Source of the DNA: Streptomyces katrae | GTDB lineage: Bacteria > Actinomycetota > Actinomycetes > Streptomycetales > Streptomycetaceae | DNA length: 64,000 bases | Direction: 5' to 3' | NCBI RefSeq assembly: GCF_002028425.1 | Contig: NZ_CP020042.1 | Location: 6,547,560-6,611,559 of the forward strand | Shown here: one piece after another, positions 1-64,000 of the stretch | Layout of the letters: every line of letters begins with the position of its first letter | Position numbering within the stretch: the first letter of the stretch is position 1 | The notes under the pieces: model-generated | Told to the model about the DNA's origin: nothing | What the model saw: the letters and a program-made list of their open reading frames with translations, nothing else | The model's database searches: none | Made by a program: the position numbers and the translations under genes

Positions 1-293
1 AGTCGCCGACCCGTCGCCTCGGCGGCATCGACAACCGCGGCAGCCACTTCTACCTCGCCCTGTACTGGGCGCAGGAGCTGGCCGGCCAGAGCGACGACGC
101 CCAGCTGGCCGCCGCCTTCGAGCCGCTTGCCAAGACGCTGGCCGAGCAGGAGGAGACCATCGTCTCCGAGCTCGTCGCCGTCCAGGGCACCCCGGCCGAC
201 ATCGGCGGCTACTACCAGCCCGACCCGGTCAAGGCCGAGGCCGTGATGCGTCCCTCCGCGACGCTGAACCAGGCGCTCGCGCTCCTGGGCTGA
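1..293 (+). CDS. icd: NADP-dependent isocitrate dehydrogenase, monomeric type (C-terminal part)
   Basis: Only the last 96 codons are in the window; the reading frame begins at base 3 and ends with TGA at 291-293. The segment LGGIDNRGSHFYLALYWAQE and the following helix, then VQGTPADIGGYYQPD, are characteristic of the C-terminus of monomeric (about 740-residue) bacterial isocitrate dehydrogenase, which oxidatively decarboxylates isocitrate to 2-oxoglutarate with NADP in the TCA cycle. A very strong hairpin follows the stop codon, so this is the last gene of its transcript. The family call is secure; the N-terminal nine tenths cannot be judged. Confidence 0.9.
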   Translation, partial: SPTRRLGGIDNRGSHFYLALYWAQELAGQSDDAQLAAAFEPLAKTLAEQEETIVSELVAVQGTPADIGGYYQPDPVKAEAVMRPSATLNQALALLG

Positions 294-321
294 CGCCGCC
301 CCTGACACGGCGGTAGTGGTC

Positions 322-364
322 CGGGTCCGCCCCGGCCGGCACGGCGCCGGCCGGGGCGGACCCG
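322..364 (+). terminator. Strong hairpin terminator after icd
   Basis: Bases 322-340 pair perfectly with 346-364 (19 bp, nearly all G-C) around a 5-base loop. There is no U-tract, as is usual for terminators in GC-rich actinobacteria. It lies 29 bases after the icd stop codon and before the convergent gene ending at 402, so it probably serves both directions. Confidence 0.85.
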
Positions 365-401
365 TATCCGCGGGGCCCGGCCCCGCGGCGGGGGAAGGCT
401 C

Positions 402-875
402 TCAGAGGCGGTGGACGCGGCCCTGGCCGACGGCCAGGGGGCGGCGGCCGGCCGCCAGGATGCGCAGCCCGGGCGCCACGGCGAGCAGCCGCCGCAGCCA
501 GGCCAGGGCCTCGGGGGAGAGCCGGTCACTGTCGTCCAGGACCAGCAGCATGTCCCGTTCGGCCAGCCAGGACGCGGCGTCGGCGGTCCCGCAGGGCAGG
601 AAGGGCATACCGGGCAGGCACCCCAGCGCGGCCACGAGCTCGCGCACGCCGCCGTCCCCGGACACGGAGACCACCGAGGCGCCGTCGCAGAAATTGGACG
701 AGATCCGCCGCGCGATGTCCCGTACCAGCAGGCCGCGCGGCTCGCGGAAGCGGCCCGTCACGGTCAGCACCCGGCCCCGCCGTACGGTCGTGAGCAGGAC
801 CGACAACTCGGTCGAGGTGGCCGGTAAGGTCCCGGCCGCGCCGTCCGACCGTGCCGGTCTGGAGTCCCCCATCAT
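402..875 (-). CDS. Degenerate STAND/NB-ARC-like ATPase fragment
   Basis: A 157-residue protein reading like the isolated nucleotide-binding core of AfsR/LuxR-type STAND regulators. It has a beta strand GRVLTVTG where the P-loop should be, a Walker B-like LLVLDDSDRL near residue 115, and a sensor-like LRILAAGRRPLAV near the C-terminus. The P-loop itself reads GRFREPRGLL, with no GKT/GKS, so nucleotide binding is probably lost or changed. There is no helix-turn-helix, winged-helix or TPR part, and the frame ends just where the ATPase core normally continues. The start at 875 (tandem ATGATG behind GGGGGC) is preferred over an upstream ATG at 953. It could be a functional decoy or scaffold or a decaying remnant; third-position GC is like its neighbours. 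Confidence 0.55.
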   Translation of the reverse strand: MMGDSRPARSDGAAGTLPATSTELSVLLTTVRRGRVLTVTGRFREPRGLLVRDIARRISSNFCDGASVVSVSGDGGVRELVAALGCLPGMPFLPCGTADAASWLAERDMLLVLDDSDRLSPEALAWLRRLLAVAPGLRILAAGRRPLAVGQGRVHRL

Positions 876-999
876 CACGATGCCCCCCATCGCACGCGTG
901 ATTGGTGCGGCAGCTGGGATGGTTCGAGCCGCGTGACGACGATTATGCGCCACTTCACACGGATGACTAGGGGAATGTCGTATTCCGCGGCCGTGGGTT

Positions 1000-2337
1000 T
1001 CAGCCGATGCCCTGCCGGTCCGGCTGGAGGGCGAACGCCGACCGCTGCGGGCTCGCCGCCGTGGTGTGGACGGCCTCCTCCAGGAGGTCCCGGTGGCGCC
1101 GTACCGGCTCGCGCCGGTCGGGCGGGGCGAGCCGTTCCAAGTCGTCCAGGCAGGCCGCGATCCGCCGGGTGACCTGGGCCGAGCCGATCCCGTAGTCCCG
1201 CACCTCGGTGAGGGCCAGGTCCAGCAGCTCCGGCCAGCTCGGCAGGGTCTCCACCAGCCGCACCGCGCCGTCCGCGTCCTGGTGGTACGCCCGCCCCAGG
1301 GGCTGGAGGGCGAAGGCGGTCAGCAGCACCTGGATCCGGTCGAGGGCCTGTACCGCCGTCGTCGGGTCGTTGACCGCGGGGGACAGGGCGCGCGAGGCGA
1401 TGTCGGCGAGCTGGCGGATCCCGAAGGCCAGGTCCTGCTCGGTGGTCCGCTCCACACCCAGCTCCAGTGCCGCCTGGAGCTCCGCGTCGGACGGCGCCGG
1501 CCCGCCCGCGACCCGGAACAGGGGGGTGTGCGGCACCAGGTAGTCCCCGATCCGGGGGACGAGGTGCAGCACGAGCCCGTCCCGCCCGGCGAGGGCCACC
1601 AGCCGCGGCACGTCCACGGCCTGGAGCACACCGGGCCGCCACACGTGCCCGACCGCCGTGCCGCCCGGATCCGCGCCCCGCTCCCCGGCGTCCCCGGCCA
1701 AGGCGCGCGCGGGCCCGGCGCTGTCCCGGATCAGCCGCAGGCTCTCCTGGCACACCCGGTCCATCACGTACGTCACCCTCATCAGCCGGATGGTGGAGTG
1801 CACGTAGACGACGAACAGGACCAGGCTCAGCAGCAGGAACCCCATGGCGAGCGAAGAGCCCAGGTAGGGCACGACGGCATCGCTGTCGTCGGTGGAGGAG
1901 CCGTACTCCTTCTGCACGCGCAGGGTGTACAGGAAGGTGCACAGGAAGGTCCCCAGGGTCAGTTTCGTGACCCGGCTCTCCACGTAGATGCGCAGCACCC
2001 GCGGCGAGAACTGGCCCGCCGCCATCTGGAGCGCGACCAGGGTGATCGAGAAGACCACGCCGATGAACGTCAGCATCGCCGAGCTGACCGCGGCCACCGC
2101 CGTCTTGGCCGCCGACCCGAAGTCCGCGGCCGTGCGCAGGAACCACAGCCCGGAGAGGTCCACGCCGGTCCAGCGGGCGTCCAGGTCGTGGATGAAGGAG
2201 TCCGCCCGGACCACCACCGTGGCCAGCACCCAGCCGATCAGCAGGCCCGCGAACGGCACGAAGAGGAAGGAGTTGCGCATGCGTTTGCGCAGCCTCGGGA
2301 GCACCCCTCGGCGGCGCCGCACCACGGTCATCGGCAT
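1000..2337 (-). CDS. DUF2254 domain membrane protein
   Basis: A 445-residue integral membrane protein of the DUF2254 family, a family of unknown function. Four hydrophobic segments fill the N-terminal 190 residues: FLFVPFAGLLIGWVLATVVV near 20-40, a long one near 75-107 that includes the family-typical SITLVALQMAAGQFSPR, one near 125-140, and one near 160-188. A soluble C-terminal half follows, containing QLADIASRALSPAVNDPTTA, also typical of the family. Length matches the family. The start at 2337 is supported by a -10-like TAATTT seven bases upstream, implying a leaderless transcript; ATG 2331 is an alternative. The divergent neighbour is the GH71 gene. Confidence 0.85.
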   Translation of the reverse strand: MPMTVVRRRRGVLPRLRKRMRNSFLFVPFAGLLIGWVLATVVVRADSFIHDLDARWTGVDLSGLWFLRTAADFGSAAKTAVAAVSSAMLTFIGVVFSITLVALQMAAGQFSPRVLRIYVESRVTKLTLGTFLCTFLYTLRVQKEYGSSTDDSDAVVPYLGSSLAMGFLLLSLVLFVVYVHSTIRLMRVTYVMDRVCQESLRLIRDSAGPARALAGDAGERGADPGGTAVGHVWRPGVLQAVDVPRLVALAGRDGLVLHLVPRIGDYLVPHTPLFRVAGGPAPSDAELQAALELGVERTTEQDLAFGIRQLADIASRALSPAVNDPTTAVQALDRIQVLLTAFALQPLGRAYHQDADGAVRLVETLPSWPELLDLALTEVRDYGIGSAQVTRRIAACLDDLERLAPPDRREPVRRHRDLLEEAVHTTAASPQRSAFALQPDRQGIG

Positions 2338-2344
2338 GCACGCC

Positions 2345-2350
2345 AAATTA
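2345..2350 (-). promoter_or_regulatory. -10 box of a leaderless promoter for the DUF2254 gene
   Basis: On the minus strand TAATTT is followed by seven bases and then the ATG at 2337. No Shine-Dalgarno sequence is present. The spacing matches a transcript that starts at the initiation codon. Confidence 0.5.
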
Positions 2351-2497
2351 GCCCCGGCAAAGCGGTCTTCGTGGTTCCTGAGGTCGCCGTGACGTACGTG
2401 CCGCCACCCGCCCCGGGGAACGGTTGTCCGCACCGCGGACATCGGCTCTACTGCTGTGCAGCCCCCGGTGGGGCGCGTGCCAGGAAGGGGCTCGGCG

Positions 2498-4186
2498 ATG
2501 ACAGCGGACCGGCGGACCAACGGGCCTGCGCGCAGACCCTCTTCGCACCGGCGCCGCCCGCGGCTGCGGGGGAGCGGGGCGTTGGCGGCTCTGCTGCTCG
2601 CGGTGTTCCTGCTGGTCGGTGCCGGCGCCGCCACCGGCACCGCCTGGGACCCCTTCCCCTCCGGTGCCCCCGCCCCGGCGGCCGCCCCCGCGACCGGGGC
2701 GCCGGCGTCCGCCGGTCCCTCCGCCGCGAAGCCCGCGGGCGGGGACCAGGGCGCGGCCAAGGGCGGGGCGACGCCGCCCCCGGCCACCCGCGGCCAAGAG
2801 GACACCGGCGGCCCGCGCCCCGCCGGCGCCCTCCCCTTCGACCTGCCCGGCCCGGGCGCCCTGCGCTCCGGCGAGGCCGGCCGCAAGCTCGTGTTCGCCC
2901 ACTACTTCACCCCGTACCCGCTCTCCCTGGACAACGCGAGCGCCGACTCCGACTACTACACCCGCAACTACCTCGACCCCGGCGGTGAGAACGGCAAGCA
3001 CCAGCGCTACGGGGGCCTGCTGCGCGACCGCCCCCTGCCCATGCCGCCGAAGGCCGGGGACTGGGAGTACGCCAACCTCCGGCAGGAGGTGCGCACCGCC
3101 CGGGACGCGGGCATCGACGGCTTCACCCTCGACCTGCTCTCCCTCTCCGGCAAGAACTGGGAGCGCGCCCGGCGGCTGATGGAGGCGGCCCACGCGGCGG
3201 ACCCCGCCTTCAAGATCATGCTGATGCCCGACATGACCGCCCTGGACACCGACGACCCCGCGGTGCTCGCCGGAGCCGTCGCCACCCTCGCCGCGTCACC
3301 CGCCGCCCACCGCCTCGCCGACGGCCGCCTGGTCCTCTCCCCGTTCAAGGCCGAGCAGAAGGACCCCGCCTGGTGGGGCAGGGTCATCGACACCCTCCGG
3401 ACCCGGCACGGGATCCGGACCGCCCTCGTCCCGCTCTTCCTCGACTTCGACGCCCACGCCGAGGCCTTCGCGCCGATCAGCTACGGCTTCTCCGAGTGGG
3501 GCAGCCGCAGCTACGCCGGCCAGGAGGGCGCCACCGCCGACGTCCGGCGGGCCCGCCAGCTGGGCGGGATCTGGATGCAGCCCGTGTCCGTCCAGGACGC
3601 CCGCCCCAACCAGGGGATCTACGACGAGGCCGGCAACACCGCCACCCTGCGGTCCACATGGACCCACGCCATCGAGGACGGCGCCGACTGGGTCCAGCTC
3701 ACCACCTGGAACGACTACTCCGAGGGCAGCCAGTTCGCGCCGTCCCTGCACAACGGCTACGCCTACCTGGACCTCACCTCGTACTACCTGACCCGCTTCA
3801 AGACCGGCGCCTGGCCGCGCATCGTCCGCGACACCCTCTACCTCACCGCCCGCACCCAGTTCGCGGACACCGGTCCGACGGGCGCCCAGTCCCAGCTGAT
3901 GTCCCTGCGCAAGGGCAGCGCCGCCGCCCGGGACACCGTGGAAGTGCTCAGCTTCCTCACGGCCCCCGGGACCGTCCGTACCGCCGTCGGCCGCACCGCG
4001 CGCGAGTACGCGGCCCCGGCCGGCCTCCACGCCGAACTGCTCCCGCTCGGGCCCGGCATCAGCTCCGCCCGGCTGGTCCGCGACGGCCGGGCCACGGCGG
4101 AGGTGGAACTGCCCTACCCGGCGGACCGCACGGTGCCGGTGCAGGACCTCCAGTACTACGCGGCGACCAGCGGACGGTCCGGGTAG
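2498..4186 (+). CDS. Glycoside hydrolase family 71 (endo-alpha-1,3-glucanase), membrane-anchored or secreted
   Basis: A 562-residue protein starting at ATG 2498 behind AGGAAGGGG. Residues about 10-50 are an Arg-rich stretch followed by a hydrophobic segment (GALAALLLAVFLLVGAGAA), a signal peptide or signal anchor without a lipobox. A Pro/Ala-rich linker runs to about residue 120. The catalytic region starts at KLVFAHYFTPYPLS and contains AGIDGFTLDLLS, KIMLMPDMT, ISYGFSEWG and QLTTWNDYSEGSQ, which match GH71 mutanases acting on alpha-1,3-glucan. A beta-rich C-terminal part follows. The expected role is extracellular cleavage of fungal or bacterial alpha-1,3-glucan. It is transcribed divergently from the DUF2254 gene. 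Confidence 0.85.
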   Translation: MTADRRTNGPARRPSSHRRRPRLRGSGALAALLLAVFLLVGAGAATGTAWDPFPSGAPAPAAAPATGAPASAGPSAAKPAGGDQGAAKGGATPPPATRGQEDTGGPRPAGALPFDLPGPGALRSGEAGRKLVFAHYFTPYPLSLDNASADSDYYTRNYLDPGGENGKHQRYGGLLRDRPLPMPPKAGDWEYANLRQEVRTARDAGIDGFTLDLLSLSGKNWERARRLMEAAHAADPAFKIMLMPDMTALDTDDPAVLAGAVATLAASPAAHRLADGRLVLSPFKAEQKDPAWWGRVIDTLRTRHGIRTALVPLFLDFDAHAEAFAPISYGFSEWGSRSYAGQEGATADVRRARQLGGIWMQPVSVQDARPNQGIYDEAGNTATLRSTWTHAIEDGADWVQLTTWNDYSEGSQFAPSLHNGYAYLDLTSYYLTRFKTGAWPRIVRDTLYLTARTQFADTGPTGAQSQLMSLRKGSAAARDTVEVLSFLTAPGTVRTAVGRTAREYAAPAGLHAELLPLGPGISSARLVRDGRATAEVELPYPADRTVPVQDLQYYAATSGRSG

Positions 4187-4337
4187 GGGCAAGGCAGGCC
4201 AAAGCGGGCGCCGGAGGGGCGGCGCCAGGCCAATCCCGCCCAAGCGGCCCTTTCGCCGGGCCCCGGCCCCGTCGCATGCTGCCCGGGCCGGCCCACGAGG
4301 CCGCGTGCGCCCGCCCGTCCCCGACCCGGAGGCATCC

Positions 4338-5480
4338 GTGACCGCTCCGACCGCCCCGTCCGCCTTCCCCGGCGGCCCCGCCCTCTTCCGGCTGGACCCC
4401 GCCGTCGCGCACCTCAACCACGGCTCGTACGGGGCGGTCCCGCTGCCCGTCCAGGCCGTCCAGGAAGCCCTGCGCACCGAGGCCCACGCAGACCCCGACG
4501 CGTTCTTCAACGGGGTCTCCGAACGGCTCACCGCAGCCCGGGGCCGGATCGCGGCGCGCCTGGGGGCGGACCCGGACGGCCTCTGCTTCATCTCCAACGC
4601 CACCGAGGGCGCCAACCTCGCCCTCGACGCGATCCCCCTCGCCGAAGGCGACGAGATCCTGGTCACCGACCACGGCTACGGCACCGTCGTGGACGCCGCC
4701 GCCCGCCGGGCGAAGGTCACCACGGTCACCCTGGACCCCCGCCTCCCCGACGAGGACGCCGTACGGGAGGCCGTACTGGCCGGGGTCACCCCCCGCACCC
4801 GGGTGGCCGTGCTCGACCACGTCAGCTCGCCCACCGCCCGCCTCATCGCCGGCCCCCGGCTCCTCGCCGACCTCGCCGCGCGCGGGATCACCACCGTCGT
4901 CGACGGCGCCCACGCCCCCGGCATGCTCGCCGAGCCGGTCGCCGCGGGCGCCGACTTCTGGTTCGGGAACCTGCACAAATGGGGGTACGCCCCCTCCGGC
5001 AGCGGCCTCCTCGCCGTGGCCCCCGCCCACCGCGCCCGGGTCCGCTCCCTCAGCCCCTCCTGGGAGGACCACCGGGGCTTCCCGCTCTCCGTCGAGTACC
5101 GGGCCACCTTCGACTACACCGGCTGGCTGGCCGCCCCCGAGGGCCTTGACCTCCTGGAACGCCTCGGCGCCGAACGGGTCCGGGCCCACAACAGCGCCCT
5201 GGCAGGCTACGGCGCCGAACTCCTCGCCCGGGTCCCGGGCCTCACCCCGCTGCCGCACACCGCGGGCCTGGCCCTGCGCTCCCTGCTGCTGCCGCCCGGC
5301 GTCGCCGAGACCCGCGAGGCGGCCACGGCACTGCGCGAGGAACTGGCCGCGAAGCTCCGGATCCGCGTCCTGGTCTGGCCCCGGCCGGGCGGCGGCGGGC
5401 TGCGGGTGTGCGGGCAGGTCTACAACCGGCCCGAGGAGTACGAACGCCTCGCCGCGGCCCTGCCCGCCTACCTGCGCTGA
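4338..5480 (+). CDS. Class V aminotransferase, isopenicillin-N-epimerase-like
   Basis: A 380-residue PLP enzyme. The GTG at 4338 is chosen because GGAGG lies five bases upstream. It begins with the subfamily hallmark LNHGSYGAVP. The PLP-binding Lys is in WFGNLHKWGYAPSGSG (about residue 215), the cofactor Asp is in VVDGAHAPGM (about 198), and SNATEGANLAL lies near residue 90. Members of this branch include CefD-type isopenicillin N epimerases and cysteine desulfurase-like enzymes. No beta-lactam genes are nearby, so the substrate is unknown. It converges on cobF with only 31 bases between the stop codons. Confidence 0.8.
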   Translation: MTAPTAPSAFPGGPALFRLDPAVAHLNHGSYGAVPLPVQAVQEALRTEAHADPDAFFNGVSERLTAARGRIAARLGADPDGLCFISNATEGANLALDAIPLAEGDEILVTDHGYGTVVDAAARRAKVTTVTLDPRLPDEDAVREAVLAGVTPRTRVAVLDHVSSPTARLIAGPRLLADLAARGITTVVDGAHAPGMLAEPVAAGADFWFGNLHKWGYAPSGSGLLAVAPAHRARVRSLSPSWEDHRGFPLSVEYRATFDYTGWLAAPEGLDLLERLGAERVRAHNSALAGYGAELLARVPGLTPLPHTAGLALRSLLLPPGVAETREAATALREELAAKLRIRVLVWPRPGGGGLRVCGQVYNRPEEYERLAAALPAYLR

Positions 5481-5511
5481 CCCGCCTGCCTGCGCCGGCC
5501 CGCCTGCCGCC

Positions 5512-6264
5512 TCAGGGGCGGCGCAGCAGGTAGGTGTCCATGATCCAGCCCTTGCGGGCCCGGGCCTCGGTCCGCAGCTCCTCGATGCGGCCGGCCACCT
5601 CCGACAGCTTGCCCGAGACCAGGATCTCGTCCGGGGTGCCCACGTACGCACCCCAGTAGATGAACAGGTCCTGGTCCAGGTGGGCGGTGAACGCGTGCCG
5701 GGCGTCCAGCATCACCACCACGTCGTCCACGTCCTGCGGCCAGCCCTCCGCCAGTCGCCGGCCCGTGGTGATCTGGACCGGGCGCCCGACCCGGTTCAGG
5801 TTGGTGCGGTGGCGCGCCAGCAGCGCCGACACGCTGCTGATGCCCGGCACCACCTCGTGCTCGAAGGCCACCCGGCCACGCTCCAGCACCTCGTCGAGGA
5901 TCGCGAGCGTGGAGTCGTACAGCGAGGGGTCGCCCCACACCAGGAACGCGCCCGTCTCGCCGTCCGCCAGGTCCTCGGCGATGAACCGCTCGAAGATCTC
6001 CGCCCGGGCGCTGCGCCAGCCGTCCACCGTCGGCGCGTACTGGGCCGGGGTCCGGTCGCGGTCCGGGTCGCGGCCCTCCACCAGACGGTGACCGGGCCGG
6101 GCGTGCGCCTCCAGCATGGTGCGCCGCAGTCCCGTCAGGTCCGCCTTCTCCTCCCCCTTCTCCAGGATGAGGAATGCGTCCGCCGCGCCGATCGCCCTGA
6201 CCGCCTGGAGGGTCAGGTGGTCCGGGTCGCCCGCGCCTATACCGATCACTGAGAACTTCTTCAC
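5512..6264 (-). CDS. cobF: Precorrin-6A synthase (deacetylating), CobF
   Basis: A 250-residue SAM-dependent tetrapyrrole methylase. The N-terminus KKFSVIGIGAGDPDHLTLQA contains the family glycine-rich motif. LVWGDPSLYDST and VVPGISSVSALLARH are the usual SAM-binding elements, and FIYWGAYVGTPDEIL is typical of CobF. CobF methylates C1 of precorrin-5 and removes the acetyl group in aerobic cobalamin biosynthesis. Length (about 250) fits. The GTG at 6264 has no Shine-Dalgarno sequence but has a -10-like CACAAT six bases upstream, so the message looks leaderless. It stands apart from any other cob gene and is divergent from lutA. Confidence 0.9.
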   Translation of the reverse strand: MKKFSVIGIGAGDPDHLTLQAVRAIGAADAFLILEKGEEKADLTGLRRTMLEAHARPGHRLVEGRDPDRDRTPAQYAPTVDGWRSARAEIFERFIAEDLADGETGAFLVWGDPSLYDSTLAILDEVLERGRVAFEHEVVPGISSVSALLARHRTNLNRVGRPVQITTGRRLAEGWPQDVDDVVVMLDARHAFTAHLDQDLFIYWGAYVGTPDEILVSGKLSEVAGRIEELRTEARARKGWIMDTYLLRRP

Positions 6265-6269
6265 CGGGC

Positions 6270-6275
6270 TATTGT
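6270..6275 (+). promoter_or_regulatory. -10 box of leaderless lutA promoter
   Basis: The plus strand reads TATTGT, seven bases, then ATG at 6283. There is no Shine-Dalgarno sequence before the ATG. Confidence 0.5.
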
Positions 6276-6276
6276 G
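6271..6276 (-). promoter_or_regulatory. -10 box of leaderless cobF promoter, overlapping the lutA -10
   Basis: The minus strand reads CACAAT, six bases, then the cobF GTG. These bases are almost the same as those forming the plus-strand -10 of lutA (6270-6275), so the two promoters cannot be melted independently. Confidence 0.4.
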
Positions 6277-6282
6277 CCCACC

Positions 6283-7038
6283 ATGCGTGTCGCCCTGTTC
6301 GTCACCTGCGTCAACGACGCCCTGTACCCCCGTACGGGCATCGCCGTCGTCCGCCTCCTGGAGCGGCTCGGCGTCGACGTGGACTTCCCGGCGGCCCAGA
6401 GCTGCTGCGGCCAGCCCCAGTACAACACCGGCTACCGCCGCGAGGCCGAACCCCTGCTGCGCCGCACCGCGGAGGCCTTCGCCGGCTACGACCACGTGGT
6501 CACCCCCTCCGGCTCCTGCGCCGCCATGGTCCGCGCGCACTACCCGCGCATCGCCCGCCAGGCCGCCCGGGAGGGGCGGGGGAGCGGACTGGAACGGCTC
6601 GCGGAGGAATTCGTACCGCGCGTGTACGAGCTCACCGAGTTCCTCGTCGACGTGCTCGGCGTCACCGACGTCGGCGCGTACTTCCCCCACACCGTCACCT
6701 ACCACCCCTCCTGCCACGGCCTGCGCACCCTCGGGCTGGGCGAGCGCCCCCGCCGGCTGCTGGCCGCCGTCAAGGGCCTGGAACTCGTCGCACTTCCCGG
6801 CGCCGAGGAGTGCTGCGGGTTCGGCGGCACCTTCGCCGTCAAGAACCCCGGCGTCTCCGCCGCCATGGGCGCCGACAAGACCGCCGCCGCGCTGGCCACG
6901 GGCGCCGAGGTCCTGTGCGGGGCCGACAACTCCTGCCTCGCCCACCTCGACGGCACCCTCCGCCACGCCGGGGCCCCGCTGCGCACCCTGCACCTCGCCG
7001 AGATCCTGGCGTCGGCCGAGGAGGACCCGCTGCCATGA
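6283..7038 (+). CDS. lutA: LutA-type (Fe-S) oxidoreductase subunit
   Basis: A 251-residue protein with two CCG domains: CCGQPQYNTG with a preceding Cys near residue 10, and CHGLRTLG with CCGFGGTFAV in the second half. These cysteine-rich motifs bind an iron-sulfur cofactor in heterodisulfide reductase-like subunits. With LutB and LutC it forms the L-lactate oxidation complex described in Bacillus subtilis. The start at ATG 6283 is preferred over GTG 6274 because a leaderless promoter points to it. It overlaps lutB by four bases (ATGA), implying coupled translation. Confidence 0.9.
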   Translation: MRVALFVTCVNDALYPRTGIAVVRLLERLGVDVDFPAAQSCCGQPQYNTGYRREAEPLLRRTAEAFAGYDHVVTPSGSCAAMVRAHYPRIARQAAREGRGSGLERLAEEFVPRVYELTEFLVDVLGVTDVGAYFPHTVTYHPSCHGLRTLGLGERPRRLLAAVKGLELVALPGAEECCGFGGTFAVKNPGVSAAMGADKTAAALATGAEVLCGADNSCLAHLDGTLRHAGAPLRTLHLAEILASAEEDPLP

Positions 7039-8513
7039 CCCGCACGAACCTGGGCATGCCCTCCTTCCCGCCCTTCCCCGAGGCGGCGGGGGAGGCCGTA
7101 CGGGACGAGGTCCTGCGCGCCAACCTCCGCCGCGCCACCCACACCATCCGCGACAAACGGGCCCGCGCCGTCACCGAACTCACCGACTGGGACCGGCTCC
7201 GCGCGGCCGGCAAGGCCGTCAAGGACCACACCCTGCGCCACCTCGACCACTACCTCCTCCAGCTGGAGGCCTCCGTCACCGCGGCCGGCGGCACCGTGCA
7301 CTGGGCGGCCGACGCGGACGAGGCCAACCGCATCGTGACCGGCCTGGTCCTGGCCACCGGCGAACGCGAGGTCGTCAAGGTCAAATCGATGGCCACCCAG
7401 GAGATCGGCCTCAACGAGGCCCTGGAGGCCGCCGGGATCGCCGCGTACGAGACCGACCTCGCCGAGCTCATCGTCCAGCTCGGCCACGACCGGCCCTCGC
7501 ACATCCTCGTCCCCGCCATCCACCGCAACCGCGACGAGATCCGCGACATCTTCCGCAGTGAGATGGCGAGTTGGGGCCGACCCGCCCCCGAAGACCTCGG
7601 CGACGACCCGCGCGAACTCGCCGAAGCCGCCCGGCTCCACCTCCGCGAGAAGTTCCTGCGCGCCAAAGTCGCCGTCTCCGGCGCCAACTTCATGGTCGCC
7701 GAGACCGGAACCATGGTCGTCCTCGAATCCGAGGGCAACGGCCGGATGTGCCTGACCCTGCCGGAGACCCTGATCTCGGTCGTCGGCATCGAGAAGGTCG
7801 TCCCCGCCTTCCGCGACCTGGAAGTCTTCCTCCAGACCTTGCCGCGCTCCTCCACGGCCGAGCGGATGAACCCGTACACCACCATGTGGACGGGGACCAC
7901 GGACGGCGACGGCCCGTCCGCCTTCCACCTCGTCCTCCTCGACAACGGCCGCACCGACACCCTCGCCGACGAGACCGGGCGGCAGGCCCTGCGCTGCATC
8001 CGCTGCTCCGCCTGCCTCAACGTCTGCCCCGTCTACGAACGCGCCGGCGGCCACGCCTACGGCTCCGTCTACCCCGGCCCCATCGGGGCCATCCTCAGCC
8101 CCCAACTGCGCGGCACCGGCAGCGACATCGACGCCACCCTGCCCTACGCCTCCACCCTGTGCGGGGCCTGCTACGAGGTCTGCCCGGTCGCCATCGACAT
8201 CCCCGAGGTCCTGGTCCACCTGCGCGAACGCGTCGTCCAGGGCGGCCCCGCCACCCGCGCCGGGGTCCGGGTACGCCTGCGCCCCGCGCACGGACACACC
8301 GCCGAACGGGCCGCCATGCGCGCGGCCCGCCTCCTCCTGGACCACCCCGGCGCCCTGCGCACCGCCGAACGCCTCCTGGCCCGCGCCCGCCGCCTGCGCC
8401 CCCGCCGGCTCCCGGGCCCCGGCCGCGCCTGGACGGACACCCGCGCCCTTCCCGACATCCCGGCGGAACCCTTCCGCGACTGGTGGCTCCGCGAACGGGG
8501 GAACCGGCATTGA
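7035..8513 (+). CDS. lutB: LutB-type iron-sulfur protein, lactate utilisation
   Basis: A 492-residue protein. The N-terminal two thirds is a LUD domain (KSMATQEIGLNEALEAAGI, FMVAETGTMVVLESEGNGR). Two 4Fe-4S ferredoxin clusters follow: CIRCSACLNVCPVYE near residue 320 and CGACYEVCPVAID near 375. This architecture is that of LutB/YkgF, the electron-transfer subunit of L-lactate dehydrogenase LutABC. Its ATG lies inside the lutA stop, and its own stop overlaps the lutC start. The Arg-rich C-terminal extension (about residues 415-465) is typical of actinobacterial members. Confidence 0.92.
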   Translation: MTRTNLGMPSFPPFPEAAGEAVRDEVLRANLRRATHTIRDKRARAVTELTDWDRLRAAGKAVKDHTLRHLDHYLLQLEASVTAAGGTVHWAADADEANRIVTGLVLATGEREVVKVKSMATQEIGLNEALEAAGIAAYETDLAELIVQLGHDRPSHILVPAIHRNRDEIRDIFRSEMASWGRPAPEDLGDDPRELAEAARLHLREKFLRAKVAVSGANFMVAETGTMVVLESEGNGRMCLTLPETLISVVGIEKVVPAFRDLEVFLQTLPRSSTAERMNPYTTMWTGTTDGDGPSAFHLVLLDNGRTDTLADETGRQALRCIRCSACLNVCPVYERAGGHAYGSVYPGPIGAILSPQLRGTGSDIDATLPYASTLCGACYEVCPVAIDIPEVLVHLRERVVQGGPATRAGVRVRLRPAHGHTAERAAMRAARLLLDHPGALRTAERLLARARRLRPRRLPGPGRAWTDTRALPDIPAEPFRDWWLRERGNRH

Positions 8514-9142
8514 GCACCAAGGACCGCATCCTGTCCCGCATCCGGCGGGCCACCGCCCAGAACCCGGACGCCCCACCCATCCCCCGGGACTACCTCCGCA
8601 CCCACGGCACCCGCACCCCGGCCGAGACGGCCGACCTGCTCGCCGCCCACCTCACGGAGTACCGGGCCAGGGTCCACCGCACCGACGAGGACGGCCTCCC
8701 GCTCCTCCTCGCCCGCCTGCTCTCCGCCTCCCGCACGGTCCTCGTCCCGCTGGGCCTGCCCCCGCACTGGCTCTCGGCCGCCGACGCCACCCGGATCCAC
8801 GACCGCGCGGGCTCCACCCCCCGCGACCTGGACGGCGTCGACAGCGCCGTCACCGGCTGCGCCCTGGCCATCGCCGAGACCGGCACGATCGTCCTGGACG
8901 GCGGCCCCGATCAGGGCCGGCGCCGCATCACCCTGATCCCCGACCACCACGTCTGCGTGGTCCGGGTCCCGGCCCAGGTCGTGGACTCCGTTCCGCAGGC
9001 CCTCGAACGCCTCGATCCCGCCCGCCCGCTGACCTGGATCTCGGGACCCTCCGCCACCAGCGACATCGAACTCGACCGGGTCGAGGGCGTACACGGCCCC
9101 CGCACCCTGGACGTGGTCCTCCTCGACACACCCGCACAATGA
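8510..9142 (+). CDS. lutC: LutC-type LUD domain protein, lactate utilisation
   Basis: A 210-residue LUD domain protein (ITGCALAIAETGTIVLDGG variant: VTGCALAIAETGTIVLD; then ITLIPDHHVCVV and ISGPSATSDIELDRVEGVHG, the family signature). It is the third subunit of the LutABC lactate dehydrogenase. The most plausible start is TTG 8510, which overlaps the lutB TGA and has a purine-rich GGGGGAA about six bases upstream; the aligned N-terminus STKDRILSRIR agrees with family starts. It is the last gene of the lut operon unless the VOC gene four bases downstream is co-transcribed. Confidence 0.9.
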   Translation: MSTKDRILSRIRRATAQNPDAPPIPRDYLRTHGTRTPAETADLLAAHLTEYRARVHRTDEDGLPLLLARLLSASRTVLVPLGLPPHWLSAADATRIHDRAGSTPRDLDGVDSAVTGCALAIAETGTIVLDGGPDQGRRRITLIPDHHVCVVRVPAQVVDSVPQALERLDPARPLTWISGPSATSDIELDRVEGVHGPRTLDVVLLDTPAQ

Positions 9143-9146
9143 GCGC

Positions 9147-9542
9147 ATGCCATCCCACATCGCCCTCACCGCCCTCGTGGTCCGCGACTACGACGAGGCC
9201 ATCGACTTCTACACCCGCGCCCTCGGCTTCGAACTCGCCGAGGACACCCCCCGCCCGGACGGTTCCCGCTGGGTCGTCGTCCGCCCGCCCGGCGCCAAGG
9301 AGGCCGCCCTGCTGCTGGCCCGTGCCAAGGACGACGCCCAGCGCTCCCGCATCGGCGACCAGACGGGCGGCCGGGTCGGCTTCTTCCTCCACACCACCGA
9401 CTTCGCCGCCGACCACGCCCGCATGACCGCGCAGGGCGTCCGCTTCCTGGAGGAGCCGCGCCACGAGCCGTACGGCTCCGTCGCCGTCTTCGAAGACCTC
9501 TACGGAAACCGCTGGGACCTGCTACAGCCCGCCTCCGCCTAA
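9147..9542 (+). CDS. VOC family (glyoxalase/bleomycin resistance-like) protein
   Basis: A 131-residue protein with the paired beta-alpha-beta-beta-beta modules of the vicinal oxygen chelate fold: LTALVVRDYDEAIDFYTRALGF at the start and FEDLYGNRWDLLQP at the end. The metal-ligand position Glu/His pattern is only partly recognisable, so the reaction is unknown. It starts four bases after lutC and may be co-transcribed. Its TAA stop (9540-9542) is formed by the first bases of the MITE-like element, so the present C-terminus may have been set by that insertion. Confidence 0.8.
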   Translation: MPSHIALTALVVRDYDEAIDFYTRALGFELAEDTPRPDGSRWVVVRPPGAKEAALLLARAKDDAQRSRIGDQTGGRVGFFLHTTDFAADHARMTAQGVRFLEEPRHEPYGSVAVFEDLYGNRWDLLQPASA

Positions 9543-9705
9543 GGGCTGTCCCGTAATCCCCGGTGGATCAGCGCACGGCGTCAGATGCGGTGCATCGCAA
9601 GGCGGAGGGGCGCCCGCATACTGGGCGTATTCGGGCGTCCCGACAACGCAGCGAGGTGCCGTAGCCGGCGTCGTGCGCCCGCCGGGGATTACGGGACAGC
9701 CCTTA
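9540..9705. mobile_element. MITE-like palindromic element, 166 bp
   Basis: The two ends are inverted copies of the sequence TAAGGGCTGTCCCGTAAT followed by CCCCGG (24 bp perfect). If the outer TA on each side is the duplicated target, the element is 162 bp with TA target-site duplication, as for IS630/Tc1-type transposition. The interior is also an imperfect palindrome: CGCCCGCATAC at about 9621-9631 pairs with GTATTCGGGCG at about 9636-9646, so the whole element can fold into one long hairpin. It encodes nothing. It supplies the stop codons of both flanking convergent genes and could act as a bidirectional terminator. Confidence 0.7.
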
Positions 9706-10168
9706 GCCTCGGCGCCTCCCGCGCCGCGTCCACCACGGCCCCGGCCTCCACCCGGTGGGCCAGCTCCCCGGCCCACCGGACCAGCCCCGGCAGGTCCATC
9801 CCGTACGCCCGCTCCACCCCGCCGAGCGAAGCCGCCCCGCGCCGCAGCAGCCGCGCCCCGCCGACGGCGTTCCCCCGCGCGGCGTGCGTCAGCCCCACGG
9901 CGAGCTGCGCCAGCCCCCGCCACAGGGCGGCGTCCCCCGTCGGCCCGGACTTCCAGGCGTCCTCGAACACCTCGTGCGCGTGGAACGGCATCCCGGCATC
10001 CAGCAGCCGCTGCGCCTCCGAGACCGTCTCCCCGGGCGCCCGCACGACCCCCTCGGGCTGCCGCGCCACCCCGGCGGCCCCGTAGGGCAGCGGCCGCCCC
10101 AACCCGTCCCGCGGCCGCGCACTCCGCGCCCGCCCCGCACCGTCCCGATCCCGCTCCCGACCGTCCAC
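9689..10168 (-). CDS. DUF309 domain protein
   Basis: A 159-residue helical protein. The DUF309 signature is clear: AGMPFHAHEVFEDAWKSG (about residues 60-77), with LAQLAVGLTHAARGN following. The function of the family is unknown. GTG 10168 is chosen because GGGAGG lies eight bases upstream and the N-terminus RARSARPRDGLGRPLPYG fits relatives; longer in-frame starts exist. The last five residues (LRAVP) and the TAA come from the MITE-like element, so the original C-terminus was probably replaced. Confidence 0.8.
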   Translation of the reverse strand: MDGRERDRDGAGRARSARPRDGLGRPLPYGAAGVARQPEGVVRAPGETVSEAQRLLDAGMPFHAHEVFEDAWKSGPTGDAALWRGLAQLAVGLTHAARGNAVGGARLLRRGAASLGGVERAYGMDLPGLVRWAGELAHRVEAGAVVDAAREAPRLRAVP

Positions 10169-10278
10169 CGCCCCATCCTCCCGTGCCCCGATCACCCGTG
10201 CACACGCACCCCTCGGCGTGCGGTAATGTTCTGCATGTGCCCGGCGCACGAGGGGGAAACCCCAGGTCGCAGGGGCAA

Positions 10279-10352
<74 letters not shown>

Positions 10353-10426
10353 CTTGCGAATACGCAGGTCAGAGGCCGTATCGGAGCATCCGGTACGGCC
10401 TCGAGATCGTTACGGGCTTCGGCTTT

Positions 10427-11257
10427 CTACGCGAGGGGCGTACTCGCCGCGGGCCAGTGCCGACGTTCGGGAATCAGCCTGCGCAGGATCCACAAGCCGG
10501 CGCGCAGCTTCCAGTCTCCGGGGGAGCGGATTTCGGAGATGAGGGCGCCGGTGCTCCTGCCGATCGACCGCGACGCTTCCTCGGTCGCATCCGGGTCCAG
10601 GAGCCTGTCGCAGTTGAACCAGGCCAAGCCCCGTGCGACCCGGATCCCGTAATTGGTCAACAGTTCGTCACTCCGGGTGAACAGCCTGTCCAAAGACCTG
10701 AGCCCGTAGATGTACCTGGACGAAAGGTCGTCCTGGACCCTGTCGATACAGGACCCCAGCACGTCGTTCATGCGGTGGAAGTCCGCGATGTGGCTGCGGT
10801 CGCCCGTGGACGTCGCCATGCGACGCAAGGCCCCCGGCAGGTCGTACGAGATGTGCGCCATCATGGAAAAGAGCACGTCTTCCAGGGTGTACGAGCGCCG
10901 GACGCTCGAAGCGGCGAAGGCGTCCCGCCATGGTGGGGGGACGAGGTCCGGCAGATCACCGGGCCGGACTTCGTCCGCGGAGCCGCCGGGCCGTCCTGCC
11001 AGCCAGGTGTCGATGCCGTCCATCGCGGCGAAGTAGGCCGACGCGAGCGTCTCGCACAGCTCGGCGACCCACGGCGGGTCGGTGAACGCGGGGGTGCCCG
11101 TATCCAGGGCTGTGGCGAGCGTCGTGGTGAGGCGGTAGTAGGTGTAGGCGAACGCGGCCCGGCGATCGTGTGTGGTGTCGTACTGCCTGACCCGCTCGGC
11201 AAGCAATCCGGCGACCCGGGTGACCTTTTCGGCGGGGAGCATGGACTCGGCGGTCAT
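10427..11257 (-). CDS. DUF5995 family protein
   Basis: A 276-residue, largely helical protein. The central MMAHISYDLPGALRRM (about residue 140) and the FAYTYYRLTTTLATAL and AELCETLASAYFAAMDG helices fit DUF5995, a family of unknown function common in actinobacteria. No signal peptide or catalytic motif is evident. ATG 11257 starts 23 bases after the stop of the upstream minus-strand gene, so the two are probably one transcript. Confidence 0.65.
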   Translation of the reverse strand: MTAESMLPAEKVTRVAGLLAERVRQYDTTHDRRAAFAYTYYRLTTTLATALDTGTPAFTDPPWVAELCETLASAYFAAMDGIDTWLAGRPGGSADEVRPGDLPDLVPPPWRDAFAASSVRRSYTLEDVLFSMMAHISYDLPGALRRMATSTGDRSHIADFHRMNDVLGSCIDRVQDDLSSRYIYGLRSLDRLFTRSDELLTNYGIRVARGLAWFNCDRLLDPDATEEASRSIGRSTGALISEIRSPGDWKLRAGLWILRRLIPERRHWPAASTPLA

Positions 11258-11280
11258 CGGGAGTGTGTTCCTGCCGCCCG

Positions 11281-11865
11281 CTAAGCCGGCGCGCTGACGC
11301 GGCGGGTTTCCTCGGTCGCCCTGCCCCAGTCGCACACCAATTCCGCGAAGAGGCTCTGGCGGTCGGGTGAGACCTGGTAGTCCGCCGTCCAAAGGGTTTC
11401 GAGCAACGGCATGTGGTAGGTCGCGGCCATGCCTTCGTCGCGGATCTCCGCAGAGTAGGTGAAGGTCCGCGTGAGCAGGCCCGGCACGGGGCCGAGCCTC
11501 TCGTGCGCGCGGACAGTGACTCCGGTCCCGTTGCCGTCCAGCACGTACTGCTCTTCCAAGAGGTACAGGGTCACGCCGAACTTGGTCATCCTGACCACGT
11601 TGTCGGCCTGGCCGAACTCGCCCTCGTCCGGCTTCGCCACGATCGTCGAACTCTGCCGTAGCGCACCGGCGACCCGCTCGAGGGTGTGCATGGCGGTCGC
11701 GAGCAGCTTGTTCGTCCATCCGATGCGGCTGCGCATGAGGCGACGCCAGGAGGTGACGCGGAAGGTGGCCTTTCCGTGCCAGGTGCCGGTCCCGATGTCG
11801 AAGTAGTAGACGCGGCTGGGCGCGGTCGTGCGGTGTCGAGGGATGCCCTCGGGCTCCATTGTCAC
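11281..11865 (-). CDS. Hypothetical protein upstream of the DUF5995 gene
   Basis: A 194-residue soluble protein not recognised. It is rich in beta-strand-like stretches (SRVYYFDIGTGTWHGKATFRV, YLLEEQYVLDGNGTGVTVRA) and has many Arg and Thr residues; the N-terminal YFDIGTGTWHGKATF resembles a lipocalin or START-like first strand, but this is weak. The start GTG 11865 has no Shine-Dalgarno sequence; a -10-like TACGCT lies seven bases upstream. It is probably transcribed with the DUF5995 gene, the only hint to function. Confidence 0.6.
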   Translation of the reverse strand: MTMEPEGIPRHRTTAPSRVYYFDIGTGTWHGKATFRVTSWRRLMRSRIGWTNKLLATAMHTLERVAGALRQSSTIVAKPDEGEFGQADNVVRMTKFGVTLYLLEEQYVLDGNGTGVTVRAHERLGPVPGLLTRTFTYSAEIRDEGMAATYHMPLLETLWTADYQVSPDRQSLFAELVCDWGRATEETRRVSAPA

Positions 11866-11872
11866 GGTGAGT

Positions 11873-11878
11873 AGCGTA
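11873..11878 (-). promoter_or_regulatory. -10 box of leaderless promoter for the 11865-10427 pair
   Basis: The minus strand reads TACGCT, seven bases (actcacc), then GTG 11865. Confidence 0.45.
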
Positions 11879-11962
11879 GCATCACGCCCTGTAAATGACC
11901 CTCAGGGTCCGGAAGGCTGAGATCCGACGGGACCTCGGCTTCGTCGGTGGCGGCGTTGTTCT

Positions 11963-11976
11963 TGAATGGTCATTCA
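11963..11976. promoter_or_regulatory. Probable TetR autoregulatory operator
   Basis: An inverted repeat TGAATG-GT-CATTCA lies just before the -10 box and 15 bases before the TetR start at 11991. A related half-conserved copy precedes the downstream oxidoreductase gene (12630-12643). Confidence 0.55.
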
Positions 11977-11978
11977 TG

Positions 11979-11984
11979 TATCTT
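11979..11984 (+). promoter_or_regulatory. -10 box of leaderless TetR promoter
   Basis: TATCTT, six bases, then ATG 11991. The operator dyad abuts it on the upstream side, so bound repressor would block RNA polymerase. Confidence 0.5.
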
Positions 11985-11990
11985 CTTGTC

Positions 11991-12575
11991 ATGCCCAGAC
12001 CGCGAGAGTTCGAGCCCGACGCCGTTCTGAACGTGGCCATGCTGCGGTTCTGGGAGCGCGGCTACCGGGCGGTGTCCGTCGAGGAGCTGGTGAAGGCGAC
12101 CGGCGTCAAGCCCGGCAGCCTCTACAGCGCGTTCCCCGGCGGCAAGCGTGCGCTGTTCCTGAAGTCGCTGGAGCGCTACTCGAAGCTGGTCGTCCCGCAG
12201 AAGCTGGGCGAACTGGAGGCCCCGGGCGCCTCGGTGGGCGAGGTCCGCGGCTACTTCGACGGACTGGTGAGCGATCTGCTCAGCCCCGAGGGCCGGCAGG
12301 GCTGCCTGCTCGTCAACACGGCCATCGAGAACGCGGCCGAGGACGACGAAGCGGCGGCCGTCGTCCGCGGCCACCTGGCGCGGCTCGAGCGGTGCATGAC
12401 GCACGCGCTGGAGAACGCGGCCCGCAGGGGGCAGGTCCGCGCCTCCCTGGACTGCGCCGGCAGCGCCAAGCTGCTGGTGGCCGCCTGTCAGGGGCTCATG
12501 GTCGTCGGGAAGGCGAACCCCGACGAGACGCTCCTGCGCGCGATCGTCGACAACGCCTTCGCCGCTCTCGCCTGA
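11991..12575 (+). CDS. TetR/AcrR family regulator
   Basis: A 194-residue regulator. The helix-turn-helix occupies about residues 8-52 (AMLRFWERGYRAVSVEELVKATGVKPGSLYSAF), with the less common GG insert KGGKRALF variant 'PGGKRALFLKSL' after it. The C-terminal region resembles TetR_C_16/YxaF-type domains: GCLLVNTAIENAAED includes a single Cys. Such regulators often sense quinones or electrophiles. The neighbouring MDR-type quinone oxidoreductase and the shared operator half-site suggest it represses itself and that gene. A strong terminator separates the two. Confidence 0.85.
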   Translation: MPRPREFEPDAVLNVAMLRFWERGYRAVSVEELVKATGVKPGSLYSAFPGGKRALFLKSLERYSKLVVPQKLGELEAPGASVGEVRGYFDGLVSDLLSPEGRQGCLLVNTAIENAAEDDEAAAVVRGHLARLERCMTHALENAARRGQVRASLDCAGSAKLLVAACQGLMVVGKANPDETLLRAIVDNAFAALA

Positions 12576-12588
12576 CGGCGAGGGCTAC

Positions 12589-12614
12589 GGGCCACCGTTC
12601 GCGGTGGCCCTTTT
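12589..12614 (+). terminator. Rho-independent terminator after the TetR gene
   Basis: GGGCCACCG (12589-12597) pairs with CGGTGGCCC (12602-12610) around TTCG and is followed by TTTT. It is the most canonical intrinsic terminator in the window. Confidence 0.9.
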
Positions 12615-12629
12615 CCTCGCACCAATAGT

Positions 12630-12643
12630 TGAATGAGTGCTCA
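12630..12643. promoter_or_regulatory. Likely second site for the same TetR regulator
   Basis: TGAATG-AG-TGCTCA shares its left half exactly with the operator at 11963-11976 and its outer right-half bases with it. It lies about 20 bases before the oxidoreductase start. Confidence 0.4.
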
Positions 12644-12659
12644 AGAATGGAGCCGGGAC

Positions 12660-13640
12660 ATGAAGGCCATAGTCATCTCCGCCCACGGCGGCCCCGAGGT
12701 CCTCACCCTCACCGAGCTGCCCGACCCCGTGCCCGCCGACGGCGAAGTGCTGATCCGGGTCAAGGCGTTCGGCCTCAACCACGCCGAGGCGTACATGCGC
12801 AGCGGTGCCTGGGGGAAGGTCGCGGCCGTCCCCGGGATCGAGTGCGCCGGGGTGGTGGAGGCCGACCCGTCAGGTGAACTCGCCGCCGGTACCCGGGTCG
12901 TGGCGATCCTCGGCGGCATGGGCAGGACCCGCAACGGGAGCTACGCGGAGCTGGTGACCGTGCCGGCGACCAACGTGGTGGCCGTCCGCTCGACGCTGGA
13001 CTGGGCCGGTCTCGCGGCGGTTCCCGAGGTGTACGCGACGGCGTGGAGCGGCCTGTTCGGCAACCTCGACCTGCGGCCGGGCGAGACCGTCCTGGTGAGG
13101 GGAGCGACCTCCTCGCTGGGCCAGGCCGCGGTCAACCTGGCGGTCGACCGCGGCGCGACCGTTCTCGCCACGACCCGGGACCCGCTGCGGGCGCCCCTGC
13201 TGAAGGAGCTCGGGGCCGCCGGCGTACTCGTCGACGACGGAGCGCTCGCCGCCCAGGTCGCGGAGCGCGGGGCCGGCGTCGACGCGGTGTTCGACGTCGT
13301 CGGCAACAGCGTCCTGCGTGACTCGCTCGCCCTGGTCCGGCCGCGCGGCCGGGTCTGCCAGCTCGGCTTCCTGGGCGGCTTCGATCCCGTACACGACTTC
13401 GACCCGGTCGCCGACCTCCCCAGCGGGGTCCGGCTCAGCTTCTTCGGCAGCGCCTTCGTGCTGGGCACCCCGGCGTACCCGCTCGCCGACGTGCCGCTGG
13501 ACGAGATCTACGCCAAGGTCCAGGCCGGTGTCCTGCGGGCCCGTCCCTCGCGGGTCTTCCGGTTCGAGGAGATCGTGGAAGCCCATCGGGCCATGGAGGC
13601 CGGAGAAGCCCTCGGGAAGATGGTCGTCACCGTCGGCTGA
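12660..13640 (+). CDS. Zinc-free MDR family NADPH:quinone oxidoreductase
   Basis: A 326-residue medium-chain dehydrogenase/reductase. The N-terminus MKAIVISAHGGPEVL, GIECAGVVEAD (about 60) and the nucleotide-binding segment VLVRGATSSLGQAAVNLAV (about 140) place it with QOR/zeta-crystallin enzymes. The catalytic zinc ligands of alcohol dehydrogenases are absent, so the enoyl or quinone reductase role is favoured. ATG 12660 is preferred over ATG 12633 because GGAG lies 11 bases upstream and the family begins at MKAI. Regulation by the upstream TetR is inferred from the operator-like site. Confidence 0.85.
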   Translation: MKAIVISAHGGPEVLTLTELPDPVPADGEVLIRVKAFGLNHAEAYMRSGAWGKVAAVPGIECAGVVEADPSGELAAGTRVVAILGGMGRTRNGSYAELVTVPATNVVAVRSTLDWAGLAAVPEVYATAWSGLFGNLDLRPGETVLVRGATSSLGQAAVNLAVDRGATVLATTRDPLRAPLLKELGAAGVLVDDGALAAQVAERGAGVDAVFDVVGNSVLRDSLALVRPRGRVCQLGFLGGFDPVHDFDPVADLPSGVRLSFFGSAFVLGTPAYPLADVPLDEIYAKVQAGVLRARPSRVFRFEEIVEAHRAMEAGEALGKMVVTVG

Positions 13641-13720
13641 ATCCCCGGACCCTCCGTCAGCCCGCCGAGGGGCGCCTGCTCCGGCCGGCGCGGACACGAC
13701 AGCGCGGGTGGCACTTGGTC

Positions 13721-14329
13721 CTACTCCGCCCCGCGCGTACGGAGTCCGTGCACCAGTTGGTCGACATGGCCTGCGGCCTGGGCGGGTTCGAGTGGTTGGT
13801 GGCCTACCAGCAGGCGGTACCAGAACAGGCCGAAGAGCCGGTCGGTGGCGGCCTCCACGTCTGCGGTGGACGGGAGTTCGCCGCGCTGCACGCCCCTGGC
13901 GAGGAGGGCCAGCACGACGGCGCGGCGGCTCTCCACCCATTCCCGGAACGGCTCGGCGAAGGCCGGGTCGAGCTGTGCCTCCGCCATCAGGCCGCGCAGT
14001 GTCCGGACCCGCAGCGGGTGCGCGCAGACGCCGTACAGGGCGGTGGTGAACGCGGTCAGGTCGTCGGCCAGCGAGCCGGTGTCGGGTTCGGGCATGCGCT
14101 GCTCGACCGCCGTCCGGTACGCGTCCATGACGAGGAGGGCCTTCGATTTCCACCAGCGGTAGACGGTGCTCTTGGCGACGTCGGCGCGAGCGGCGATCCG
14201 TTCGATGGTGACGGCCTGGTAGCCGAGTTCCTCGACGAGCTCGACCGCGGCGGCCAGGACGGCGTCGTGGGCCTCCTGGCTGCGGATCCGGCCGCCGGTC
14301 CGGCGGCTGTGGGTTTCTGGGGAGGGCAC
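13721..14329 (-). CDS. TetR/AcrR family regulator
   Basis: A 202-residue regulator with a typical helix-turn-helix at about 18-62 (AVTIERIAARADVAKSTVYRWWKSKALL) and a TetR_C_11-like C-terminal domain. GTG 14329 has no Shine-Dalgarno sequence; a -10-like TAACGT lies six bases upstream. It is divergent from a serine hydrolase gene, with a perfect 14+14 bp palindrome between them that is the obvious operator. The hydrolase is therefore its likely target. Confidence 0.88.
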   Translation of the reverse strand: MPSPETHSRRTGGRIRSQEAHDAVLAAAVELVEELGYQAVTIERIAARADVAKSTVYRWWKSKALLVMDAYRTAVEQRMPEPDTGSLADDLTAFTTALYGVCAHPLRVRTLRGLMAEAQLDPAFAEPFREWVESRRAVVLALLARGVQRGELPSTADVEAATDRLFGLFWYRLLVGHQPLEPAQAAGHVDQLVHGLRTRGAE

Positions 14330-14335
14330 CCCGTC

Positions 14336-14341
14336 ACGTTA
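14336..14341 (-). promoter_or_regulatory. -10 box of leaderless TetR promoter
   Basis: The minus strand reads TAACGT, six bases (gacggg), then GTG 14329. Confidence 0.45.
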
Positions 14342-14355
14342 GCAGCGTGCTACTC

Positions 14356-14387
14356 TCAATCAAAACGCTACGGAGCGTTTTGATTGA
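14356..14387. promoter_or_regulatory. Perfect 32 bp palindromic operator between TetR and hydrolase genes
   Basis: The arm TCAATCAAAACGCT (14356-14369) is exactly repeated in inverted orientation at 14374-14387, separated by ACGG. It is AT-rich against the surrounding GC-rich DNA and overlaps the region where the hydrolase promoter must lie, 19 bases before its start. Confidence 0.8.
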
Positions 14388-14405
14388 TGGGGGAGTGGAA
14401 CGAGC

Positions 14406-14987
14406 ATGGGTGAGATCGTGGTGTCGCACGGCTACGGCGCGAGCGACGACAGTGTCTGGTTCCCGTATCTGGCCGAACGGCTTGCGGCCGGCGGACACCG
14501 GGTCACCGTGCCCCGGCTGCCGGAAACCACCGCTCCGCGGCTGGAGCCCTGGCGCAAGGCGTACGGCGAGGCCGTCCTGGCCGCCGGCCCGGCCGGGTCG
14601 ACGGTGCTGGTCGGGCACAGCATCGGCGGCGTGAACGTGCTGCGTTTCCTGGAGCAGCACGATCCCGAGACCCAGGGGGTGTTCGCGGGCGTGCTGCTGG
14701 TGGCGACCTCCGCGCACGAGGTCGGGTACGACGAGCTCGCCGAGTTCTTCGAAGGAGGGTTCGACTGGGAGCGGATCCGCCGCTCGGCGCTGCAGTTCCG
14801 GGTGCTCCAGGCCATGGACGACCCGGTCAACCAGCCGGACCCGACCGAGCACGTCAGGCTGTTGGTCGACGGCCTCGGCGCGACCGCGGTGGTGACGCCC
14901 ACCGGAGCGCACTTCGGTGCCACCCCGGACGACCACGTCGAGGTACCGGAGGCGGTCCGGCTGGTCACCGAGCTGCTGGCGGGCTGA
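14406..14987 (+). CDS. RBBP9/YdeN-type serine hydrolase
   Basis: A 193-residue alpha/beta hydrolase. The N-terminus IVVSHGYGASDDSVWFPYLA is typical of the RBBP9/YdeN group. The nucleophile Ser lies in VLVGHSIGGVN (about residue 73), a likely acid is Asp in QAMDDPVN (about 139), and His is in PTGAHFG (about 165). Substrates of this family are mostly unknown. The start has GGGGGAG about 8 bases upstream. Expression is probably set by the divergent TetR. A bidirectional terminator follows. Confidence 0.82.
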   Translation: MGEIVVSHGYGASDDSVWFPYLAERLAAGGHRVTVPRLPETTAPRLEPWRKAYGEAVLAAGPAGSTVLVGHSIGGVNVLRFLEQHDPETQGVFAGVLLVATSAHEVGYDELAEFFEGGFDWERIRRSALQFRVLQAMDDPVNQPDPTEHVRLLVDGLGATAVVTPTGAHFGATPDDHVEVPEAVRLVTELLAG

Positions 14988-15007
14988 CCGGCCCGGGGCG
15001 GGGACCA

Positions 15008-15045
15008 GGCAGGGGCGGCGTGCGGCATCGCACGCCGCCCCTGCC
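15008..15045. terminator. Bidirectional terminator between hydrolase and rpsR2
   Basis: 17 bp perfect stem (15008-15024 with 15029-15045) around GCAT, between two convergent genes. Confidence 0.85.
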
Positions 15046-15072
15046 GGCTTCCGCGCGGAACGGGTCGGGGGA

Positions 15073-15312
15073 CTACCGGGTGCTGCTGTACGGCAGCAAG
15101 GCCATCTCGCGGGCGTTCTTGATCGCCTGGGCGAGGCGGCGCTGCTGCTGTGCCGTGACGCGGGTGACGCGGCGGCTGCGGATCTTGCCGCGGTCGGAGA
15201 TGAACTTCCGCAGCAGGTCGGTGTCCTTGTAGTCGATGTAGGTGATCTTCGCGGCGTCCAGCGGGTTGGGGCGGGACTTCAGCGGCTTGTGGGGGGCCTG
15301 ACGGCGGGCCAT
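15073..15312 (-). CDS. rpsR2: Ribosomal protein bS18, zinc-independent paralogue
   Basis: A 79-residue bS18 ([39 protein letters not shown]). It contains no cysteine, the mark of the C-minus paralogue that replaces the zinc-ribbon form when zinc is scarce. AGGAG lies seven bases before ATG 15312. It is the last gene of a minus-strand cluster rpmG2-rpmE2-cobW-rpsR2 behind a Zur-like box, and so is presumably derepressed in zinc starvation. Confidence 0.93.
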
Positions 15313-15338
15313 GAGGGCTCCTAGGGGTGGTCGGAAGG

Positions 15339-16481
15339 TCAGGAGACGGGGTCGAGGAGGGAGTCGAAGGCGGCCGGGAGGCTCTTCCATGCCTCCCGGC
15401 CCGCCTCGTATTCGGCGTCGGTGAGCAGGCAGGACTCGAGGAGTCGTTCGAGCCCGTGCCGGTCGAGGCCGGGTGAGGTGAAGACGAGGTGCTGGCAGCA
15501 GTCGCCGTGCTCGGGATGCCAGTCGAGCGATGCGGCCGCCCGGCGCATCGGCGGCACCAGCTCCCAGGCGGCGTCCGGCAGGGATGCCAGCCACGGGCCG
15601 GCGTTCTCCACGCACAGCGCCCCGCCCGCGGCGTCCCAGGCCAGCAGCGTGTCGGGGCGGTCGGCGAGCCAGAAGCGGCCGCGACTGCGGGCGGCGGCGC
15701 AGCACAGCTCTTCCAGGGCCTCGAAGAGCCGTTCGGGGTGGAAGGGGCGCCGGCGGTGCCAGACGAGGGTGGTGACTCCCGCCTCGTCGGCCTCCTGCGG
15801 CAGCAGGGCGCAGGCCGGGTGCTGGGCGGCGGCCGCCGTTTCCGGGTCGAAACCGGCGAAGGCCAGCGCGGCGAGTTCGCCGGATCCGGCCGGCACCTGA
15901 CGGGCGGTCGGGTGGAGCTGGGCGAGGAGGGCGCGGTCCTCGTCATCGGCCTCTTCGCTGTCGACGAGGGCGAGTACGGGGGCGTATTCGAGCTGCCGCG
16001 CCCAGGTGTCCGCGACCGTCCGCTGGTCGGAGGCGGCCGCGGCGAGGCCCGCCTCTGCCAGGTCGTCTCCGTTGGCGAGGTAGGGCAGTACGAGTGCGGG
16101 GTCGACCGCGGTGATCACGCCCGTGAGGTCGAGTACCCCGGCGCCGTGCGCGACGACGACCTCTGCCATCGCCTTGGGTTCGACGGAATCCCAGAGTTCG
16201 ACGACGGCCAGCCGGGTCGTGCCGTTGCCGGCCAGCCGTTCCAGCTCGGGGACCAGGTCCTCGCGCAGCGCGCAGCAGGCGCAGTCGTTGGCCAGGGGTG
16301 CCTCGCCGCGGGACAGCTCGCCGGAGGCGTCGCGTACCAGGCGCCGCACCGTGCCCGTCGGCGCGGTGGCCAGGTCGTGGTGGAGGGCGACGCTGCCCGG
16401 CACGGCGTGCAGCAGCCGGTCCACGACCTCCTTGCGGGCGTCGGAGTGCAGCCCGCCGACGATCACGACGGGCAGGGTCAC
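15339..16481 (-). CDS. COG0523/CobW-like metal-homeostasis protein with degenerate P-loop
   Basis: A 380-residue protein of the CobW/COG0523 group. The metal-binding CxCC motif is present in [13 protein letters not shown] (about residue 68), and the C-terminal CobW_C domain follows ([21 protein letters not shown]). However, the P-loop expected at residue 8 reads [14 protein letters not shown] in place of GxxGxGKT, so GTP binding through a Walker A motif is probably lost. Its GTG overlaps the rpmE2 stop (GTGA), with GGAG six bases upstream. Its place in the Zur cluster suggests a zinc chaperone or zinc insertion role; how it acts without a normal P-loop is unclear. Confidence 0.82.
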
Positions 16482-16726
16482 GCCTTGCTCCCGTAGCGGC
16501 GCTCGAAGCGCTCGACGCGGCCGGCCGTGTCCAGGACGCGGGCGGTGCCGGTGTAGAAGGGGTGGCTCTGCGAGGAGATCTCGACGTCGATGACGGGGTA
16601 GGTGGTGCCGTCCTCCCACTCGACGGTCTTGTCGCTGGTCGCCGTGGAGCGGGTGAGGAAGGCGAAGCCGGCGGCCTTGTCGCGGAAGACGACGGGGCCG
16701 TAGGCGGGGTGGATTCCAGGCTTCAT
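16478..16726 (-). CDS. rpmE2: Ribosomal protein bL31 type B, zinc-independent
   Basis: An 82-residue bL31 with the N-terminus [16 protein letters not shown] and the type-B insertion; [29 protein letters not shown] is the conserved C-terminus. It lacks the Cys residues of the zinc-binding form. It is translationally coupled to the CobW-like gene by a four-base overlap and preceded by rpmG2. Confidence 0.95.
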
Positions 16727-16757
16727 GGGATGCGGCCTCTCGGTTGTGGGGTCCTGG

Positions 16758-16922
16758 TCAGCGCTCTTCGCGGAAGTCGACGTGCCGGCGGACCACCGGG
16801 TCGAACTTGCGCAGCACCATGCGGTCCGGGTCGTTGCGGCGGTTCTTGCGGGTGACGTAGGTGAAGCCGGTCCCCGCGGTGGAGCGGAGCTTGATGACCG
16901 GGCGTACTTCGTTGCGTGCCAT
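16758..16922 (-). CDS. rpmG2: Ribosomal protein bL33, zinc-independent paralogue
   Basis: A 54-residue bL33 ([35 protein letters not shown]) without the two CxxC pairs of the zinc form. Its ATG is six bases from a TATAGT -10 box, so it appears leaderless, and a Zur-like box covers the -35 side. It is the promoter-proximal gene of the minus-strand zinc-starvation operon. Confidence 0.95.
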
Positions 16923-16928
16923 GCCGCT

Positions 16929-16934
16929 ACTATA
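16929..16934 (-). promoter_or_regulatory. -10 box of leaderless rpmG2 promoter
   Basis: The minus strand reads TATAGT, six bases (agcggc), then ATG 16922. Confidence 0.6.
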
Positions 16935-16940
16935 CGGGAA

Positions 16941-16955
16941 TGGAAATCGTTTCCA
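16941..16955. promoter_or_regulatory. Zur box between divergent zinc-free ribosomal protein operons
   Basis: TGGAAATCGTTTCCA is a 15 bp palindrome (TGGAAA/TTTCCA) that closely matches the 7-1-7 arrangement of streptomycete Zur boxes (TGAAAATGATTTTCA type). It lies 19-33 bases upstream of the rpmG2 start and 38 bases upstream of rpmB2, with a -10-like TAACCT for the plus strand at 16957-16962. One bound Zur dimer pair could silence both operons when zinc is sufficient. Confidence 0.85.
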
Positions 16956-16992
16956 ATAACCTTCCCCTTCGGAGAGAGGCAGGCCACACGCC

Positions 16993-17229
16993 ATGTCCGC
17001 CCACTGCCAACTGACCGGCGCCCAGCCGGGATTCGGCAACAACATCTCCCACTCTCACCGGCGCACCTCCCGCCGCTTCGACCCCAACATCCAGCGCAAG
17101 CGCTACTGGCTGCCCGGAGAGGGCCGCTACGTCCGCCTGACCCTGAGCGCGAAGGCGATCAAGACCGTCGACGTGATCGGCGTCGAGGCTGCCGTGGCGC
17201 GGATCCGCGCCCGAGGGGGGAGGGTCTGA
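16993..17229 (+). CDS. rpmB2: Ribosomal protein bL28, zinc-independent paralogue
   Basis: A 78-residue bL28 ([38 protein letters not shown]). Only one Cys remains, so the zinc ribbon is absent. Its TGA overlaps the rpsN2 ATG (TGATG). A purine-rich GGAGAGAGGCAGG precedes the ATG. Controlled by the Zur-like box. Confidence 0.95.
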
Positions 17230-17534
17230 TGGCGAAGAAGAGCAAGATCGCGCAGAACGAGAAGCGCAGGGCGGTCGTCGAGCGGTACGCGGCCCGGCGC
17301 GCCGAGTTGAAGGAGGTCCTGCGACGGCCGTCCTCGACGGATGCCGAGCGCCGCGCGGCCCTGGCGGAGCTGCGCAAGCAGCCCCGCGACGCCAGCGCGA
17401 CCCGGGTCCGCAACCGCGACGCCGTCGACGGCCGCCCCCGGGGCCACCTCCGCAAGTTCGGGCTCTCCCGCGTCCGGATGCGTGAACAGGCACACGCCGG
17501 GTTCCTCCCCGGGGTCACCAAGTCCTCCTGGTAG
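17229..17534 (+). CDS. rpsN2: Ribosomal protein uS14, zinc-independent paralogue
   Basis: A 101-residue uS14 of the long, cysteine-free type ([20 protein letters not shown] at the start, [21 protein letters not shown] at the end). It follows rpmB2 with overlapping stop and start. In Streptomyces the equivalent pair is induced by zinc limitation. Confidence 0.95.
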
Positions 17535-17720
17535 CCCGGCGAGTCGGGTAAGGGCGCGGTGCGGGCCCACCCGAGCGCGAAGCCGGGCGGGCGGGCGCGG
17601 TGGGACCGGTACCGGGCCGGGCGGTGCCGTGGCTGCGGCCGCCGCCCGGCCCCGTCAGGGTCCCGGACCGATGGCGGGGGCGGCCGGACGCCGTCCCCGC
17701 AGCCTCGGGGCCCGGGACGA

Positions 17721-17873
17721 GGCTGCAATGCCGAGATCGCCGACGAGCTGTTCCTGTCGCGGCGCACCGTAGAGCACCACGTCGCCGCCGTGCTGCGCAA
17801 ACTCGGCGTGGCGTACCGGTCGGAAGCCGCTCGGTACGCCCGGCGAAACGGCGTGGGTCCTCCGGTCAGCTGA
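17721..17873 (+). pseudogene. Remnant of a LuxR-type regulator (C-terminal HTH only)
   Basis: The frame reads [44 protein letters not shown] (shown here in parts: [19 protein letters not shown] and [16 protein letters not shown]), an intact LuxR/FixJ helix-turn-helix C-terminus. The upstream part of the motif (the LTPRE segment) and any sensor domain are not found in any frame of 17535-17720. No start codon with a ribosome-binding site precedes it. It is most likely the end of a deleted two-component or STAND regulator. Confidence 0.65.
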
Positions 17874-18747
17874 ATTCGGCCGCACGGTCGACGGCCCACC
17901 GCGCGAAGGTGCGGGCCGGACGGCCGGTGAGGCGCTCGATGTGGTCGGTGGTGCGGTGTGACGCCGGCCGGTGCACCGAGGCCGAGATCAGCGCTTCCAC
18001 CAGCCGCTCGGGGCGCCCGTCTGCGAGCATCTGTGACCGTGCGAGGTCGGTGGTGACCGCCCGGAAGCGCAGACGGCGCCGGAGCGCGGCACCCAGGAGG
18101 GCGACCTGGTCGGTGCGGCTCAGCACCTCCGGCCCGGTCAACAGGTAGGGCCCGTCGTCCGGTTGGCCGTGCTGCTCGAGCAGCACGGCTACGGCCGCGT
18201 CGGCGACGTCGCGCTCGTCGACGACGGCCGTGGGAGCCATGTCGGGGCCCGACACCACGTCGCCCGCCCGTAGCTGCTGCGCCCAGCCCCGCGCGTTGGA
18301 CGCCAGTGTGTCGCTGCGCAGCACCAGGGGGCGCAGACCGGCATCGCGGAGCAGCGCTTCCATGTCGGCGTGCACCTGAACGACGGGGTCGCTCTGGCGC
18401 GCGGCTTCGTCGTCCACGGCCGTCGAGGACAGGTAGACGACACGGGGGGCCGCCGCGACGAGTTCCGCGACCAGGTCGTGGGCGGGTGCCGAATCGAGCA
18501 GGGGCCAGATCAGGAAGACGGTGTCGATGCCCACGAGCGCTGCGCGCACGGCGGCGGCGTCCGTGAGATCGCCGGTCGCCTGCCCGGCTCCGGGGTGCGG
18601 ACCGGTCTGATCGCGCACGAGGCCTCGTACGGGCGCGCCGTGTGCGCGGAGGCGGTCGACGACCTCACGGCCGAGGTTGCCGGCCGCGCCGGTGACCAGG
18701 ATCGACGGACGGAAAGGAGCGCCCGTGGGGCGAGGGGTATCAGGCAT
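17866..18747 (-). CDS. NmrA/SDR family NAD(P)-binding reductase
   Basis: A 293-residue atypical short-chain dehydrogenase. [18 protein letters not shown] (about 15-32) is the nucleotide-binding motif, and [11 protein letters not shown] and [15 protein letters not shown] match NmrA/NAD(P)H azoreductase-like proteins. Residues downstream define a variable substrate pocket. ATG 18747 is seven bases from TAGCGT, with a TTGCCT -35 at 19 bp spacing, so the divergent MerR regulator probably activates it. Its stop overlaps the LuxR remnant on the other strand. Confidence 0.85.
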
Positions 18748-18754
18748 GATCGGG

Positions 18755-18785
18755 ACGCTAGGGGTTCAGGCCGACATGAAGGCAA
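18755..18785 (-). promoter_or_regulatory. MerR-type promoter with 19 bp spacer for the NmrA-like gene
   Basis: On the minus strand TTGCCT (18785-18780) and TAGCGT (18760-18755) are separated by 19 bp rather than about 17, the hallmark of MerR-activated promoters. The spacer holds the small dyad TTCA-N8-TGAA. Transcription would start at the NmrA ATG. Confidence 0.6.
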
Positions 18786-18792
18786 GGCGCGA

Positions 18793-19167
18793 GTGGTGAA
18801 GACGATCGGAGAAGCGGCCGCGGAACTGGGAGTCGAAGCCCATGTGCTGCGGCACTGGGAAGACGTCGGGGCACTCGCCGTGCCGCGCGACGGCAAGGGC
18901 TACCGCATGTACGACGACAAGGCGGTGGAACAGGCGCGCACGGTCCTGAAGCTGCGGAGCGTCGGCCTCTCGCTGCCCGAGGTCACCGCCGCCATGGCGC
19001 CGAAGAAGTCGCAGGCGCAGGCGGTCGTGAGGGCGAAGATCGCTGAACTCGAAGCCGAAGTGGAGCGGAGGCAGCAGGCGATCGCCTTCCTGCAGCACAC
19101 CGCCGAGTGCCGGCACCGGTACCTCGACGAATGTTCGGATTGTGCGGCGTTCGTTCGGGAAGCCTGA
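18793..19167 (+). CDS. MerR family transcriptional regulator with C-terminal Cys cluster
   Basis: A 124-residue regulator. The winged helix-turn-helix begins at once (KTIGEAAAELGVEAHVLRHWED) and is followed by the long dimerisation helix. The C-terminus carries AECRHRYLDECSDCAAF, three cysteines in a short stretch that could bind a metal or sense redox state; it differs from SoxR (no CxxCxCxxxxxC). The start is GTG 18793 or 18796. It is divergent from the NmrA-like reductase, whose promoter has MerR-type spacing. Confidence 0.85.
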   Translation: MVKTIGEAAAELGVEAHVLRHWEDVGALAVPRDGKGYRMYDDKAVEQARTVLKLRSVGLSLPEVTAAMAPKKSQAQAVVRAKIAELEAEVERRQQAIAFLQHTAECRHRYLDECSDCAAFVREA

Positions 19168-19265
19168 GTTGACCACCTGTCGGGTGTGCTGACCCACCGG
19201 CCGCCGGGGGGTGACGGAAGTCTTACGGTGCGGTGCGGGAGGGCGCTTCGGCGGGTGGGGTTCCG

Positions 19266-19271
19266 TAGCCT
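19266..19271 (+). promoter_or_regulatory. -10 box of leaderless promoter for the epimerase gene
   Basis: TAGCCT, seven bases (gccgggc), then ATG 19279. No Shine-Dalgarno sequence. Confidence 0.45.
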
Positions 19272-19278
19272 GCCGGGC

Positions 19279-20340
19279 ATGCGAGTACTCGTCACAGGAG
19301 GAGCCGGGTTCATCGGCTCACACGTGGTTGCCGTCCTGGCAGCCGAGGGACACACGCCCGTGGTTCTGGACGCGTTGTTGCCGAAGGCCCATCCGCACGC
19401 CCCAGAGGTGGCGGACGCCGAATTCGTGCGGGGCGACGTCCGGGACGCCCGGACGGTCGCGCGCGTGCTGCGCGGCGTGGACGCCGTGTGCCACCAGGCC
19501 GCGATGGTGGGCCTGGGGAAGGACTTCGCGGACGCGCCGGAGTACGTCGCCTGCAACGACTTGGGGACGGCGGTGCTGCTGGCCGGGATGGCCGAGGCCG
19601 GGGTGCGGCGGTTCGTGCAGGCCGGGTCCATGGTGGTCTACGGGGAGGGGCGGTACGAGTGCGCCGAGCACGGAGTGGTGCGGCCGGGGCCGCGGGCGGT
19701 CGCGGATCTGGAGGCGGGCCGGTTCGAGCCCCGCTGCCCGGGCTGCGGGGCCGAGCTCGTCCCCGGGCTGGTGGGCGAGGACGCGCCGGTGGATCCGCGG
19801 AACGTGTACGCGACGACGAAGCTCGCACAGGAGCACCTGGCAGCCGCCTGGGCACGGTCGACCGGTGGTACGGCCGTGTCGCTGCGGTACCACAACGTGT
19901 ACGGGCCGGGCATGCCGCGGGACACCCCGTACGCGGGTGTCGCGTCCTTCTTCCGGTCCGCGCTGGCCCGGGGCGAGGCGCCGCGGGTGTTCGAAGACGG
20001 TGCGCAGCGGCGGGACTTCGTGCACGTACGGGACGTGGCCCGGGCGAACGCGGCCGCCCTGGTGGGTCTCGAGGGCCTGCCGGAGGGCGGCCACACGGCG
20101 TACAACGTGGGCAGCGGCGATCCGCACACCGTGGGGGAGATGGCCGCCGCGCTGGCGGCGGAGCACGGCGGCCCGGCTCCCGTGGTGACGGGGGAGTTCC
20201 GGCTGGGCGACGTGCGCCACATCACGGCGGACTCGTCGCGGCTGCGGCGGGAGCTGGGCTGGCGTCCCGAGGTGGGGTTCGCCGCGGGCATGGCCGAGTT
20301 CGCCCGGGCGGGGCAGCGGGGCTCGGTCCGGGTCGGGTAG
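19279..20340 (+). CDS. NAD-dependent sugar-nucleotide epimerase/dehydratase with inserted zinc-knuckle-like segment
   Basis: A 353-residue extended SDR. MRVLVTGGAGFIGSHVVAVL binds NAD, and the catalytic YATTK lies near residue 177. The active-site region also has QAGSMVVYGEG and LRYHNVYGPGMPRDTPYAGV. Between the catalytic Ser and Tyr is an insertion of about 45 residues (YECAEHG ... RCPGCGAEL) with C-x2-H and CPGC that could form a zinc site. Related actinobacterial epimerases carry the same insertion. The substrate is probably an NDP-sugar. It lies near the glycosyltransferase operon but is not part of it. Confidence 0.85.
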   Translation: MRVLVTGGAGFIGSHVVAVLAAEGHTPVVLDALLPKAHPHAPEVADAEFVRGDVRDARTVARVLRGVDAVCHQAAMVGLGKDFADAPEYVACNDLGTAVLLAGMAEAGVRRFVQAGSMVVYGEGRYECAEHGVVRPGPRAVADLEAGRFEPRCPGCGAELVPGLVGEDAPVDPRNVYATTKLAQEHLAAAWARSTGGTAVSLRYHNVYGPGMPRDTPYAGVASFFRSALARGEAPRVFEDGAQRRDFVHVRDVARANAAALVGLEGLPEGGHTAYNVGSGDPHTVGEMAAALAAEHGGPAPVVTGEFRLGDVRHITADSSRLRRELGWRPEVGFAAGMAEFARAGQRGSVRVG

Positions 20341-20347
20341 GCCCGGC

Positions 20348-20380
20348 GGGTGCGGGTGCGGGTGCGGGTGCGGGTGCGGG
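20348..20380 (+). repeat. (TGCGGG)n simple repeat with G-quadruplex potential
   Basis: Six GGG runs separated by three-base TGC loops directly after the epimerase stop. The pattern fits a canonical intramolecular G-quadruplex in the epimerase mRNA 3' end. The rest of 20381-20474 is imperfect GGTGYCGG-type low-complexity DNA between two convergent genes; no hairpin terminator is obvious. Confidence 0.6.
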
Positions 20381-20474
20381 CGTCGGTGCCCCGGGGCGGG
20401 TGCCGGTGTCGGCTTCGGTGTCGGTGCCCCGCGCGGGTGGCCCGTGCCCGGTGCGGGTGGCCCCGGGGTGTGGG

Positions 20475-21593
20475 TCAGGCGTCGGCGGCGGCGAGGGGCA
20501 GGGTGACCTCGAAGCGGCAGCCGCCGCGCACGTTGCGGACCCGTGCCCGGCCGGCGTGGGCCTCCACGATGCCCCGTACGATCGCGAGCCCCAGTCCGGC
20601 GCCGGCGGGGGGCGTGCGGGCCGGGTTGCCGCGCCAGCCCGTGTCGAAGACCTTCGGCAGGTCCTCCTCCGGGATGCCGCCGCAGCCGTCGGTGACGGAC
20701 AGGACGGCGGTGTCCTCGTACCGGTCGACCCGTACGGCCACGGTGCCGTCGGCGGGGGTGTGCCGGATGGCGTTGACGAGGAGGTTGGCCAGGACCCGGG
20801 TCATCTCCTTGCCGTCCACCTCGACCGGGACGTGGGCGATGTCCTCGCCGCACAGCCGCACCCCGCGCTCGCGCGCGAGCGGGTCGGCGCCCAGGAGCGC
20901 GTCGGCCGCCAGGTCCCGGAGGGAGACGCGGCTCGGGGCCAGCTCCAGGGCCCCGGCGTGGATGCGGGAGAGCTCGAAGAGGTCGCCGACCATGGTGTCG
21001 AGGCGTTCGACCTCGGTGCGGATCTGCCGGTGGTAGCGGGCGGGTTCGGCGGCCACCCCGTCCTCCAGGGCCTCGGCCATGGCCCGCAGCCCGGCGAGCG
21101 GGGTGCGCAGGTCGTGGGAGATCCAGGCGACGAGCTCCCGGCGCGAGGCCTCCAGGGCGCGCTCGCGCTCGCGTGAGGCCGTGAGCCGGGCACTGGTGGC
21201 GGCCAGTTCACGGGTGACGGCGGCCAGTTCCGCGGTGGCCCGGGCCGGGGGCGCGGCGAAGCTGCCGCCCTCGCCGAAGTCGCGGGCCGCGCGGGCGAGG
21301 TCGCGGCCACGGGCGACGACCCAGCGTCCGAGCAGCAGCGCGGTGGCCAGGGAGACGACGGCGGCCATGGCGACCACCAGGGTGACCACGCTCAGGTCGT
21401 GCGGGGAGAGGAACATGGCCCGCGCGACCGCGAGGGTCCCGGCGAGCATGGCGGTGACGGCGACCGCCGCGACGACGATCAGGGACACGGCGACGGACCG
21501 GTGCCGCAGCAGGCGCAGCGCGACGGCGCCGAGCAGCCCGGCGCAGGCCGCGCCCCCGAACGCGAACGCCGCGATCAGCAGGACGTCCTTCAC
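20475..21593 (-). CDS. Sensor histidine kinase
   Basis: A 372-residue kinase. Two N-terminal membrane segments (about 5-27 and 34-58) and a third near 70-95 precede a HAMP-like linker. The H box is [20 protein letters not shown] (His about 150). The N box is [13 protein letters not shown], the G1 box [16 protein letters not shown], and the G2 box [15 protein letters not shown]. The extracellular sensing part is very short, so it probably senses within the membrane. Its GTG overlaps the response regulator stop (GTGA) behind GAGGAGG, so both are one operon. It faces a divergent envelope glycosylation-like operon. Confidence 0.92.
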
Positions 21594-22330
21594 CGGGTGC
21601 CCTCCTCCGCGTCCGCCTCGAACCGGTACCCCACGCCCCAGACGGTCTGGATGAGCCGGGGGGCGGCGGGGTCGTCCTCGATCTTGGCGCGCAGGCGGCG
21701 TACGTGGACGGTGACGGTGGACAGGTCGCCGAAGTCCCAGCCCCACACCTCCCGCATCAGCTCCTCCCGGCCGTGGACCCGGCCGGGATGGCTGAGCAGG
21801 TGCGCGAGGAGGTCGAACTCCCGCAGGGTGAGCGTGAGCTCCCGTCCGTTCCTGGCGGCCCGGCGCCGCTGCGGGTCGAGCCGGATGCCCGCGCCGGTCA
21901 GCAGCCCCGTTCCGGGGGCCGGCGGCGCCGCGGCCCGGCTGCGGCGCAGGACGGACTCGACGCGCAGGACCAGCTCGCGCGGGCTGAAGGGCTTGGTGAC
22001 GTAGTCGTCCGCGCCGAGCTCCAGGCCGGCGATCCGGTCGTCCTCGTCGCCGCGGGCCGTCAGCATGATCACCGGGACGGGGCGCTCGGCGCGCAGCCGC
22101 CGGCACACCTCCAGCCCGTCGATGCCGGGCAGCATGAGGTCGAGGACGACCAGGTCCGGTTCGTGCCGGGCGGCGGAGTCCAGGGCGGCGGCGCCGTCGG
22201 CGGCGTGGTGGACGTGGTGGCCGGCCCGGCGGAGGTAGCCGGTGACGACCTCCGCGACCGTGGGGTCGTCGTCGACGACGAGGACCCGGGCGGGCGGGGC
22301 GGGCGGGGGCGTGCTGGTGGCCGTGCTCAT
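21590..22330 (-). CDS. OmpR/PhoB-type response regulator
   Basis: A 246-residue regulator with receiver domain ([13 protein letters not shown], phosphoacceptor Asp in [13 protein letters not shown] near 64, Lys in [11 protein letters not shown] near 116) and a winged helix C-terminal domain ([44 protein letters not shown]). It precedes its kinase and is divergent from the GT2 operon (gap 125 bp), a likely target. Confidence 0.93.
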
Positions 22331-22442
22331 GACGGCAAGCCTCCCACCGGCGGGCCGCCGCCGTCTGCGGGGGAGTGGCCCCGGAGGGCCGACGTCCGTG
22401 TTTCGTAAGGAGTCGATGTCCGGTATGTCCCCGGAGAAATCC

Positions 22443-22448
22443 TACGGT
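22443..22448 (+). promoter_or_regulatory. -10 box of leaderless promoter for the GT2 operon
   Basis: TACGGT, seven bases (ggcagtc), then GTG 22456. This decides the start codon in the absence of a Shine-Dalgarno sequence. Confidence 0.5.
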
Positions 22449-22455
22449 GGCAGTC

Positions 22456-23166
22456 GTGACCGAAATCTCCGTGGACGTCGTCCTGCCCTGTCTCAACGAG
22501 GCCGAGGCCCTGCCCTGGGTGCTCGCCCGCATCCCCGCCGGCTGGCGGGCCCTGGTCGTGGACAACGGGTCCACCGACGGATCCGCCGAACTCGCCCGCT
22601 CCCTGGGCGCCACCGTCGTCGCGGAGCCGCGGCGCGGCTTCGGCGCCGCCTGCCATGCCGGACTCATGGCCGCCGAGGCCGAGTACGTCTGCTTCTGTGA
22701 CTGCGACGCCTCCCTCGACCCCGGTCTGCTGGGCGGATTCGTCCGGGCGGTGGCCGCGGGCGAGGCGGACCTGGTCCTCGGCCGCCGCCGCCCCCGGGGC
22801 AGGGGCACGTGGCCCGCGCACGCCCGGGCGGGGAACCTCGTGCTCGCCCGGATGCTGCGCCGCCGCACCGGCCTGCGGCTGCACGACCTCGGCCCGCTCC
22901 GGGCGATGCGCCGGGAGGACCTGGTGGGCCTGGAGCTGACCGACCGGCGCTCCGGATACCCGCTGCAGATGGTCGTCCGGGCGGCCGACGCGGGCTGGCG
23001 GGTGCGTGAGGAGGACGTGCCGTACCTGCCGCGCAGCGGCAAGTCCAAGGTCACCGGCACCTGGCGGGGCACCTGGAACGCGGTCCGCGACATGCGTGCG
23101 GTCCTCGCCGAGCCCCCGTACGTCCCTGCCGCCGGCCGCTCCGAGCGGGCCGGCGGTGCGCGGTGA
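22456..23166 (+). CDS. GT2 family glycosyltransferase
   Basis: A 236-residue GT-A glycosyltransferase. [21 protein letters not shown] is the typical start, [12 protein letters not shown] binds the nucleotide, and [11 protein letters not shown] carries the DxD-like acidic motif. The [14 protein letters not shown] and [18 protein letters not shown] segments resemble DPM/UgtP-like enzymes. There is no membrane segment. It is the first gene of a six-gene chain in which nearly all genes overlap by four bases. Confidence 0.85.
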
Positions 23167-23792
23167 CCAGCCTGCTCGTGATCGCCAAAGCGCCCGTGCC
23201 CGGCCGGGTCAAGACCCGGCTCACCCCGCCGTTCACCCCCCGGCAGGCGGCGGACCTGGCCGAGGCCGCGCTCGCCGACACCCTGGCGGCCGCGGCGGCC
23301 ACCCCGGCCGGCCGGCACGTCCTGGTCCTGGACGGCGCCCCGGGGCCCTGGCTGCCGCCCGGCTTCGAGGTCGTGCCACAGGGCGGCGGGGGCCTCGACG
23401 AACGGCTCGCGGCCGCGTTCGCCGGCTGCGCCGGGCCGGCCCTGCTGATCGGCATGGACACCCCGCAGGTCACCCCGGAACTCCTGGCGCCCGCGCTGGC
23501 CTTCGACGCGTACGACGCCTGGTTCGGCCCGGCCGCCGACGGCGGGTTCTGGGCCCTGGGCCTGGCGGCGCCGGACCCGGCCCTGCTGCTCGGCGTCCCC
23601 ATGTCCGTGCCCGAGACCGGGGCGGTGCAGTACCAGCGGCTGCGTGCGGCCGGCCTGCGCACCGGGCTGCTGCCGCGGCTGCGGGACGTGGACACCGCCG
23701 CCGACGCCGCCGAGGTCGCCGCCCTGGCACCGGCCGGCCGGTTCGCCGCGCTCCACCGGCGGCTCAGCGCCCGGACGGCGGTGGCGCGATGA
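23163..23792 (+). CDS. TIGR04282/DUF2064 family glycosyltransferase-like protein
   Basis: A 209-residue protein. [23 protein letters not shown] near the N-terminus, [15 protein letters not shown] (about 98) and the [13 protein letters not shown] block are diagnostic of the DUF2064/TIGR04282 family. It belongs to the nucleotidyl/glycosyl transferase superfamily and is commonly adjacent to a GT2 partner, as here. Its GTG overlaps the upstream TGA. The reaction is unproven. Confidence 0.85.
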
Positions 23793-24508
23793 CCGCCCCC
23801 ACCACCTCCCGGCCGCCCGCCACACCGGGCCGGCAATGGCGGGCCGACCCCTACAGCCTGGCCCTGCGCACCGGGCAGGGCCCCCTCTTCCTGCGGCGGA
23901 CGGACGGCTGGCTGCTGCCCCTGGACGTCGAACGCTGGTGCGCCGGGGCCGACGCCGCCGACGAGAGCGTGCTGGCCCGCTGCCGCGGAAGCGTCCTCGA
24001 CATCGGCTGCGGCCCCGGCCGGCTCGTCGTGGCGCTGGCCGAACGGGGCCGCCGCGCCCTCGGCATCGACGTGACCCCGGCCGCCGTGACCCGGACCGTG
24101 GGCCGCGGCGGAACGGCCCTGTGCCGCTCCGTCTTCGAGCCCCTGCCCGGCGAACGCCGCTGGGACACCGCCCTGCTGATCGACGGCAACATCGGCATCG
24201 GCGGAGATCCCGCCGCCCTCCTGCGGCGCACCGCCGGCCTGATCGGCCCCGGTGGCCGCCTGGTCGCCGAGGCCGCGCCCGTCGACGTCGACGAGCGGTG
24301 CGAGGTGCGCCTCGACGACGGCCGCGGCACGCTCGGCGCCCCCTTCCCGTGGGCCCGGGTCGGCCGCCGGGCCCTGCTGAGCCACGCCGAGGCCACCGGC
24401 TGGCGCACTGCCGGCAGCTGGACGGTGGCCGGCCGGCACTTCGCCGAACTCGTCCCCGGGACACCGCGCGGCCCCGAGGCCGGCACCGCCCTGCGGGCCG
24501 CGCCGTGA
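23789..24508 (+). CDS. Class I SAM-dependent methyltransferase
   Basis: A 239-residue methyltransferase. SAM-binding motif I is [19 protein letters not shown] (about residues 67-85) and motif [35 protein letters not shown] is motif-III-like, with GRLVAEAAP following. The acceptor is unknown, but its place between a glycosyltransferase pair and a membrane GT suggests a glycoconjugate or lipid substrate. ATGA overlap with the upstream gene. Confidence 0.85.
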
Positions 24509-25932
24509 CCCGGCCGGCCGCCGGTCCCGTACGGGCCGCCGCGACCGCGACCGCCGCCACCGCCGTCCTCGTCACCGCCCTGGTCGCCGTGCTCGTCCTC
24601 ACCGTGCGCAAGGACGGCTACTTCGCCGACCCGGCCGGCCTGTCCTGGCTGTACGCCGCCTGCTGGGCCCTGTTCGCGGCGGCGGTGTGGTCCCTGCGCC
24701 GGGTACCCGCCCGGCACGCCGCAGCCCTCGTCCTCGCCGGCGGTGTCGCCGTCGCCCTGACGGGACTGGCCGCCCCACCCCGCACCAGCACCGACTCGTA
24801 CCGGTACGCCTGGGACGGCCGCGTGCAGGCGGCGGGCATCTCCCCCTACGACCACGCCCCGGCCGACCCCGCCCTCCTGCCGTACCGCGACGGATGGCTC
24901 TTCCCGACGGGGAAGGCGTGTGGCAGGCCGGACCTGGCCGCCGTGTCCGAGGGCGTCTGCACCCGCATCAACCGCCCCCGCGTCCACACCATCTACCCTC
25001 CGGCCGGCGAGCTGTACTTCCTCCTCGTCCACGCCCTCTCGCCCGACGGAGTCCGCCACAAGGCCTTCCAGGTCGGCGGCGCCGTACTGGCCCTCGCCAC
25101 CACGCTGTCGCTGCTGCGCATCCTCCGCCGGCGCGGTGACCCCAGGACCGCGGCCTACTGGGCCTGGTGCCCCGCCGTCGCCGTCGAAGCCGTCAACAAC
25201 GCCCACGCGGACGTCCTCGCCGTCCTGCTGTCCGTCCTCGCCCTGGGCCTGACGGTGCGCCACCGGGCCTGGGGCGGCGCCCTGCTCGGCCTGGCCACCG
25301 CGGCCAAACTCCTGCCCGCCGTCCTGCTCCCCGGCGCCCTGTCGGGCGTACGCCGCGCCCGTGACGCCGCCGCCGTCCTGCTCCCCGCCGCCGCCGTCCT
25401 CGTCGCCCTCTACCTGCCGTACGTCCTGCTCTCCCACTCCTCCGTCCTCGGCTACCTCGCCGGGTACGCCGACGAGGAGGGCTACCAGGACGCCTCCGCC
25501 GGCGACCGCTACGCCCTCCTGCGCCTGCTCCTCCCCGACTCCTGGGCCGTGCCCGCCGTCGTCGCGGGCATGCTCGCCGTCAGCCTGTACGTGATCCGGC
25601 GGGGCGACCCGCAGCGCCCGTGGAGCGGTGCCCTCCTGGTCAGCGGGACCGCGTTCCTCCTGACCACGCCCGGCTACTCCTGGTACGCCCTCCTCCTGAT
25701 CGCCCTGGTGGCGCTCGACGGCCGCTGGGAATGGCTCGGCGTCGCGGTCGCGGGCGCGGCCGCCTACCTGACGGGCCGGGTCGTCCCGCACGCCGGCACG
25801 GCCGCCTACGCCGCCGCCGCGCTGGCCGTCGCGTGCGGCTGGGCGGCGCGCCGGCGAGCCCGCGGCGGGCGCGCCGCCCCGCACCGTACGGCCGGACCGG
25901 ACACGCTCCCCTCGGCGGGGAGGGCCACGTGA
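24505..25932 (+). CDS. Polytopic GT-C/GT87-like glycosyltransferase
   Basis: A 475-residue membrane protein with about ten to twelve hydrophobic segments. The first extracytoplasmic loop has [25 protein letters not shown], in which the Asp-Arg pair and 'G.nPY' motif are typical of polyprenyl-phosphate-dependent GT-C mannosyltransferases (GT87-like). Similarly [12 protein letters not shown] and [12 protein letters not shown] recur in this group. It presumably transfers a sugar from a lipid carrier outside the membrane. GTG 24505 overlaps the methyltransferase stop. Confidence 0.8.
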
Positions 25933-25970
25933 ACCCACGCATGCAGCATCCACATCCACGGAGGCACCCC

Positions 25971-27341
25971 ATGAACGCGAACGGAGGCCGTCCGGCCGCA
26001 CCCGGCGGTCCGGCGCGGGCGGGAACGGAACCCGGCGACGGCAGCATGGCGGGCCTCGCCCGGCTGCGGTCGGCCCTGGGCGCCCGGTGGGCGGCCGGCC
26101 CGCCACGGGGCCCGTCCCGCCCGGAGTTCTGGCGCAGCCCGCTGCGCGGCCCGTGGCTGACGGCGGTGTTCGGGATCGTCCTGCTCTTCGGCATCACGAT
26201 CGTCTTCGTCACCGGCCTGGTCTCGTACGCCGCGTACGAGCCCGACCTCGCGGCGGTCAACGACCAGACCCCCGGCAAGGGATGGCTGGGCTTCTACCTC
26301 TTCTCCTGGCCGACCTCCCCGTACTGGCTCTACCGCGTCACCCAGGGCGTGCACGTCACGCTCGGCGTCGTGCTCGTGCCCGTGCTCCTGGCCAAGCTGT
26401 GGTCGGTGATCCCGAAGCTCTTCGCCTGGCCCCCGGTGAGCTCGGGCGCGCAGGTCCTGGAGCGGCTCTCCCTCCTCCTGCTGGTGGGGGGCGCCGGGTT
26501 CGAGTTCGCCACCGGCATCCTCAACACACAGCTGCACTACATCTTCCCGGGCTCCTTCTACACGCTGCACTTCTACGGGGCCTGGGTCTTCATCGGCGCC
26601 TTCGCGGTCCATGTGGTCTTCCGTCTGGGACGGGCCGTGCGGGCCCTGCGCGCCGGGCCGCGGCAACCGGCCCCGGACAGCGAGGAGGCGGCCGGGCTGG
26701 TCTCGCCCCGCCCGGCCGCTCCCACGATCTCCCGGCGGGGCGCGCTGGGCATGGTGGGGCTCGGCTCCCTCGCGCTGCTCGTGGTGACCGCGGGGCAGAG
26801 CGTGGGCGGCTGGTTCCGCCGGACGGCCCTCCTGGCGCCGCACGGCCAGGACCCGGGCTCCGGCCCGAACGGCTTCCAGATCAACAAGACCGCCGCCTCC
26901 GTCGGCATCCGCCCCAGCGACACCGGTCCGGCCTGGCGGCTGACCGTGCGCGGCGGGCGCCGCCAGATCGACCTCACCTACGCCCAGCTGCTCGGCCTGC
27001 CGCAGCACGAAGCGCTGCTGCCCATCGCCTGCGTGGAGGGCTGGTCGACCGCCGACCAGCACTGGAGCGGGGTCCGCCTCACCGACCTGGCCGCGCTCGT
27101 GGGCCTGGGCACGCACGCGCCACAGCTCCTGGTCCAGTCCGTCCAGCGGGGCGGGTCGTTCAGCTCGGTCGTGCTGAGCGCCGACCAGGTCCGGGACGCG
27201 CGTTCGCTGCTGGCCGTTCGGGTCAACGGGGCGGTCCTGTCCGCCGACCACGGCTATCCGGCCCGGGTGATCGTCCCCGGGGCACCCGGTGTCCACAACA
27301 CCAAGTGGGTCACCCGCCTCACCTTCGGAGAACCGTCATGA
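25971..27341 (+). CDS. Cytochrome b561-like membrane domain fused to sulfite-oxidase-type molybdopterin domain
   Basis: A 456-residue fusion. Residues about 45-225 hold four membrane segments with conserved His residues (QGVHVTLG, TLHFYGAWVFIGAFAVHVVF), as in b561/formate-dehydrogenase-gamma-like b-type cytochromes. A further hydrophobic stretch near 265-285 leads into an oxidoreductase molybdopterin-binding domain (about 300-455) with Cys in LPIACVEGWST, the Mo ligand position, and YPARVIVPGAPGVHNTKWV. ATG 25971 behind GGAGG is preferred; in-frame GTG 25929 overlaps the upstream stop. It presumably couples an extracytoplasmic Mo reaction to the quinone pool; substrate unknown. Confidence 0.85.
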   Translation: MNANGGRPAAPGGPARAGTEPGDGSMAGLARLRSALGARWAAGPPRGPSRPEFWRSPLRGPWLTAVFGIVLLFGITIVFVTGLVSYAAYEPDLAAVNDQTPGKGWLGFYLFSWPTSPYWLYRVTQGVHVTLGVVLVPVLLAKLWSVIPKLFAWPPVSSGAQVLERLSLLLLVGGAGFEFATGILNTQLHYIFPGSFYTLHFYGAWVFIGAFAVHVVFRLGRAVRALRAGPRQPAPDSEEAAGLVSPRPAAPTISRRGALGMVGLGSLALLVVTAGQSVGGWFRRTALLAPHGQDPGSGPNGFQINKTAASVGIRPSDTGPAWRLTVRGGRRQIDLTYAQLLGLPQHEALLPIACVEGWSTADQHWSGVRLTDLAALVGLGTHAPQLLVQSVQRGGSFSSVVLSADQVRDARSLLAVRVNGAVLSADHGYPARVIVPGAPGVHNTKWVTRLTFGEPS

Positions 27342-27895
27342 GGGCGCCCACCGCCGACACCGCCCCGGCCGGCTTCCGGCACCGCTACGGCTCCTCCCCG
27401 CTCCACCTGCTCCTCGTGCTCGCGTCCTTCGCCCTGGCCTGCTACGCCGGTCTGCGCCTGCTCGAAGGGGACGCCCTCGGCGTGGCCGTGTGGTTCGTGG
27501 GAGCCGCGCTCCTGCACGACCTCGTCCTCCTGCCGCTGTACGCGGTCGCGGACCTGGCCCTCCAGCGGCTCCTCGCGCCCGGTGAAGGGGAGGGGGCGCG
27601 CATGCGGCGGGCCGGCGTCAACCACGTCCGGGTGCCCGCCTTCGTCTCCGGCGTCCTGCTGCTCGTCTACTGGCCGCTGGTACTGGGGCAGGTCGGCCAC
27701 TTCACGAGCAGCACCGGCCTGCCGGCCGACGTGTTCCTGGGGCGGTGGCTGCTGATCACCGCCTGCCTGTTCGCCGCCTCGGCAGCCGTCCTCGCCGTGC
27801 GCCTGTGGAACGCGGGCGGTGAGGCGCGCAAGGCCCGGGCCCGGGCCCGCAGGGCGCGGAAGGCCGGTCCGCCGCCGCCGGGCGGGGCCGGCTGA
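27338..27895 (+). CDS. Small integral membrane protein of the Mo-oxidoreductase operon
   Basis: A 185-residue protein with four hydrophobic helices (about 22-42, 47-75, 100-122, 135-160) and a strongly basic, Ala/Arg-rich C-terminus. No domain recognised. The His in AALLHDLVLLPLYAVADL is a possible haem or quinone contact but unproven. ATGA overlap with the cytochrome/Mo fusion suggests it works with that enzyme. It ends the operon, 19 bases from the stop of a convergent gene. Confidence 0.7.
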   Translation: MRAPTADTAPAGFRHRYGSSPLHLLLVLASFALACYAGLRLLEGDALGVAVWFVGAALLHDLVLLPLYAVADLALQRLLAPGEGEGARMRRAGVNHVRVPAFVSGVLLLVYWPLVLGQVGHFTSSTGLPADVFLGRWLLITACLFAASAAVLAVRLWNAGGEARKARARARRARKAGPPPPGGAG

Positions 27896-27914
27896 GGGGG
27901 TTCAGGCCGGCCGC

Positions 27915-29612
27915 TCAGCCGGCGCGCAGTTTCGACGCGTGGCCGAAGCCGAGTGCCGCCGTGAACGGGTGGATCAGGCCGGCGTCGGCGGCTTCCAGGG
28001 GGAAGAGGGGGAGGACGCCGGCGGGCCGGGTCCTGGCGCGCAGGAGTCCGGCCCGGTAGAACGCGGCCGTCCAGCGGCCGTCCTCGGAGTGCCATGCCTC
28101 GGAGAGTCCGGGCAGGGCACCGGCCTTGTGGGGAAGCCCGGCGAGGGCGGCGAACTGCCGGGCCGGCGGGGTGTCGCCCATCGTGTGGTCGCAGTGGTAC
28201 AGGCGCATGCGGCGGTCGTTCCCGTCGGCGAACCACCGCAGGAGCTGACGCTCGTAGTCGGCGGCCTTGATGCCCGTGGCTTCGGCCTTCAGCTCCAGGT
28301 CGAGGTCCCACCATTCGCGCCACACCGCGTCGAACGCCGCCGCGTCGCCGCCGAAGAGGTGGCGCGGGAAGTGGTGGGGGAGGGAGATCTCCTTCCGTGT
28401 CAGGAGCGGGAAGATCCCCATGATCGCGCTGCTGAACCCGCAGACGGTGACGCTGCCCAGGGCCGGCGGGGGCGTGGGCACCGAGCCGGCGCGGCGCGCG
28501 GTGGGCAGCGGGGGCAGCAGGCCGACCGGTGCGGTGCTGCCCTGCCAGCGGCTGAAATCGGTGCCGGAACCGCCGTACCCGAAGCGGTGCAGGAAGCGCA
28601 CCACCTCCAGCAGGAGACGGTGGGTCCCCTCCTGGGAGTTGAACGGCTGCCAGGCGAACCTCTCGTTGTCCTTGCCCGGCGGCAGGGCGGGCAGGATGGG
28701 AACGACGACCACCGCCGGACGGCCCGAAACGTGCTGCGCCTGGACCAGATTGAGGTCCCGCAGCAGGTGCCGGTAGCCCACGACGACGTACGGCTGGTCG
28801 GCCGTGGTGTCCCTCTTGACGCTGTACGGGTAGTTGCTGCGGAAGGGGTAGGCGGAGAGCGGATAGCCGCGCGTCGCCGTGGAGGGCGTGAAGTAGCAGA
28901 CCACGTCGATGCCGTCGGCCGGGACCGGGGCCGAAGGCCGCTTCGGCGCCCAGACGGCGACCAGGAAGCGCGGCTGCGGCGGGTGCGCGTCGTCGTTGCC
29001 GCCGTACTCCAGCCAGAGGAAACCCCCGGTGTCCGCCGGTGCCACCACCTGGTCGGTGGTGCGAAACCGGTCCCAGCCGTCCTGCTCGGCGCGGGCCGGT
29101 GCCGCGTCGGTGAGCGTGCGGACGCTCACCTTCTCCAGCCACAGCGGCGTGGCGGGCGGGGCCGGCGTGTTCAGCACCGCGTACCTCCTCGGCTGCCCCG
29201 TCGCCTCCCGGAAGAAGACCCCCGGCTGGTCACCGTGCGCCTGGGTGCCGGTGTACGGCGGCGGGGTCACCGGTGACTGGCGGATGCGGCCCAGCTCCAT
29301 CGTGAGCCGCAGGTCGTCCCCGTCACGGGTCACCGTGACTCCCGGGTTGTCCCAGTACACGGGCGCGTCGGGGCTGCGGGTGAGGGTGACCGACTCCGGC
29401 GCGTAGTCGGGGTGGGCGACGTCGAGGTCGATACGGCTCCACTCCTGCGCGGGGACCGCACGGGTGACGGGGCCGTCCAGCGGGAGGCTGATGTGCTGGG
29501 TCACCGGTCCCTGCGCATCGGTCCACGTCAGCTTCACCTCGGCCACCGTCCCGGCCTGCGGCGGTCGGCCGAGGACGTCGGCCACGGCGAAGGTGAGGCG
29601 GGTCGTCGCCAT
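27915..29612 (-). CDS. Large protein of unknown function, partner of the 32310-29614 protein
   Basis: A 565-residue protein without signal peptide or membrane segments. Residues about 1-110 look like a beta-sandwich (VAEVKLTWTDAQGPVTQHIS, PVYWDNPGVTVTRDG). The central part (about 235-400) has an alternation of strands and helices, with VVCYFTPSTA, VVVVPILPAL, and GSVTVCGFSSAIMG; the last resembles a nucleophile elbow (G-F-S-S-A), so a diverged serine-hydrolase fold is possible. CDHTMGD near residue 480 could supply His/Asp. Start ATG follows the upstream stop after one base, so translation is coupled. Function unknown. Confidence 0.65.
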   Translation of the reverse strand: MATTRLTFAVADVLGRPPQAGTVAEVKLTWTDAQGPVTQHISLPLDGPVTRAVPAQEWSRIDLDVAHPDYAPESVTLTRSPDAPVYWDNPGVTVTRDGDDLRLTMELGRIRQSPVTPPPYTGTQAHGDQPGVFFREATGQPRRYAVLNTPAPPATPLWLEKVSVRTLTDAAPARAEQDGWDRFRTTDQVVAPADTGGFLWLEYGGNDDAHPPQPRFLVAVWAPKRPSAPVPADGIDVVCYFTPSTATRGYPLSAYPFRSNYPYSVKRDTTADQPYVVVGYRHLLRDLNLVQAQHVSGRPAVVVVPILPALPPGKDNERFAWQPFNSQEGTHRLLLEVVRFLHRFGYGGSGTDFSRWQGSTAPVGLLPPLPTARRAGSVPTPPPALGSVTVCGFSSAIMGIFPLLTRKEISLPHHFPRHLFGGDAAAFDAVWREWWDLDLELKAEATGIKAADYERQLLRWFADGNDRRMRLYHCDHTMGDTPPARQFAALAGLPHKAGALPGLSEAWHSEDGRWTAAFYRAGLLRARTRPAGVLPLFPLEAADAGLIHPFTAALGFGHASKLRAG

Positions 29613-29613
29613 C

Positions 29614-32310
29614 TCAGAGCTGCATCCCGGTCTTCGGGTCGTAGTGGACCTCGGTGGCGACGATCTGATCGGTCGGCATGACCTCGATCCACTGGTCGAA
29701 GACCTGGAAGGGCTCGGTGCCGTCCGCCTCGAATCCGTCGCCGAGCGGATCGAAGCCGCGCTCGTAGACCTTGTCGGTGGGCAGGTAGTTCACGGGCGTG
29801 CCGTCCGGAAGCCGGTCGCTGACCTTCACCCGCGACTTCTGCCAGTCGCCGCCGACCACGACGGCCAGATAGCGGATCGCGTCGTGCACCGTCAGCGCAT
29901 CGGCCGGCAGGTCGCGGTAGCGGGCGGTGAGCTCCGGGTCCTTCCAGGCGTACCGCTTGAGCACCAGCAGCATGCGGCCGCGCTCGCCCGGGACCGACTC
30001 GGCGTACAGCGAGTCGAGGCCGTCGGTGCCCTCGACGCCCGCGTTGGTCAGCCATTGCAGCGCCTCGAACTCGTGCCCCTGGCGGATCGGGACGACGGCC
30101 TTGACCCAGGGGGCGTTGAGGAAGGCGTTGCGCAGGTTGTCGCCGTCGAGCTGGAGCAGCCAGCCCAGTGAACTCCCCAGCCTGGCGGGCCGGGAGTCGG
30201 CGGTGATGTAGTAGTCCTCGCCGGTGTTGCTGGTGCCGCCCCAGCCGACGACGGTGCTCTTCTCGAATTCCTTCTCCGTGGCCCCCGAGCCGTCGAAGCC
30301 GAGGTTCTCCTTCACGGCCAGCTTGTTGGGCACCCACCACTCCGGGGCCACGAAGTACAGCATGCGGTCGACGTCGAAGAACGTCTGGACCAGCTCGGCC
30401 ATGATGTGCTGGGTCTGGCTGCTGATGCCGGACAGGCCCTTCCCCTTGAAGAGCTGGCGGATCAGGCTGCGGTACACGACGATCTGCTCCTCTTCCCGCA
30501 GATCCTCGAAGCGCCGGGGGCTGATGCCCGCGGCGAGCTTCACCCGCTCCTGGGCCGCTTTGAAGAACGCCTCCTTCGCCAGCCGCTCCTTCTCCTGGTC
30601 GACCTCCTTCAGGCGCTCGGCGTTGACCTTGTTCACCTGTTCCACGTAGGCCGAGGTGGGGCCGTAGTTGACGGTGAAGCGGTAGGGGAACATCTCGCCG
30701 TCGTCACCGCTGTGCCCGATGATCCGCAGCCTCAGCCGGTTGGTCCCCTCCGCGAACTGGCTGACCCGCAGATCGGCGACGTTGCTGCTCAGCCACTGCA
30801 CGTTGGTGTGGCTCTTGTACTCGTATCCGTACTTCGGATAGAGCAGCAGATCCGCCAGCGCGTCGTCGAAGTAGTCGTCGTCCGGCCCCTTGTACGTGCC
30901 TTCGACGGTCTCCTGGTACTGCTCGGGCATCGGGACGAGCTGGGCGGGCTGGACCTGACCCTGCGGGGGCTGCGCGACGTGGACCAGCTCGGCGACCCCG
31001 AGTTCGTCGCCCGGCCGGTCGATGTAGGTCTGCCAGCACAGCTGGGTGCCGATCTCCTGGACCTGGACCCCCACCTGGCGCATCTTGCGCCGCAGTTCGT
31101 AGTTGACGAGCTTGTCGGTGGTGTTCTGCAGGAGGTACCTCTTGCTGGAGGTGTCGGTGGTCTCCACGACCGTCTTGAACGTCGACTTGAAGCTGCGTTT
31201 GATCTCCGTGGACAGCTTGATCGTCTGCTGCCGCAGCTGCTTGTGGGTCTGTTCCTTGGCGGTCTTGCGCGCGTCGGCCGAGTCGTAGCTCGTACGGGCG
31301 GTGGCCTGGGTGTTGAAAACCCCCAGCTTGCCACTGGTCCGCGCCTCCAGGCTCACACCGAACTTGCTGCTGCTCTGGTTCTCCTCGCTGACCGAGGCCG
31401 ACAGCTCGTCCTCGGACCGGCTCTCCTGCTCGCTGCGCTGGGTGACCTCCTCGGAGGCCTCGGTGGTGCGTTCGGTGAGGGTACGGCGCGTGGAGACCTC
31501 GATCAGCTCGACCGCGGCGCCGGGGCTGAGCCAGATGTGCTGGACCGGGGGGCCGAGGAACGAGTCGAACTCGAAGAAGTACTGGCGGAAGAGGTGGACG
31601 ACACCGAGCGGGGACAGCGACGCCTCGGGCAGGCCGGCGGTGGCCGCCCGGTCCCGTGCTCCCGGCGACACGGGCGGCCCGCCCCCCAGCAGTTCGGCGA
31701 GGGCGTCGACCTCGGGCACGTTCACCCGGTGGCCGCTCGTCGCGAACATCGCGTGCAGCACGTCGTACCGGCCGGCGGCCTGCAGGTTCTTCAACGCTCC
31801 CGCGACGCGGGACTCCTGGGCGGCCAGGGCGGCGGGGTCCGCGGCGGCCGCCGGAAGGCCGTCGGACGCGGCGTGGACGATGACGCCGCCCTGGGCGATC
31901 TTCTCCTCCGCGATGCGCAGCAGGGCGGCGAGCCCGTCGGGCCCCGGCCCCACGAGACGGTCCCAGACGGCCGGATCGGCGAGGTCCGCCTTCTTGAGCC
32001 GGGCCAGGAGTTCCCGGGTGACCACCGAGTCGAGGGTTCCGGGGAGGGCGGAGGCGACCGTCGGCACCGGGGCGCCCGGCTCGATCGTCAGGGCGGGCGC
32101 GGCGGCCGTGGCGGAGGCCGGGGCCAGGGTGAAGGAGGGGCGCATGTTCTCGGTGAGCGCCGCCGCGAGCGAGCGGCGCATGGCGGGGCCCGTGGTGCCG
32201 AACCGCTCGGCGAGCCGGGCCGAGCGCCAGCCGAGCAGCGGCTGGTAGACGCCGTACAGCTCGGAGGCGTACGGCAGAGAGCCCTGGAATTTCGCGAAGT
32301 TGACCTTCAT
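29614..32310 (-). CDS. 898-residue protein with long coiled-coil core, function unknown
   Basis: No family recognised. The N-terminal 270 residues are helical and Ala-rich. A region of about residues 285-420 is very rich in Ser, Thr, Glu and Gln (TERTTEASEEVTQRSEQESR, ELSASVSEENQSSSKFGVS, TAKEQTHKQLRQQTIKLS), a predicted amphipathic or coiled-coil stretch with an internal beta-like hinge (KLGVFNTQATAR). It is followed by ELRRKMRQVGVQVQEIGTQL and a second helix with alternating charges (YVEQVNKVNAERLKEVDQEK). There is no signal peptide. GGGAG lies eight bases before ATG 32310. The layout recalls large self-assembling or pore-like bacterial proteins, but this is only an impression. Confidence 0.65.
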   Translation of the reverse strand: MKVNFAKFQGSLPYASELYGVYQPLLGWRSARLAERFGTTGPAMRRSLAAALTENMRPSFTLAPASATAAAPALTIEPGAPVPTVASALPGTLDSVVTRELLARLKKADLADPAVWDRLVGPGPDGLAALLRIAEEKIAQGGVIVHAASDGLPAAAADPAALAAQESRVAGALKNLQAAGRYDVLHAMFATSGHRVNVPEVDALAELLGGGPPVSPGARDRAATAGLPEASLSPLGVVHLFRQYFFEFDSFLGPPVQHIWLSPGAAVELIEVSTRRTLTERTTEASEEVTQRSEQESRSEDELSASVSEENQSSSKFGVSLEARTSGKLGVFNTQATARTSYDSADARKTAKEQTHKQLRQQTIKLSTEIKRSFKSTFKTVVETTDTSSKRYLLQNTTDKLVNYELRRKMRQVGVQVQEIGTQLCWQTYIDRPGDELGVAELVHVAQPPQGQVQPAQLVPMPEQYQETVEGTYKGPDDDYFDDALADLLLYPKYGYEYKSHTNVQWLSSNVADLRVSQFAEGTNRLRLRIIGHSGDDGEMFPYRFTVNYGPTSAYVEQVNKVNAERLKEVDQEKERLAKEAFFKAAQERVKLAAGISPRRFEDLREEEQIVVYRSLIRQLFKGKGLSGISSQTQHIMAELVQTFFDVDRMLYFVAPEWWVPNKLAVKENLGFDGSGATEKEFEKSTVVGWGGTSNTGEDYYITADSRPARLGSSLGWLLQLDGDNLRNAFLNAPWVKAVVPIRQGHEFEALQWLTNAGVEGTDGLDSLYAESVPGERGRMLLVLKRYAWKDPELTARYRDLPADALTVHDAIRYLAVVVGGDWQKSRVKVSDRLPDGTPVNYLPTDKVYERGFDPLGDGFEADGTEPFQVFDQWIEVMPTDQIVATEVHYDPKTGMQL

Positions 32311-32518
32311 CTGCCGACTCCCGCCTCCCCGACGCGGCCGCCCTGTCCGACCTGCTCCACAGGCTCCCGTTCCGGGCGGTTCGCGCCCAGTCCAGGCCTG
32401 GGAATCCGCGTCCCAAACCACCTGGCCGAGTGAAGGGGCGGCATGCAGAAACGATCCCCGGCGGGCCGCAACCCCGAGCGGGCACGGACCGGCCCCGCGT
32501 GTTCCCCGACGGCTCGGC

Positions 32519-34123
32519 TCAGGCCCTCACGATCCGGAGCACCGAGGCCAACAGCAGGGCGGGCGAGACCGCCCCTCCGATGACGATCACCGGCAGGGCC
32601 ACCCACAGGAGGGGGTGGTCCCCGGCCTCGGACGGCATGTCCTCCTGCACGATCACGAACCACGCCAGGTGCAGGGCCGTGCCCGCCATCAGGGCGATCC
32701 AGTACAGGCCGATCCCGGCCGACCACAGCCGGACCCTGCCGGCAGGCGCGGTCATCAGCCGCTTCCGGTAGACCTGGAGCCCCACCATCGCGCCGAGGAG
32801 CAGGAGGGCCACGGGGAAGCGCCACCAGTCGTCGTTCACGGCCCACTGGTGTGCGGCGCTCGGCTGCTCTGATTCCGACGGGTACCGCGCGGCCCGGTCC
32901 AGCAGGTCGAACCCTCCGATGAGCAGGGCGACGACCGGGATCAGGAAGAACAGCCCGTAGAGCGGCCTGCCGAGACCCCTGGTCAGGGCCCCGACGGCGT
33001 CCTCCCGCGGGGAGGACGCGCCCGACGACGCGGCACGGGCGCGGACCGGGCCGGCCGGTGTCCGGCCGGGCATGACCGCCGTGGGCGGCGGGGTCCGCGG
33101 GGGAAGCGCGGTGATGGTGGCCACCCGGTCCGGTCCGGACACCGCCCCGGCCTCCGACCCCCGTACGAGGCGCTGCGCTTCCTTCTCCGGTTCCTCCGCT
33201 TCCTTCCTCGGCCCCTCCGGCCCCTGCGGCCCCTCCGGCTCCTGCGCCTCCGCGTTGAGCAGTTCCTCCGCCTTCTGCGCGATGGCGGCGACCACGGGCG
33301 CCGGCAGCCAGGGGCCCGTGCCGGCCCGTTCCCCGGACGCGGCGGCGAGCTCCGCGACCGTCGGGCGGTCCGCGGGCCGCTTGGCCAGGCAGCGCCGGGT
33401 CAGTTCCCCGAACGGGCCCTCGATCCCGTCGAGGTCCGGTTCGTGGTGCACGAGCCGGTACAGCAGTTCGGCCACCGACCCTCCGCCGAACGGCCCGCGT
33501 CCGGTCGCCGCGAAGGCCAGCACCGCTCCCAGGGAGAAGACGTCCGCCGTCGGGCCGACGGTCCGGCCCTCCGCCTGCTCCGGTGACATGTAGCCGGGTG
33601 AACCCACCACCAGACCGGTCCCGGTCAACGCCGTCTCGTCGGCGGACCGGGCGATGCCGAAGTCGATGAGCAGCGGCCCCGACGGGGAGAGCAGCACGTT
33701 GGAGGGTTTGACGTCGCGGTGCACCAGACCGGCCCCGTGCACCCCGGCCAGCGCCTTTGCGAGTCCGGAGAGCAGCCGCCACAAGGCCTCCTGGGGCAGC
33801 GGCCCGTGGAGGACGACGGCGTCGGCGAGCGCGGGCCCCGGAACGTACGCCGTGGCGAGCCAGGGCACCTCAGCCTCCGGGTCGGCGTCCAGGACCGGCA
33901 CGGTCCCCGCTCCCCGGAGCGACTGGGCCGCCCTGACCTCTCGGGCGAAGCGCTGCCGGAAGCCCGCGTCGCCGGCGATCGTCCCGTGCACCACCTTGAG
34001 GGCGACCGTCCGGCCGCCCGGCGACCGGCCGAGGTAGACGCGGCCCATGCCGCCCTCTCCCAGGCGGTACAGCAGCCGGTACGAGCCCACTTGGCGCGGA
34101 TCGGTCGCGGTCAACGGCTGCAT
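32519..34123 (-). CDS. Hanks-type Ser/Thr protein kinase with C-terminal membrane domain
   Basis: A 534-residue kinase. LGEGGMGRVYLG (about 22-33), VALKVVHG (Lys about 43), VHRDVKPSNVLL (about 135) and LIDFGIARS with SPGYMSPEQA define an active kinase domain up to about residue 265. A Glu/Pro-rich linker follows, then four hydrophobic segments (about 385-530), so the kinase faces the cytoplasm and ends in the membrane. No PASTA or other sensor domain. It may be started upstream at GTG codons, but ATG 34123 with GGGGG fits best. The downstream unknown pair starts 208 bases later and could be functionally linked. Confidence 0.9.
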   Translation of the reverse strand: MQPLTATDPRQVGSYRLLYRLGEGGMGRVYLGRSPGGRTVALKVVHGTIAGDAGFRQRFAREVRAAQSLRGAGTVPVLDADPEAEVPWLATAYVPGPALADAVVLHGPLPQEALWRLLSGLAKALAGVHGAGLVHRDVKPSNVLLSPSGPLLIDFGIARSADETALTGTGLVVGSPGYMSPEQAEGRTVGPTADVFSLGAVLAFAATGRGPFGGGSVAELLYRLVHHEPDLDGIEGPFGELTRRCLAKRPADRPTVAELAAASGERAGTGPWLPAPVVAAIAQKAEELLNAEAQEPEGPQGPEGPRKEAEEPEKEAQRLVRGSEAGAVSGPDRVATITALPPRTPPPTAVMPGRTPAGPVRARAASSGASSPREDAVGALTRGLGRPLYGLFFLIPVVALLIGGFDLLDRAARYPSESEQPSAAHQWAVNDDWWRFPVALLLLGAMVGLQVYRKRLMTAPAGRVRLWSAGIGLYWIALMAGTALHLAWFVIVQEDMPSEAGDHPLLWVALPVIVIGGAVSPALLLASVLRIVRA

Positions 34124-34283
34124 GCCACACCCCCGTGAGACGCCATCCCCGTCGTCCTCCCACGCGACGCTCGTCCCGTGGGCGCCAGTCAGCATGGCAC
34201 AGCGGCCCCGCCCCCGGCACGGGAAGCAGAGCGGAAGCGTCCACGCCGTGCCCGCCTTCGGGCTTCGAAGCGGTGGCCTCCGC

Positions 34284-34529
34284 TCATCCGGACGGCGACC
34301 GGTCTCCGGGGCCGTCCTCGGATTCCGGACCGGTGACGGTGATCGCCCCGGAGGGGCACACCCCTGCGGCCATCCGCGCGGCCGCGAGGCGGTCGGGGGC
34401 CGGGTCGGTCCGCAGCAGGACCACCAGGCCGTCGTCGGGGTCCTGGTCGAAGACGCCGGGCGCGGTCATGGCGCACATCCCGGCGCCGATGCAGCGTTCG
34501 CGGTCGACGCCGAGACGGGCCGGGCTCAC
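34284..34529 (-). CDS. Ferredoxin (3Fe-4S type), P450 partner
   Basis: An 81-residue ferredoxin. DRERCIGAGMCAMTAPGVF gives C-x5-C with Met/Ala replacing one ligand, and AAGVCPSGAIT supplies the last Cys, as in the single-cluster [3Fe-4S] ferredoxins that serve actinobacterial P450s. Its GTG overlaps the P450 stop (GTGA), so the two are made together. Confidence 0.93.
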   Translation of the reverse strand: MSPARLGVDRERCIGAGMCAMTAPGVFDQDPDDGLVVLLRTDPAPDRLAAARMAAGVCPSGAITVTGPESEDGPGDRSPSG

Positions 34530-35719
34530 CGCGGGTCCCAGGTGACCGGGAGGCTCTTCACCCCGTAGATGTCGGCGCTCTCCGGGCGCAGACGGACCTC
34601 GTCGGCCGGTACGGCAAGGCGCAGCGTGGGGAAGCGGTCGAGCAGCGCGCGGAACGCCACCCGCATCTCCACACGGGCCAGTTGCTGGCCCAGGCACTGG
34701 TGGATGCCGTGGCTGAAGGCCAGGTGGCCGTCGTACGGCCGCCGGATGTCGAGCGCGTCGGGGTCCGTGAAGCGGGCGGGGTCGCGGTTGGCGGTGTTGA
34801 ACGACAGGACGACCGTCGTGCCCGCCTCGATGGTGTGGCCGCCCACCTCGACGTCCTCCAGCGCCGTCCGGTGGAAGGTCTTGGCGACGCTCAGGTACCG
34901 CAGCAGCTCCTCCACCGCCCCGTCGGTGAGCGAGGGGTCGTCGCGCAGGGCGGCCAGCTGCTCCGGGTTGCGCAGCAGGGCGAACGTGCCGAGGGAGAGC
35001 ATGTTCGCGGTGGTGTCGAAGCCGGCCGCCAGCAGGATGAGGCTGATCCCCTTGAGCTCCTCGTCCGTCAGATCGCTGTCGGTGAGCTCGCTCAGCACGT
35101 CGTCGGTGGGGTTCGCGCGCTTGGCCGCCACCAGGCGCGCGAGGTAGTCCTGGGTGGCGGTGTAGGCGGCGATCAGCTCCTCGTCGCTCACCTCCCCGCC
35201 CATGAAGGCGTCGATCTGCTCCTGGAAGGACGCACGGTCCTCGTAGGGCACGCCGAGGATCTCGCAGATCACGATGGTGGGGATCGGCTTGGCGAACGCG
35301 GTCACCAGGTCCGCCGAAGGCCCCGCCGCCTCCATGGCGTCCAGGCACTCGGAGGTGATCTGCTCGATGCGCTCGGTCAGCATCCGCATCCGCCGCACGG
35401 TGAACTTCCCCACCAGCGGCTTGCGGTAGCGGCTGTGCTGCGGCTCGTCCATCAGGAGGAACTCGCCCGGAGGAGCCGGAGGAAGCTCGAAGTCGACGAT
35501 GTTCATCAGCTCCTTGCGCGAGCTGAACCGGGAGTCCGCCAGGACCGACCGCACCAGGTCGTACCCGGTGATCAGCCAGCCGGGCTTCCCGCCGACGTGG
35601 GTGAAACGGCTGATCGGACCGTGCCGCTGGGCATCGCTCAGCTCGGCCGGCGGATCGAAGGGGCACCCGGACCGACGCTCCGTCGGCATCGCCTCGACGG
35701 TGTGCGGGGACTGGCTCAT
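34526..35719 (-). CDS. Cytochrome P450, CYP105-like
   Basis: A 397-residue soluble P450. The I helix LLAAGFDTTANML has the complete oxygen-activating AGxDTT. The ExxR is EELLRYL, and the haem loop FSHGIHQCLGQQLAR carries the Cys ligand near residue 345. The N-terminal CPFDPPAEL and general similarity suggest the CYP105/CYP107 clan of macrolide, xenobiotic or fatty-acid hydroxylases. GAGGA lies eight bases before ATG 35719. It is co-transcribed with a ferredoxin. The 200 bp upstream contains clustered TTGCA/TGCAA dyads, probably regulatory. Confidence 0.93.
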   Translation of the reverse strand: MSQSPHTVEAMPTERRSGCPFDPPAELSDAQRHGPISRFTHVGGKPGWLITGYDLVRSVLADSRFSSRKELMNIVDFELPPAPPGEFLLMDEPQHSRYRKPLVGKFTVRRMRMLTERIEQITSECLDAMEAAGPSADLVTAFAKPIPTIVICEILGVPYEDRASFQEQIDAFMGGEVSDEELIAAYTATQDYLARLVAAKRANPTDDVLSELTDSDLTDEELKGISLILLAAGFDTTANMLSLGTFALLRNPEQLAALRDDPSLTDGAVEELLRYLSVAKTFHRTALEDVEVGGHTIEAGTTVVLSFNTANRDPARFTDPDALDIRRPYDGHLAFSHGIHQCLGQQLARVEMRVAFRALLDRFPTLRLAVPADEVRLRPESADIYGVKSLPVTWDPR

Positions 35720-35770
35720 GAAGCGTTCCTCATCTCGCGATATGACGCGTTTGCTGTCCCTCGAAAGCTA

Positions 35771-35872
35771 CGTTGCATTCATCATGCAGTCAACGGATTG
35801 CAGGCATATGTGCAGGTAGAAGCCGGGAAATTGGTGCAATGGCCCTGCCGCCGAATGCAACGGTGCGTTGCA
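35771..35872. promoter_or_regulatory. Clustered TTGCA/TGCAA dyads upstream of the P450 gene
   Basis: Two related inverted repeats: CGTTGCAT-TCATC-ATGCA-gt-CAACG at 35771-35795 and TGCAACG-GTG-CGTTGCA at 35856-35872, plus single GATTGCAGG and GGTGCAAT half-sites between them. The second is perfect over 17 bp. This array in a 200 bp gene-free stretch is likely the binding region of a regulator of the P450-ferredoxin operon. Confidence 0.55.
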
Positions 35873-35920
35873 ACGGGTGGCGGTGAAGGCAATGGCCGGG
35901 CGCCGGGTGCCCGCGCGGTG

Positions 35921-36265
35921 TCAGCCGGCCGGCTCCAGGGGGAAGAGCTCGGCGGTGCCCGTCAGGTCGAGCAGTCGCAGCATCTGGTGGCTGGGAGCGG
36001 CCAGGCTGAGGGTGTGGCCGGCGCGCAGCGCGGCCTCGCGCGCCCGGAGCAGCGCGGTGAGCCCCGAGGAGTCGCAGAAGGACGAGTTGCTCAGGTCGAC
36101 GATCACCGCTGCCGCGGGCTCGGCCTGGGAGAGGGCCGCCGTGAGCCGGCTTTCGAGTTCGCCCGCGTGCCGGATGTCGATTTCACCGCTCACGTGGACG
36201 ACGACCGGCGTCCGCAAGCCGCCGTCCGCCCCGCGGTCCGCCCGTACGTCGAATTCGGCAGTCAT
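35921..36265 (-). CDS. STAS domain anti-sigma factor antagonist
   Basis: A 114-residue STAS protein. VVVHVSGEIDIRHAGELESRL and VIVDLSNSSFCDSSGLTALLRA follow the SpoIIAA/RsbV pattern; the phosphorylatable Ser is in FCDSSGLT (about residue 69). AGGAGG precedes ATG 36265 by seven bases. Such proteins bind RsbW-like kinases to free sigma factors. No kinase partner is adjacent; the HATPase at 43926 might be one. Confidence 0.88.
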   Translation of the reverse strand: MTAEFDVRADRGADGGLRTPVVVHVSGEIDIRHAGELESRLTAALSQAEPAAAVIVDLSNSSFCDSSGLTALLRAREAALRAGHTLSLAAPSHQMLRLLDLTGTAELFPLEPAG

Positions 36266-36388
36266 GTGAGGCCTCCTCACCCCCCTGGATGGCATCGCCG
36301 CCCGCCGGGGGCCGGCCCGTGGCCCGCACGCCGGCGTCGGAATCCGCCGCAGGGCTTCTGCCCGCGCGACAGGGGCCCATGCCGCCCG

Positions 36389-37150
36389 TCAGTGCTGCCT
36401 CATGGAGGACGGCGGCACGTCGAAAGCACGGGTGAAGGCGTACGAGAAGGCCGCCGGGGAGGCGTAGCCGAGCAGGACGGCGACCTCGGTCACGCTCTTG
36501 TGGCGCAGGAGGGGGATCGAGGCGAGCAGCCGGGCGCGGGACCGCCAGGCCGCGGGGCTCGTCCCCGTCGCCTGCCGGAAGCGCCGGGTCAGCATGCGCT
36601 CGCTCATGGCCGTGGCGCGCGCCCAGTCGGTGTTGCTCACCGACAGGCCGGGATCGGCGAGGTAGCCGCGGCACAGCGCGGAGAACGGCTCCTCGTGGGG
36701 GAGGGCCACGTACAGCGGGACTTCGGAGAGCGCGGCCGTCTCCAGCAGGACCAGCGCGATCAGCGCGCTGTCGCGGGCGTCCCCGGCGTAGTCCGCCTCC
36801 AGGTCTGCGGCGGCGAGCAGCAGCTCCCGCAGCAGCGGCGGGACCGCCACGACCCGGCAGGCCGCGGGCCACCACGGGACGGCGGACGGCTCCACGTAGA
36901 GGCTGGCCGTCCGGGTGTCCAGCATCCGCACCTGATGGCGGGTCCGGGGCGGGATGAGCACCGCCCGCTCGCCCGGAACGGTCCACGCCCCGTCGTCGGT
37001 CTCCACGAGCATGGTGCCGGTCGCGGCGTACAGGAGCTGCGCCCGGCGGTGCTCGTGCCAGGCGAGGAGGGTGTCCGGCGGGTAGTCCGTCGCGATCGGC
37101 AGCACCTCGGCGGGGAGGTGGTCGACCTGTCCGAGGGGCACGTTGCGCAT
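36389..37150 (-). CDS. AraC family transcriptional regulator
   Basis: A 253-residue regulator with an N-terminal cupin (TLLAWHEHRRAQLLYAATGTM, GERAVLIPPRTRHQV) and a C-terminal AraC HTH pair (MSERMLTRRFRQATGTSPA, SVTEVAVLLGYASPAAFSYAF). ATG 37150 follows a TAGGAT -10 box by six bases, so it looks leaderless. It is divergent from the TauE/SafE transporter, its probable target; the cupin may bind the transported anion or a related metabolite. Confidence 0.88.
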   Translation of the reverse strand: MRNVPLGQVDHLPAEVLPIATDYPPDTLLAWHEHRRAQLLYAATGTMLVETDDGAWTVPGERAVLIPPRTRHQVRMLDTRTASLYVEPSAVPWWPAACRVVAVPPLLRELLLAAADLEADYAGDARDSALIALVLLETAALSEVPLYVALPHEEPFSALCRGYLADPGLSVSNTDWARATAMSERMLTRRFRQATGTSPAAWRSRARLLASIPLLRHKSVTEVAVLLGYASPAAFSYAFTRAFDVPPSSMRQH

Positions 37151-37156
37151 GGCGGG

Positions 37157-37162
37157 ATCCTA
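37157..37162 (-). promoter_or_regulatory. -10 box of leaderless AraC-gene promoter
   Basis: The minus strand reads TAGGAT, six bases (cccgcc), then ATG 37150. Confidence 0.5.
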
Positions 37163-37232
37163 TGGCCGGAACTCGAAAGGACCGGGCCGACAGTCGATCG
37201 TCGGCGCGGGCCCTCTCGGCTGGACTGGGCCC

Positions 37233-38033
37233 ATGAGTGCTTTCGTTCTCGTCGTCGTCGGGGTCCTCACCGGGCTGACCACCGTGCTGTTCGGATTCGG
37301 AGGGGGTTTCGTCGCGGTCCCCGTCATCGTCTGGGCGGACGCCGCCGCGGGGCCGGCCGCGGCGGCCGTCGCGGTGGCGACCTCGGCCGTGGTGATGGTC
37401 GTCAACGCGGCGGTGGCCACCGCCGCCACGCCCCGTCCGGTCCTGAGGCATCTGCGGGGCACCGCCCCGCTGCTGGTCCTGCTCGGCGCCGGAGGGGTGG
37501 CCGGCGCGCTCGCCGCGGGCGCCGCGCCGGCCGGGCTGATCCACTGGGGGTTCGTGCTCTATCTGGCGGCCACCCTCGTCGACGTGCTCGCCCGCCCGGG
37601 GTTCCTGCGCCCGGACACCGCGGCCGCGGGGCGGCGGGGCGGGTTCGCGGTGTCCGCCGGGCTGGGGGTGCCCATCGGTGCGGTCGCCTCGTTCCTCGGC
37701 GTCGGCGGGAGCGTCATGACCGTGCCCCTGCTGCGGCGTTCGGGCCTCCCGATGCGCACCGCGGCGGCGCTGGCCAACCCCCTCACCGCCTGCGTCAGCG
37801 CCCCCGCGTGCGCGGTCTTCCTCAGCGCCCGCCACACGACCGGGGCCGGGGCGCCGGCGACGGCCGTCGGATCGGTCGACCTCGGCGCCGCCGCCCTGCT
37901 CCTCCTCGGAGCGGTCCCGGTCGTCCTCCTCCTGCGCCGCAGACCCCCGCGCATCACGGACCGGCTCCACGCCCGCGGGTACGTCGCCCTGCTCTGCCTG
38001 GTGCTGGCCGCCATGCTGGTCCGGACACCGTGA
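37233..38033 (+). CDS. TauE/SafE family sulfite/anion exporter
   Basis: A 266-residue protein with seven to eight membrane helices. The family repeat motif appears twice: TTVLFGFGGGFVAVPVIV (about residue 15) and ASFLGVGGSVMTVPLLRR (about 155), each with the GxGGGxxxVP-like pattern. Members export sulfite, sulfoacetate or other sulfonates or carry related anions. ATG 37233 is six bases from TGGACT, a weak -10; no Shine-Dalgarno sequence. Divergent from an AraC regulator. Confidence 0.88.
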   Translation: MSAFVLVVVGVLTGLTTVLFGFGGGFVAVPVIVWADAAAGPAAAAVAVATSAVVMVVNAAVATAATPRPVLRHLRGTAPLLVLLGAGGVAGALAAGAAPAGLIHWGFVLYLAATLVDVLARPGFLRPDTAAAGRRGGFAVSAGLGVPIGAVASFLGVGGSVMTVPLLRRSGLPMRTAAALANPLTACVSAPACAVFLSARHTTGAGAPATAVGSVDLGAAALLLLGAVPVVLLLRRRPPRITDRLHARGYVALLCLVLAAMLVRTP

Positions 38034-38075
38034 GGGCCGGATTTCGGTAATCGCTCGCTCCGGAAAAGTATGAAA

Positions 38076-38169
38076 GGACTCCTGCGATTTCGAGAATTCC
38101 GGGGGCTGGACGGGATTTCGCCAGGCAGGAGTCCCCGGATCCTTGGCATCTGCCGGTCCTTCCGGAATT
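38076..38169 (+). promoter_or_regulatory. Structured leader candidate upstream of the molbindin gene
   Basis: Two interleaved inverted repeats: GGACTCCTGC (38076-38085) with GCAGGAGTCC (38125-38134), and AATTCCGG (38095-38102) with CCGGAATT (38162-38169). They can form a pseudoknot or two alternative structures. The stretch 38034-38314 (281 bp) contains no gene. It could be the 5' leader of the molbindin gene or a terminator for the TauE gene. Confidence 0.35.
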
Positions 38170-38314
38170 GGCCCGCGGGACAGGGCTGTTCGGCTGGGGT
38201 ATGAGACCGGGTGCCTCCGCCGCCTTTCGGCGCCCTGTAATGTCGGCCGTAAGGCAGGTCACACCGGACCCGCATTTTCCGTCCCCGTTTTTCTCTTCAG
38301 TGAGGCGTGTGTTC

Positions 38315-38734
38315 ATGACCCTGTCCATCCGCAACCAGATCTCCGGCACCGTCACCTCGATCACGGCCGGCGAGGCCATGTCCTCGGTGAAGGTCCGCCT
38401 GGAGGGCGGTCAGGAAATCACCGCGGTGATCACCACCGATGCCGCCAAGGAGCTGGGTCTGGCCGAGGGCGCCGCGGTCAAGGCCCTGGTGAAGGCCACC
38501 GAGGTCTCCCTGGCCACCGGCGCCGTCTCCGGCGTCTCCATCCGCAACCAGATCCCCGGCACGGTCGTCGACGTGGCCGCCGGCCCGGCCATGGCCTCCG
38601 TGAAGGTCGACGTGAACGGCGGCGGCCTGACCGCCGCGATCACCGCCGACGCCGTGAAGGACCTCGGCCTCGCCGCCGGCACCTCCGTCGTCGCCCTGAT
38701 CAAGGCCACCGAGATCTCCCTCGCCGCCGCCTGA
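38315..38734 (+). CDS. Molbindin with two Mop/TOBE domains
   Basis: A 139-residue protein that is two tandem copies of a Mop domain (residues 1-70 and 73-139). Each begins SIRNQI-GTV and continues with SSVKVRLEGGQEITAVIT or ASVKVDVNGGGLTAAIT and ends in VKALVKATEVSL or VVALIKATEISL. Di-Mop proteins bind molybdate or tungstate in the cytoplasm, for storage or buffering. The window has two Mo-enzyme genes that would use such a pool. ATG 38315 is the family start; GTG 38309 in frame is possible. Confidence 0.9.
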   Translation: MTLSIRNQISGTVTSITAGEAMSSVKVRLEGGQEITAVITTDAAKELGLAEGAAVKALVKATEVSLATGAVSGVSIRNQIPGTVVDVAAGPAMASVKVDVNGGGLTAAITADAVKDLGLAAGTSVVALIKATEISLAAA

Positions 38735-38804
38735 TCCCCGTTCCGGCGGCCACGCTTCCTCCCGCGCCCGGTGACCGCACCGCCGGGCGCCCGGCGCGGG
38801 GGCG

Positions 38805-39374
38805 TCAGGCGTCGAGGGCGGTGATGATCTCGTCCGTGGTCCCGATCCGGCCGAGCCGGGGGAAGATCTTGCCGAAGGTGTGGGCGTGGGAGTCGGCGTC
38901 CGTGTCCGTGATGGCGTCCTCGGCGAAGGTCAGCTCGTAGCTGTGCTCCCAGGCCGAGCGGGCGGTGGATTCCACGCCGATGCTGGTGGAGATGCCGGCC
39001 AGCACGATCCCGGTGATGCCGCGGCGGCGCAGCTGCAGGTCGAGCTCGGTCCCGGTGAACGCGCCCCAGTGGCGCTTGGTGATCACGATGTCGCCGTCGG
39101 AGGCGAGCCCGGGAGGGAACGCGGAGAACGCGGCCGGCGGTGCGGCCGCCGGGCCGGGGCGCTCGGTGCGGCCGGAGGGCAGGTCACCGCCGTCGGGGGA
39201 CCAGGCGACCCTGACCAGGACGACCGGGAGCTGCCGGGCGCGGAAGGCCTCGGCGAGCCGGATCCCCTGCTCCAGGATCCGGTCGGCGGGGGTGACGGTG
39301 GGCAGGCCCAGGATGCCCTGCTGGAGGTCGATCAGGACCAGGGCGGTGTGGCGGTCGAGGCTGAGGCCGGACAT
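38805..39374 (-). CDS. Isochorismatase-like hydrolase without the nucleophilic Cys
   Basis: A 189-residue protein of the isochorismatase fold. ALVLIDLQQGILG gives the catalytic Asp (about 16) and ITKRHWGAFTGTELD the Lys (about 100). The next catalytic position, normally Cys in ATNICVES-type motifs, is Gly in ISTSIGVESTARSA (about 129). True isochorismatases such as EntB and PhzD likewise lack the Cys and use another mechanism, while nicotinamidases need it. So an amidase function is unlikely; a vinyl-ether hydrolase or unknown reaction is more likely. AGGAGT precedes ATG 39374. Confidence 0.82.
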   Translation of the reverse strand: MSGLSLDRHTALVLIDLQQGILGLPTVTPADRILEQGIRLAEAFRARQLPVVLVRVAWSPDGGDLPSGRTERPGPAAAPPAAFSAFPPGLASDGDIVITKRHWGAFTGTELDLQLRRRGITGIVLAGISTSIGVESTARSAWEHSYELTFAEDAITDTDADSHAHTFGKIFPRLGRIGTTDEIITALDA

Positions 39375-39591
39375 GGGTGACTCCTCGCTGGTTCGGCCCC
39401 GGTGGTCCGCCGGGGCGTGCGGTGCGTGCGGTGCGCCTGCCGTGCTGTGGTGTGCCGTGGGTCAGTCCTCGGCCGCCCCTCGCATACCGGTCAAACAGCC
39501 AAGCTGACAAGGCGTCGTCGCACGGGGTGCCCGGCAGGGTCCATGACCGTAGCGTGAGAGGGGGACCGGTCCCGCCCGTGGAGGGAGCGCC

Positions 39592-41424
39592 ATGCGCCGT
39601 CGCCGATATCCGCCGATCGGGGACCACGGGCTGATCGGGGACCTTCGGACCGCCGCGCTGGTCTCCTCCGAAGGGGTGATCGACTGGTTCTGCGCCCCGC
39701 GCTTCGACTCGCCCAGCCTGTTCGCCTCCCTCCTGGACCACGACCGCGGCGGACACTTCGCCATCGCGGCCGAGGCGCGTGACCCCGTCACCCGGCAGCT
39801 GTACCTGGCCGACACCGCCGTCCTCGTCACCCGGTTCATGACCGGGGAAGGGGTCGGCGAGGTCGTCGACTTCATGCCCCTGGGGGAGGCCGAGGCGCCC
39901 GCCGACCGGCACCGGATCATCCGCATCATGCGCGTCACCCGCGGCACCGTCCGGTTCCGGATCGACTGCCGGCCCGCCTTCGACTACGGGCGCGCCGGGC
40001 ACCACCTGGACGTGGAATCAGGCACGGCGCGGTTCGGCGGACCGGAGGTCTCGGCGTTCCTCCAGCTCAGCGGTCCGGCGCGGATGTGGCAGGACGGGAC
40101 GGGCGTACGAGGAGAGGCGGAGCTCGGGCAGGGCGGGCTCGCCGCGGCCGTGCTGACGGTCTGCCACGACCCCGCCACCGCGCCGCCCGAGCCGATGACC
40201 GAAGCCGAACTGCGCCGGGCGTTCCGTTCCACCTACGACCACTGGCACCGCTGGCTGAGCCGCAGCCGCTACCGAGGCCGCTGGCAGCAGATGGTCAACC
40301 GCTCCGCGATCACCCTCAAGCTCATGACGTACGCCCCGACGGGCGCCCCCGTGGCCGCCGTCACCATGGGCCTGCCCGAACGGGTCGGCGGGGAGCGGAA
40401 CTGGGACTACCGCTACACCTGGGTGCGCGATGCCTCGCTGTCGGTCAAGGCCCTGCTCGACCTGGGGCTCGAGGACGAGGCCGAGGCGTTCCGGCGCTGG
40501 CTGGGCGCCCGCGTGCACAGGGGCGGGACGGTGACCGGCGAGCCGCTGCAGATCATGTACCGGGTCGACGGCGACCCGCGTCTGGAGGAGCAGGTGCTCG
40601 GGCACCTGGAGGGGTACCGGGGGTCCGCACCCGTACGGCTCGGGAACGGGGCGGTCGGGCAGCTCCAGCTCGATATCTACGGCGAGGCCGTGTTCGCCCT
40701 CAGCCACGCCGCGGACCTGGCCCAGCTGGCCGGGTACGACGGCTGGCGGAACCTGAGCGACCTCCTCGACTGGCTGGCCCGCTCCTGGGACCGGCCCGAC
40801 GAGGGCATCTGGGAGACCCGCGGCGGCCGCCGCGACTTCACCTACAGCCGGCTGATGTGCTGGTCGGCCTTCGACCGGGGCATCCGGCTCGCGGCGGACC
40901 TGGCCCGCCCCGCCGACGTGGCCACCTGGACCGCCGCACGGGACGCCGTCTTCCACCAGATCATGGAACGGGGCTGGAGCGAGCGCCGCGGGGCCTTCGT
41001 CCAGCACTTCGACGGCGAGGTGCTGGACGCCGCCCTGCTGCTGATGCCCACGGTCGGCTTCATCTCCCCGAAGGACCGCCGCTGGCTGTCGACCCTCGAC
41101 GCGATCGAGGCGGAGCTGGTCTCCGACAGCCTGGTGCACCGCTACGACCCCGAGGAGTCGCCGGACGGACTGAGCGGCGACGAGGGCACGTTCTCCCTGT
41201 GCACCTTCCTGTACGTGGGCGCCCTCGCCCGCGCCGGCCGCCTCCCGGCGGCCCGGTACGCCTTCGACAAGATGCTCACGTACGCCAACCACGTCGGCCT
41301 GTTCGCCGAGGAGATCGGGCCGACCGGGGAGCAACTGGGCAACTTCCCGCAGGCGTTCACCCACCTCGCGCTCATCGCCGCGGCGCTCTCCCTGGACGAG
41401 GAGCTGGACCGCGCCGGATCCTGA
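39592..41424 (+). CDS. Glycoside hydrolase family 15 (trehalase/glucoamylase-like)
   Basis: A 610-residue enzyme. The N-terminal beta-sandwich (YPPIGDHGLIGDLRTAALVS, IDWFCAPRFDSPSLFASLL) and the (alpha/alpha)6 barrel with ERNWDYRYTWVRDASLSV, EGIWETRGGRRDFTYS and TGEQLGNFPQAFTHLAL are diagnostic of bacterial GH15. The Glu in GEQLGNFPQ is the predicted general base. Actinobacterial members of this length are often trehalases, others glucoamylases. There is no signal peptide, so it acts in the cytoplasm, perhaps on trehalose or maltodextrins. GGAGGGAG precedes ATG 39592. Confidence 0.88.
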   Translation: MRRRRYPPIGDHGLIGDLRTAALVSSEGVIDWFCAPRFDSPSLFASLLDHDRGGHFAIAAEARDPVTRQLYLADTAVLVTRFMTGEGVGEVVDFMPLGEAEAPADRHRIIRIMRVTRGTVRFRIDCRPAFDYGRAGHHLDVESGTARFGGPEVSAFLQLSGPARMWQDGTGVRGEAELGQGGLAAAVLTVCHDPATAPPEPMTEAELRRAFRSTYDHWHRWLSRSRYRGRWQQMVNRSAITLKLMTYAPTGAPVAAVTMGLPERVGGERNWDYRYTWVRDASLSVKALLDLGLEDEAEAFRRWLGARVHRGGTVTGEPLQIMYRVDGDPRLEEQVLGHLEGYRGSAPVRLGNGAVGQLQLDIYGEAVFALSHAADLAQLAGYDGWRNLSDLLDWLARSWDRPDEGIWETRGGRRDFTYSRLMCWSAFDRGIRLAADLARPADVATWTAARDAVFHQIMERGWSERRGAFVQHFDGEVLDAALLLMPTVGFISPKDRRWLSTLDAIEAELVSDSLVHRYDPEESPDGLSGDEGTFSLCTFLYVGALARAGRLPAARYAFDKMLTYANHVGLFAEEIGPTGEQLGNFPQAFTHLALIAAALSLDEELDRAGS

Positions 41425-41468
41425 GGCACCCTGTCGCGCCCCGCACCCGTTCCGCTACAGTGCGTGAT

Positions 41469-41505
41469 GCCCGTACCGGTCGAAAAACGGATGGACCGTA
41501 CGGGC
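41469..41505 (+). promoter_or_regulatory. Hairpin in the 5' leader of the ABC exporter gene
   Basis: GCCCGTAC (41469-41476) is repeated inverted at 41498-41505. A TACAGT -10-like box at 41455-41460 would place the RNA start near 41467, so the dyad would form at the very 5' end of the transcript, 63 bases before the start codon. It could be an RNA stabiliser or an operator. Confidence 0.35.
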
Positions 41506-41567
41506 GCCCTTGCGGAACACTGCGGAACCTTCTCTGACGGTCCGACACAGCAGGGTTGGTACGGGAA

Positions 41568-43379
41568 ATGCCAGAATCGTCCAAGAGTTCGCCGAGCAAG
41601 GGCTCGGTGTTCCTCGCACTCCGCTACTACGGCCGGGAGCTGGCCCGGCTCAAACGCTGGACCGCCCCCGCGATGCTGCTCCCGGCGCTGGGCAACATCG
41701 GCATCAACTACGTGGCGCCGCTGGTCGTCGCCAAACTCGTCGGGCGGATCGCGGACGGCGCCGCCACCCGCACGGGTGCCATGCTCCCCTACGTGGCCGG
41801 TTTCGCCGCCGTCCTCCTCCTCTCCGAGGGGATGTGGCGCCTGGGACTGCACTGCCTCAACCGGGTCGACGCCCTGGGCGTCGAGCGGCTGTACGTCATC
41901 GGTCTGGACGAACTCTTCGCCAAGGACGCCGCGTTCTTCCACGACAACTTCGCCGGCTCGCTCACCAAGCGGGTCCTGAGCTTCGCCTCCCGCTTCGAGG
42001 AGTTCGTCGACGCGCTCACCTTCAACGTCGTGGGGCGGCTGGTGCCGCTGGTCTTCGGGTCGGTGGTGCTCTGGCAGTACGATCCGCTGCTCGTCGTCGG
42101 GCTCCTGACGATGATCGTGGTGACCGCGCTGGGCGTGGCACCCCTGATCAGGCGCCGGCAGGCGCTGGTCGACCAGCGGGAGGAGGCGATCGCCCGGGTG
42201 TCGGGGCACGTCGCCGACAGCCTGATGAACATGGACACGGTGCGCGCGTTCGCCGCCGAGGAGCGCGAGGCCGCCGAACACCGCTCGCGGGTCGCGCAGT
42301 CGCGCCGGCTCATGCTGCGCTCCTGGGACTACGGAAACCTGCGCATCGACACCCTCGTCGCGCCGATGTCCGTGCTGACCAACGCGCTGGGCCTGTTCCT
42401 CGCCGTCGCGCTCGCCCGGAGCGGCCACGGGGTGGAGGGGGTCGTCGTCGCCTTCACCTACTACAGCAACGCCACCCGCATCATGTTCGAGTTCAACCAG
42501 ATCTACCGCCGTCTGGAGAGCTCGATGACGGAGGCCGCGCAGTTCACCGAACTGCTGCTGACCCCGCCGAAGGTGCTCGACCCGGTGTGCCCGGAACCGC
42601 TCCGGCCGCAGGCCTCCGACGTGTCCTTCGAAGGGGTGCGCTTCACCCACGCGGGCGGTACCGAGCCGCTCTTCGACGGCCTGGACCTGGCCGTCGCCGG
42701 CGGGTCGAAGATCGGCCTCGTCGGCCGGTCCGGCGGGGGCAAGACGACCCTCACCCGGCTGCTGCTGCGGATGACGGACATCGACGCCGGACGGATCCGG
42801 ATCGGCGGGCAGGACATCAGCCGGCTCTCCCAGAGCGATCTGCGCAGCCTGATCGGCTACGTGCCGCAGGACCCGGCCATGTTCCACCGCACCCTGCGCG
42901 AGAACATCGCCTTCGCCCGGCCGGACGCCACCGACGCCGAGATCCGCCGCGCGGCCGAGGCGGCGCACGTCACCGAGTTCGCCGACGCCCTCCCGGACGG
43001 CTTCGACACCATGGTCGGCGAGCGCGGGGTCAAGCTCTCGGGCGGGCAGCGCCAGCGGGTCGCCCTCGCCCGGGCCATCCTGCGCGACGCGCCGGTCCTG
43101 CTGCTCGACGAGGCGACCAGCGCGCTGGACTCCGAGAGCGAGCTCCTGGTCCAGGACGCGCTGTGGCGGCTCATGGAGGGCCGGACCGCCCTGGTGGTGG
43201 CGCACCGGCTGAGCACGGTCGCCACGATGGACCGCCTCGTCGTCCTCGACCGCGGCCGCATCGTGGAGCAGGGCACGCACCAGGAGCTGCTGGCCGCCGA
43301 GGGGGCCTACGCCAGGCTCTGGCAGCACCAGTCGGGCGGCTTCCTCGACGACGCCCCCGCACGGGCCGACCTGCTCTAG
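41568..43379 (+). CDS. ABC exporter, fused membrane and ATPase domains
   Basis: A 603-residue half-transporter. Residues about 30-330 hold six membrane helices of the type I exporter fold (RYYGRELARLKRWTAPAMLL, DNFAGSLTKRVLSFASRFEE). The nucleotide-binding domain has Walker A GRSGGGKTTLT (about 390), Q loop YVPQDPAMFH, signature LSGGQRQRVALARAI, Walker B VLLLDEATSALDSE and the His switch VVAHRLSTV. It probably works as a homodimer. The ATG at 41568 is chosen; GGTACGGGAA lies just upstream, and an in-frame TTG at 41556 is possible. Substrate unknown. Confidence 0.9.
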   Translation: MPESSKSSPSKGSVFLALRYYGRELARLKRWTAPAMLLPALGNIGINYVAPLVVAKLVGRIADGAATRTGAMLPYVAGFAAVLLLSEGMWRLGLHCLNRVDALGVERLYVIGLDELFAKDAAFFHDNFAGSLTKRVLSFASRFEEFVDALTFNVVGRLVPLVFGSVVLWQYDPLLVVGLLTMIVVTALGVAPLIRRRQALVDQREEAIARVSGHVADSLMNMDTVRAFAAEEREAAEHRSRVAQSRRLMLRSWDYGNLRIDTLVAPMSVLTNALGLFLAVALARSGHGVEGVVVAFTYYSNATRIMFEFNQIYRRLESSMTEAAQFTELLLTPPKVLDPVCPEPLRPQASDVSFEGVRFTHAGGTEPLFDGLDLAVAGGSKIGLVGRSGGGKTTLTRLLLRMTDIDAGRIRIGGQDISRLSQSDLRSLIGYVPQDPAMFHRTLRENIAFARPDATDAEIRRAAEAAHVTEFADALPDGFDTMVGERGVKLSGGQRQRVALARAILRDAPVLLLDEATSALDSESELLVQDALWRLMEGRTALVVAHRLSTVATMDRLVVLDRGRIVEQGTHQELLAAEGAYARLWQHQSGGFLDDAPARADLL

Positions 43380-43532
43380 GGGGCGGCTGCGTCCGTTCGG
43401 GCGAGACGGGGCGGTCCGCCCGCTCGCCGCGGCCTGGCCGGTCCCGGCGGACCGGCGGTGGACGGGGTATGCATGCATAGGGCGCCGGTGCCGGGGCAGG
43501 CGCAGGGAAGCGCGCGGGAAGGGTGATGCCGG

Positions 43533-43886
43533 ATGGTGATGCCGGGAACGGAAGACGAACGGTTCAGCGTTGCGGTACGGACGGTGGACGGCGCGGTCCT
43601 CCTCACGCTCGGCGGCGAGCTGGACCACGACACGGCCGAGCCCCTCCGGCAGGCCCTGGCGGCGGCGGCCGTGGCGGGCGGACGGCTGGTGGTGGACATG
43701 TCGGGGCTGCGGTTCTGCGACTCCACCGGGCTGAACGCCCTGCTGCACGGGCGGATCGCCATCGAGGAGGCCGGCGGCTCCCTGGAGCTGGCCGGACTCG
43801 GCGGGCCGGTCGCCCGGATGTTCCGCATCACCGGGGCGGACGCGGTCTTCCCCGTCCACGACGACGTGGCGCAGGCACTGGGCTGA
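43533..43886 (+). CDS. STAS domain anti-sigma factor antagonist
   Basis: A 117-residue STAS protein: VLLTLGGELDHDTAEPLRQAL and LVVDMSGLRFCDSTGLNALL, with Ser/Thr in CDSTGLN (about residue 66) as the phosphorylation site. GAAGGG lies ahead of ATG 43533. It is followed 39 bases later by a RsbW-like ATPase, giving a local antagonist/kinase pair, but no sigma factor is in the window. Confidence 0.9.
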   Translation: MVMPGTEDERFSVAVRTVDGAVLLTLGGELDHDTAEPLRQALAAAAVAGGRLVVDMSGLRFCDSTGLNALLHGRIAIEEAGGSLELAGLGGPVARMFRITGADAVFPVHDDVAQALG

Positions 43887-43925
43887 ATCCCGGCCGGTGA
43901 GAGCGAGGAGAGGGGCAGCAGGGCC

Positions 43926-44423
43926 ATGGAACAGCGCGGGCCGGTCAACCGGAACTGGCTCCTGGTCCTCGACGGGCTCACGGAGCCCGTCTCACGCGGC
44001 CGTGACTTCACCCGGCGGGCCCTGACCGCCTGGAGCTGGCTGCCCGCGGCCACGCCGGAGAGCCGGCAGGCGGCGGAGGACGTCCTGCTGCTGGTCTCGG
44101 AGGTGGTGGCCAACGCCTGCCGGCACGGGGGCGGGCCCGGGGCACTGGTCCTGGACTGCGCGGACGACCGGCTCCGGATCGAGGTGACGGACACCGACCC
44201 GGCGCCCCCGGTCCCGCCCGGCTCCGGCCGCCCCGGGGCCGCCGGACGGCCGGGCGGTTACGGGCTCCTCATCGTGGACCGCCTGGCCCGGGCCTGGGGA
44301 TGGCGCCCGGGGGCGGTCGGCAAGTGCGTCTGGCTGGAGGTCCCCTGCCCGCCCGAGATCCGCCGCCCGCACGGGTCGCGGGCCCCGGCGGGGCTCGGCG
44401 GAGGGCGCGCGGGGCAGCTCTGA
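43926..44423 (+). CDS. RsbW-like ATP-binding anti-sigma/regulatory kinase
   Basis: A 165-residue HATPase_c_2 domain protein. LLLVSEVVANACRHGGGPG is the N box (Asn about 62), LRIEVTDTDPAPP the G1 region, and GGYGLLIVDRLARAWGWRP the G2 region. Such proteins phosphorylate STAS antagonists like its neighbour at 43533. C-terminal Arg/Pro-rich tail. A degenerate GAGAGGGGCAGCAGGG precedes the ATG. Confidence 0.88.
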   Translation: MEQRGPVNRNWLLVLDGLTEPVSRGRDFTRRALTAWSWLPAATPESRQAAEDVLLLVSEVVANACRHGGGPGALVLDCADDRLRIEVTDTDPAPPVPPGSGRPGAAGRPGGYGLLIVDRLARAWGWRPGAVGKCVWLEVPCPPEIRRPHGSRAPAGLGGGRAGQL

Positions 44424-44544
44424 GTCCGCCGGCGGGACGCGGCCCGGGGAGCGGCCCGCGCGGCTGTTCGGGTGACGTTCGGGCCGAAGCCGTTCAGACA
44501 TGACAAGATCGTCAGAAAGGATCTTCATAGCGCCTCGGACCCGA

Positions 44545-44550
44545 CATACT
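44545..44550 (+). promoter_or_regulatory. -10 box of leaderless promoter for the hydrolase at 44558
   Basis: CATACT, seven bases (gacgcct), then GTG 44558. The upstream 60 bases are unusually AT-rich for the region. Confidence 0.45.
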
Positions 44551-44557
44551 GACGCCT

Positions 44558-45607
44558 GTGAAGACCGAAGACGAGACCGTTCAGCTCGGCACCGAGGGCT
44601 GTACGGGCCTGATCACCCTCAACCGTCCCGAGGCCCTCAACGCCCTCACCCGTCCCATGGTGCTGCGGATCACGGAGGCGCTGACGGCCTGGGAACACGA
44701 CCCCGCCGTCCGCCAGGTCCTCCTCCGCGGGGCCGGTGAACGCGGCCTGTGCGCGGGGGGCGACATCCGCGCCATCCACGCCGACGCGAAGGCCGGCACC
44801 ACCGGTTCGCTCGCCTTCTGGCGGGACGAATACCGGCTGAACGCCCGCATCGCCCGTTACCCCAAGCCGTACGTGGCCCTCATGGACGGGATCGTCATGG
44901 GCGGCGGGGTCGGCCTGTCGGCCCACGGCGGCGTCCGGATCGTCACCGAGCGCTCGCGGGTCGCCATGCCCGAGACCGGCATCGGATTCGTCCCCGACGT
45001 CGGCGGCACCTACCTCCTCTCCCGCGCCCCCGGCGAACTCGGCACCCACCTGGCCCTGACCGGTACGGCGGTCGGCCCCGGCGACGCGGTCCTGTGCGGG
45101 CTCGCCGACCACTACCTGCCGTCCGACTGGCTGGAGGAGTTCACCCGGGAGCTCACCCTCGCACCCGTCGCCGAGGTACTGGGGAAGTTCGACGGCGCCA
45201 CCGCCCCCGCGGTCCCGCTCGCCGCCGAGCGGGAGTGGATCGACCACTGCTACGCCGCCGACACCGTCGAGGAGATCCACCGGCGGCTGCTGGCCACGGG
45301 CCTGCCCGCCGCACGCGAGGCCTCCCAGACCCTGCACGCCAAGTCCCCGACCTCGCTGAAGGTCACCCTTGCCGCCCTGCGCCGCGCCCGCGAGCTGGAC
45401 TCGCTGGAGCAGGTGCTGGAGCAGGAGTACCGGGTCTCAAGCGCCGCGCTGTCCGCCCCCGACCTCGTCGAGGGCATCCGCGCCCAGGTGATCGACAAGG
45501 ACCGCCGTCCGCGCTGGTCCCCCGCGGCCCTGGTCCAGGTCCGCGCGGCGGCGGTGGACCGGTTCTTCGCCCCGCTCGGCGAGGGCGGCGAGCTGACCTT
45601 CCCCTAG
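44558..45607 (+). CDS. 3-hydroxyisobutyryl-CoA hydrolase (enoyl-CoA hydratase family)
   Basis: A 349-residue crotonase-fold enzyme. GERGLCAGGDIRAIH and MDGIVMGGGVGLSAHGG form the oxyanion hole and CoA site. The block MPETGIGFVPDVGGTYLLSR and the about 350-residue length with a helical C-terminal domain are diagnostic of HIBYL-CoA hydrolase rather than hydratases of about 260 residues. It would act in valine catabolism, releasing 3-hydroxyisobutyrate. The GTG start has no Shine-Dalgarno sequence. No other valine-degradation genes are adjacent. Confidence 0.88.
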   Translation: MKTEDETVQLGTEGCTGLITLNRPEALNALTRPMVLRITEALTAWEHDPAVRQVLLRGAGERGLCAGGDIRAIHADAKAGTTGSLAFWRDEYRLNARIARYPKPYVALMDGIVMGGGVGLSAHGGVRIVTERSRVAMPETGIGFVPDVGGTYLLSRAPGELGTHLALTGTAVGPGDAVLCGLADHYLPSDWLEEFTRELTLAPVAEVLGKFDGATAPAVPLAAEREWIDHCYAADTVEEIHRRLLATGLPAAREASQTLHAKSPTSLKVTLAALRRARELDSLEQVLEQEYRVSSAALSAPDLVEGIRAQVIDKDRRPRWSPAALVQVRAAAVDRFFAPLGEGGELTFP

Positions 45608-45617
45608 TAGTGCTTTG

Positions 45618-45806
45618 TTAGGTGGTGTCGTAGGGCTGCCAGGGGACGGTTTGTCGGCAGGTGGGGCAGGTGCCGGTCCAGGTCGCCAGGAGGTGTTGGA
45701 GGAGGTCCAGGGCCTGGTAGAGCGTCAGACCCTGGACCGTCCGGGCCGCCCGGCACGCACGCTCGCCGCACGCACCGAACGACCCGGCCTGATCCGGCGC
45801 GAATTG
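45618..45806 (-). pseudogene. C-terminal remnant of a transposase-like protein
   Basis: An open minus-strand frame with no start reads DQAGSFGACGERACRAAR, TVQGLTLYQALDLLQHLLAT, WTGTCPTCRQTVPWQPYDTT, then TAA. The CPTCRQ zinc-knuckle-like end is like the C-terminus of DDE transposases common in Streptomyces. Just upstream of the fragment TGTCTGACAATTC interrupts the frame and resembles an insertion-sequence end. So this is probably what is left of one or two mobile elements. The transposase family is not certain. Confidence 0.55.
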
Positions 45807-45828
45807 TCAGACAGGCCCTGAGCCGGGG

Positions 45829-46572
45829 TCAGCTCCGTGCGAGCCGCGTCGCCAGGCCGTCGAGGATCCGCTGGAGGCCGTAGTCGAAGTTCTCGTCACG
45901 CAGCCGCGCCGGGTCCTTGCCCTGCCAGGCGGCTGCGTGGTCCTGCGTCAGCGGGTGCTCCTCCAGGGCCTGCTGGGAGGCGGGCACCAGGGACTCCAGC
46001 CACTCGCTCTCGCTCTTGCCGCTGCGGGCGAGGAGGGAGAGGTAGGAGGCCTCGCTGGTGGCCGCTCCGAGCACGTAGGACATGACGGCCTTCATCGCCA
46101 GGTCCGCCTCGGCCTTCGGGAAGCCGGCCGCCAGGGCCATGGCCAGCATCCGCTCCGACATGCGCATCAGGTTGGGGCCCAGGTGCGCGAGGCCCACCTG
46201 GCCGAGGACGGACGCCACCCAGGGGTGGCGCAGGACCATGCCGCGCAGGCTGTGCCCGCTGTGCGCCAGGGCCTCGCGCCATCCGTCCGCACCGGTGACG
46301 GCCGGGAGTTCGAGCTCGCCGTAGACCTCGTCCACGACCAGTTCGATCAGCTCGTCCTTGTTGGCCACGTGCCGGTAGAGAGAGGTGGCGGCCGTGCCCA
46401 TCTCGGTGCCCAGCTTGCGCATGCTCAGCGCCTCGATGCCTTCGGCGTCCAGCAGCCGGACGGCCGCCGCGACGATCTGCTCCCGGCTGAGCGCGGGCTG
46501 CTCCTTCTGCCGACGGGGCCGGGCCCAGACGGAGGGGACGGGGGCGGAAGTCTGCTGCTCTGATGAGGACAT
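45829..46572 (-). CDS. TetR family regulator (TetR_C_1 type)
   Basis: A 247-residue regulator with a long N-terminal arm, HTH at about 30-75 (LLDAEGIEALSMRKLGTEMGTAATSLYRHVANK) and a C-terminal domain like TetR class B/tetracycline-type repressors (LRGMVLRHPWVASVLGQVG, EADLAMKAVMSYVLGA). ATG 46572 is six bases from TAGGCT, so leaderless. A perfect operator-like dyad lies at 46600-46618. The divergent methyltransferase is the nearest possible target, 272 bases away. Confidence 0.88.
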   Translation of the reverse strand: MSSSEQQTSAPVPSVWARPRRQKEQPALSREQIVAAAVRLLDAEGIEALSMRKLGTEMGTAATSLYRHVANKDELIELVVDEVYGELELPAVTGADGWREALAHSGHSLRGMVLRHPWVASVLGQVGLAHLGPNLMRMSERMLAMALAAGFPKAEADLAMKAVMSYVLGAATSEASYLSLLARSGKSESEWLESLVPASQQALEEHPLTQDHAAAWQGKDPARLRDENFDYGLQRILDGLATRLARS

Positions 46573-46578
46573 GCCCCC

Positions 46579-46584
46579 AGCCTA
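46579..46584 (-). promoter_or_regulatory. -10 box of leaderless TetR promoter
   Basis: The minus strand reads TAGGCT, six bases (gggggc), then ATG 46572. Confidence 0.45.
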
Positions 46585-46599
46585 CCGCGCTGCGCACGC

Positions 46600-46618
46600 T
46601 GTACGCACGATGCGTACA
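46600..46618. promoter_or_regulatory. Palindromic operator for the TetR regulator
   Basis: TGTACGCA-CGA-TGCGTACA, perfect 8 bp arms, centred about 37 bases upstream of the TetR start, across its -35 region. It points to autoregulation. Confidence 0.7.
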
Positions 46619-46843
46619 CCTGGATGGCTCATCCGTCCGGAAAAGCGCGCCGCCGCGGGCCGGAAGGGCCCCGCGCGGGGGCGGGGCGGGGGTGTCCGCA
46701 GCCGTACGGCAGGAGGGCGGAGGAGGCGGCCAAGGCCCCGGCCCGCGTCGTGCACGCGGCCGTACCGGCGCCCGGCGCATGGGCTCCGACCTGCGGCGAT
46801 GTACCGATCTCGATACGATGTCCCCCTCGGGAAAGGGGAGTTG

Positions 46844-47587
46844 ATGGACCGGAACATACGCTCGGTGGAAGACGTACTCGGCCTGCTGGACGGACTGTTC
46901 GCACCGGGGGCGGACCGCTGGACGGCCGCCGGCGCGGACTGGTGGGACGGCTTCTACGCCGACCGCTCCAAGCCGGTGCCGTTCTTCGTGGCGAAGCCCG
47001 ACGAGAACCTCGTCTCCCACCTCGAACGCGGCCTGATCACCCCCGGCCGGGCCCTCGACCTGGGCTGCGGCCCCGGGCGCAACGCCCTCCACCTCGCCTC
47101 CCTGGGCTTCCAGGTGGACGCCGTCGACCTGTCCCCGGCGGCCCTCGCCTGGGCCGGGGACCGGGCCCGGGAGGCGGGTGCCGACATCCGCTTCCACCGC
47201 GGCGACGCCTTCGCCCTGGCCGCGGCCGGCGAACTCGGCGGCCCCTACGACCTGGTGTACGACTCCGGCTGCTTCCACCACCTGCCGCCGCACCGCCGCG
47301 TCAGCTACCTCGCCCTCCTCGAACGCGTCCTCGCCCCCGGCGGCCACCACGGCCTCACCTGCTTCGCGTCCGGCGCGATGGGATCCGAGCTCCCCGACGC
47401 CGCGCACTACCGCGAGGGCGGCCTGGGCGGCGGGCTCGCCTACACCCCCGCATCCCTGCGCTGGATCTTCTCGGGCCTGGAGGAGCGGGAAATCCGCCGG
47501 ATGCGCGACCAGCCGCAGGAGTCCCCGCACTTCGGCGAGGCCTTCCTCTGGACCGCCCTCTTCCGCCGCCCGTCCGTGACGCCGTAG
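46844..47587 (+). CDS. Class I SAM-dependent methyltransferase
   Basis: A 247-residue methyltransferase. ALDLGCGPGRNALHLASLGF (about 68) is motif I, VDAVDLSPAALAWA motif II, and YDLVYDSGCFHHLPPHRR the motif IV/post region. It resembles thiopurine methyltransferase/TehB-like proteins and SmtA-like methyltransferases acting on small molecules. GGGGAG lies three bases before the TTG preceding ATG 46844. It is divergent from the TetR gene. Confidence 0.82.
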   Translation: MDRNIRSVEDVLGLLDGLFAPGADRWTAAGADWWDGFYADRSKPVPFFVAKPDENLVSHLERGLITPGRALDLGCGPGRNALHLASLGFQVDAVDLSPAALAWAGDRAREAGADIRFHRGDAFALAAAGELGGPYDLVYDSGCFHHLPPHRRVSYLALLERVLAPGGHHGLTCFASGAMGSELPDAAHYREGGLGGGLAYTPASLRWIFSGLEEREIRRMRDQPQESPHFGEAFLWTALFRRPSVTP

Positions 47588-47628
47588 ACCCCGGCCGGGC
47601 CGGGCAAGGCCGGCCGGCACGACGACCG

Positions 47629-48699
47629 CTACCCGGGGGCGGCGGGCGGGGAGAGCTCCGTGCTCAGCCAGCCCAGGGCGTCGGGGTACATCCCGGTCCA
47701 CGTCTGGAAGTTGTGGCCCCCGGCCGGCCGGACGAGCGTCTTCACCCGGACCCCGCTGCCCTGCGCCGCCCGGGTGAAGGCGGCCAGCTGCTGCGGCGGG
47801 CTGTCCCGGTCCTGCGCCGAGGTGGCCAGGAACAGCCCGACGTCCTCGCCCTTGGCCTGCCCGACCAGCCACACCGGGCTGTTGTGCTCCCGTAGCACCG
47901 GGTCGGGCAGCACCTGCGGATCCCCGGTCAGCGGATCGGGGTCCAGGGCCGCGCCCGCACGGAACACCTTCGGGTACTGCAACGGCAGCTTCACCGCGCA
48001 GAACGCCCCCGTCGACACCCCCATCAGCCCCCACCCCTTCGGCTCGGGCAGGGTGCGGAAGTTCTTCCGCACCAGGTCCGGGACGTCCTCCGCGAGCCAG
48101 GTGGCGATCTTGCGCTGCGGGGTGTCGCTGCAGTCGGTGTTCACCCCACCGGGGTACAGCTCCGGGATGACGAGGATGAACGGCTGCGCCGCCCCCAGCC
48201 GCACCAGCTGCTCCAGCGCGTCCGGCATGGAGCCCAGGTCGATCCAGGAGCGCGGCGTGCCCGGGTACCCGTGCAGCAGCGTCAGCACCGGGAAACGGGT
48301 CTTCTGCGCGCCCGGGGCGTCGTACTCGGGGGGCGTCCACACGACCACCTGGCCGGCGAGCTTGGAGCGGCTGCCCCGGAAGTAGGTGCTCCGGGTGCCG
48401 TTCTCCCCGGGGGTGAAGCGCGCCCGGCCGACCGGGGGGCCGGTCATCGCCGAGGCGCCGGCGTCCGCACCGGTGCCCAGCAGGTCGTCCCAGGAGGCGT
48501 ACAGCCCGTAGCCGTCGTTGATCCAGGCGGCCACCACGCCGATGGCCGTCAGCTGGCACACCCCGATCATCAGCACCCGGGCCACCCAGCGCACCACGCC
48601 CGGGCCCGGCACCCGGTTCCACAGCAGCAGCGCCAGGAGCATGGCCAGTGCGGTGACGGCGATCAGCGTGACGAGGAACGACGTGCTGGTCAGCTCCAC
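47629..48699 (-). CDS. Membrane-anchored esterase (esterase D/mycolyltransferase-like alpha/beta hydrolase)
   Basis: A 356-residue protein. Two to three hydrophobic segments occupy residues about 3-75 (FLVTLIAVTALAMLLALLLW, VLMIGVCQLTAIGVVAAWI), and the hydrolase domain lies outside. FPVLTLLHGYPGTPRSW is the first strand and oxyanion region. The nucleophile Ser is in WGLMGVSTGAFCAV (about 215), and RPAGGHNFQTW provides His. It fits the esterase D/Ag85-like group. GTG 48699 with GGAG nine bases upstream is preferred over a longer frame beginning at 48783. Confidence 0.82.
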   Translation of the reverse strand: MELTSTSFLVTLIAVTALAMLLALLLWNRVPGPGVVRWVARVLMIGVCQLTAIGVVAAWINDGYGLYASWDDLLGTGADAGASAMTGPPVGRARFTPGENGTRSTYFRGSRSKLAGQVVVWTPPEYDAPGAQKTRFPVLTLLHGYPGTPRSWIDLGSMPDALEQLVRLGAAQPFILVIPELYPGGVNTDCSDTPQRKIATWLAEDVPDLVRKNFRTLPEPKGWGLMGVSTGAFCAVKLPLQYPKVFRAGAALDPDPLTGDPQVLPDPVLREHNSPVWLVGQAKGEDVGLFLATSAQDRDSPPQQLAAFTRAAQGSGVRVKTLVRPAGGHNFQTWTGMYPDALGWLSTELSPPAAPG

Positions 48700-48737
48700 G
48701 GCGGCGGCTCCTGACGTACGGTCACGGGTCCTCGTGT

Positions 48738-48755
48738 CACCGGGGATGCCCGGTG
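48738..48755 (-). terminator. Short hairpin between the sulfite-oxidase-like and esterase genes
   Basis: CACCGGG (48738-48744) pairs with CCCGGTG (48749-48755) around GATG. It lies in the 102-base gap after the stop of the Mo enzyme; strength is modest, so read-through into the esterase gene is possible. Confidence 0.4.
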
Positions 48756-48801
48756 TCCCCGCGCTCCCCGCTGTCCCATCCAATGTACGGGCCCGGAACC
48801 G

Positions 48802-50385
48802 CTACGCGTGGACGCTGACCGTGACGGAGTGCCAGCCCGTCGCCCCGTCGGGGAGGGTGCCGCGGCGCTCCTGCGTCTGCACCTCGCCCCGCCCGTCGGT
48901 CGCACGGACCTCCAGGGTGTGCTCCCCGGGCGCCGCCTCCCACGGCCACACCCACTGCCGCCAGGTGTCGGTGCCGTCCGCGTCGCCGAGCCGGGCCTCG
49001 TGCCAGGGGCCGCCGTCGGCCCGTACCTCCACCCGGGCGATGCCCCGGTGCTGCGCCCAGGCCACCCCGGCCACGGCGACCCGTCCCCGTGCGAGCTTCG
49101 CGAAGGCGCGCGGGGTGTCGATCCGCGACTGCGTCTTGACGGGTGCCTGCTGCGCCCAGGAACGGCGCACCCAGTACGCGTCGTACGCCGCGAAGGTGGT
49201 CAGCCGCAGCTCCGTCAGCCACTTGCAGGCGGACACGTACCCGTACAGGCCCGGTACGACCATCCGGACCGGGAAGCCGTGCGCGAACGGCAGCGGACCG
49301 CCGTTCATCCCGACGGCGAGCAGGGCGTCCCGGCCGTCCATGACGGTCTCCACCGGTGTGCCGATGGTCATCCCGTCCACCGAGCGCGCCACCAGCTGGT
49401 CGGCCGGGCCGCCCCGCGAGGGCGGCCGCACCCCGGCCTCGTCCAGCAGGTCGGCGAGGCGGACGCCGAGCCAGCGGGCGTTGCCCACGTAGGGGCCGCC
49501 GACCTCGTTGGACACACAGCACAGGGTGATGTCGTGCTCGGTCAGGGGCCGGGCCAGCAGGTCCGCCAGGGTCAGGGTGAGGGGGCGGGACACGCCCTCG
49601 CCGTGCAGGGTCAGACGCCAGGTGCGGGCGTCGACGCGGGGCACGACCAGGGCGGTGTCCACCCGGTAGAAGTCCGGGCCCGGGGTGAGGAACGGCCCCA
49701 CGCCCGGCACGTGCAGGTCCGCCCCGGCGGGCACCGGCGGCGCCGGCTCGGCGGGGGGCGGCAGCCCCAGGTCCGCGCGGGAGGCGGTGGCACCGGCCGA
49801 GCCGTGGGCGCCGAGCCGCCGCCCGGCGTATCCGGCGGCCGCCGAGGCGGCCACGGTGGCCGTGAGGAGGCGGCCGAAGGCACGCCGGTCCATCGGCCAG
49901 GTCCCGCCGGTCCGGCCCGGCGCCGGGTGGGGCCGGCGGACGACGGTGACCAGCAGGTACAGCGCGACAGCGGCGGCCGCCGCAGCGGCCACGGAGGGCA
50001 GCGCGTCCTTCCAGCCGGCCTCGGGGCGGCTCAGCGCGGCCGCCGCCCCCAGCACCCCCACCGCCGCCGCGAGGGCGCAGCCGGCGCGCGGGTGGCGGAC
50101 GGCGAGGATCCCGGTGCCGGCGGCGAGCAGGGCCAGGACGGCGCAGATCCCGAGGGTCAGCACCAGCTTGTCGGAGGTGCCGAAGGAGCGGACCGCCCAG
50201 TCCTTGACGGCCGCCGGAGTGCGGTCCACGACGACGCCGCCGACCGCGGTGAGGGGGGAGGCCTCCGGGCGTACGAACGCGGCCGCGAGCTCGCCGACCG
50301 CCAGTCCGCAGAAGGCGGCGGCCACGCCGCTGACGGCTCCGGCCGCGGCCGAGGGGCGGGCGGGGCCCGCCTGTACAGGTGTCAT
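48802..50385 (-). CDS. Membrane-bound sulfite-oxidase-type molybdopterin oxidoreductase
   Basis: A 527-residue enzyme. Four to five hydrophobic segments (about 15-35, 73-95, 100-120, 130-150) and a twin-Arg-like MDRRAFGRLLTATVAAS near 165 precede the catalytic part. The Mo-binding domain (about 230-400) has the Cys ligand in DITLCCVSNEVGG and MVVPGLYGYVSACKWLTEL. A Mo-co dimerisation domain follows (SRIDTPRAFAKL, VAVAGVAWAQHRGIARVEV). It is probably anchored with the active site outside and donates electrons to the respiratory chain. GGAGGTGAG before ATG 50385. Substrate may be sulfite or another oxo-acceptor. Confidence 0.9.
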   Translation of the reverse strand: MTPVQAGPARPSAAAGAVSGVAAAFCGLAVGELAAAFVRPEASPLTAVGGVVVDRTPAAVKDWAVRSFGTSDKLVLTLGICAVLALLAAGTGILAVRHPRAGCALAAAVGVLGAAAALSRPEAGWKDALPSVAAAAAAAVALYLLVTVVRRPHPAPGRTGGTWPMDRRAFGRLLTATVAASAAAGYAGRRLGAHGSAGATASRADLGLPPPAEPAPPVPAGADLHVPGVGPFLTPGPDFYRVDTALVVPRVDARTWRLTLHGEGVSRPLTLTLADLLARPLTEHDITLCCVSNEVGGPYVGNARWLGVRLADLLDEAGVRPPSRGGPADQLVARSVDGMTIGTPVETVMDGRDALLAVGMNGGPLPFAHGFPVRMVVPGLYGYVSACKWLTELRLTTFAAYDAYWVRRSWAQQAPVKTQSRIDTPRAFAKLARGRVAVAGVAWAQHRGIARVEVRADGGPWHEARLGDADGTDTWRQWVWPWEAAPGEHTLEVRATDGRGEVQTQERRGTLPDGATGWHSVTVSVHA

Positions 50386-50563
50386 GGGGCTCACCTCCGC
50401 GCCGGACACCCCGTCGGGGCCCTGCCGCCAACATAGCCCCGCATCCCGGGGCGCGGAGCCTTCTCCCCGCCCCGCCCTTTCTCCGTCACGGCGCCACCGC
50501 GCCCGCGCCTCGAACGCCGGCGGGGCTGAGCTCCGCTGGGCGCGTTCCGGCCCGCACCGGGGA

Positions 50564-50794
50564 TCAGGGGCGGGGCCCCCGGGACCGGGCGAAGGGCGGG
50601 TGGGGGACCTCGCCCCGCGCAGCGGGCCCGGCGTCCGGTGCGGGTTCCGGGGCCGGCCGGGGAAGGCCCCCCGGGGCGGTGCGGTCGGCGCACGGGGCCG
50701 GAGCGGCCGGTCTGCGCTTGCGGAGTTCCACCACGCCGTCGGTGATCCCGGCGGCGGCCGGGGTCCGGGGCAGCTCCTGGGCGTTCTCGTGCAT
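50564..50794 (-). CDS. Small unknown ORF with a strong ribosome-binding site
   Basis: A 76-residue peptide not recognised. AGGAGT lies eight bases upstream of ATG 50794, which argues that it is translated. The first 32 residues (MHENAQELPRTPAAAGITDG, VVELRKRRPAA) look helical and ordered; the rest is Pro/Ala/Arg-rich and probably disordered, with a single Cys. The size and leader-like N-terminus are compatible with a secreted or modified peptide, but no maturation enzyme is beside it. It sits between an alpha-galactosidase terminator and the Mo enzyme gene. Confidence 0.45.
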   Translation of the reverse strand: MHENAQELPRTPAAAGITDGVVELRKRRPAAPAPCADRTAPGGLPRPAPEPAPDAGPAARGEVPHPPFARSRGPRP

Positions 50795-50838
50795 GTCGGT
50801 GCACTCCTGTCGGCTCTCGTGGCCCGTGCGCGCCGCAA

Positions 50839-50872
50839 GGGGCGGCCGCCGGATCGTTCCGGCGGCCGCCCC
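50839..50872 (-). terminator. Terminator after the alpha-galactosidase gene
   Basis: 15 bp perfect stem (50839-50853 with 50858-50872) around TCGT. On the minus strand it follows the stop codon at 50964 by about 90 bases. Confidence 0.8.
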
Positions 50873-50963
50873 TCGGCCGCTCCGGGTCAGTGAACCCAGT
50901 GCCCCCGCCGGACGGGGCAGCCCGCGAGGCGATTCCCCCGGAAGAGTGAAGCCGTCTCCGGCG

Positions 50964-52628
50964 TCACACCGGCAGGGACCAGGCCTGGTCCGCCCGGTGG
51001 TCACCGCAGGCGGTCAGCCGCAGCCGTTCGGCCGCCGCGTCGGCGGTCAGGCAGGTGCCGGACGCCTCCTCCACCAGGGACCCGTCCCGCCGGTGGCGCC
51101 AGCTCTGCCCCGCCCTGCGTCCGGGCGCGCAGTCGGCCAGTTCCACCAGACCGCCCGAGCCTGCCGTGAGGCACTGCCCGGCCAGCCTCAGCCGTCCACC
51201 GCCGCCCAGGGTCCAGCGCTGGTCGGCCCCGGCGGTGCAGGCCGCCAGGACGACCGCACCGACCCCGCTGGTGCTCGCCCCGTCCGCGCACTTCGCCCCG
51301 AGGCCGTTGATCTGCCCCGTGGGCACGGGCGCCGCGCAGCCGTGCGGGGTGAGCCGCCACACCGCCGTGTCGTGCGCGGCGACCCGCCCCGTCAGCGTGT
51401 CGCCCGCCTCCGTGCGCCTCCCGGTCCACAGGTCCACGGCGTCCACCGCGCACGGGGCCGGCAGTCCGGCGTCAGCCAGCGGTACGGAGACGTCGCGGTC
51501 GGCGGCCGAGCGGTTGAGCACCGCCACGGCCCGGTCCCCGTTCGCCAGCGGCCGCACCAGCACCTCGAAGGTGGCGTTGGAGGAGACGACCGCGCCCTGC
51601 CGCCCCAGCGGATCCTGGTCCAGGCCGATCAGACGGGTGTTCCCCAGGGCCGCGAGACCGCCCGGGCTGAGCGCCGAGACGTCCGAGGAGAGGATGAACG
51701 GGGCTGCCATCATCGCCCACAGCGCCACCTGGCTGCGGCTCTCCGCGTCGGTCAGCCCGGGGGCGCCCGCGATCAGGAAGTCCGGGTCGTTCCAGTTGCC
51801 GGGGGCGGCGTAGCGGCCGAGCCAGCGGTTGTACCCGTAGTTGCCCAGCACCGAACTCCAGCGGGAAGTCTGCGGGGCGGTCGGCTTGTAGACCTTGATG
51901 TCCTTGCCCTCGCGCCACAACTGGCCGGTCTCGCCCACCCAGTCGAGGACCTTGTGCCAGTCGGCGCCGCCCCACTCGCCCTGCTGGAAGTAGGCCGGGG
52001 CGGAGGCGGAGAGCACCATCGCCCGCCCGCTGTCGCGCAGTGCCCGCGCGACGGAGTTGTACGCGTCCCGGTAGGCCTGCTCCTTGGTCTTCCCCGGGGG
52101 CACCCACAGGTTGCAGCCGTCCATCTTCACGTAGTCCACCTCCCACGAGGCGAACAGCCGGGCGTCGCGGGCGTAGTGGTCCGCGCCGCCGCCCTCGGGG
52201 GCGCCGCTGCCGGGGTAGCGCTCGCAGGTGAGCGAACCGGCGTCCTCGTAGATCCCGAACTTCAGCCCCTTGGCGTGCAGATGCCCGCCCAGCCAGGCCA
52301 TGCCGTGCGGGAACTTCACCGGGTCGGCGACCAGGTTCCCCTGCGCGTCGCGCTCCCGGCGCATCCAGCAGTCGTCCACCGTGACGGTGTCGTAGCCCTT
52401 GGCGGCGAGGCCGCTGGAGACGAGGGCGTCGGCGTTGGCGACCACCTTCGCCTCGTCGACGTCGCACATGTAGTGCGCCCAGTTGTTCCATCCCATGGGC
52501 GGGGTGAGGGCCAGCGGGGTGTCCGAGGTCGCGGTCGGCTCCGCCGTCGCGGGGGCGGGGCAGAGCGCGAGGGCGAGCAGGGCGGCCGCGGTCAGACAGG
52601 GGAGTGAGGCGCGCAGGCGAGGCGGCAC
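50964..52628 (-). CDS. Secreted GH27 alpha-galactosidase with ricin-type lectin domain
   Basis: A 554-residue enzyme. A signal peptide occupies about residues 1-30 (LPCLTAAALLALALCPAPATA). The GH27 barrel starts with LALTPPMGWNNWAHYMCDVDE and contains TVTVDDCWM, KFGIYEDAGSLTC, and VDYVKMDGCN, where Asp is the nucleophile; PGNWNDPDFLIAG carries the usual acid. A beta-sandwich domain follows, then a C-terminal ricin B-type trefoil (about 430-554) with repeated QxW-like QRWTLG, QSWRHR and QAWSLPV. It hydrolyses alpha-galactosides outside the cell. GTG 52628 with AGGAG is chosen. Divergent from a TetR gene. Confidence 0.92.
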   Translation of the reverse strand: MPPRLRASLPCLTAAALLALALCPAPATAEPTATSDTPLALTPPMGWNNWAHYMCDVDEAKVVANADALVSSGLAAKGYDTVTVDDCWMRRERDAQGNLVADPVKFPHGMAWLGGHLHAKGLKFGIYEDAGSLTCERYPGSGAPEGGGADHYARDARLFASWEVDYVKMDGCNLWVPPGKTKEQAYRDAYNSVARALRDSGRAMVLSASAPAYFQQGEWGGADWHKVLDWVGETGQLWREGKDIKVYKPTAPQTSRWSSVLGNYGYNRWLGRYAAPGNWNDPDFLIAGAPGLTDAESRSQVALWAMMAAPFILSSDVSALSPGGLAALGNTRLIGLDQDPLGRQGAVVSSNATFEVLVRPLANGDRAVAVLNRSAADRDVSVPLADAGLPAPCAVDAVDLWTGRRTEAGDTLTGRVAAHDTAVWRLTPHGCAAPVPTGQINGLGAKCADGASTSGVGAVVLAACTAGADQRWTLGGGGRLRLAGQCLTAGSGGLVELADCAPGRRAGQSWRHRRDGSLVEEASGTCLTADAAAERLRLTACGDHRADQAWSLPV

Positions 52629-52751
52629 GGGGTCTCCTTGGCGTGGTGCGTACCGACGGGGATCGTGCCTCAGTGCAGCGGGGTGACCACGCACTGTCAA
52701 CAGGGGTCGGTGGTTATGGACCGATGACCAGCAATATGGCCGCAGTCGGTA

Positions 52752-52829
52752 TCACACAGTCGTGTCACACAGTCGTGTCACACAGTCGTGTCACACAGTC
52801 GTGTCACGCGGTCGTGTCACGCGGTCGTG
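52752..52829. repeat. Six tandem 13 bp repeats between alpha-galactosidase and TetR genes
   Basis: The unit TCACACAGTCGTG occurs four times in perfect tandem (52752-52803), then twice as TCACGCGGTCGTG (52804-52829); a diverged seventh follows (TCATACGG...CCGTG to 52847). The unit junction GTGTCACAC is near-palindromic, so each boundary resembles an operator half-site pair. The array lies 85-160 bases upstream of the TetR start and 124-200 bases upstream of the alpha-galactosidase start. Confidence 0.85.
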
Positions 52830-52900
52830 TCATACGGCCCGGCCGTGTCACCCCGCAGCACCGGGGGCCTCGGAGAGACGCCGTATGTGACGCTGGCTGA

Positions 52901-52906
52901 TACGGT
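52901..52906 (+). promoter_or_regulatory. -10 box of leaderless TetR promoter
   Basis: TACGGT, seven bases (gtatctc), then ATG 52914. It overlaps the right arm of a CCGTAT-N13-ATACGG dyad (52881-52905), a possible operator. Confidence 0.5.
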
Positions 52907-52913
52907 GTATCTC

Positions 52914-53555
52914 ATGCCGAGAAGATCAGCGGCCCTCGACCGGGCCACCCCCGAGGCCATCGCCGTCGCCGCGCTGCGCATCCTCGACGAGGAAGGGCCC
53001 GGGGCCCTGAGCTTCCGCGCCCTCGCCGACCGCCTGGAGGTCTCCCACGCCACCGTCCAGCGCCGCTGCACCGACCTCGCCGGCCTGCTGGACCTGTGCA
53101 CCGAGCACCTGGCGGCCCGGCTCCCCGACATCCCCGCCGGCACCGACTGGGCCGAGGCCGCCGAGCAGCGGTTCGGCGCCCTCTACCGGCTCCTCACCGC
53201 CCACCCCGGGCTGCTCGTCCTGCGCGGCGGACGCCCCTGGCTCGGCCGCCAGCTGCTGGCCCGCCTCGTCGAACCCGCCCTCGCCGACAGCGTCGCCGCC
53301 GGCATGACCCGCGTCGAGGCCATGACCGTCTACCGCCGGATGTACCTGCTCACCCTGGGCTGCGCCGCCTTCGTCGACCACCGGGACCCCGCCGGGGCCA
53401 CCGCCGCCTCACGGGCCGCGCTCGCCGCGCTCGACCCGGCCGAGTTCCCGGTACTCGGCGGCGCTCCCGCCGAGCTGCTGCCCCCGCTGACCGACCACGA
53501 GGTCTACTACGGCGCCCTGCGCCAGCTCATCGCCGCCGCCCGGCCCACTGCCTGA
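52914..53555 (+). CDS. TetR family regulator
   Basis: A 213-residue regulator with HTH at about 15-58 (LRILDEEGPGALSFRALADRLEVSHATVQRRCTD) and a TetR_C-like helical domain. The recognition helix ends VQRRCTD, unlike the usual LYRHF. No Shine-Dalgarno sequence; a leaderless promoter is likely. It is 41 bases upstream of the dehydratase-like gene, which probably belongs to the same transcript, and divergent from the alpha-galactosidase gene. Confidence 0.88.
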   Translation: MPRRSAALDRATPEAIAVAALRILDEEGPGALSFRALADRLEVSHATVQRRCTDLAGLLDLCTEHLAARLPDIPAGTDWAEAAEQRFGALYRLLTAHPGLLVLRGGRPWLGRQLLARLVEPALADSVAAGMTRVEAMTVYRRMYLLTLGCAAFVDHRDPAGATAASRAALAALDPAEFPVLGGAPAELLPPLTDHEVYYGALRQLIAAARPTA

Positions 53556-53596
53556 CCCGCCCCCAGTCCCGCCCCACCCGAGAGAGGCCGCCCGCC

Positions 53597-54517
53597 ATGG
53601 AACAGCAGCTCGACTACGCAGCCGTCCGCGCCGCCGCCGTCCGCACGGCCGGGGCCGTCCGGCCCGTCGCCGTCGCGCCCGCCGCCAAGGCCCTCTGGTA
53701 CGCCCTGGAGCACCTGCAGCACACCGGCTCCTTCAAGGCCCGGGGCGCCCACAACTTCCTCGCCGCCCACCGCGAGGCCGGCGCCCTCCCGGAGGCCGGG
53801 GTCACCATCGCCTCCGGCGGCAACGCCGGCCTCGCCTGCGCCTGGGCGGCCCGCGCCCAGGGCGTCCCCGCCACCGTCTTCCTCCCCGTCACCGCCCCCC
53901 GCGTCAAGGTGGACCGGCTGCGCGGATACGGGGCCGACGTACGCCTCGTCGGCGACCGCTACGCCGATGCCCTGGAGGCCTGCCACCGGTTCGCGGCGGA
54001 CAGCGGCGCCGTCGGCAGCCACGCCTACGACCACCCGCTGATCGCGGCCGGCGCCGGAACCCTCCTCGACGAGATCCGGGCCGCGCTGCCCGGACTGGAC
54101 ACCGTCGTCGTGGCGGTCGGCGGCGGCGGGCTGTTCGCCGGCGTCGCCGCCGCCGCGCGGGCCCACGGCGTACGGGTGGTGGCGGCCGAACCCGAGAACT
54201 GCCGGGCCCTGAACGCCGCCCTGGAGGCCGGCCGCCCCGTCGACGTCCCCGTGGACTCCGTGGCCGCCGACTCCCTCGGCGCCACCCGGGTCTCCGCCGA
54301 CGCCCTGGACGCCGTCCGGCAGGACAACGCCCTGTCCGTCCTCGTGCCGGACGCCGCCATCACCGCCGCCCGGCGCGCCCTCTGGGAGGAGCACCGGATC
54401 GTCGTCGAAGCCGCCGCGGCCACCGCCCTGGCGGCCGTCCGCACCGCGCCGCAGCCCCTGGGCGAGCGGGTCGCCGTCGTCCTGTGCGGGGCGAACACCG
54501 ACCCCGCGGACCTCTGA
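53597..54517 (+). CDS. Threonine/serine dehydratase-like PLP enzyme
   Basis: A 306-residue fold-type II PLP enzyme. The PLP Lys is in GSFKARGAHNFL (about residue 42), the phosphate loop IASGGNAGLACAWAA, and VVAVGGGGLFAGVAAAA the Gly-rich loop. VLCGANTDPADL ends the protein. It lacks a regulatory ACT domain, so a catabolic threonine/serine dehydratase or racemase is likely. AGAGG precedes ATG 53597. Probably co-transcribed with the upstream TetR gene. Confidence 0.88.
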   Translation: MEQQLDYAAVRAAAVRTAGAVRPVAVAPAAKALWYALEHLQHTGSFKARGAHNFLAAHREAGALPEAGVTIASGGNAGLACAWAARAQGVPATVFLPVTAPRVKVDRLRGYGADVRLVGDRYADALEACHRFAADSGAVGSHAYDHPLIAAGAGTLLDEIRAALPGLDTVVVAVGGGGLFAGVAAAARAHGVRVVAAEPENCRALNAALEAGRPVDVPVDSVAADSLGATRVSADALDAVRQDNALSVLVPDAAITAARRALWEEHRIVVEAAAATALAAVRTAPQPLGERVAVVLCGANTDPADL

Positions 54518-54545
54518 CCCCGACGGCCCCCGGGGCCGGCCCCCG

Positions 54546-54788
54546 CTACCGCCCGCGGCCGTCGAGCTCCGCGGCCGACCGGGCCAGCCCCTCGGCCGCC
54601 CGGGTGCAGCGCAGCGCGAGCTCGTCGACCCGGGCGCGGAAGAGGTCGGCCTGCGGCCCCTTCCAGTCCAGGCCCGCGCAGGCCCCGCGCAGCCGCTCCG
54701 CCCGCTCCCGCAGCGCCGCGGCGTGGGAGCGCAGCCCCTCGGCGGCACCGCGCGGCCCGGCCTGCGCCCCGTACGGCCGCCCGCTCAC
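54546..54788 (-). CDS. WXG100-like small helical protein, last gene of the alpha-dioxygenase operon
   Basis: An 80-residue protein predicted as two helices joined by a turn holding WKG (Trp42-Gly44), followed by PQADLFRARVDEL; the W-x-G, with a Phe eight residues later, is the arrangement of WXG100/ESAT-6 proteins. Those are secreted by type VII systems or act as partners and chaperones. Its GTG overlaps the stop of the alpha-dioxygenase-like gene (GTGA), so it is translated with it. No type VII machinery is in the window. A role as a binding partner of the enzyme is speculative. Confidence 0.65.
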   Translation of the reverse strand: MSGRPYGAQAGPRGAAEGLRSHAAALRERAERLRGACAGLDWKGPQADLFRARVDELALRCTRAAEGLARSAAELDGRGR

Positions 54789-56704
54789 CCCTGCCCCTTC
54801 CACGGGGCGAACGCGTTGGACACGCCGTCCAGGTGCGGCGCCAGCTCGGGGTGGTGGCGCAGCAGCACCGTCACCATCGAGTTCTCGTCGACCCAGCGCA
54901 GCCCCTCGGCGGTGTACACCTCCGGCCGGTAGTCGGTGGTGAAGAACCGGTCGCTCTTGAGCCGGCGGGTGGCCATCAGCGCGAAGATCCTGAACAGGGT
55001 GTCGCTGAACCCGAAGCCCGCCGGCCGCGGTTCGGCGAGGTTGCCGACCAGCGTGTCCACGCGGTCGAGGCGGCCGTCGTAGACCTCCCGCAGCAGCGGG
55101 GTGTCGGCCGGATGGCCGCCGGTCAGCTCCTCGAACGAGGTGACCGGGCGCTTGCGCAGCATCTGCCGGTAGGCGTTGTAGCGGGGGATGCCGCGCTCGC
55201 GGTCCCGCAGGACGTCCACCGTCCCGAGGTCGATGCGCTCGCCGGACAGCCGGGTGAAGTTCCGCAGCGCGTCCGGGTGGTTGTGCAGCACCAGGGCGCC
55301 GGGGTGCTGCACGCCGAAGCTGTACAGCAGGTCGCTCGTGCCGAACTCGTCCACCGCCGTGCGGGTGGTGGCGCCCTGCATGTCGTCGAAGCCGACGACC
55401 TTGCGGACCGTGCCGCCCCGGTGTTCGCGGACGGTGATCTCGTCGGGGATCAGCGGGTGCAGCCGGTACGCCGACACGAACTCCTCCGTCATGGAGAACG
55501 GCGCCGCGTGGTGGTCGGTGGCGGAGCCCAGGGTCCCGCTCAGCACCTCGCCGCCGATCCGCCCGAAGGTCCTCGTCACCCAACGGGGCAGCAGGCCGTA
55601 CCAGTTGGAGCGCATGGCGTGGTGCAGCACCGGGTGGTCGAGGATGGCAGGGGTCCACTCCACCGTGTGGATCTTCGCCATCAGGGCGGTGTTGACCAGC
55701 CGCGCGGTGTGGAAGAGCCGTTCGTCGTCCCAGGTGGGGTGGTGGGAGCGGATCAGATCGCAGATCGCGTTGTGCTCCTTCGCGAACAGCGTGTGCAGCA
55801 GCGACAGGCCGGTCCAGTAGTCGCTGTTCATCCCGGTCGCGTCGAGGCAGTCCATCCCGGGCCGCGGGTCCCGGGGCAGCCGGCCGTCCTCCAGGACCAG
55901 CCGGCCCTGCTCGCCGGTGCGCAGGGAGCGGCAGCGCGCCTCGTCCGAACCGTAGATCTGCGAGCCGTCCCACCAGTGGGTGACGGTGTTCTCGTACGTC
56001 GGCGGGGCGCCGGGGGTGGTGTGCGCGACGGGGTCGGGGCGGGTGCGGTTGACCCGCATCGGGCAGGTGCCGCCCCGCTGCGCCCAGTCGTCGTCGGCGG
56101 CGAGCGGGACGGTGAAGGGCTCGGCCTCCTCGTTGTCCCCGTGGTTGGCCCAGCCGTGGTTCTGGAACTGGATCCAGGCGGCGGCCAGCAGGTTGAGCGT
56201 GGGCGCCGGGACGAAGCCCCGCCGGGCCAGCAGCTCCCGGCTGACCTCGCGGGGGCTGGGCGTCATCAGGGCCTCGTCCTCGTCCGGACGGGCCAGCTCC
56301 AGCGGGGAGTTGCGGTCCAGCCGGGTGCCCGCCCGGCCCATGTCCACGTCGAACGGATCGTAGCCCGAGCCGTCGTACGAGCGGTGCGGCGCGAGGTGGG
56401 GGGTGGGGCGGCGGTCGCGCTCGCCGCCCGCGCCGAAGGTGTCGTGCAGGTTGAGGCGGCGCAGGTCCTCGCGGATCACGGCGAGGTTCATCAGGCCCAG
56501 GGCGTGCGGCAGTTCGTACCACTCGTGGGTGCGGTTGACCCGGGCGAAGACCGCCGACTCCAGCCGCTCCAGGAGGCCGGGCGGGCCGTACGGACGGGGG
56601 GCCGCGGGCGGCGGCGTGCCGGGGCCGGACCGCCCGGCCTGGCCGGGCAGCGGCCCGGCGGCGTCGGGGGCCGCCTGCGGGGTGGTGTCGGTGGTGTCGG
56701 TCAT
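54785..56704 (-). CDS. Fatty-acid alpha-dioxygenase-like haem peroxidase
   Basis: A 639-residue protein of the animal haem peroxidase superfamily that resembles plant alpha-dioxygenase (DOX1) throughout, in length as well. Shared-looking blocks include DMGRAGTRLDRN (about 121), LLAAAWIQFQNHGW with distal His183, RLVNTALMAKIHTVEWTPAI (about 335-354), NWYGLL, FSMTEEFVSAYRLHPLIP with the radical Tyr413 and proximal haem His416, RDRERGIPRYN, and SDRFFTTDY. DOX1 oxygenates fatty acids at C2 to 2-hydroperoxides. The residue after the distal His is Gly instead of Asp. No signal peptide. Downstream of the lipase gene, nine bases apart. Confidence 0.85.
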   Translation of the reverse strand: MTDTTDTTPQAAPDAAGPLPGQAGRSGPGTPPPAAPRPYGPPGLLERLESAVFARVNRTHEWYELPHALGLMNLAVIREDLRRLNLHDTFGAGGERDRRPTPHLAPHRSYDGSGYDPFDVDMGRAGTRLDRNSPLELARPDEDEALMTPSPREVSRELLARRGFVPAPTLNLLAAAWIQFQNHGWANHGDNEEAEPFTVPLAADDDWAQRGGTCPMRVNRTRPDPVAHTTPGAPPTYENTVTHWWDGSQIYGSDEARCRSLRTGEQGRLVLEDGRLPRDPRPGMDCLDATGMNSDYWTGLSLLHTLFAKEHNAICDLIRSHHPTWDDERLFHTARLVNTALMAKIHTVEWTPAILDHPVLHHAMRSNWYGLLPRWVTRTFGRIGGEVLSGTLGSATDHHAAPFSMTEEFVSAYRLHPLIPDEITVREHRGGTVRKVVGFDDMQGATTRTAVDEFGTSDLLYSFGVQHPGALVLHNHPDALRNFTRLSGERIDLGTVDVLRDRERGIPRYNAYRQMLRKRPVTSFEELTGGHPADTPLLREVYDGRLDRVDTLVGNLAEPRPAGFGFSDTLFRIFALMATRRLKSDRFFTTDYRPEVYTAEGLRWVDENSMVTVLLRHHPELAPHLDGVSNAFAPWKGQG

Positions 56705-56713
56705 ACGGGGTCC

Positions 56714-58090
56714 TCAGCGGTCGTGGAGGGTGAACAGGTGTGTGCCGGTGACCCGGCCGCGGAAGGCGGCGAGTGCGGAGTCGACGCGGGTGCGGGCGTG
56801 GGGGACGTCGTGCTCCAGGTTGTGCGCGTACCGCTCGGCGGCGTGGCACAGCGGGAACGCGTGGGTGTCGTCCTTCCAGGTGAACTCGGTGAACTCGGCG
56901 GGCAGTTTGTAGGCCGACACGGGAGAGCGGCCCTCCAGGCTCGGCACGATGTCGTGCTCGTTGACGAGCGAGAACACCCGGGTACGCGGATCCGCGGCCC
57001 TCTTGTGGTCGACGGGCGACCCGATCGCGACCACGTGCGTGACCGTGTACAGGGCGTTGAAGTCCCGGCTCGACGCCAGGTTCATGGCGGTGAGCCCGCC
57101 CTGGCTGTGCCCGACCAGCGCCAGCTCCGACCCGGAGGGCACCAGCCGGTGCAGGGCCCGGCGCACGGCGCGGGTGTAGGCGGTGTCGGCGGAGCCCATC
57201 GCGTTGCAGCTGCCCACCAGGTCCTGGGGGCTCTCCTGGTTGAACCCCTTTCCCATCCCGGCGAGTTGCACCACGAACCGGCGCGTCCCGTCCGGGCCGG
57301 ACACCTGCTGGACGAGGAGCAGCCCGCGGGTGCCGAGATGGCCGATGTTGCGGACGTAGCCGACGATGGTGCCCGAGCTGTCGATCCGCTCCAGCAGCTC
57401 CGCCGACGGGGTGTGGGGTTCGGCGCGACCCCTGCCCCGGTCGAGGAAGGACCAGAGCGCGGCGGCGGTGCCGAGCATGAAGTCGGAGGTCAGGGGCCGG
57501 TTGGTGGCGATCTGCCAGCCGGCGGTGTCGTTGAAGGGGTTCTCGTCGGTCAGCGCGTTCCAGGCCATGATGTCCGCGAAGGACGGCGCCAGCAGCGCCA
57601 GCGCGTACTCGGCCCCCTTCTCGGTCAGCAGCCCCTTGAACACCCGGACGGCCTCGGCCTGCCGGTCCTCGTCGATGGCGCGCAGCACCCGCGAGGTGGT
57701 GGGGTTGGCCAGCAGCTCCGGGTGGCGCACGGCGGCCGCCCGGATCCGCGCCTTGAGCCCGGCCACGGCGAGGCTGACGGCCAGGCTCTCCCGGCTGGTG
57801 AGCACCCCGGCCAGCCAGAGCGCCCCGGCGAGCGGGGTGCGCCCGTGCGGGGCCCAGCCGAAGCCCCGCGGGTCCAGCAGGGTCCGCAGCAGGCCGCGCT
57901 GGGCGGCCCGGGCCCGCCGCGGTCCGGCCGCGGCCAGCGGCAGCCGGGGGCCGAGGGCGAGCCGGGAGGCGTAGCGCGCGGCCTCACGCACGGCCTCGGC
58001 CGCCCCGGCCAGCTCGCGGCAGACGTGGTGCAGGGAGTCGACGTCCGGCTCGGTGACGGCCGCGGCGGCCTCGGGCACGGCTTCGGGCAC
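56714..58090 (-). CDS. Class 3-type lipase/alpha-beta hydrolase of the alpha-dioxygenase operon
   Basis: A 458-residue protein. The N-terminal half (about 1-230) is helical with a hydrophobic patch (TPLAGALWLAGVLTS, ESLAVSLAVAGL) that could touch membrane. The lipase domain follows: ELALVGHSQGGLTAMNLA gives the nucleophile Ser329, LVNEHDIVPSLEG the likely Asp, and DTHAFPLCHAAERYAH the His. It has no signal peptide. It would release fatty acids from an internal lipid. GTG 58090 behind GAGGAG is preferred to the long upstream frame. Neighbours: a P450 upstream (43 bases) and the dioxygenase downstream. Confidence 0.78.
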   Translation of the reverse strand: MPEAVPEAAAAVTEPDVDSLHHVCRELAGAAEAVREAARYASRLALGPRLPLAAAGPRRARAAQRGLLRTLLDPRGFGWAPHGRTPLAGALWLAGVLTSRESLAVSLAVAGLKARIRAAAVRHPELLANPTTSRVLRAIDEDRQAEAVRVFKGLLTEKGAEYALALLAPSFADIMAWNALTDENPFNDTAGWQIATNRPLTSDFMLGTAAALWSFLDRGRGRAEPHTPSAELLERIDSSGTIVGYVRNIGHLGTRGLLLVQQVSGPDGTRRFVVQLAGMGKGFNQESPQDLVGSCNAMGSADTAYTRAVRRALHRLVPSGSELALVGHSQGGLTAMNLASSRDFNALYTVTHVVAIGSPVDHKRAADPRTRVFSLVNEHDIVPSLEGRSPVSAYKLPAEFTEFTWKDDTHAFPLCHAAERYAHNLEHDVPHARTRVDSALAAFRGRVTGTHLFTLHDR

Positions 58091-58133
58091 GGGGTGCTCC
58101 TCTTCGGGGCAGACGGGACTTTGACGACAGGCC

Positions 58134-59486
58134 CTACGGGCGGCCGAGGCGGAGCCGGATGCCGGCCGTGTCGACGATGCCCGGCAGCGGACGGCCGGTG
58201 TCGAGGACCGGGCGGGCTCCGGTGAGCCGGTTGCCGCGCAGCACCTCGGCGCAGACCAGCGAGGACAGCAGCAGCCCGAGCCGGTCGCCGGGGCAGCGGC
58301 CGGCACCCTGGCTGAACGGGGCCGTCCGGGGGTCCAGGTCGGCGCCCGGGACCAGCCAGCGGCCCGGTGCGAACAGGTGCCCGCCCGGCACCCGGCCGGG
58401 GTCGCGCTGGTGGAAGCCGATGGGGACGAGGACGGTGGTCCCCGCCGGGTGGCGCACCCCGCGCCACTCGGTTTCGGCGCGGGTGACCCGTACCAGGTCG
58501 GGCACGACCGGGTACAGCCGCAGCGACTCCTGCACGCAGGCCCGCAGCCGGGGCAGTCCGGGGGTGCCCGCCGCGATCTCCGCGCGCACCTCGTCCTGTT
58601 CGGCGGGGTGGGCGGCCAGCAGGAGCAGGGTGCGGATGACGACCGGCGCGCAGACCTCGATGGCCAGCAGCCAGTGGTGGGTCTGTCCGAGCGGGTCGGT
58701 GCCCTCGGGGGAGGGGGCGCTCAGGGCGCGGGCGGCCAGGGTGTGCTCCGGCGCGCCGTCCGCGTACCGGGCGATCCGTTCCTCCGCCCGCGCGTACAGG
58801 GCCCGGTTGGCCCCGGGCCGGCTCTTGCCCATCCAGTTGGCCTGGTCGCGCAACGTGGTGAGCCAGCCCGCGAGTTCCGTGTCGTCCGCCGCCCGGTCGC
58901 CGAGGACGATCCGGCGGGAGATCCGGGCCAGGGCGGTGCCCAGGCGGGGGAAGCCGAGGACGGTGGCGGCGGTGAGCGGCCGGCACTCCTCGGCGACGAT
59001 CCGCTGGTACTCGGCGCAGTCGGGGTGGATGTCCTGACCGGCGGCCAGGGCACGGTCGTTGACCTCGCGGCGGTCCTCGCGCAGCTGCCCGTGCGAGCAG
59101 ATGACGCCGGTCGGCTCGAACACGGAGAGGCTGTCGAGCTTGTCCCGGGCGTCCATGGCGAGGACGTCCATGGGTTCGGCGAAGAACCGTGCGATGTCCT
59201 CCTCGTCGAAGAGGACGAGCATCTCGCCGGAGAGGGCGCGCACCAGGACCGGCGCCCCGCCGTGCCGGGCCCGCATCGCCCGCAGCGTGGCGTTCGACCA
59301 GGCGGGCTGGTTCAGCCGGGAGTACAGGGCCACCACCCCGAACCGGGGGCTGGCGACGCCGCGTACGAAGACCGGCAGGGTGTGGGTGGCCATGAAGCGG
59401 ACTGTCTCCGACAGGCCCGCCCGGGCCGGCGGCCGCGGCGGTGTCCCGGGGCGGGCGGCCTCGCGGGTCTCGGTGGAGTGGGTCAT
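58134..59486 (-). CDS. Cytochrome P450 with non-canonical I helix
   Basis: A 450-residue P450. ExxR lies in QESLRLYPVVP, the 'PERF' region in FAPGRWL, and the haem loop is FSQGAGRCPGDRLG with Cys398. The I-helix region reads LLAIEVCAPVVIRTLLLLAA instead of (A/G)GxD/E-T-T/S, so the acid-alcohol pair that activates O2 is missing. Such loss is known in peroxygenases (CYP152) and in hydroperoxide-rearranging P450s (CYP74, CYP5, CYP8), which act on fatty-acid peroxides. A peroxide substrate fits the adjacent dioxygenase. ATG 59486 overlaps the upstream stop (ATGA). No ferredoxin gene is in this operon. Confidence 0.85.
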   Translation of the reverse strand: MTHSTETREAARPGTPPRPPARAGLSETVRFMATHTLPVFVRGVASPRFGVVALYSRLNQPAWSNATLRAMRARHGGAPVLVRALSGEMLVLFDEEDIARFFAEPMDVLAMDARDKLDSLSVFEPTGVICSHGQLREDRREVNDRALAAGQDIHPDCAEYQRIVAEECRPLTAATVLGFPRLGTALARISRRIVLGDRAADDTELAGWLTTLRDQANWMGKSRPGANRALYARAEERIARYADGAPEHTLAARALSAPSPEGTDPLGQTHHWLLAIEVCAPVVIRTLLLLAAHPAEQDEVRAEIAAGTPGLPRLRACVQESLRLYPVVPDLVRVTRAETEWRGVRHPAGTTVLVPIGFHQRDPGRVPGGHLFAPGRWLVPGADLDPRTAPFSQGAGRCPGDRLGLLLSSLVCAEVLRGNRLTGARPVLDTGRPLPGIVDTAGIRLRLGRP

Positions 59487-60895
59487 GCGCGGACCACCTT
59501 GCCGGGGTTGAGGAGGTTCTTCGGGTCGAACAGCCGCTTGAGGCCGCGCTGGAGCTCCAGGGAGACGGGGCCCAGCTCGCGCTCCAGCCACTCCCGCTTG
59601 AGGGTGCCGATGCCGTGCTCCCCGGTGGTGGTGCCGCCCAGGGCGAGCCCGGCCGCCATGATCTCGTCGTAGGCGGTCCGGGCGCGGTCGAGTTCGCCGG
59701 GGTCGCAGGGGTCGAAGACGACCGTGGGGTGCAGGTTGCCGTCCCCGGCGTGGCCGAGGGTGAACACCCGCAGCCGGTGGCGGTCGGCGATGCCCTCGAT
59801 CAGGCCGATCAGCGCGGGGAGTTCGCTGCGGGGGACCGCCACGTCCTCGATGAAGGCGGTGAGTCCGCCGCCCCGGGAGGCCATGTACGCGCCGATCGCC
59901 GGGGTGACCAGGCGGCGCGCCTCGATGATCTCCCGGGCCTCCTCGGGGGTGGCCGAGGTGGCGACCTGCTCGGACCCGGCCTCCTTGCACAGGAGTTCCA
60001 TGGCGGTCAGGTCCGCGCCCGGGTCGGTGCCGTCGCTCTCCACGATCAGGGTGGCGGCGCTGCCGGCGCGCATCAGCGGGTGGGTGCCGAGGTCCACGAC
60101 GGCCTGGGTGGTGGCCCGGTCGAGGAGTTCGAGGGCGGACGGGGTGTGCCCGGCGGCGGTGATCGCGGCGACGGCGTCCCCGGCGGCGGTCAGGGTGGGG
60201 AACCGTGCCAGCAGGGACAGCGCCGGCGGCCGGGCGGGCCGCAGGGCGAGGGTGGCGCCGACGACCACCGCGAGGGTGCCCTCCGAGCCGACGACCAGCC
60301 GGGTCAGGTCGTACCCGGCGACGCCCTTGGCGGTGTCCCGGCCGGTGCGCAGCCGCCGCCCGTCGGGGAGTACGAGGTCCAGCCCGAGGACGTAGTCGGC
60401 CGTGACCCCGTACTTGACGCAGCAGATGCCGCCGGCGCCGGTGGCGATGTTCCCGCCGATGGTGCACGTCTCCCAGGAGGCCGGGTCCGGCGGGTACGTC
60501 AGCCCGTGCTCGGCGACGGCCTCGGCGAGCCGGCGCGTGGTGACCCCGGGCTCGCAGCGCACCAGGCGGTTGGCGGGGTCCACCGACAGGATCCGGTCCA
60601 TGGCGGTGGTGGACAGGACCACGCAGCCGTCGACGGCGTTGGCGGCGCCCGCCAGTCCGGTGCGGGCTCCCTGCGGGACCACAGGGACGTCCAGCGCGTA
60701 GGCGGTCCGCATGATGTGCTCGACCTGCTCGGCGGTGCGGGGGACGGCGACCACGGCGGGGGTCCCGTACGCGGAGAAGGGCGCGGTGTCCCGGGAGTGG
60801 GCGGCGAGGTCCGCCGGACCGGTGAGCAGGGCCTCGGCGGGGAGCTCCTGGCGGAGCCTGGCGAGCAGGAGGGGGGTGTCGGTGGTGACGGACAT
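59483..60895 (-). CDS. GlcD-type FAD-linked 2-hydroxyacid dehydrogenase
   Basis: A 470-residue flavoprotein. FAD_binding_4 (about 40-180): VVPQGARTGLAGAANAV, GGNIATGAGGICCVKYGVT, VLGLDLVLPDG. FAD-oxidase C domain: FTLGHAGDGNLHPTVVFD (His residues of the active site near 380) and GEHGIGTLKREWL. Family members oxidise D-2-hydroxy acids such as glycolate, lactate, 2-hydroxyglutarate and mandelate. It lies 52 bases after the ThDP decarboxylase gene, suggesting consecutive reactions: 2-hydroxy acid to 2-oxo acid, then decarboxylation. Confidence 0.88.
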   Translation of the reverse strand: MSVTTDTPLLLARLRQELPAEALLTGPADLAAHSRDTAPFSAYGTPAVVAVPRTAEQVEHIMRTAYALDVPVVPQGARTGLAGAANAVDGCVVLSTTAMDRILSVDPANRLVRCEPGVTTRRLAEAVAEHGLTYPPDPASWETCTIGGNIATGAGGICCVKYGVTADYVLGLDLVLPDGRRLRTGRDTAKGVAGYDLTRLVVGSEGTLAVVVGATLALRPARPPALSLLARFPTLTAAGDAVAAITAAGHTPSALELLDRATTQAVVDLGTHPLMRAGSAATLIVESDGTDPGADLTAMELLCKEAGSEQVATSATPEEAREIIEARRLVTPAIGAYMASRGGGLTAFIEDVAVPRSELPALIGLIEGIADRHRLRVFTLGHAGDGNLHPTVVFDPCDPGELDRARTAYDEIMAAGLALGGTTTGEHGIGTLKREWLERELGPVSLELQRGLKRLFDPKNLLNPGKVVRA

Positions 60896-60947
60896 GCCGG
60901 CCTTCCGGGAGGGTGCGGCGGAACGGGGGTGCGGGGGAGCGGAGGGG

Positions 60948-62558
60948 CTACAGGGTGGGGAGCTCGGTGGTGACGGGCACGTCGATGAGGACCGGGCCGT
61001 CCTGCTGGAGGGCCGACTCCCGGACCAGCTTGGCCAGTTCGCCGCAGCCGGACGCCCGGTGCGCCCGCACCCCGTAGCCGGTGGCGACGGCCGTGACGTC
61101 CAGGCCGGGGATGTCGAGCCCGGGCGCGCCCTGGGCCCGTTCCACCTGGGCGAACCACTGCAGGATGGCGTAGCGCTGGTTGCTCAGCACGACGAAGGTC
61201 ACGGGCACCTTGTAGGCGGCGGCGGTCCACAGGGCCTGGACGGCGTAGTGGGTGGACCCGTCGCCGATGACGCAGACCACCGGCCTCCGCGGGGCGCCGA
61301 GCTGGGCCCCGACGGCTGCGGCCAGGCCGAAGCCGAGGCCGCCGCCCGCGGTGAAGAGGAACGCACCGGGGGTGTCGATCCGGGTGGCGTCGTGGAACTG
61401 CCCCAGGTTGGAGGGGGATTCGTTGATCCAGAGGGTGTCCGCGGGGGCACCCTGGGCGATGGCCGTCATCGCGGCGAGCGGGGTCAGTGCCCCGTCGACC
61501 TCCTCGAAGGACTCGGCCCGTTCGGTGCGCGGGGCGGCCGGCGGTGCCTCGCGGTGGGGCAGGGCGGCGGTCAAGGCCCGTACGGTCAGGGTGAGATCGG
61601 CGACCAGGGCGTCTCCCACGGGGGCGCGGGCGGCCTCCTCCGCGTCCCGGGTGAGCTGGACCAGCTCCGCGCCCCGGGGCAGGTAGTCGCCGGGGACGTG
61701 GGGGTAGTAGCAGAACACCGGGGCGCCGATCACCAGCACCAGGTCGTGGCCCTCCAGGCAGCGGGAGAGCGGCCCGATGGCCGGGGGCAGCATCCCCCGG
61801 TACTGCGGATGGGACTTGGGGAAGGCGATCCGGCCCTCGGTGGGTGCCGACCAGACCGGCAGACCGGTGCGCTCGGCCAGTTCCACGACCGCCTCCCAGG
61901 CCCCCGAGGCGTCCACGTCGTTACCGGCGACCAGGACGGCGCTGCGCGCCCGTGAGATCCGTGCGGCCAGCCGCTGCACCACCTCGGCGGCGGGGGCGGC
62001 GGCGTGCGTCACGGTCCGCGCCGCGGTCCGCTGCGCGGCCCGGTCCTCGTCATCGTCGAGCAGTACGTCGAAGTCGTCCATCGGGAGCGAGACGAAGACC
62101 GGCCCCTGCGGCGGGGTTTCGGCGATCTGCGCGGCGCGCGCCAGCGCGGGCCCGATGTCCGCCGGGCGCGGCGGCTCGTAGGCCCACTTCACGGCGGGCT
62201 GGGGCAGGAGGGTGGACTGGGGGTTGGCCAGCAGGGCCTCCATGGTGAGCATGGCGCGCACCTGCTGGCCCGCGGTGACCACCATCGGGGTCCGGTTGGC
62301 CCGGGCGTTGAGGATCGCGCCCATGGCGTTGCCCGTGCCCGGTCCGGTGTGCAGGTTGACCAGGCCGGTGGTGCCCGAGGCGAGGGCGAAGCCGTCGGCC
62401 ATGCCGACCACGACGGCCTCCTGGAGCCCGAGGACGTAGCGGAAGTCCTCCGGGAACTGCTTGAGCATGGGGAGTTCGGTGGAACCGGGGTTCCCGAACA
62501 CCGTGGTCATCCCGCGGGTTCGCAGGACGTCCAGGACCGACTCACGGACCGTGCGCAT
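60948..62558 (-). CDS. mdlC: Benzoylformate decarboxylase-like ThDP enzyme
   Basis: A 536-residue ThDP enzyme that follows benzoylformate decarboxylase of Pseudomonas putida almost residue for residue in number: GNPGSTELP with Ser26, LQEA with Glu47, VNLHTGPGTGNAMG with His70. The ThDP motif is VIGDGSTHYAVQALW. The second catalytic His of that enzyme, in FRYHQ, is Tyr285 here (VFCYYPHVPG), with His287 two residues on. It should decarboxylate 2-oxo acids to aldehydes; the changed site suggests a different substrate, perhaps aliphatic. First gene of the operon; a 28 bp dyad lies 41 bases upstream. Confidence 0.85.
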   Translation of the reverse strand: MRTVRESVLDVLRTRGMTTVFGNPGSTELPMLKQFPEDFRYVLGLQEAVVVGMADGFALASGTTGLVNLHTGPGTGNAMGAILNARANRTPMVVTAGQQVRAMLTMEALLANPQSTLLPQPAVKWAYEPPRPADIGPALARAAQIAETPPQGPVFVSLPMDDFDVLLDDDEDRAAQRTAARTVTHAAAPAAEVVQRLAARISRARSAVLVAGNDVDASGAWEAVVELAERTGLPVWSAPTEGRIAFPKSHPQYRGMLPPAIGPLSRCLEGHDLVLVIGAPVFCYYPHVPGDYLPRGAELVQLTRDAEEAARAPVGDALVADLTLTVRALTAALPHREAPPAAPRTERAESFEEVDGALTPLAAMTAIAQGAPADTLWINESPSNLGQFHDATRIDTPGAFLFTAGGGLGFGLAAAVGAQLGAPRRPVVCVIGDGSTHYAVQALWTAAAYKVPVTFVVLSNQRYAILQWFAQVERAQGAPGLDIPGLDVTAVATGYGVRAHRASGCGELAKLVRESALQQDGPVLIDVPVTTELPTL

Positions 62559-63043
62559 GGGAGGTTCCTTCGCTGGCGGGCGGCTTCGCGACAGTGCGTG
62601 ATCAATGCATCACATTGCGTTGATCAAGGCAAACCCGTGATCCGTTCGGGTCGGGAGACGCGGTTCCCTTGCCGGGCGTCCGTCGTGCGTGCTATCGGCC
62701 GTCCGGCCGGGGCAGTGCGCCGTATTGCGATAAACCGCATTAGTGCCTGCCGTGCGCATTCGTCTCCCGGCCTCGGGGCGCACCGGCGATAAGAAGTCAA
62801 AGACGGCCCGGGAATGGACTGAGGCGCCCAGGTGGCACCGGGGATGGAAATGCCCGTGCTAAAGCGCATCAGTCCAGGTCAACGCTGCCGCATCGGCCCC
62901 GGGTGCGGGTGTCTTTCGACGCCCTCGGACACGGGTTCCCCGGCCACCGGGATTACGGCCGCATTGACGCGACCGGCGCTTGCGTACAGCCTGGGGCACC
63001 GCCCTCCGGCGCCGGAGCCGGAACTCCCACGAAGGCGGCGACG
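62559..63043. other. 485 bp gene-free divergent control region
   Basis: It lies between the divergent mdlC-like operon and the sugar-binding protein gene. Apart from the dyad at 62599-62626 it has relatively AT-rich segments around 62600-62640 and 62725-62800 (for example TATTGCGATAAACCGCATTA), likely promoters. No open frame with a ribosome-binding site was found. Confidence 0.5.
62599..62626. promoter_or_regulatory. Nested dyad upstream of the mdlC-like operon
   Basis: TGATCAA (62599-62605) is repeated inverted as TTGATCA (62620-62626); inside it CAATG-CATCA-CATTG forms a smaller dyad. It is AT-rich and 41-68 bases upstream of the start codon, the usual place for an operator. No regulator gene is adjacent. 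Confidence 0.55.
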
Positions 63044-64000
63044 ATGACCCGTTCCCCCCTGACCCGCACGGCCGTCGCCACCGCGGTGGCCGCCGGGCTG
63101 CTCACCCTCTCCGCCTGCGGTCTCGGCGGCGCCGGACACCCGACGGGCGAGGCGCGCAAGACCGGCGAGGTGGCCGGGGAGATCACCTTCCGGACCCTCC
63201 AGCTGAAGCCCGTCTACACCGCCTACGTCCAGGGCCTCATCGACTCCTTCGAGCGCAAGTACCCCGACGCCAGGGTGAAGTGGGAGGACGTGCCCGGCGA
63301 CGGCTACAACGAGAAGCTCGTCGCCGACGCCCAGGCCGGGGCCCTCCCCGACGTCGTCAACCTCTCCACCGACTCCTTCCAGCTCCTCGCCGGCCGCGGC
63401 ATGCTCGCCGACGTGGCCGCGCTCGACGCAGGGGTGGCCAAGGAGTACGTCCCGGGCGCCTGGGAGCAGTTCAAACTCCCCGGCAAGGGCGACGGGGTGT
63501 ACGCCTACCCCTGGTACGTCACCCCCGAGATCCTCACCTACAACCAGGACCTGTTCACCAGATCCGGACTCGACCCCGCCCGCCCGCCCACCACCGTCGA
63601 GCAGTTCTTCGACTACGCCGACCAGATCGCCGCCCGCTCCGGTGGCCGGTACGCGGCCTTCATGGCCGACCCCAAGGGACGGCTGCCCGGGGACTGGCAG
63701 AAGATGGGCGTGCCCCTGCTGAACCAGGCCGGGGACCGCTTCACCTTCGCCACCGACCAGGCCGTCGCCTGGGCCGACCGGATGAAGGACCTGTACGCCA
63801 AGGGCGCCATGCCCAAGGAGTCCCTCCTGAAGGCCGACGACATCAACCAGCTCTACGGCAGCGGCCGGCTCGTCTTCGGCCCCGGCTCGCCCGGCTTCGT
63901 CAAGGACATCAAGGCCAACGCCCCGCAGGTCTACGCCCAGACCCGGGTCGCGGGCGCCGTCACCGGAACCCTCGGCCACATCGGCATCTACGCCCAGTCC
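63044..64000 (+). CDS. Sugar ABC transporter substrate-binding lipoprotein (N-terminal part)
   Basis: 319 codons, open at the window end. The lipoprotein signal peptide ends in LLTLSAC (lipobox Cys about residue 25). VAGEITFRTLQLKPVYTAYVQG, FERKYPDARVKWEDVPGDGYNEKL and ALPDVVNLSTDSFQLLAGRGML match extracellular solute-binding proteins of family 1. YAYPWYVTPEILTYNQDLF and the later GSGRLVFGPGSPGF support a carbohydrate uptake system. Permease genes should follow outside the window. ATG 63044 is preceded by a weak GAAGG. Confidence 0.92.
   Translation, partial: MTRSPLTRTAVATAVAAGLLTLSACGLGGAGHPTGEARKTGEVAGEITFRTLQLKPVYTAYVQGLIDSFERKYPDARVKWEDVPGDGYNEKLVADAQAGALPDVVNLSTDSFQLLAGRGMLADVAALDAGVAKEYVPGAWEQFKLPGKGDGVYAYPWYVTPEILTYNQDLFTRSGLDPARPPTTVEQFFDYADQIAARSGGRYAAFMADPKGRLPGDWQKMGVPLLNQAGDRFTFATDQAVAWADRMKDLYAKGAMPKESLLKADDINQLYGSGRLVFGPGSPGFVKDIKANAPQVYAQTRVAGAVTGTLGHIGIYAQS

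Follow-up and report, generated by a model that had tools for sequence, protein, structure and literature searches.

Between positions 54546 and 62558 of the window (the whole 64,000-nucleotide stretch of Streptomyces katrae DNA analysed here) lie six genes, all on the minus strand and transcribed in the order BFD, GlcD, P450, LIP, DOX and WXG-like gene (Table 1). The intergenic gaps in transcription order are 52, -4, 43, 9 and -4 bases, with an ATGA overlap joining GlcD and P450 and a GTGA overlap joining DOX and the WXG-like gene; coordinates and gaps thus bear out the initial annotation's six minus-strand genes with overlaps or short gaps. Its families hold as well: the genes encode a BFD-like ThDP enzyme, a FAD enzyme of the GlcD type, a P450, the hydrolase LIP with an alpha/beta fold, an alpha-dioxygenase and a small WXG-like protein. 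The start of LIP is a GTG codon, picked behind GAAGAGGAG.

Table 1. Genes and candidate control element of the cluster, with window positions
Feature	Positions	Strand	Length and basis
BFD-like ThDP enzyme, proposed 2-oxo fatty acid decarboxylase	60948..62558	-	536 aa; NF005485, PDB 6qsi
GlcD-type FAD-linked 2-hydroxy-acid dehydrogenase/oxidase	59483..60895	-	470 aa; FAD_binding_4 + FAD-oxidase_C, PDB 9qgz
Cytochrome P450, altered I-helix, proposed hydroperoxide-consuming	58134..59486	-	450 aa; PF00067, ExxR, Cys398, CYP184A1 7wzm
LIP, alpha/beta hydrolase	56714..58090	-	458 aa; Ser329/Asp380/His416
DOX, fatty-acid alpha-dioxygenase	54785..56704	-	639 aa; PF03098, PDB 4kvj/4hhr, catalytic residues
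Small WXG-like helical protein	54546..54788	-	80 aa; sub-threshold T7SS_signal
Imperfect palindrome TTGATCAACGCAATGTGATGCATTGATCA, candidate operator/promoter element, upstream of BFD	62599..62627	-	

DOX scores 347 bits against the An_peroxidase model PF03098, above the Pfam cut-off, and aligns with the plant alpha-DOX structures 4kvj (E 5.1e-112; 4kvj_A, residues 57-636) and 4hhr (E 2e-104). No NCBIfam model matched DOX, LIP or the small protein. The residues that we take to be the distal His (His183), the catalytic Tyr (Tyr413), the proximal His (His416) and the carboxylate-binding Arg (Arg581) are invariant wherever the compared sequences reach them: the distal His in 81 of 81 rows, the Tyr and proximal His in all 80 rows that extend that far, and the Arg in all 79 that do so. 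When chain 4kvl is set against 4kvj, a Phe falls exactly at the position aligned with the catalytic Tyr of DOX. Full-length similarity to solved alpha-DOX, together with these residues, confirms the earlier assignment of a plant-DOX1-like alpha-dioxygenase, and on sequence grounds DOX is an alpha-DOX. The product of such enzymes is an (R)-2-hydroperoxide and (R)-2-hydroxy acid, as given in an excerpt of PMC9305512. Separately, the same genome encodes a second DOX, fused to a catalase-related domain. Coral AOS-LOX, a catalase-related/oxygenase fusion, resembles the cluster in combining an oxygenase with a haem enzyme for its own hydroperoxide, but here the catalase-related domain sits on the second DOX and not in the cluster.

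The conserved co-occurrence check set beforehand was run on 79 DOX loci, collected by exact peptide patterns of the window DOX, so that the set leans towards its relatives. Using tblastn family labels (E <= 1e-5 or 1e-4) and our own heuristic gene calls, we found a related P450 near DOX in 50 of the 79 loci, LIP in 38, GlcD in 31 and BFD in 30; BFD and GlcD adjoin DOX together in 30, and all four partners are present in 28, counts that do not represent independent events because many Streptomyces rows are near kin (L122/L023 and L123/L009 have zero branch length in the BFD tree). Several loci, among them L028, L036 and L057, stop at contig ends. The full set occurs in Streptomyces, Streptosporangiaceae and Longispora in four gene orders, those of Streptomyces, L029/L032/L033, L038 and L044, with constant content; the set is thus kept and re-ordered in other genera, and the gene linkage is not chance. 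Its most widespread part is the DOX-P450 pair, which spans Actinomycetota and one Planctomycetota MAG; in the planctomycete locus L077 the pair is followed by a hydrolase (DUF900), and in L031 DOX is paired with an aldehyde dehydrogenase. The accompanying DOX tree is a quick one with no bootstrap, built after removal of 17 rows (near-copies, truncated rows and the window's own copy) and addition of 6 unlinked Streptomyces rows.

The P450 matches PF00067 with 70 bits, above the Pfam cut-off, over its C-terminal part only. In the window it keeps the ExxR motif (Glu320, Arg323) and the haem Cys398; across 49 rows, which omit L041 (match in two frames) and L047 (contig end), the first ExxR position is Glu in 38 or Asp in 11, and the Arg and Cys are invariant. 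The AF2 model has a pLDDT of 92, and its best Foldseek match among those listed is CYP184A1 (7wzm), which is also the nearest solved relative by profile (among the best 60 of 505 matches listed) and has been solved with oleic acid as well. An acid-Thr pair in the I-helix is typical of P450s, though not universal. The window protein has Glu277-Val278 instead; a D-T pair occurs in 14 of 51 rows and the AxxDT motif in 9, and the I-helix is one residue short in 42, of which 37 are also devoid of D/E-T. The combination of a short I-helix and a missing acid-threonine pair in these 37 rows suggests that the P450 uses hydroperoxide rather than O2.

Assignment to CYP152, whose peroxygenases carry an Arg-Pro in the I-helix, was rejected on this motif, as none of the 51 rows has Arg-Pro in that stretch; no CYP152 or CYP74 chain was noticed by name among the best 60 of 505 profile matches or among the 50 matches listed in each of two further listings (one from Foldseek), which excludes neither family. 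A redox partner encoded beside the P450 was likewise discarded after a ferredoxin motif scan of small ORFs from our own gene calls came back empty. Streptomyces provide ferredoxins in trans, and the P450 could be an ordinary O2/ferredoxin-dependent monooxygenase hydroxylating the chain elsewhere while DOX, GlcD and BFD perform alpha-oxidation without it, a reading in keeping with the CYP184A1 relationship and the nine AxxDT rows. We consider it quite unlikely given the 37 altered I-helices and the tight linkage of the P450 to the sole hydroperoxide-making enzyme.

A second alternative, improbable but somewhat less so, is a diol-type isomerisation of the 2-hydroperoxide, in which the P450 would hydroxylate it intramolecularly as fungal linoleate diol synthases do. 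GlcD and BFD would then trim the product, and the resulting oxygenated C(n-1) aldehyde would serve as a signal or defence compound. The breadth of the DOX-P450 linkage, which recalls the fungal DOX-CYP fusions (LDS, AOS, EAS) treated in an excerpt of PMC13049297, speaks for it, as does an I-helix that in most forms of the cluster deviates from the motif for O2 activation; against it, each of the 50 paired loci encodes DOX and P450 in two distinct ORFs. A DOX-P450 fusion was dismissed on the same grounds, the long frame in L039 being, by coordinates, the P450's own. The fungal proteins share with the cluster a haem-peroxidase-fold dioxygenase and a P450 that might use its hydroperoxide; the cluster differs in its separate genes, expected C2 oxygenation and additional GlcD, BFD and LIP.

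GlcD exceeds the Pfam cut-offs for FAD_binding_4 and FAD-oxidase_C, falls below those of the NCBIfam GlcD models (392.6 vs 567.9 bits and 293.3 vs 897 bits) and matches the glycolate oxidase 9qgz with an E of 1.3e-100. Enzymes of the GlcD type act on D, that is R, 2-hydroxy acids, and since alpha-DOX products are (R), the stereochemistry fits a pathway that couples the two. BFD, in turn, exceeds the Pfam cut-offs for the N, M and C parts of TPP_enzyme, passes the NCBIfam benzoylformate decarboxylase model NF005485 (642 bits vs a cut-off of 493) and matches 6qsi with an E of 1.8e-158, and its Ser26, Glu47 and His70 are conserved in 31 of 31 rows. The benzoylformate-type pocket of 6qsi and six unlinked Streptomyces BFDs (His281, Thr377, Ala460) is replaced in the window by Tyr285, Pro382 and Ile465 at BFD positions 281, 377 and 460. 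The signature Tyr/Pro/Ile-or-Val/Leu recurs in all 31 cluster rows, whereas Tyr+Pro+Ile/Val occurs in none of the 21 scorable unlinked Streptomyces BFDs, six of which carry His/Thr/Ala/Leu; other proteins passing NF005485 deviate in the pocket too, so this comparison bears on the benzoylformate-type pocket and not on the family. In the BFD tree, 34 cluster rows stand on one side of a branch and the 22 unlinked BFDs on the other (support 100/98), and GlcD adjoins just one of those 22, weakly and at 26% identity.

These observations bear on a mandelate-like aromatic pathway, the main alternative of the initial annotation; read in this way, the cluster would break down aromatic 2-hydroxy acids, and DOX and P450 would lie next to it without being related to it. 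The mandelate pathway (mandelate dehydrogenase plus benzoylformate decarboxylase) likewise converts a 2-hydroxy acid by way of the 2-oxo acid into an aldehyde and includes the BFD family; the match to NF005485 speaks for it, and BFD is described as tolerating H281 substitutions in an excerpt of PMC6028569; yet the cluster differs in its GlcD-type FAD enzyme, altered pocket and DOX, P450 and LIP. The distinct clade, an invariant pocket absent from the scorable unlinked BFDs and the contrast between 30 of 79 DOX genes and 1 of 22 unlinked BFDs argue against a mandelate cassette, as does a gene set that stays together through rearrangement; we therefore rejected it as the main reading and regard it as very unlikely, although benzoylformate activity may remain. 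Carboligation by ThDP enzymes is usually a side activity, and no cluster feature points to an acyloin. A carboligase converting aldehydes to acyloins, instead of or after decarboxylation, is thus a similarly slight prospect, even though P. putida BFD makes chiral 2-hydroxy ketones (excerpt of PMC2976732).

LIP combines a helical N-terminal part with a catalytic domain at about residues 219-446, in which an alpha/beta-hydrolase fold holds the Ser-Asp-His triad of Table 1. Its Pfam matches stay below threshold, both for Abhydrolase_6 (23.9 vs 26.3) and for Lipase_3, the class 3 lipase/phospholipase A1 family (21.4 vs 22 bits), and a sequence-profile search of the PDB returned 0 matches. The small protein likewise has only sub-threshold matches (T7SS_signal 14.4 vs 27; PPE 13.1 vs 26) and none to the WXG100 family model; a W-K-G motif is present in the window protein and missing from the small proteins of L032, L033 and L044. 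Its relatives were detected by tblastn in 18 of 79 loci, and further loci carry other small ORFs at the same position. Co-loss and a fusion suggest that the WXG-like protein would be tied to LIP more than to the redox steps.

Both half sites of the palindrome upstream of BFD are found in 4 of 36 upstream regions (the window, L003, L004 and L098) and its downstream TGATCA half in 18 of 36, with neither in the upstream regions compared from five loci of other genera. A conserved adjoining regulator was rejected as a candidate, as the scanned neighbours differ from locus to locus: MarR and a glyoxalase in L009, SPW in L019 and L021, LamB/YcsF and CT_A_B in L025, and no named family in L004 or L037. 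A role in anti-phage defence was set aside after PADLOC matched none of the six genes.

We propose, at somewhat better than even confidence, that the cluster encodes an actinobacterial pathway dedicated to the alpha-oxidation of free fatty acids and running from LIP through DOX, P450 and GlcD to BFD. LIP would release a fatty acid, into which DOX, going by its family and residues, would insert O2 at C2 to give the (R)-2-hydroperoxy acid; the P450 would then use the hydroperoxide as oxidant to yield the 2-hydroxy acid, possibly placing the second oxygen on the chain, and would thereby spare the hydroperoxide from spontaneous decarboxylation. From the 2-hydroxy acid, in its (R) = D form, GlcD would make the 2-oxo acid, and the BFD-like enzyme would decarboxylate the latter to the C(n-1) aldehyde. 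What we observe of this route is the co-localisation, the families and the catalytic residues, from which we infer the substrates, a lipase action of LIP on cellular lipids, the order of steps and the P450 reaction. Possible, but rather less probable, is a broader free-fatty-acid oxylipin cascade in Actinobacteria, in which alpha-DOX and a dedicated hydroperoxide-using P450 would parallel fungal DOX-CYP and animal COX-TXS, and the full cluster would convert the product, by means of a D-2-hydroxy-acid oxidase and a benzoylformate decarboxylase put to a new use, into a chain-shortened oxygenated aldehyde for signalling or defence.

Plant DOX acts alone or with an aldehyde dehydrogenase. Plant alpha-oxidation (4kvj, 4hhr) shares with the cluster the DOX protein, the catalytic residues and the expected (R)-2-hydroperoxide, but here DOX is accompanied by P450, GlcD, BFD and LIP, and the cluster probably carries out with several enzymes a reaction that, for the most part, is known from plant enzymes acting singly. 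Among bacterial alpha-DOX, the cyanobacterial CalDOX and LepDOX are described in PMC8720084, whose tree already includes actinobacterial sequences and whose main text does not contain the words P450, operon, gene cluster or Streptomyces; neither tblastn nor profile searches found such a P450 in the cyanobacterial DOX loci compared, and we found no description of the cluster in the open-licence literature searched. A soil bacterium probably uses a set of conserved, adjacent genes to free a fatty acid, oxygenate it beside the acid group and shorten it by one carbon. The cluster provides a genomic context for bacterial alpha-dioxygenases, treated as biocatalysts in some open-licence literature, and ties a P450 family to a hydroperoxide-forming enzyme; it also suggests that some Streptomyces proteins passing as benzoylformate decarboxylase or glycolate oxidase act on fatty acids. 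With five expressible enzymes, these readings are directly testable.

The six-gene observation of the initial annotation is borne out: the set is real and conserved in other genomes, and in the window it forms one tight minus-strand unit. Its products are a benzoylformate-decarboxylase-like ThDP enzyme (BFD), a GlcD-type FAD 2-hydroxy-acid enzyme (GlcD), a cytochrome P450, an alpha/beta hydrolase (LIP), a fatty-acid alpha-dioxygenase (DOX) and a small WXG-like protein, with intergenic spacings along the unit of 52, -4, 43, 9 and -4 bases, including an ATGA overlap at the P450 and a GTGA overlap at the WXG-like protein. S. katrae ISP-5550 is the nearest among the fetched records (DOX 93%, BFD 95%). 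Upstream of BFD lies an imperfect palindrome, both halves of which occur in 4/36 upstream regions and the downstream half in 18/36, in each case in Streptomyces; the palindrome is a candidate operator.

Coordinates of the features discussed (L, fetched locus; G000:C1, contig of the S. katrae genome)
Feature	Location	Details
Window	G000:C1:6547560-6611559	Genome of 8.06 Mb
Six-gene unit	Window 62558 -> 54546	Minus strand; BFD, GlcD, P450, LIP, DOX, WXG-like
Imperfect palindrome	Window 62599-62627	5' of BFD
Catalase-DOX fusion	L002:247-3108 (G000:C1, DOX part 23387-24913)	Catalase 43 bits + An_peroxidase 322 bits
Aldehyde dehydrogenase	L031:8757-10013	Actinorhabdospora; overlaps DOX start
GMC oxidoreductases	L128:9918-11711; L129:6528-8453	Adjoin Streptomyces DOX
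Collapsed operon relatives	L140:7456-9854; L141:7172-9679	P450, then LIP-WXG-like ORF

To assess linkage, 79 DOX loci retrieved from the genome_contigs collection by pattern matching were searched with the window's proteins, which placed P450 beside DOX in 50 loci, LIP in 38, GlcD in 31, BFD in 30 and the WXG-like protein in 18. All of BFD, GlcD, P450 and LIP accompany DOX in 28 loci, the first three without LIP in two (L009, L013), GlcD, P450 and LIP in one at a contig end (L011), P450 and LIP in six, P450 as sole partner in 13, and LIP as sole partner in three with short contigs or cut ends (L028, L036, L057). No partner was found in the remaining 26, which include 12 cyanobacterial loci (L051-L056, L058-L063) as well as Bacteroidota, Nitrosomonas and some Actinomycetota. 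Conservation of the set in other genomes is accompanied by differing gene orders: BFD-GlcD-P450-LIP-DOX in Streptomyces, DOX-BFD-GlcD-P450-LIP in Nonomuraea soli (L044), opposite-strand GlcD and BFD between P450 and DOX/LIP in Rhizohabitans and Sinosporangium (L029, L032, L033), and minus-strand P450, GlcD and BFD flanked by LIP and DOX in Longispora (L038). Because gene content survives this re-ordering, one common function is suggested, and we regard this as the best evidence for it.

Among 150 Streptomyces genomes, PF03098 is matched at E <= 0.001 in 43 (above cut-off in 42) and BFD at E <= 1e-100 in 46 (above cut-off in 27), and the two lie less than 5 kb apart in six (G000, G018, G054, G087, G106, G150). 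In the loci fetched from these genomes except G000 (L122, L098, L123, L097, L124), BFD, GlcD, P450 and DOX are present in 5/5 and LIP in all but L123; genome G076 carries P450-LIP-DOX (L095). By tblastn, this P450, GlcD or LIP was found in 0/24 other Streptomyces DOX loci (L082-L094, L096, L099-L101, L127-L133), where profile searches returned only distant P450s of <=70 bits (L085, L088) vs 477-620 bits for cluster members scored in that search; across the 26 DOX loci lacking P450, they added one distant match (L071, 22 bits). As controls we used 22 loci with above-cut-off BFDs outside the cluster (L102-L121, L125, L126), representing places in 21 genomes (G108 and G049 twice each) rather than all 46 with a BFD match. 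DOX, P450 and LIP were detected by tblastn in none of the 22 and GlcD in one (L111, 26% identity), and profile searches gave distant P450s of <=40 bits in four (L103, L107, L110, L119).

The DOX distal His is present in 81/81 aligned rows, the Tyr and proximal His in all 80 rows reaching them, the Arg in all 79 reaching it and the Thr in 79/81. In a quick tree of 71 rows (41 P450-linked, 28 unlinked, 2 unlabelled; 17 excluded beforehand), the P450-linked label requires 3 changes vs a mean of 22 in shuffles, and the P450-linked actinobacterial enzymes group together (SH-aLRT 94, unstarred). The DOX of L031 is unlinked although inside this group, and the P450-linked planctomycete enzyme of L077 falls outside it. 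L031 has no P450 match, and its overlapping aldehyde dehydrogenase is what would be expected for plant-type alpha-oxidation.

Several other DOX neighbourhoods were observed. The window's genome encodes a second alpha-dioxygenase, a 953 aa protein that begins with a fused catalase-related haem domain, whose best solved relative is 3e4w; a ~65-81% identical domain lies directly 5' of DOX in nine more Streptomyces loci (L083-L088, L094, L096, L100), and in 4/10 loci (L082, L083, L086, L094) the fusion has near it a ThDP enzyme only distantly related to BFD, at 21-35% identity (71-102 bits). In a further Streptomyces neighbourhood (L091, L127, L131, L132), DOX is accompanied by an ORF of 467-483 aa, which in L132 matches Dyp-type peroxidases, by a catalase-like ORF and by one of 128-137 aa; 3/4 loci also have an ORF of 970-1001 aa. 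The DOX genes adjoined by GMC oxidoreductases have neither P450 nor catalase domain.

Within the cluster, BFD retains Ser26, Glu47 and His70, numbered as in P. putida BFD, and its pocket carries Tyr281, Pro377 and Leu461 in 31/31 rows, with position 460 being Ile in 30 of them and Val in one. The Tyr, Pro and Ile/Val combination occurs in none of the 21 unlinked BFDs that could be scored (L126 being incomplete and L106 gapped at 281); these carry His/Thr/Ala/Leu in six cases, Tyr with Thr and Ile/Val in four and other sets in the rest. After 6qsi, the next-best PDB entry to the window's BFD is 4mpp, an engineered P. putida enzyme, with Tyr, Pro and Ile at three pocket places vs His, Thr and Ala in 6qsi. 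The 34 cluster BFD rows fall on one side of a branch with support 100/98. Caution on the pocket reading is advised by the H281F substitution, reported in PMC6028569 to cut BFD kcat just ~5-fold.

The P450 I-helix is one residue shorter in 42/51 rows than in the remaining nine, and 37 of the 42 lack the acid-then-Thr at the usual place. All nine AxxDT rows (L039, L043, L045-L050, L077) belong to the 13 loci with P450 but without BFD, GlcD and LIP, the other four of which are shortened (L034, L037, L041, L078). Such a change could relax the need for O2 activation, and we therefore infer that the altered P450 may use a hydroperoxide instead; a motif scan near the P450s revealed no ferredoxin-like ORF.

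The LIP triad is largely retained (Ser 34/38, Asp 38/38, His 35/38), with the nucleophile replaced by Gly in L025, L027, L028 and L030. L028 is a short contig; the other three lack BFD and GlcD yet contain P450 and DOX, but L035, L040 and L064, also devoid of BFD and GlcD, keep the Ser, which speaks against a simple link. LIP and the WXG-like protein were both not found in L009 and L013, where BFD, GlcD, P450 and DOX remain, and in two collapsed operon relatives with a related P450 (52% identity; L140, L141) the P450 is followed by a single ORF in which N-terminal LIP sequence (residues 1-224 and 10-221) is fused to the WXG-like protein. Because they are jointly missing in the former loci and fused in the latter, the two proteins may form a pair. 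In the third such relative, L142, the P450 is present but neither LIP nor the WXG-like protein gave a match. Searches of the 18 kb detected no LIP catalytic part, DOX, BFD or GlcD in these relatives.

Among the matches listed for open-licence PubMed Central by title and start of abstract, none describes this gene cluster. The accessible text of PMC8720084 lists actinobacterial alpha-dioxygenases and contains none of the terms Streptomyces, P450, operon or gene cluster; Streptomyces, P450 and cluster are likewise absent from that of PMC9305512. In the available parts of other articles, alpha-dioxygenase is mentioned once, concerning plants (PMC11719350), or treated as a plant enzyme (PMC6100412, PMC5816047), and fungal DOX-CYP pairs are discussed (PMC13049297).

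PMC9305512 describes (R)-2-hydroperoxides as the product of alpha-dioxygenases; (R)-2-hydroxy acids also arise, and spontaneous CO2 loss yields the C(n-1) aldehyde. In the proposed pathway, LIP would supply the DOX substrate, a role that fits because hydrolases adjoin DOX elsewhere: a DUF900 hydrolase in the planctomycete L077, a weak, sub-threshold patatin match to the long ORF of L132 and an opposite-strand alpha/beta hydrolase in L034. The P450 would intercept the 2-hydroperoxide to provide the 2-hydroxy acid, GlcD as a D-2-hydroxy-acid FAD enzyme would accept it, and BFD would finish chain shortening without a peroxide. The fatty-acid alpha-oxidation pathway of the initial annotation, which had named a mandelate-like aromatic pathway as its main alternative, is, with this proposed enzyme order and these putative substrates, our best reading of the gene set.
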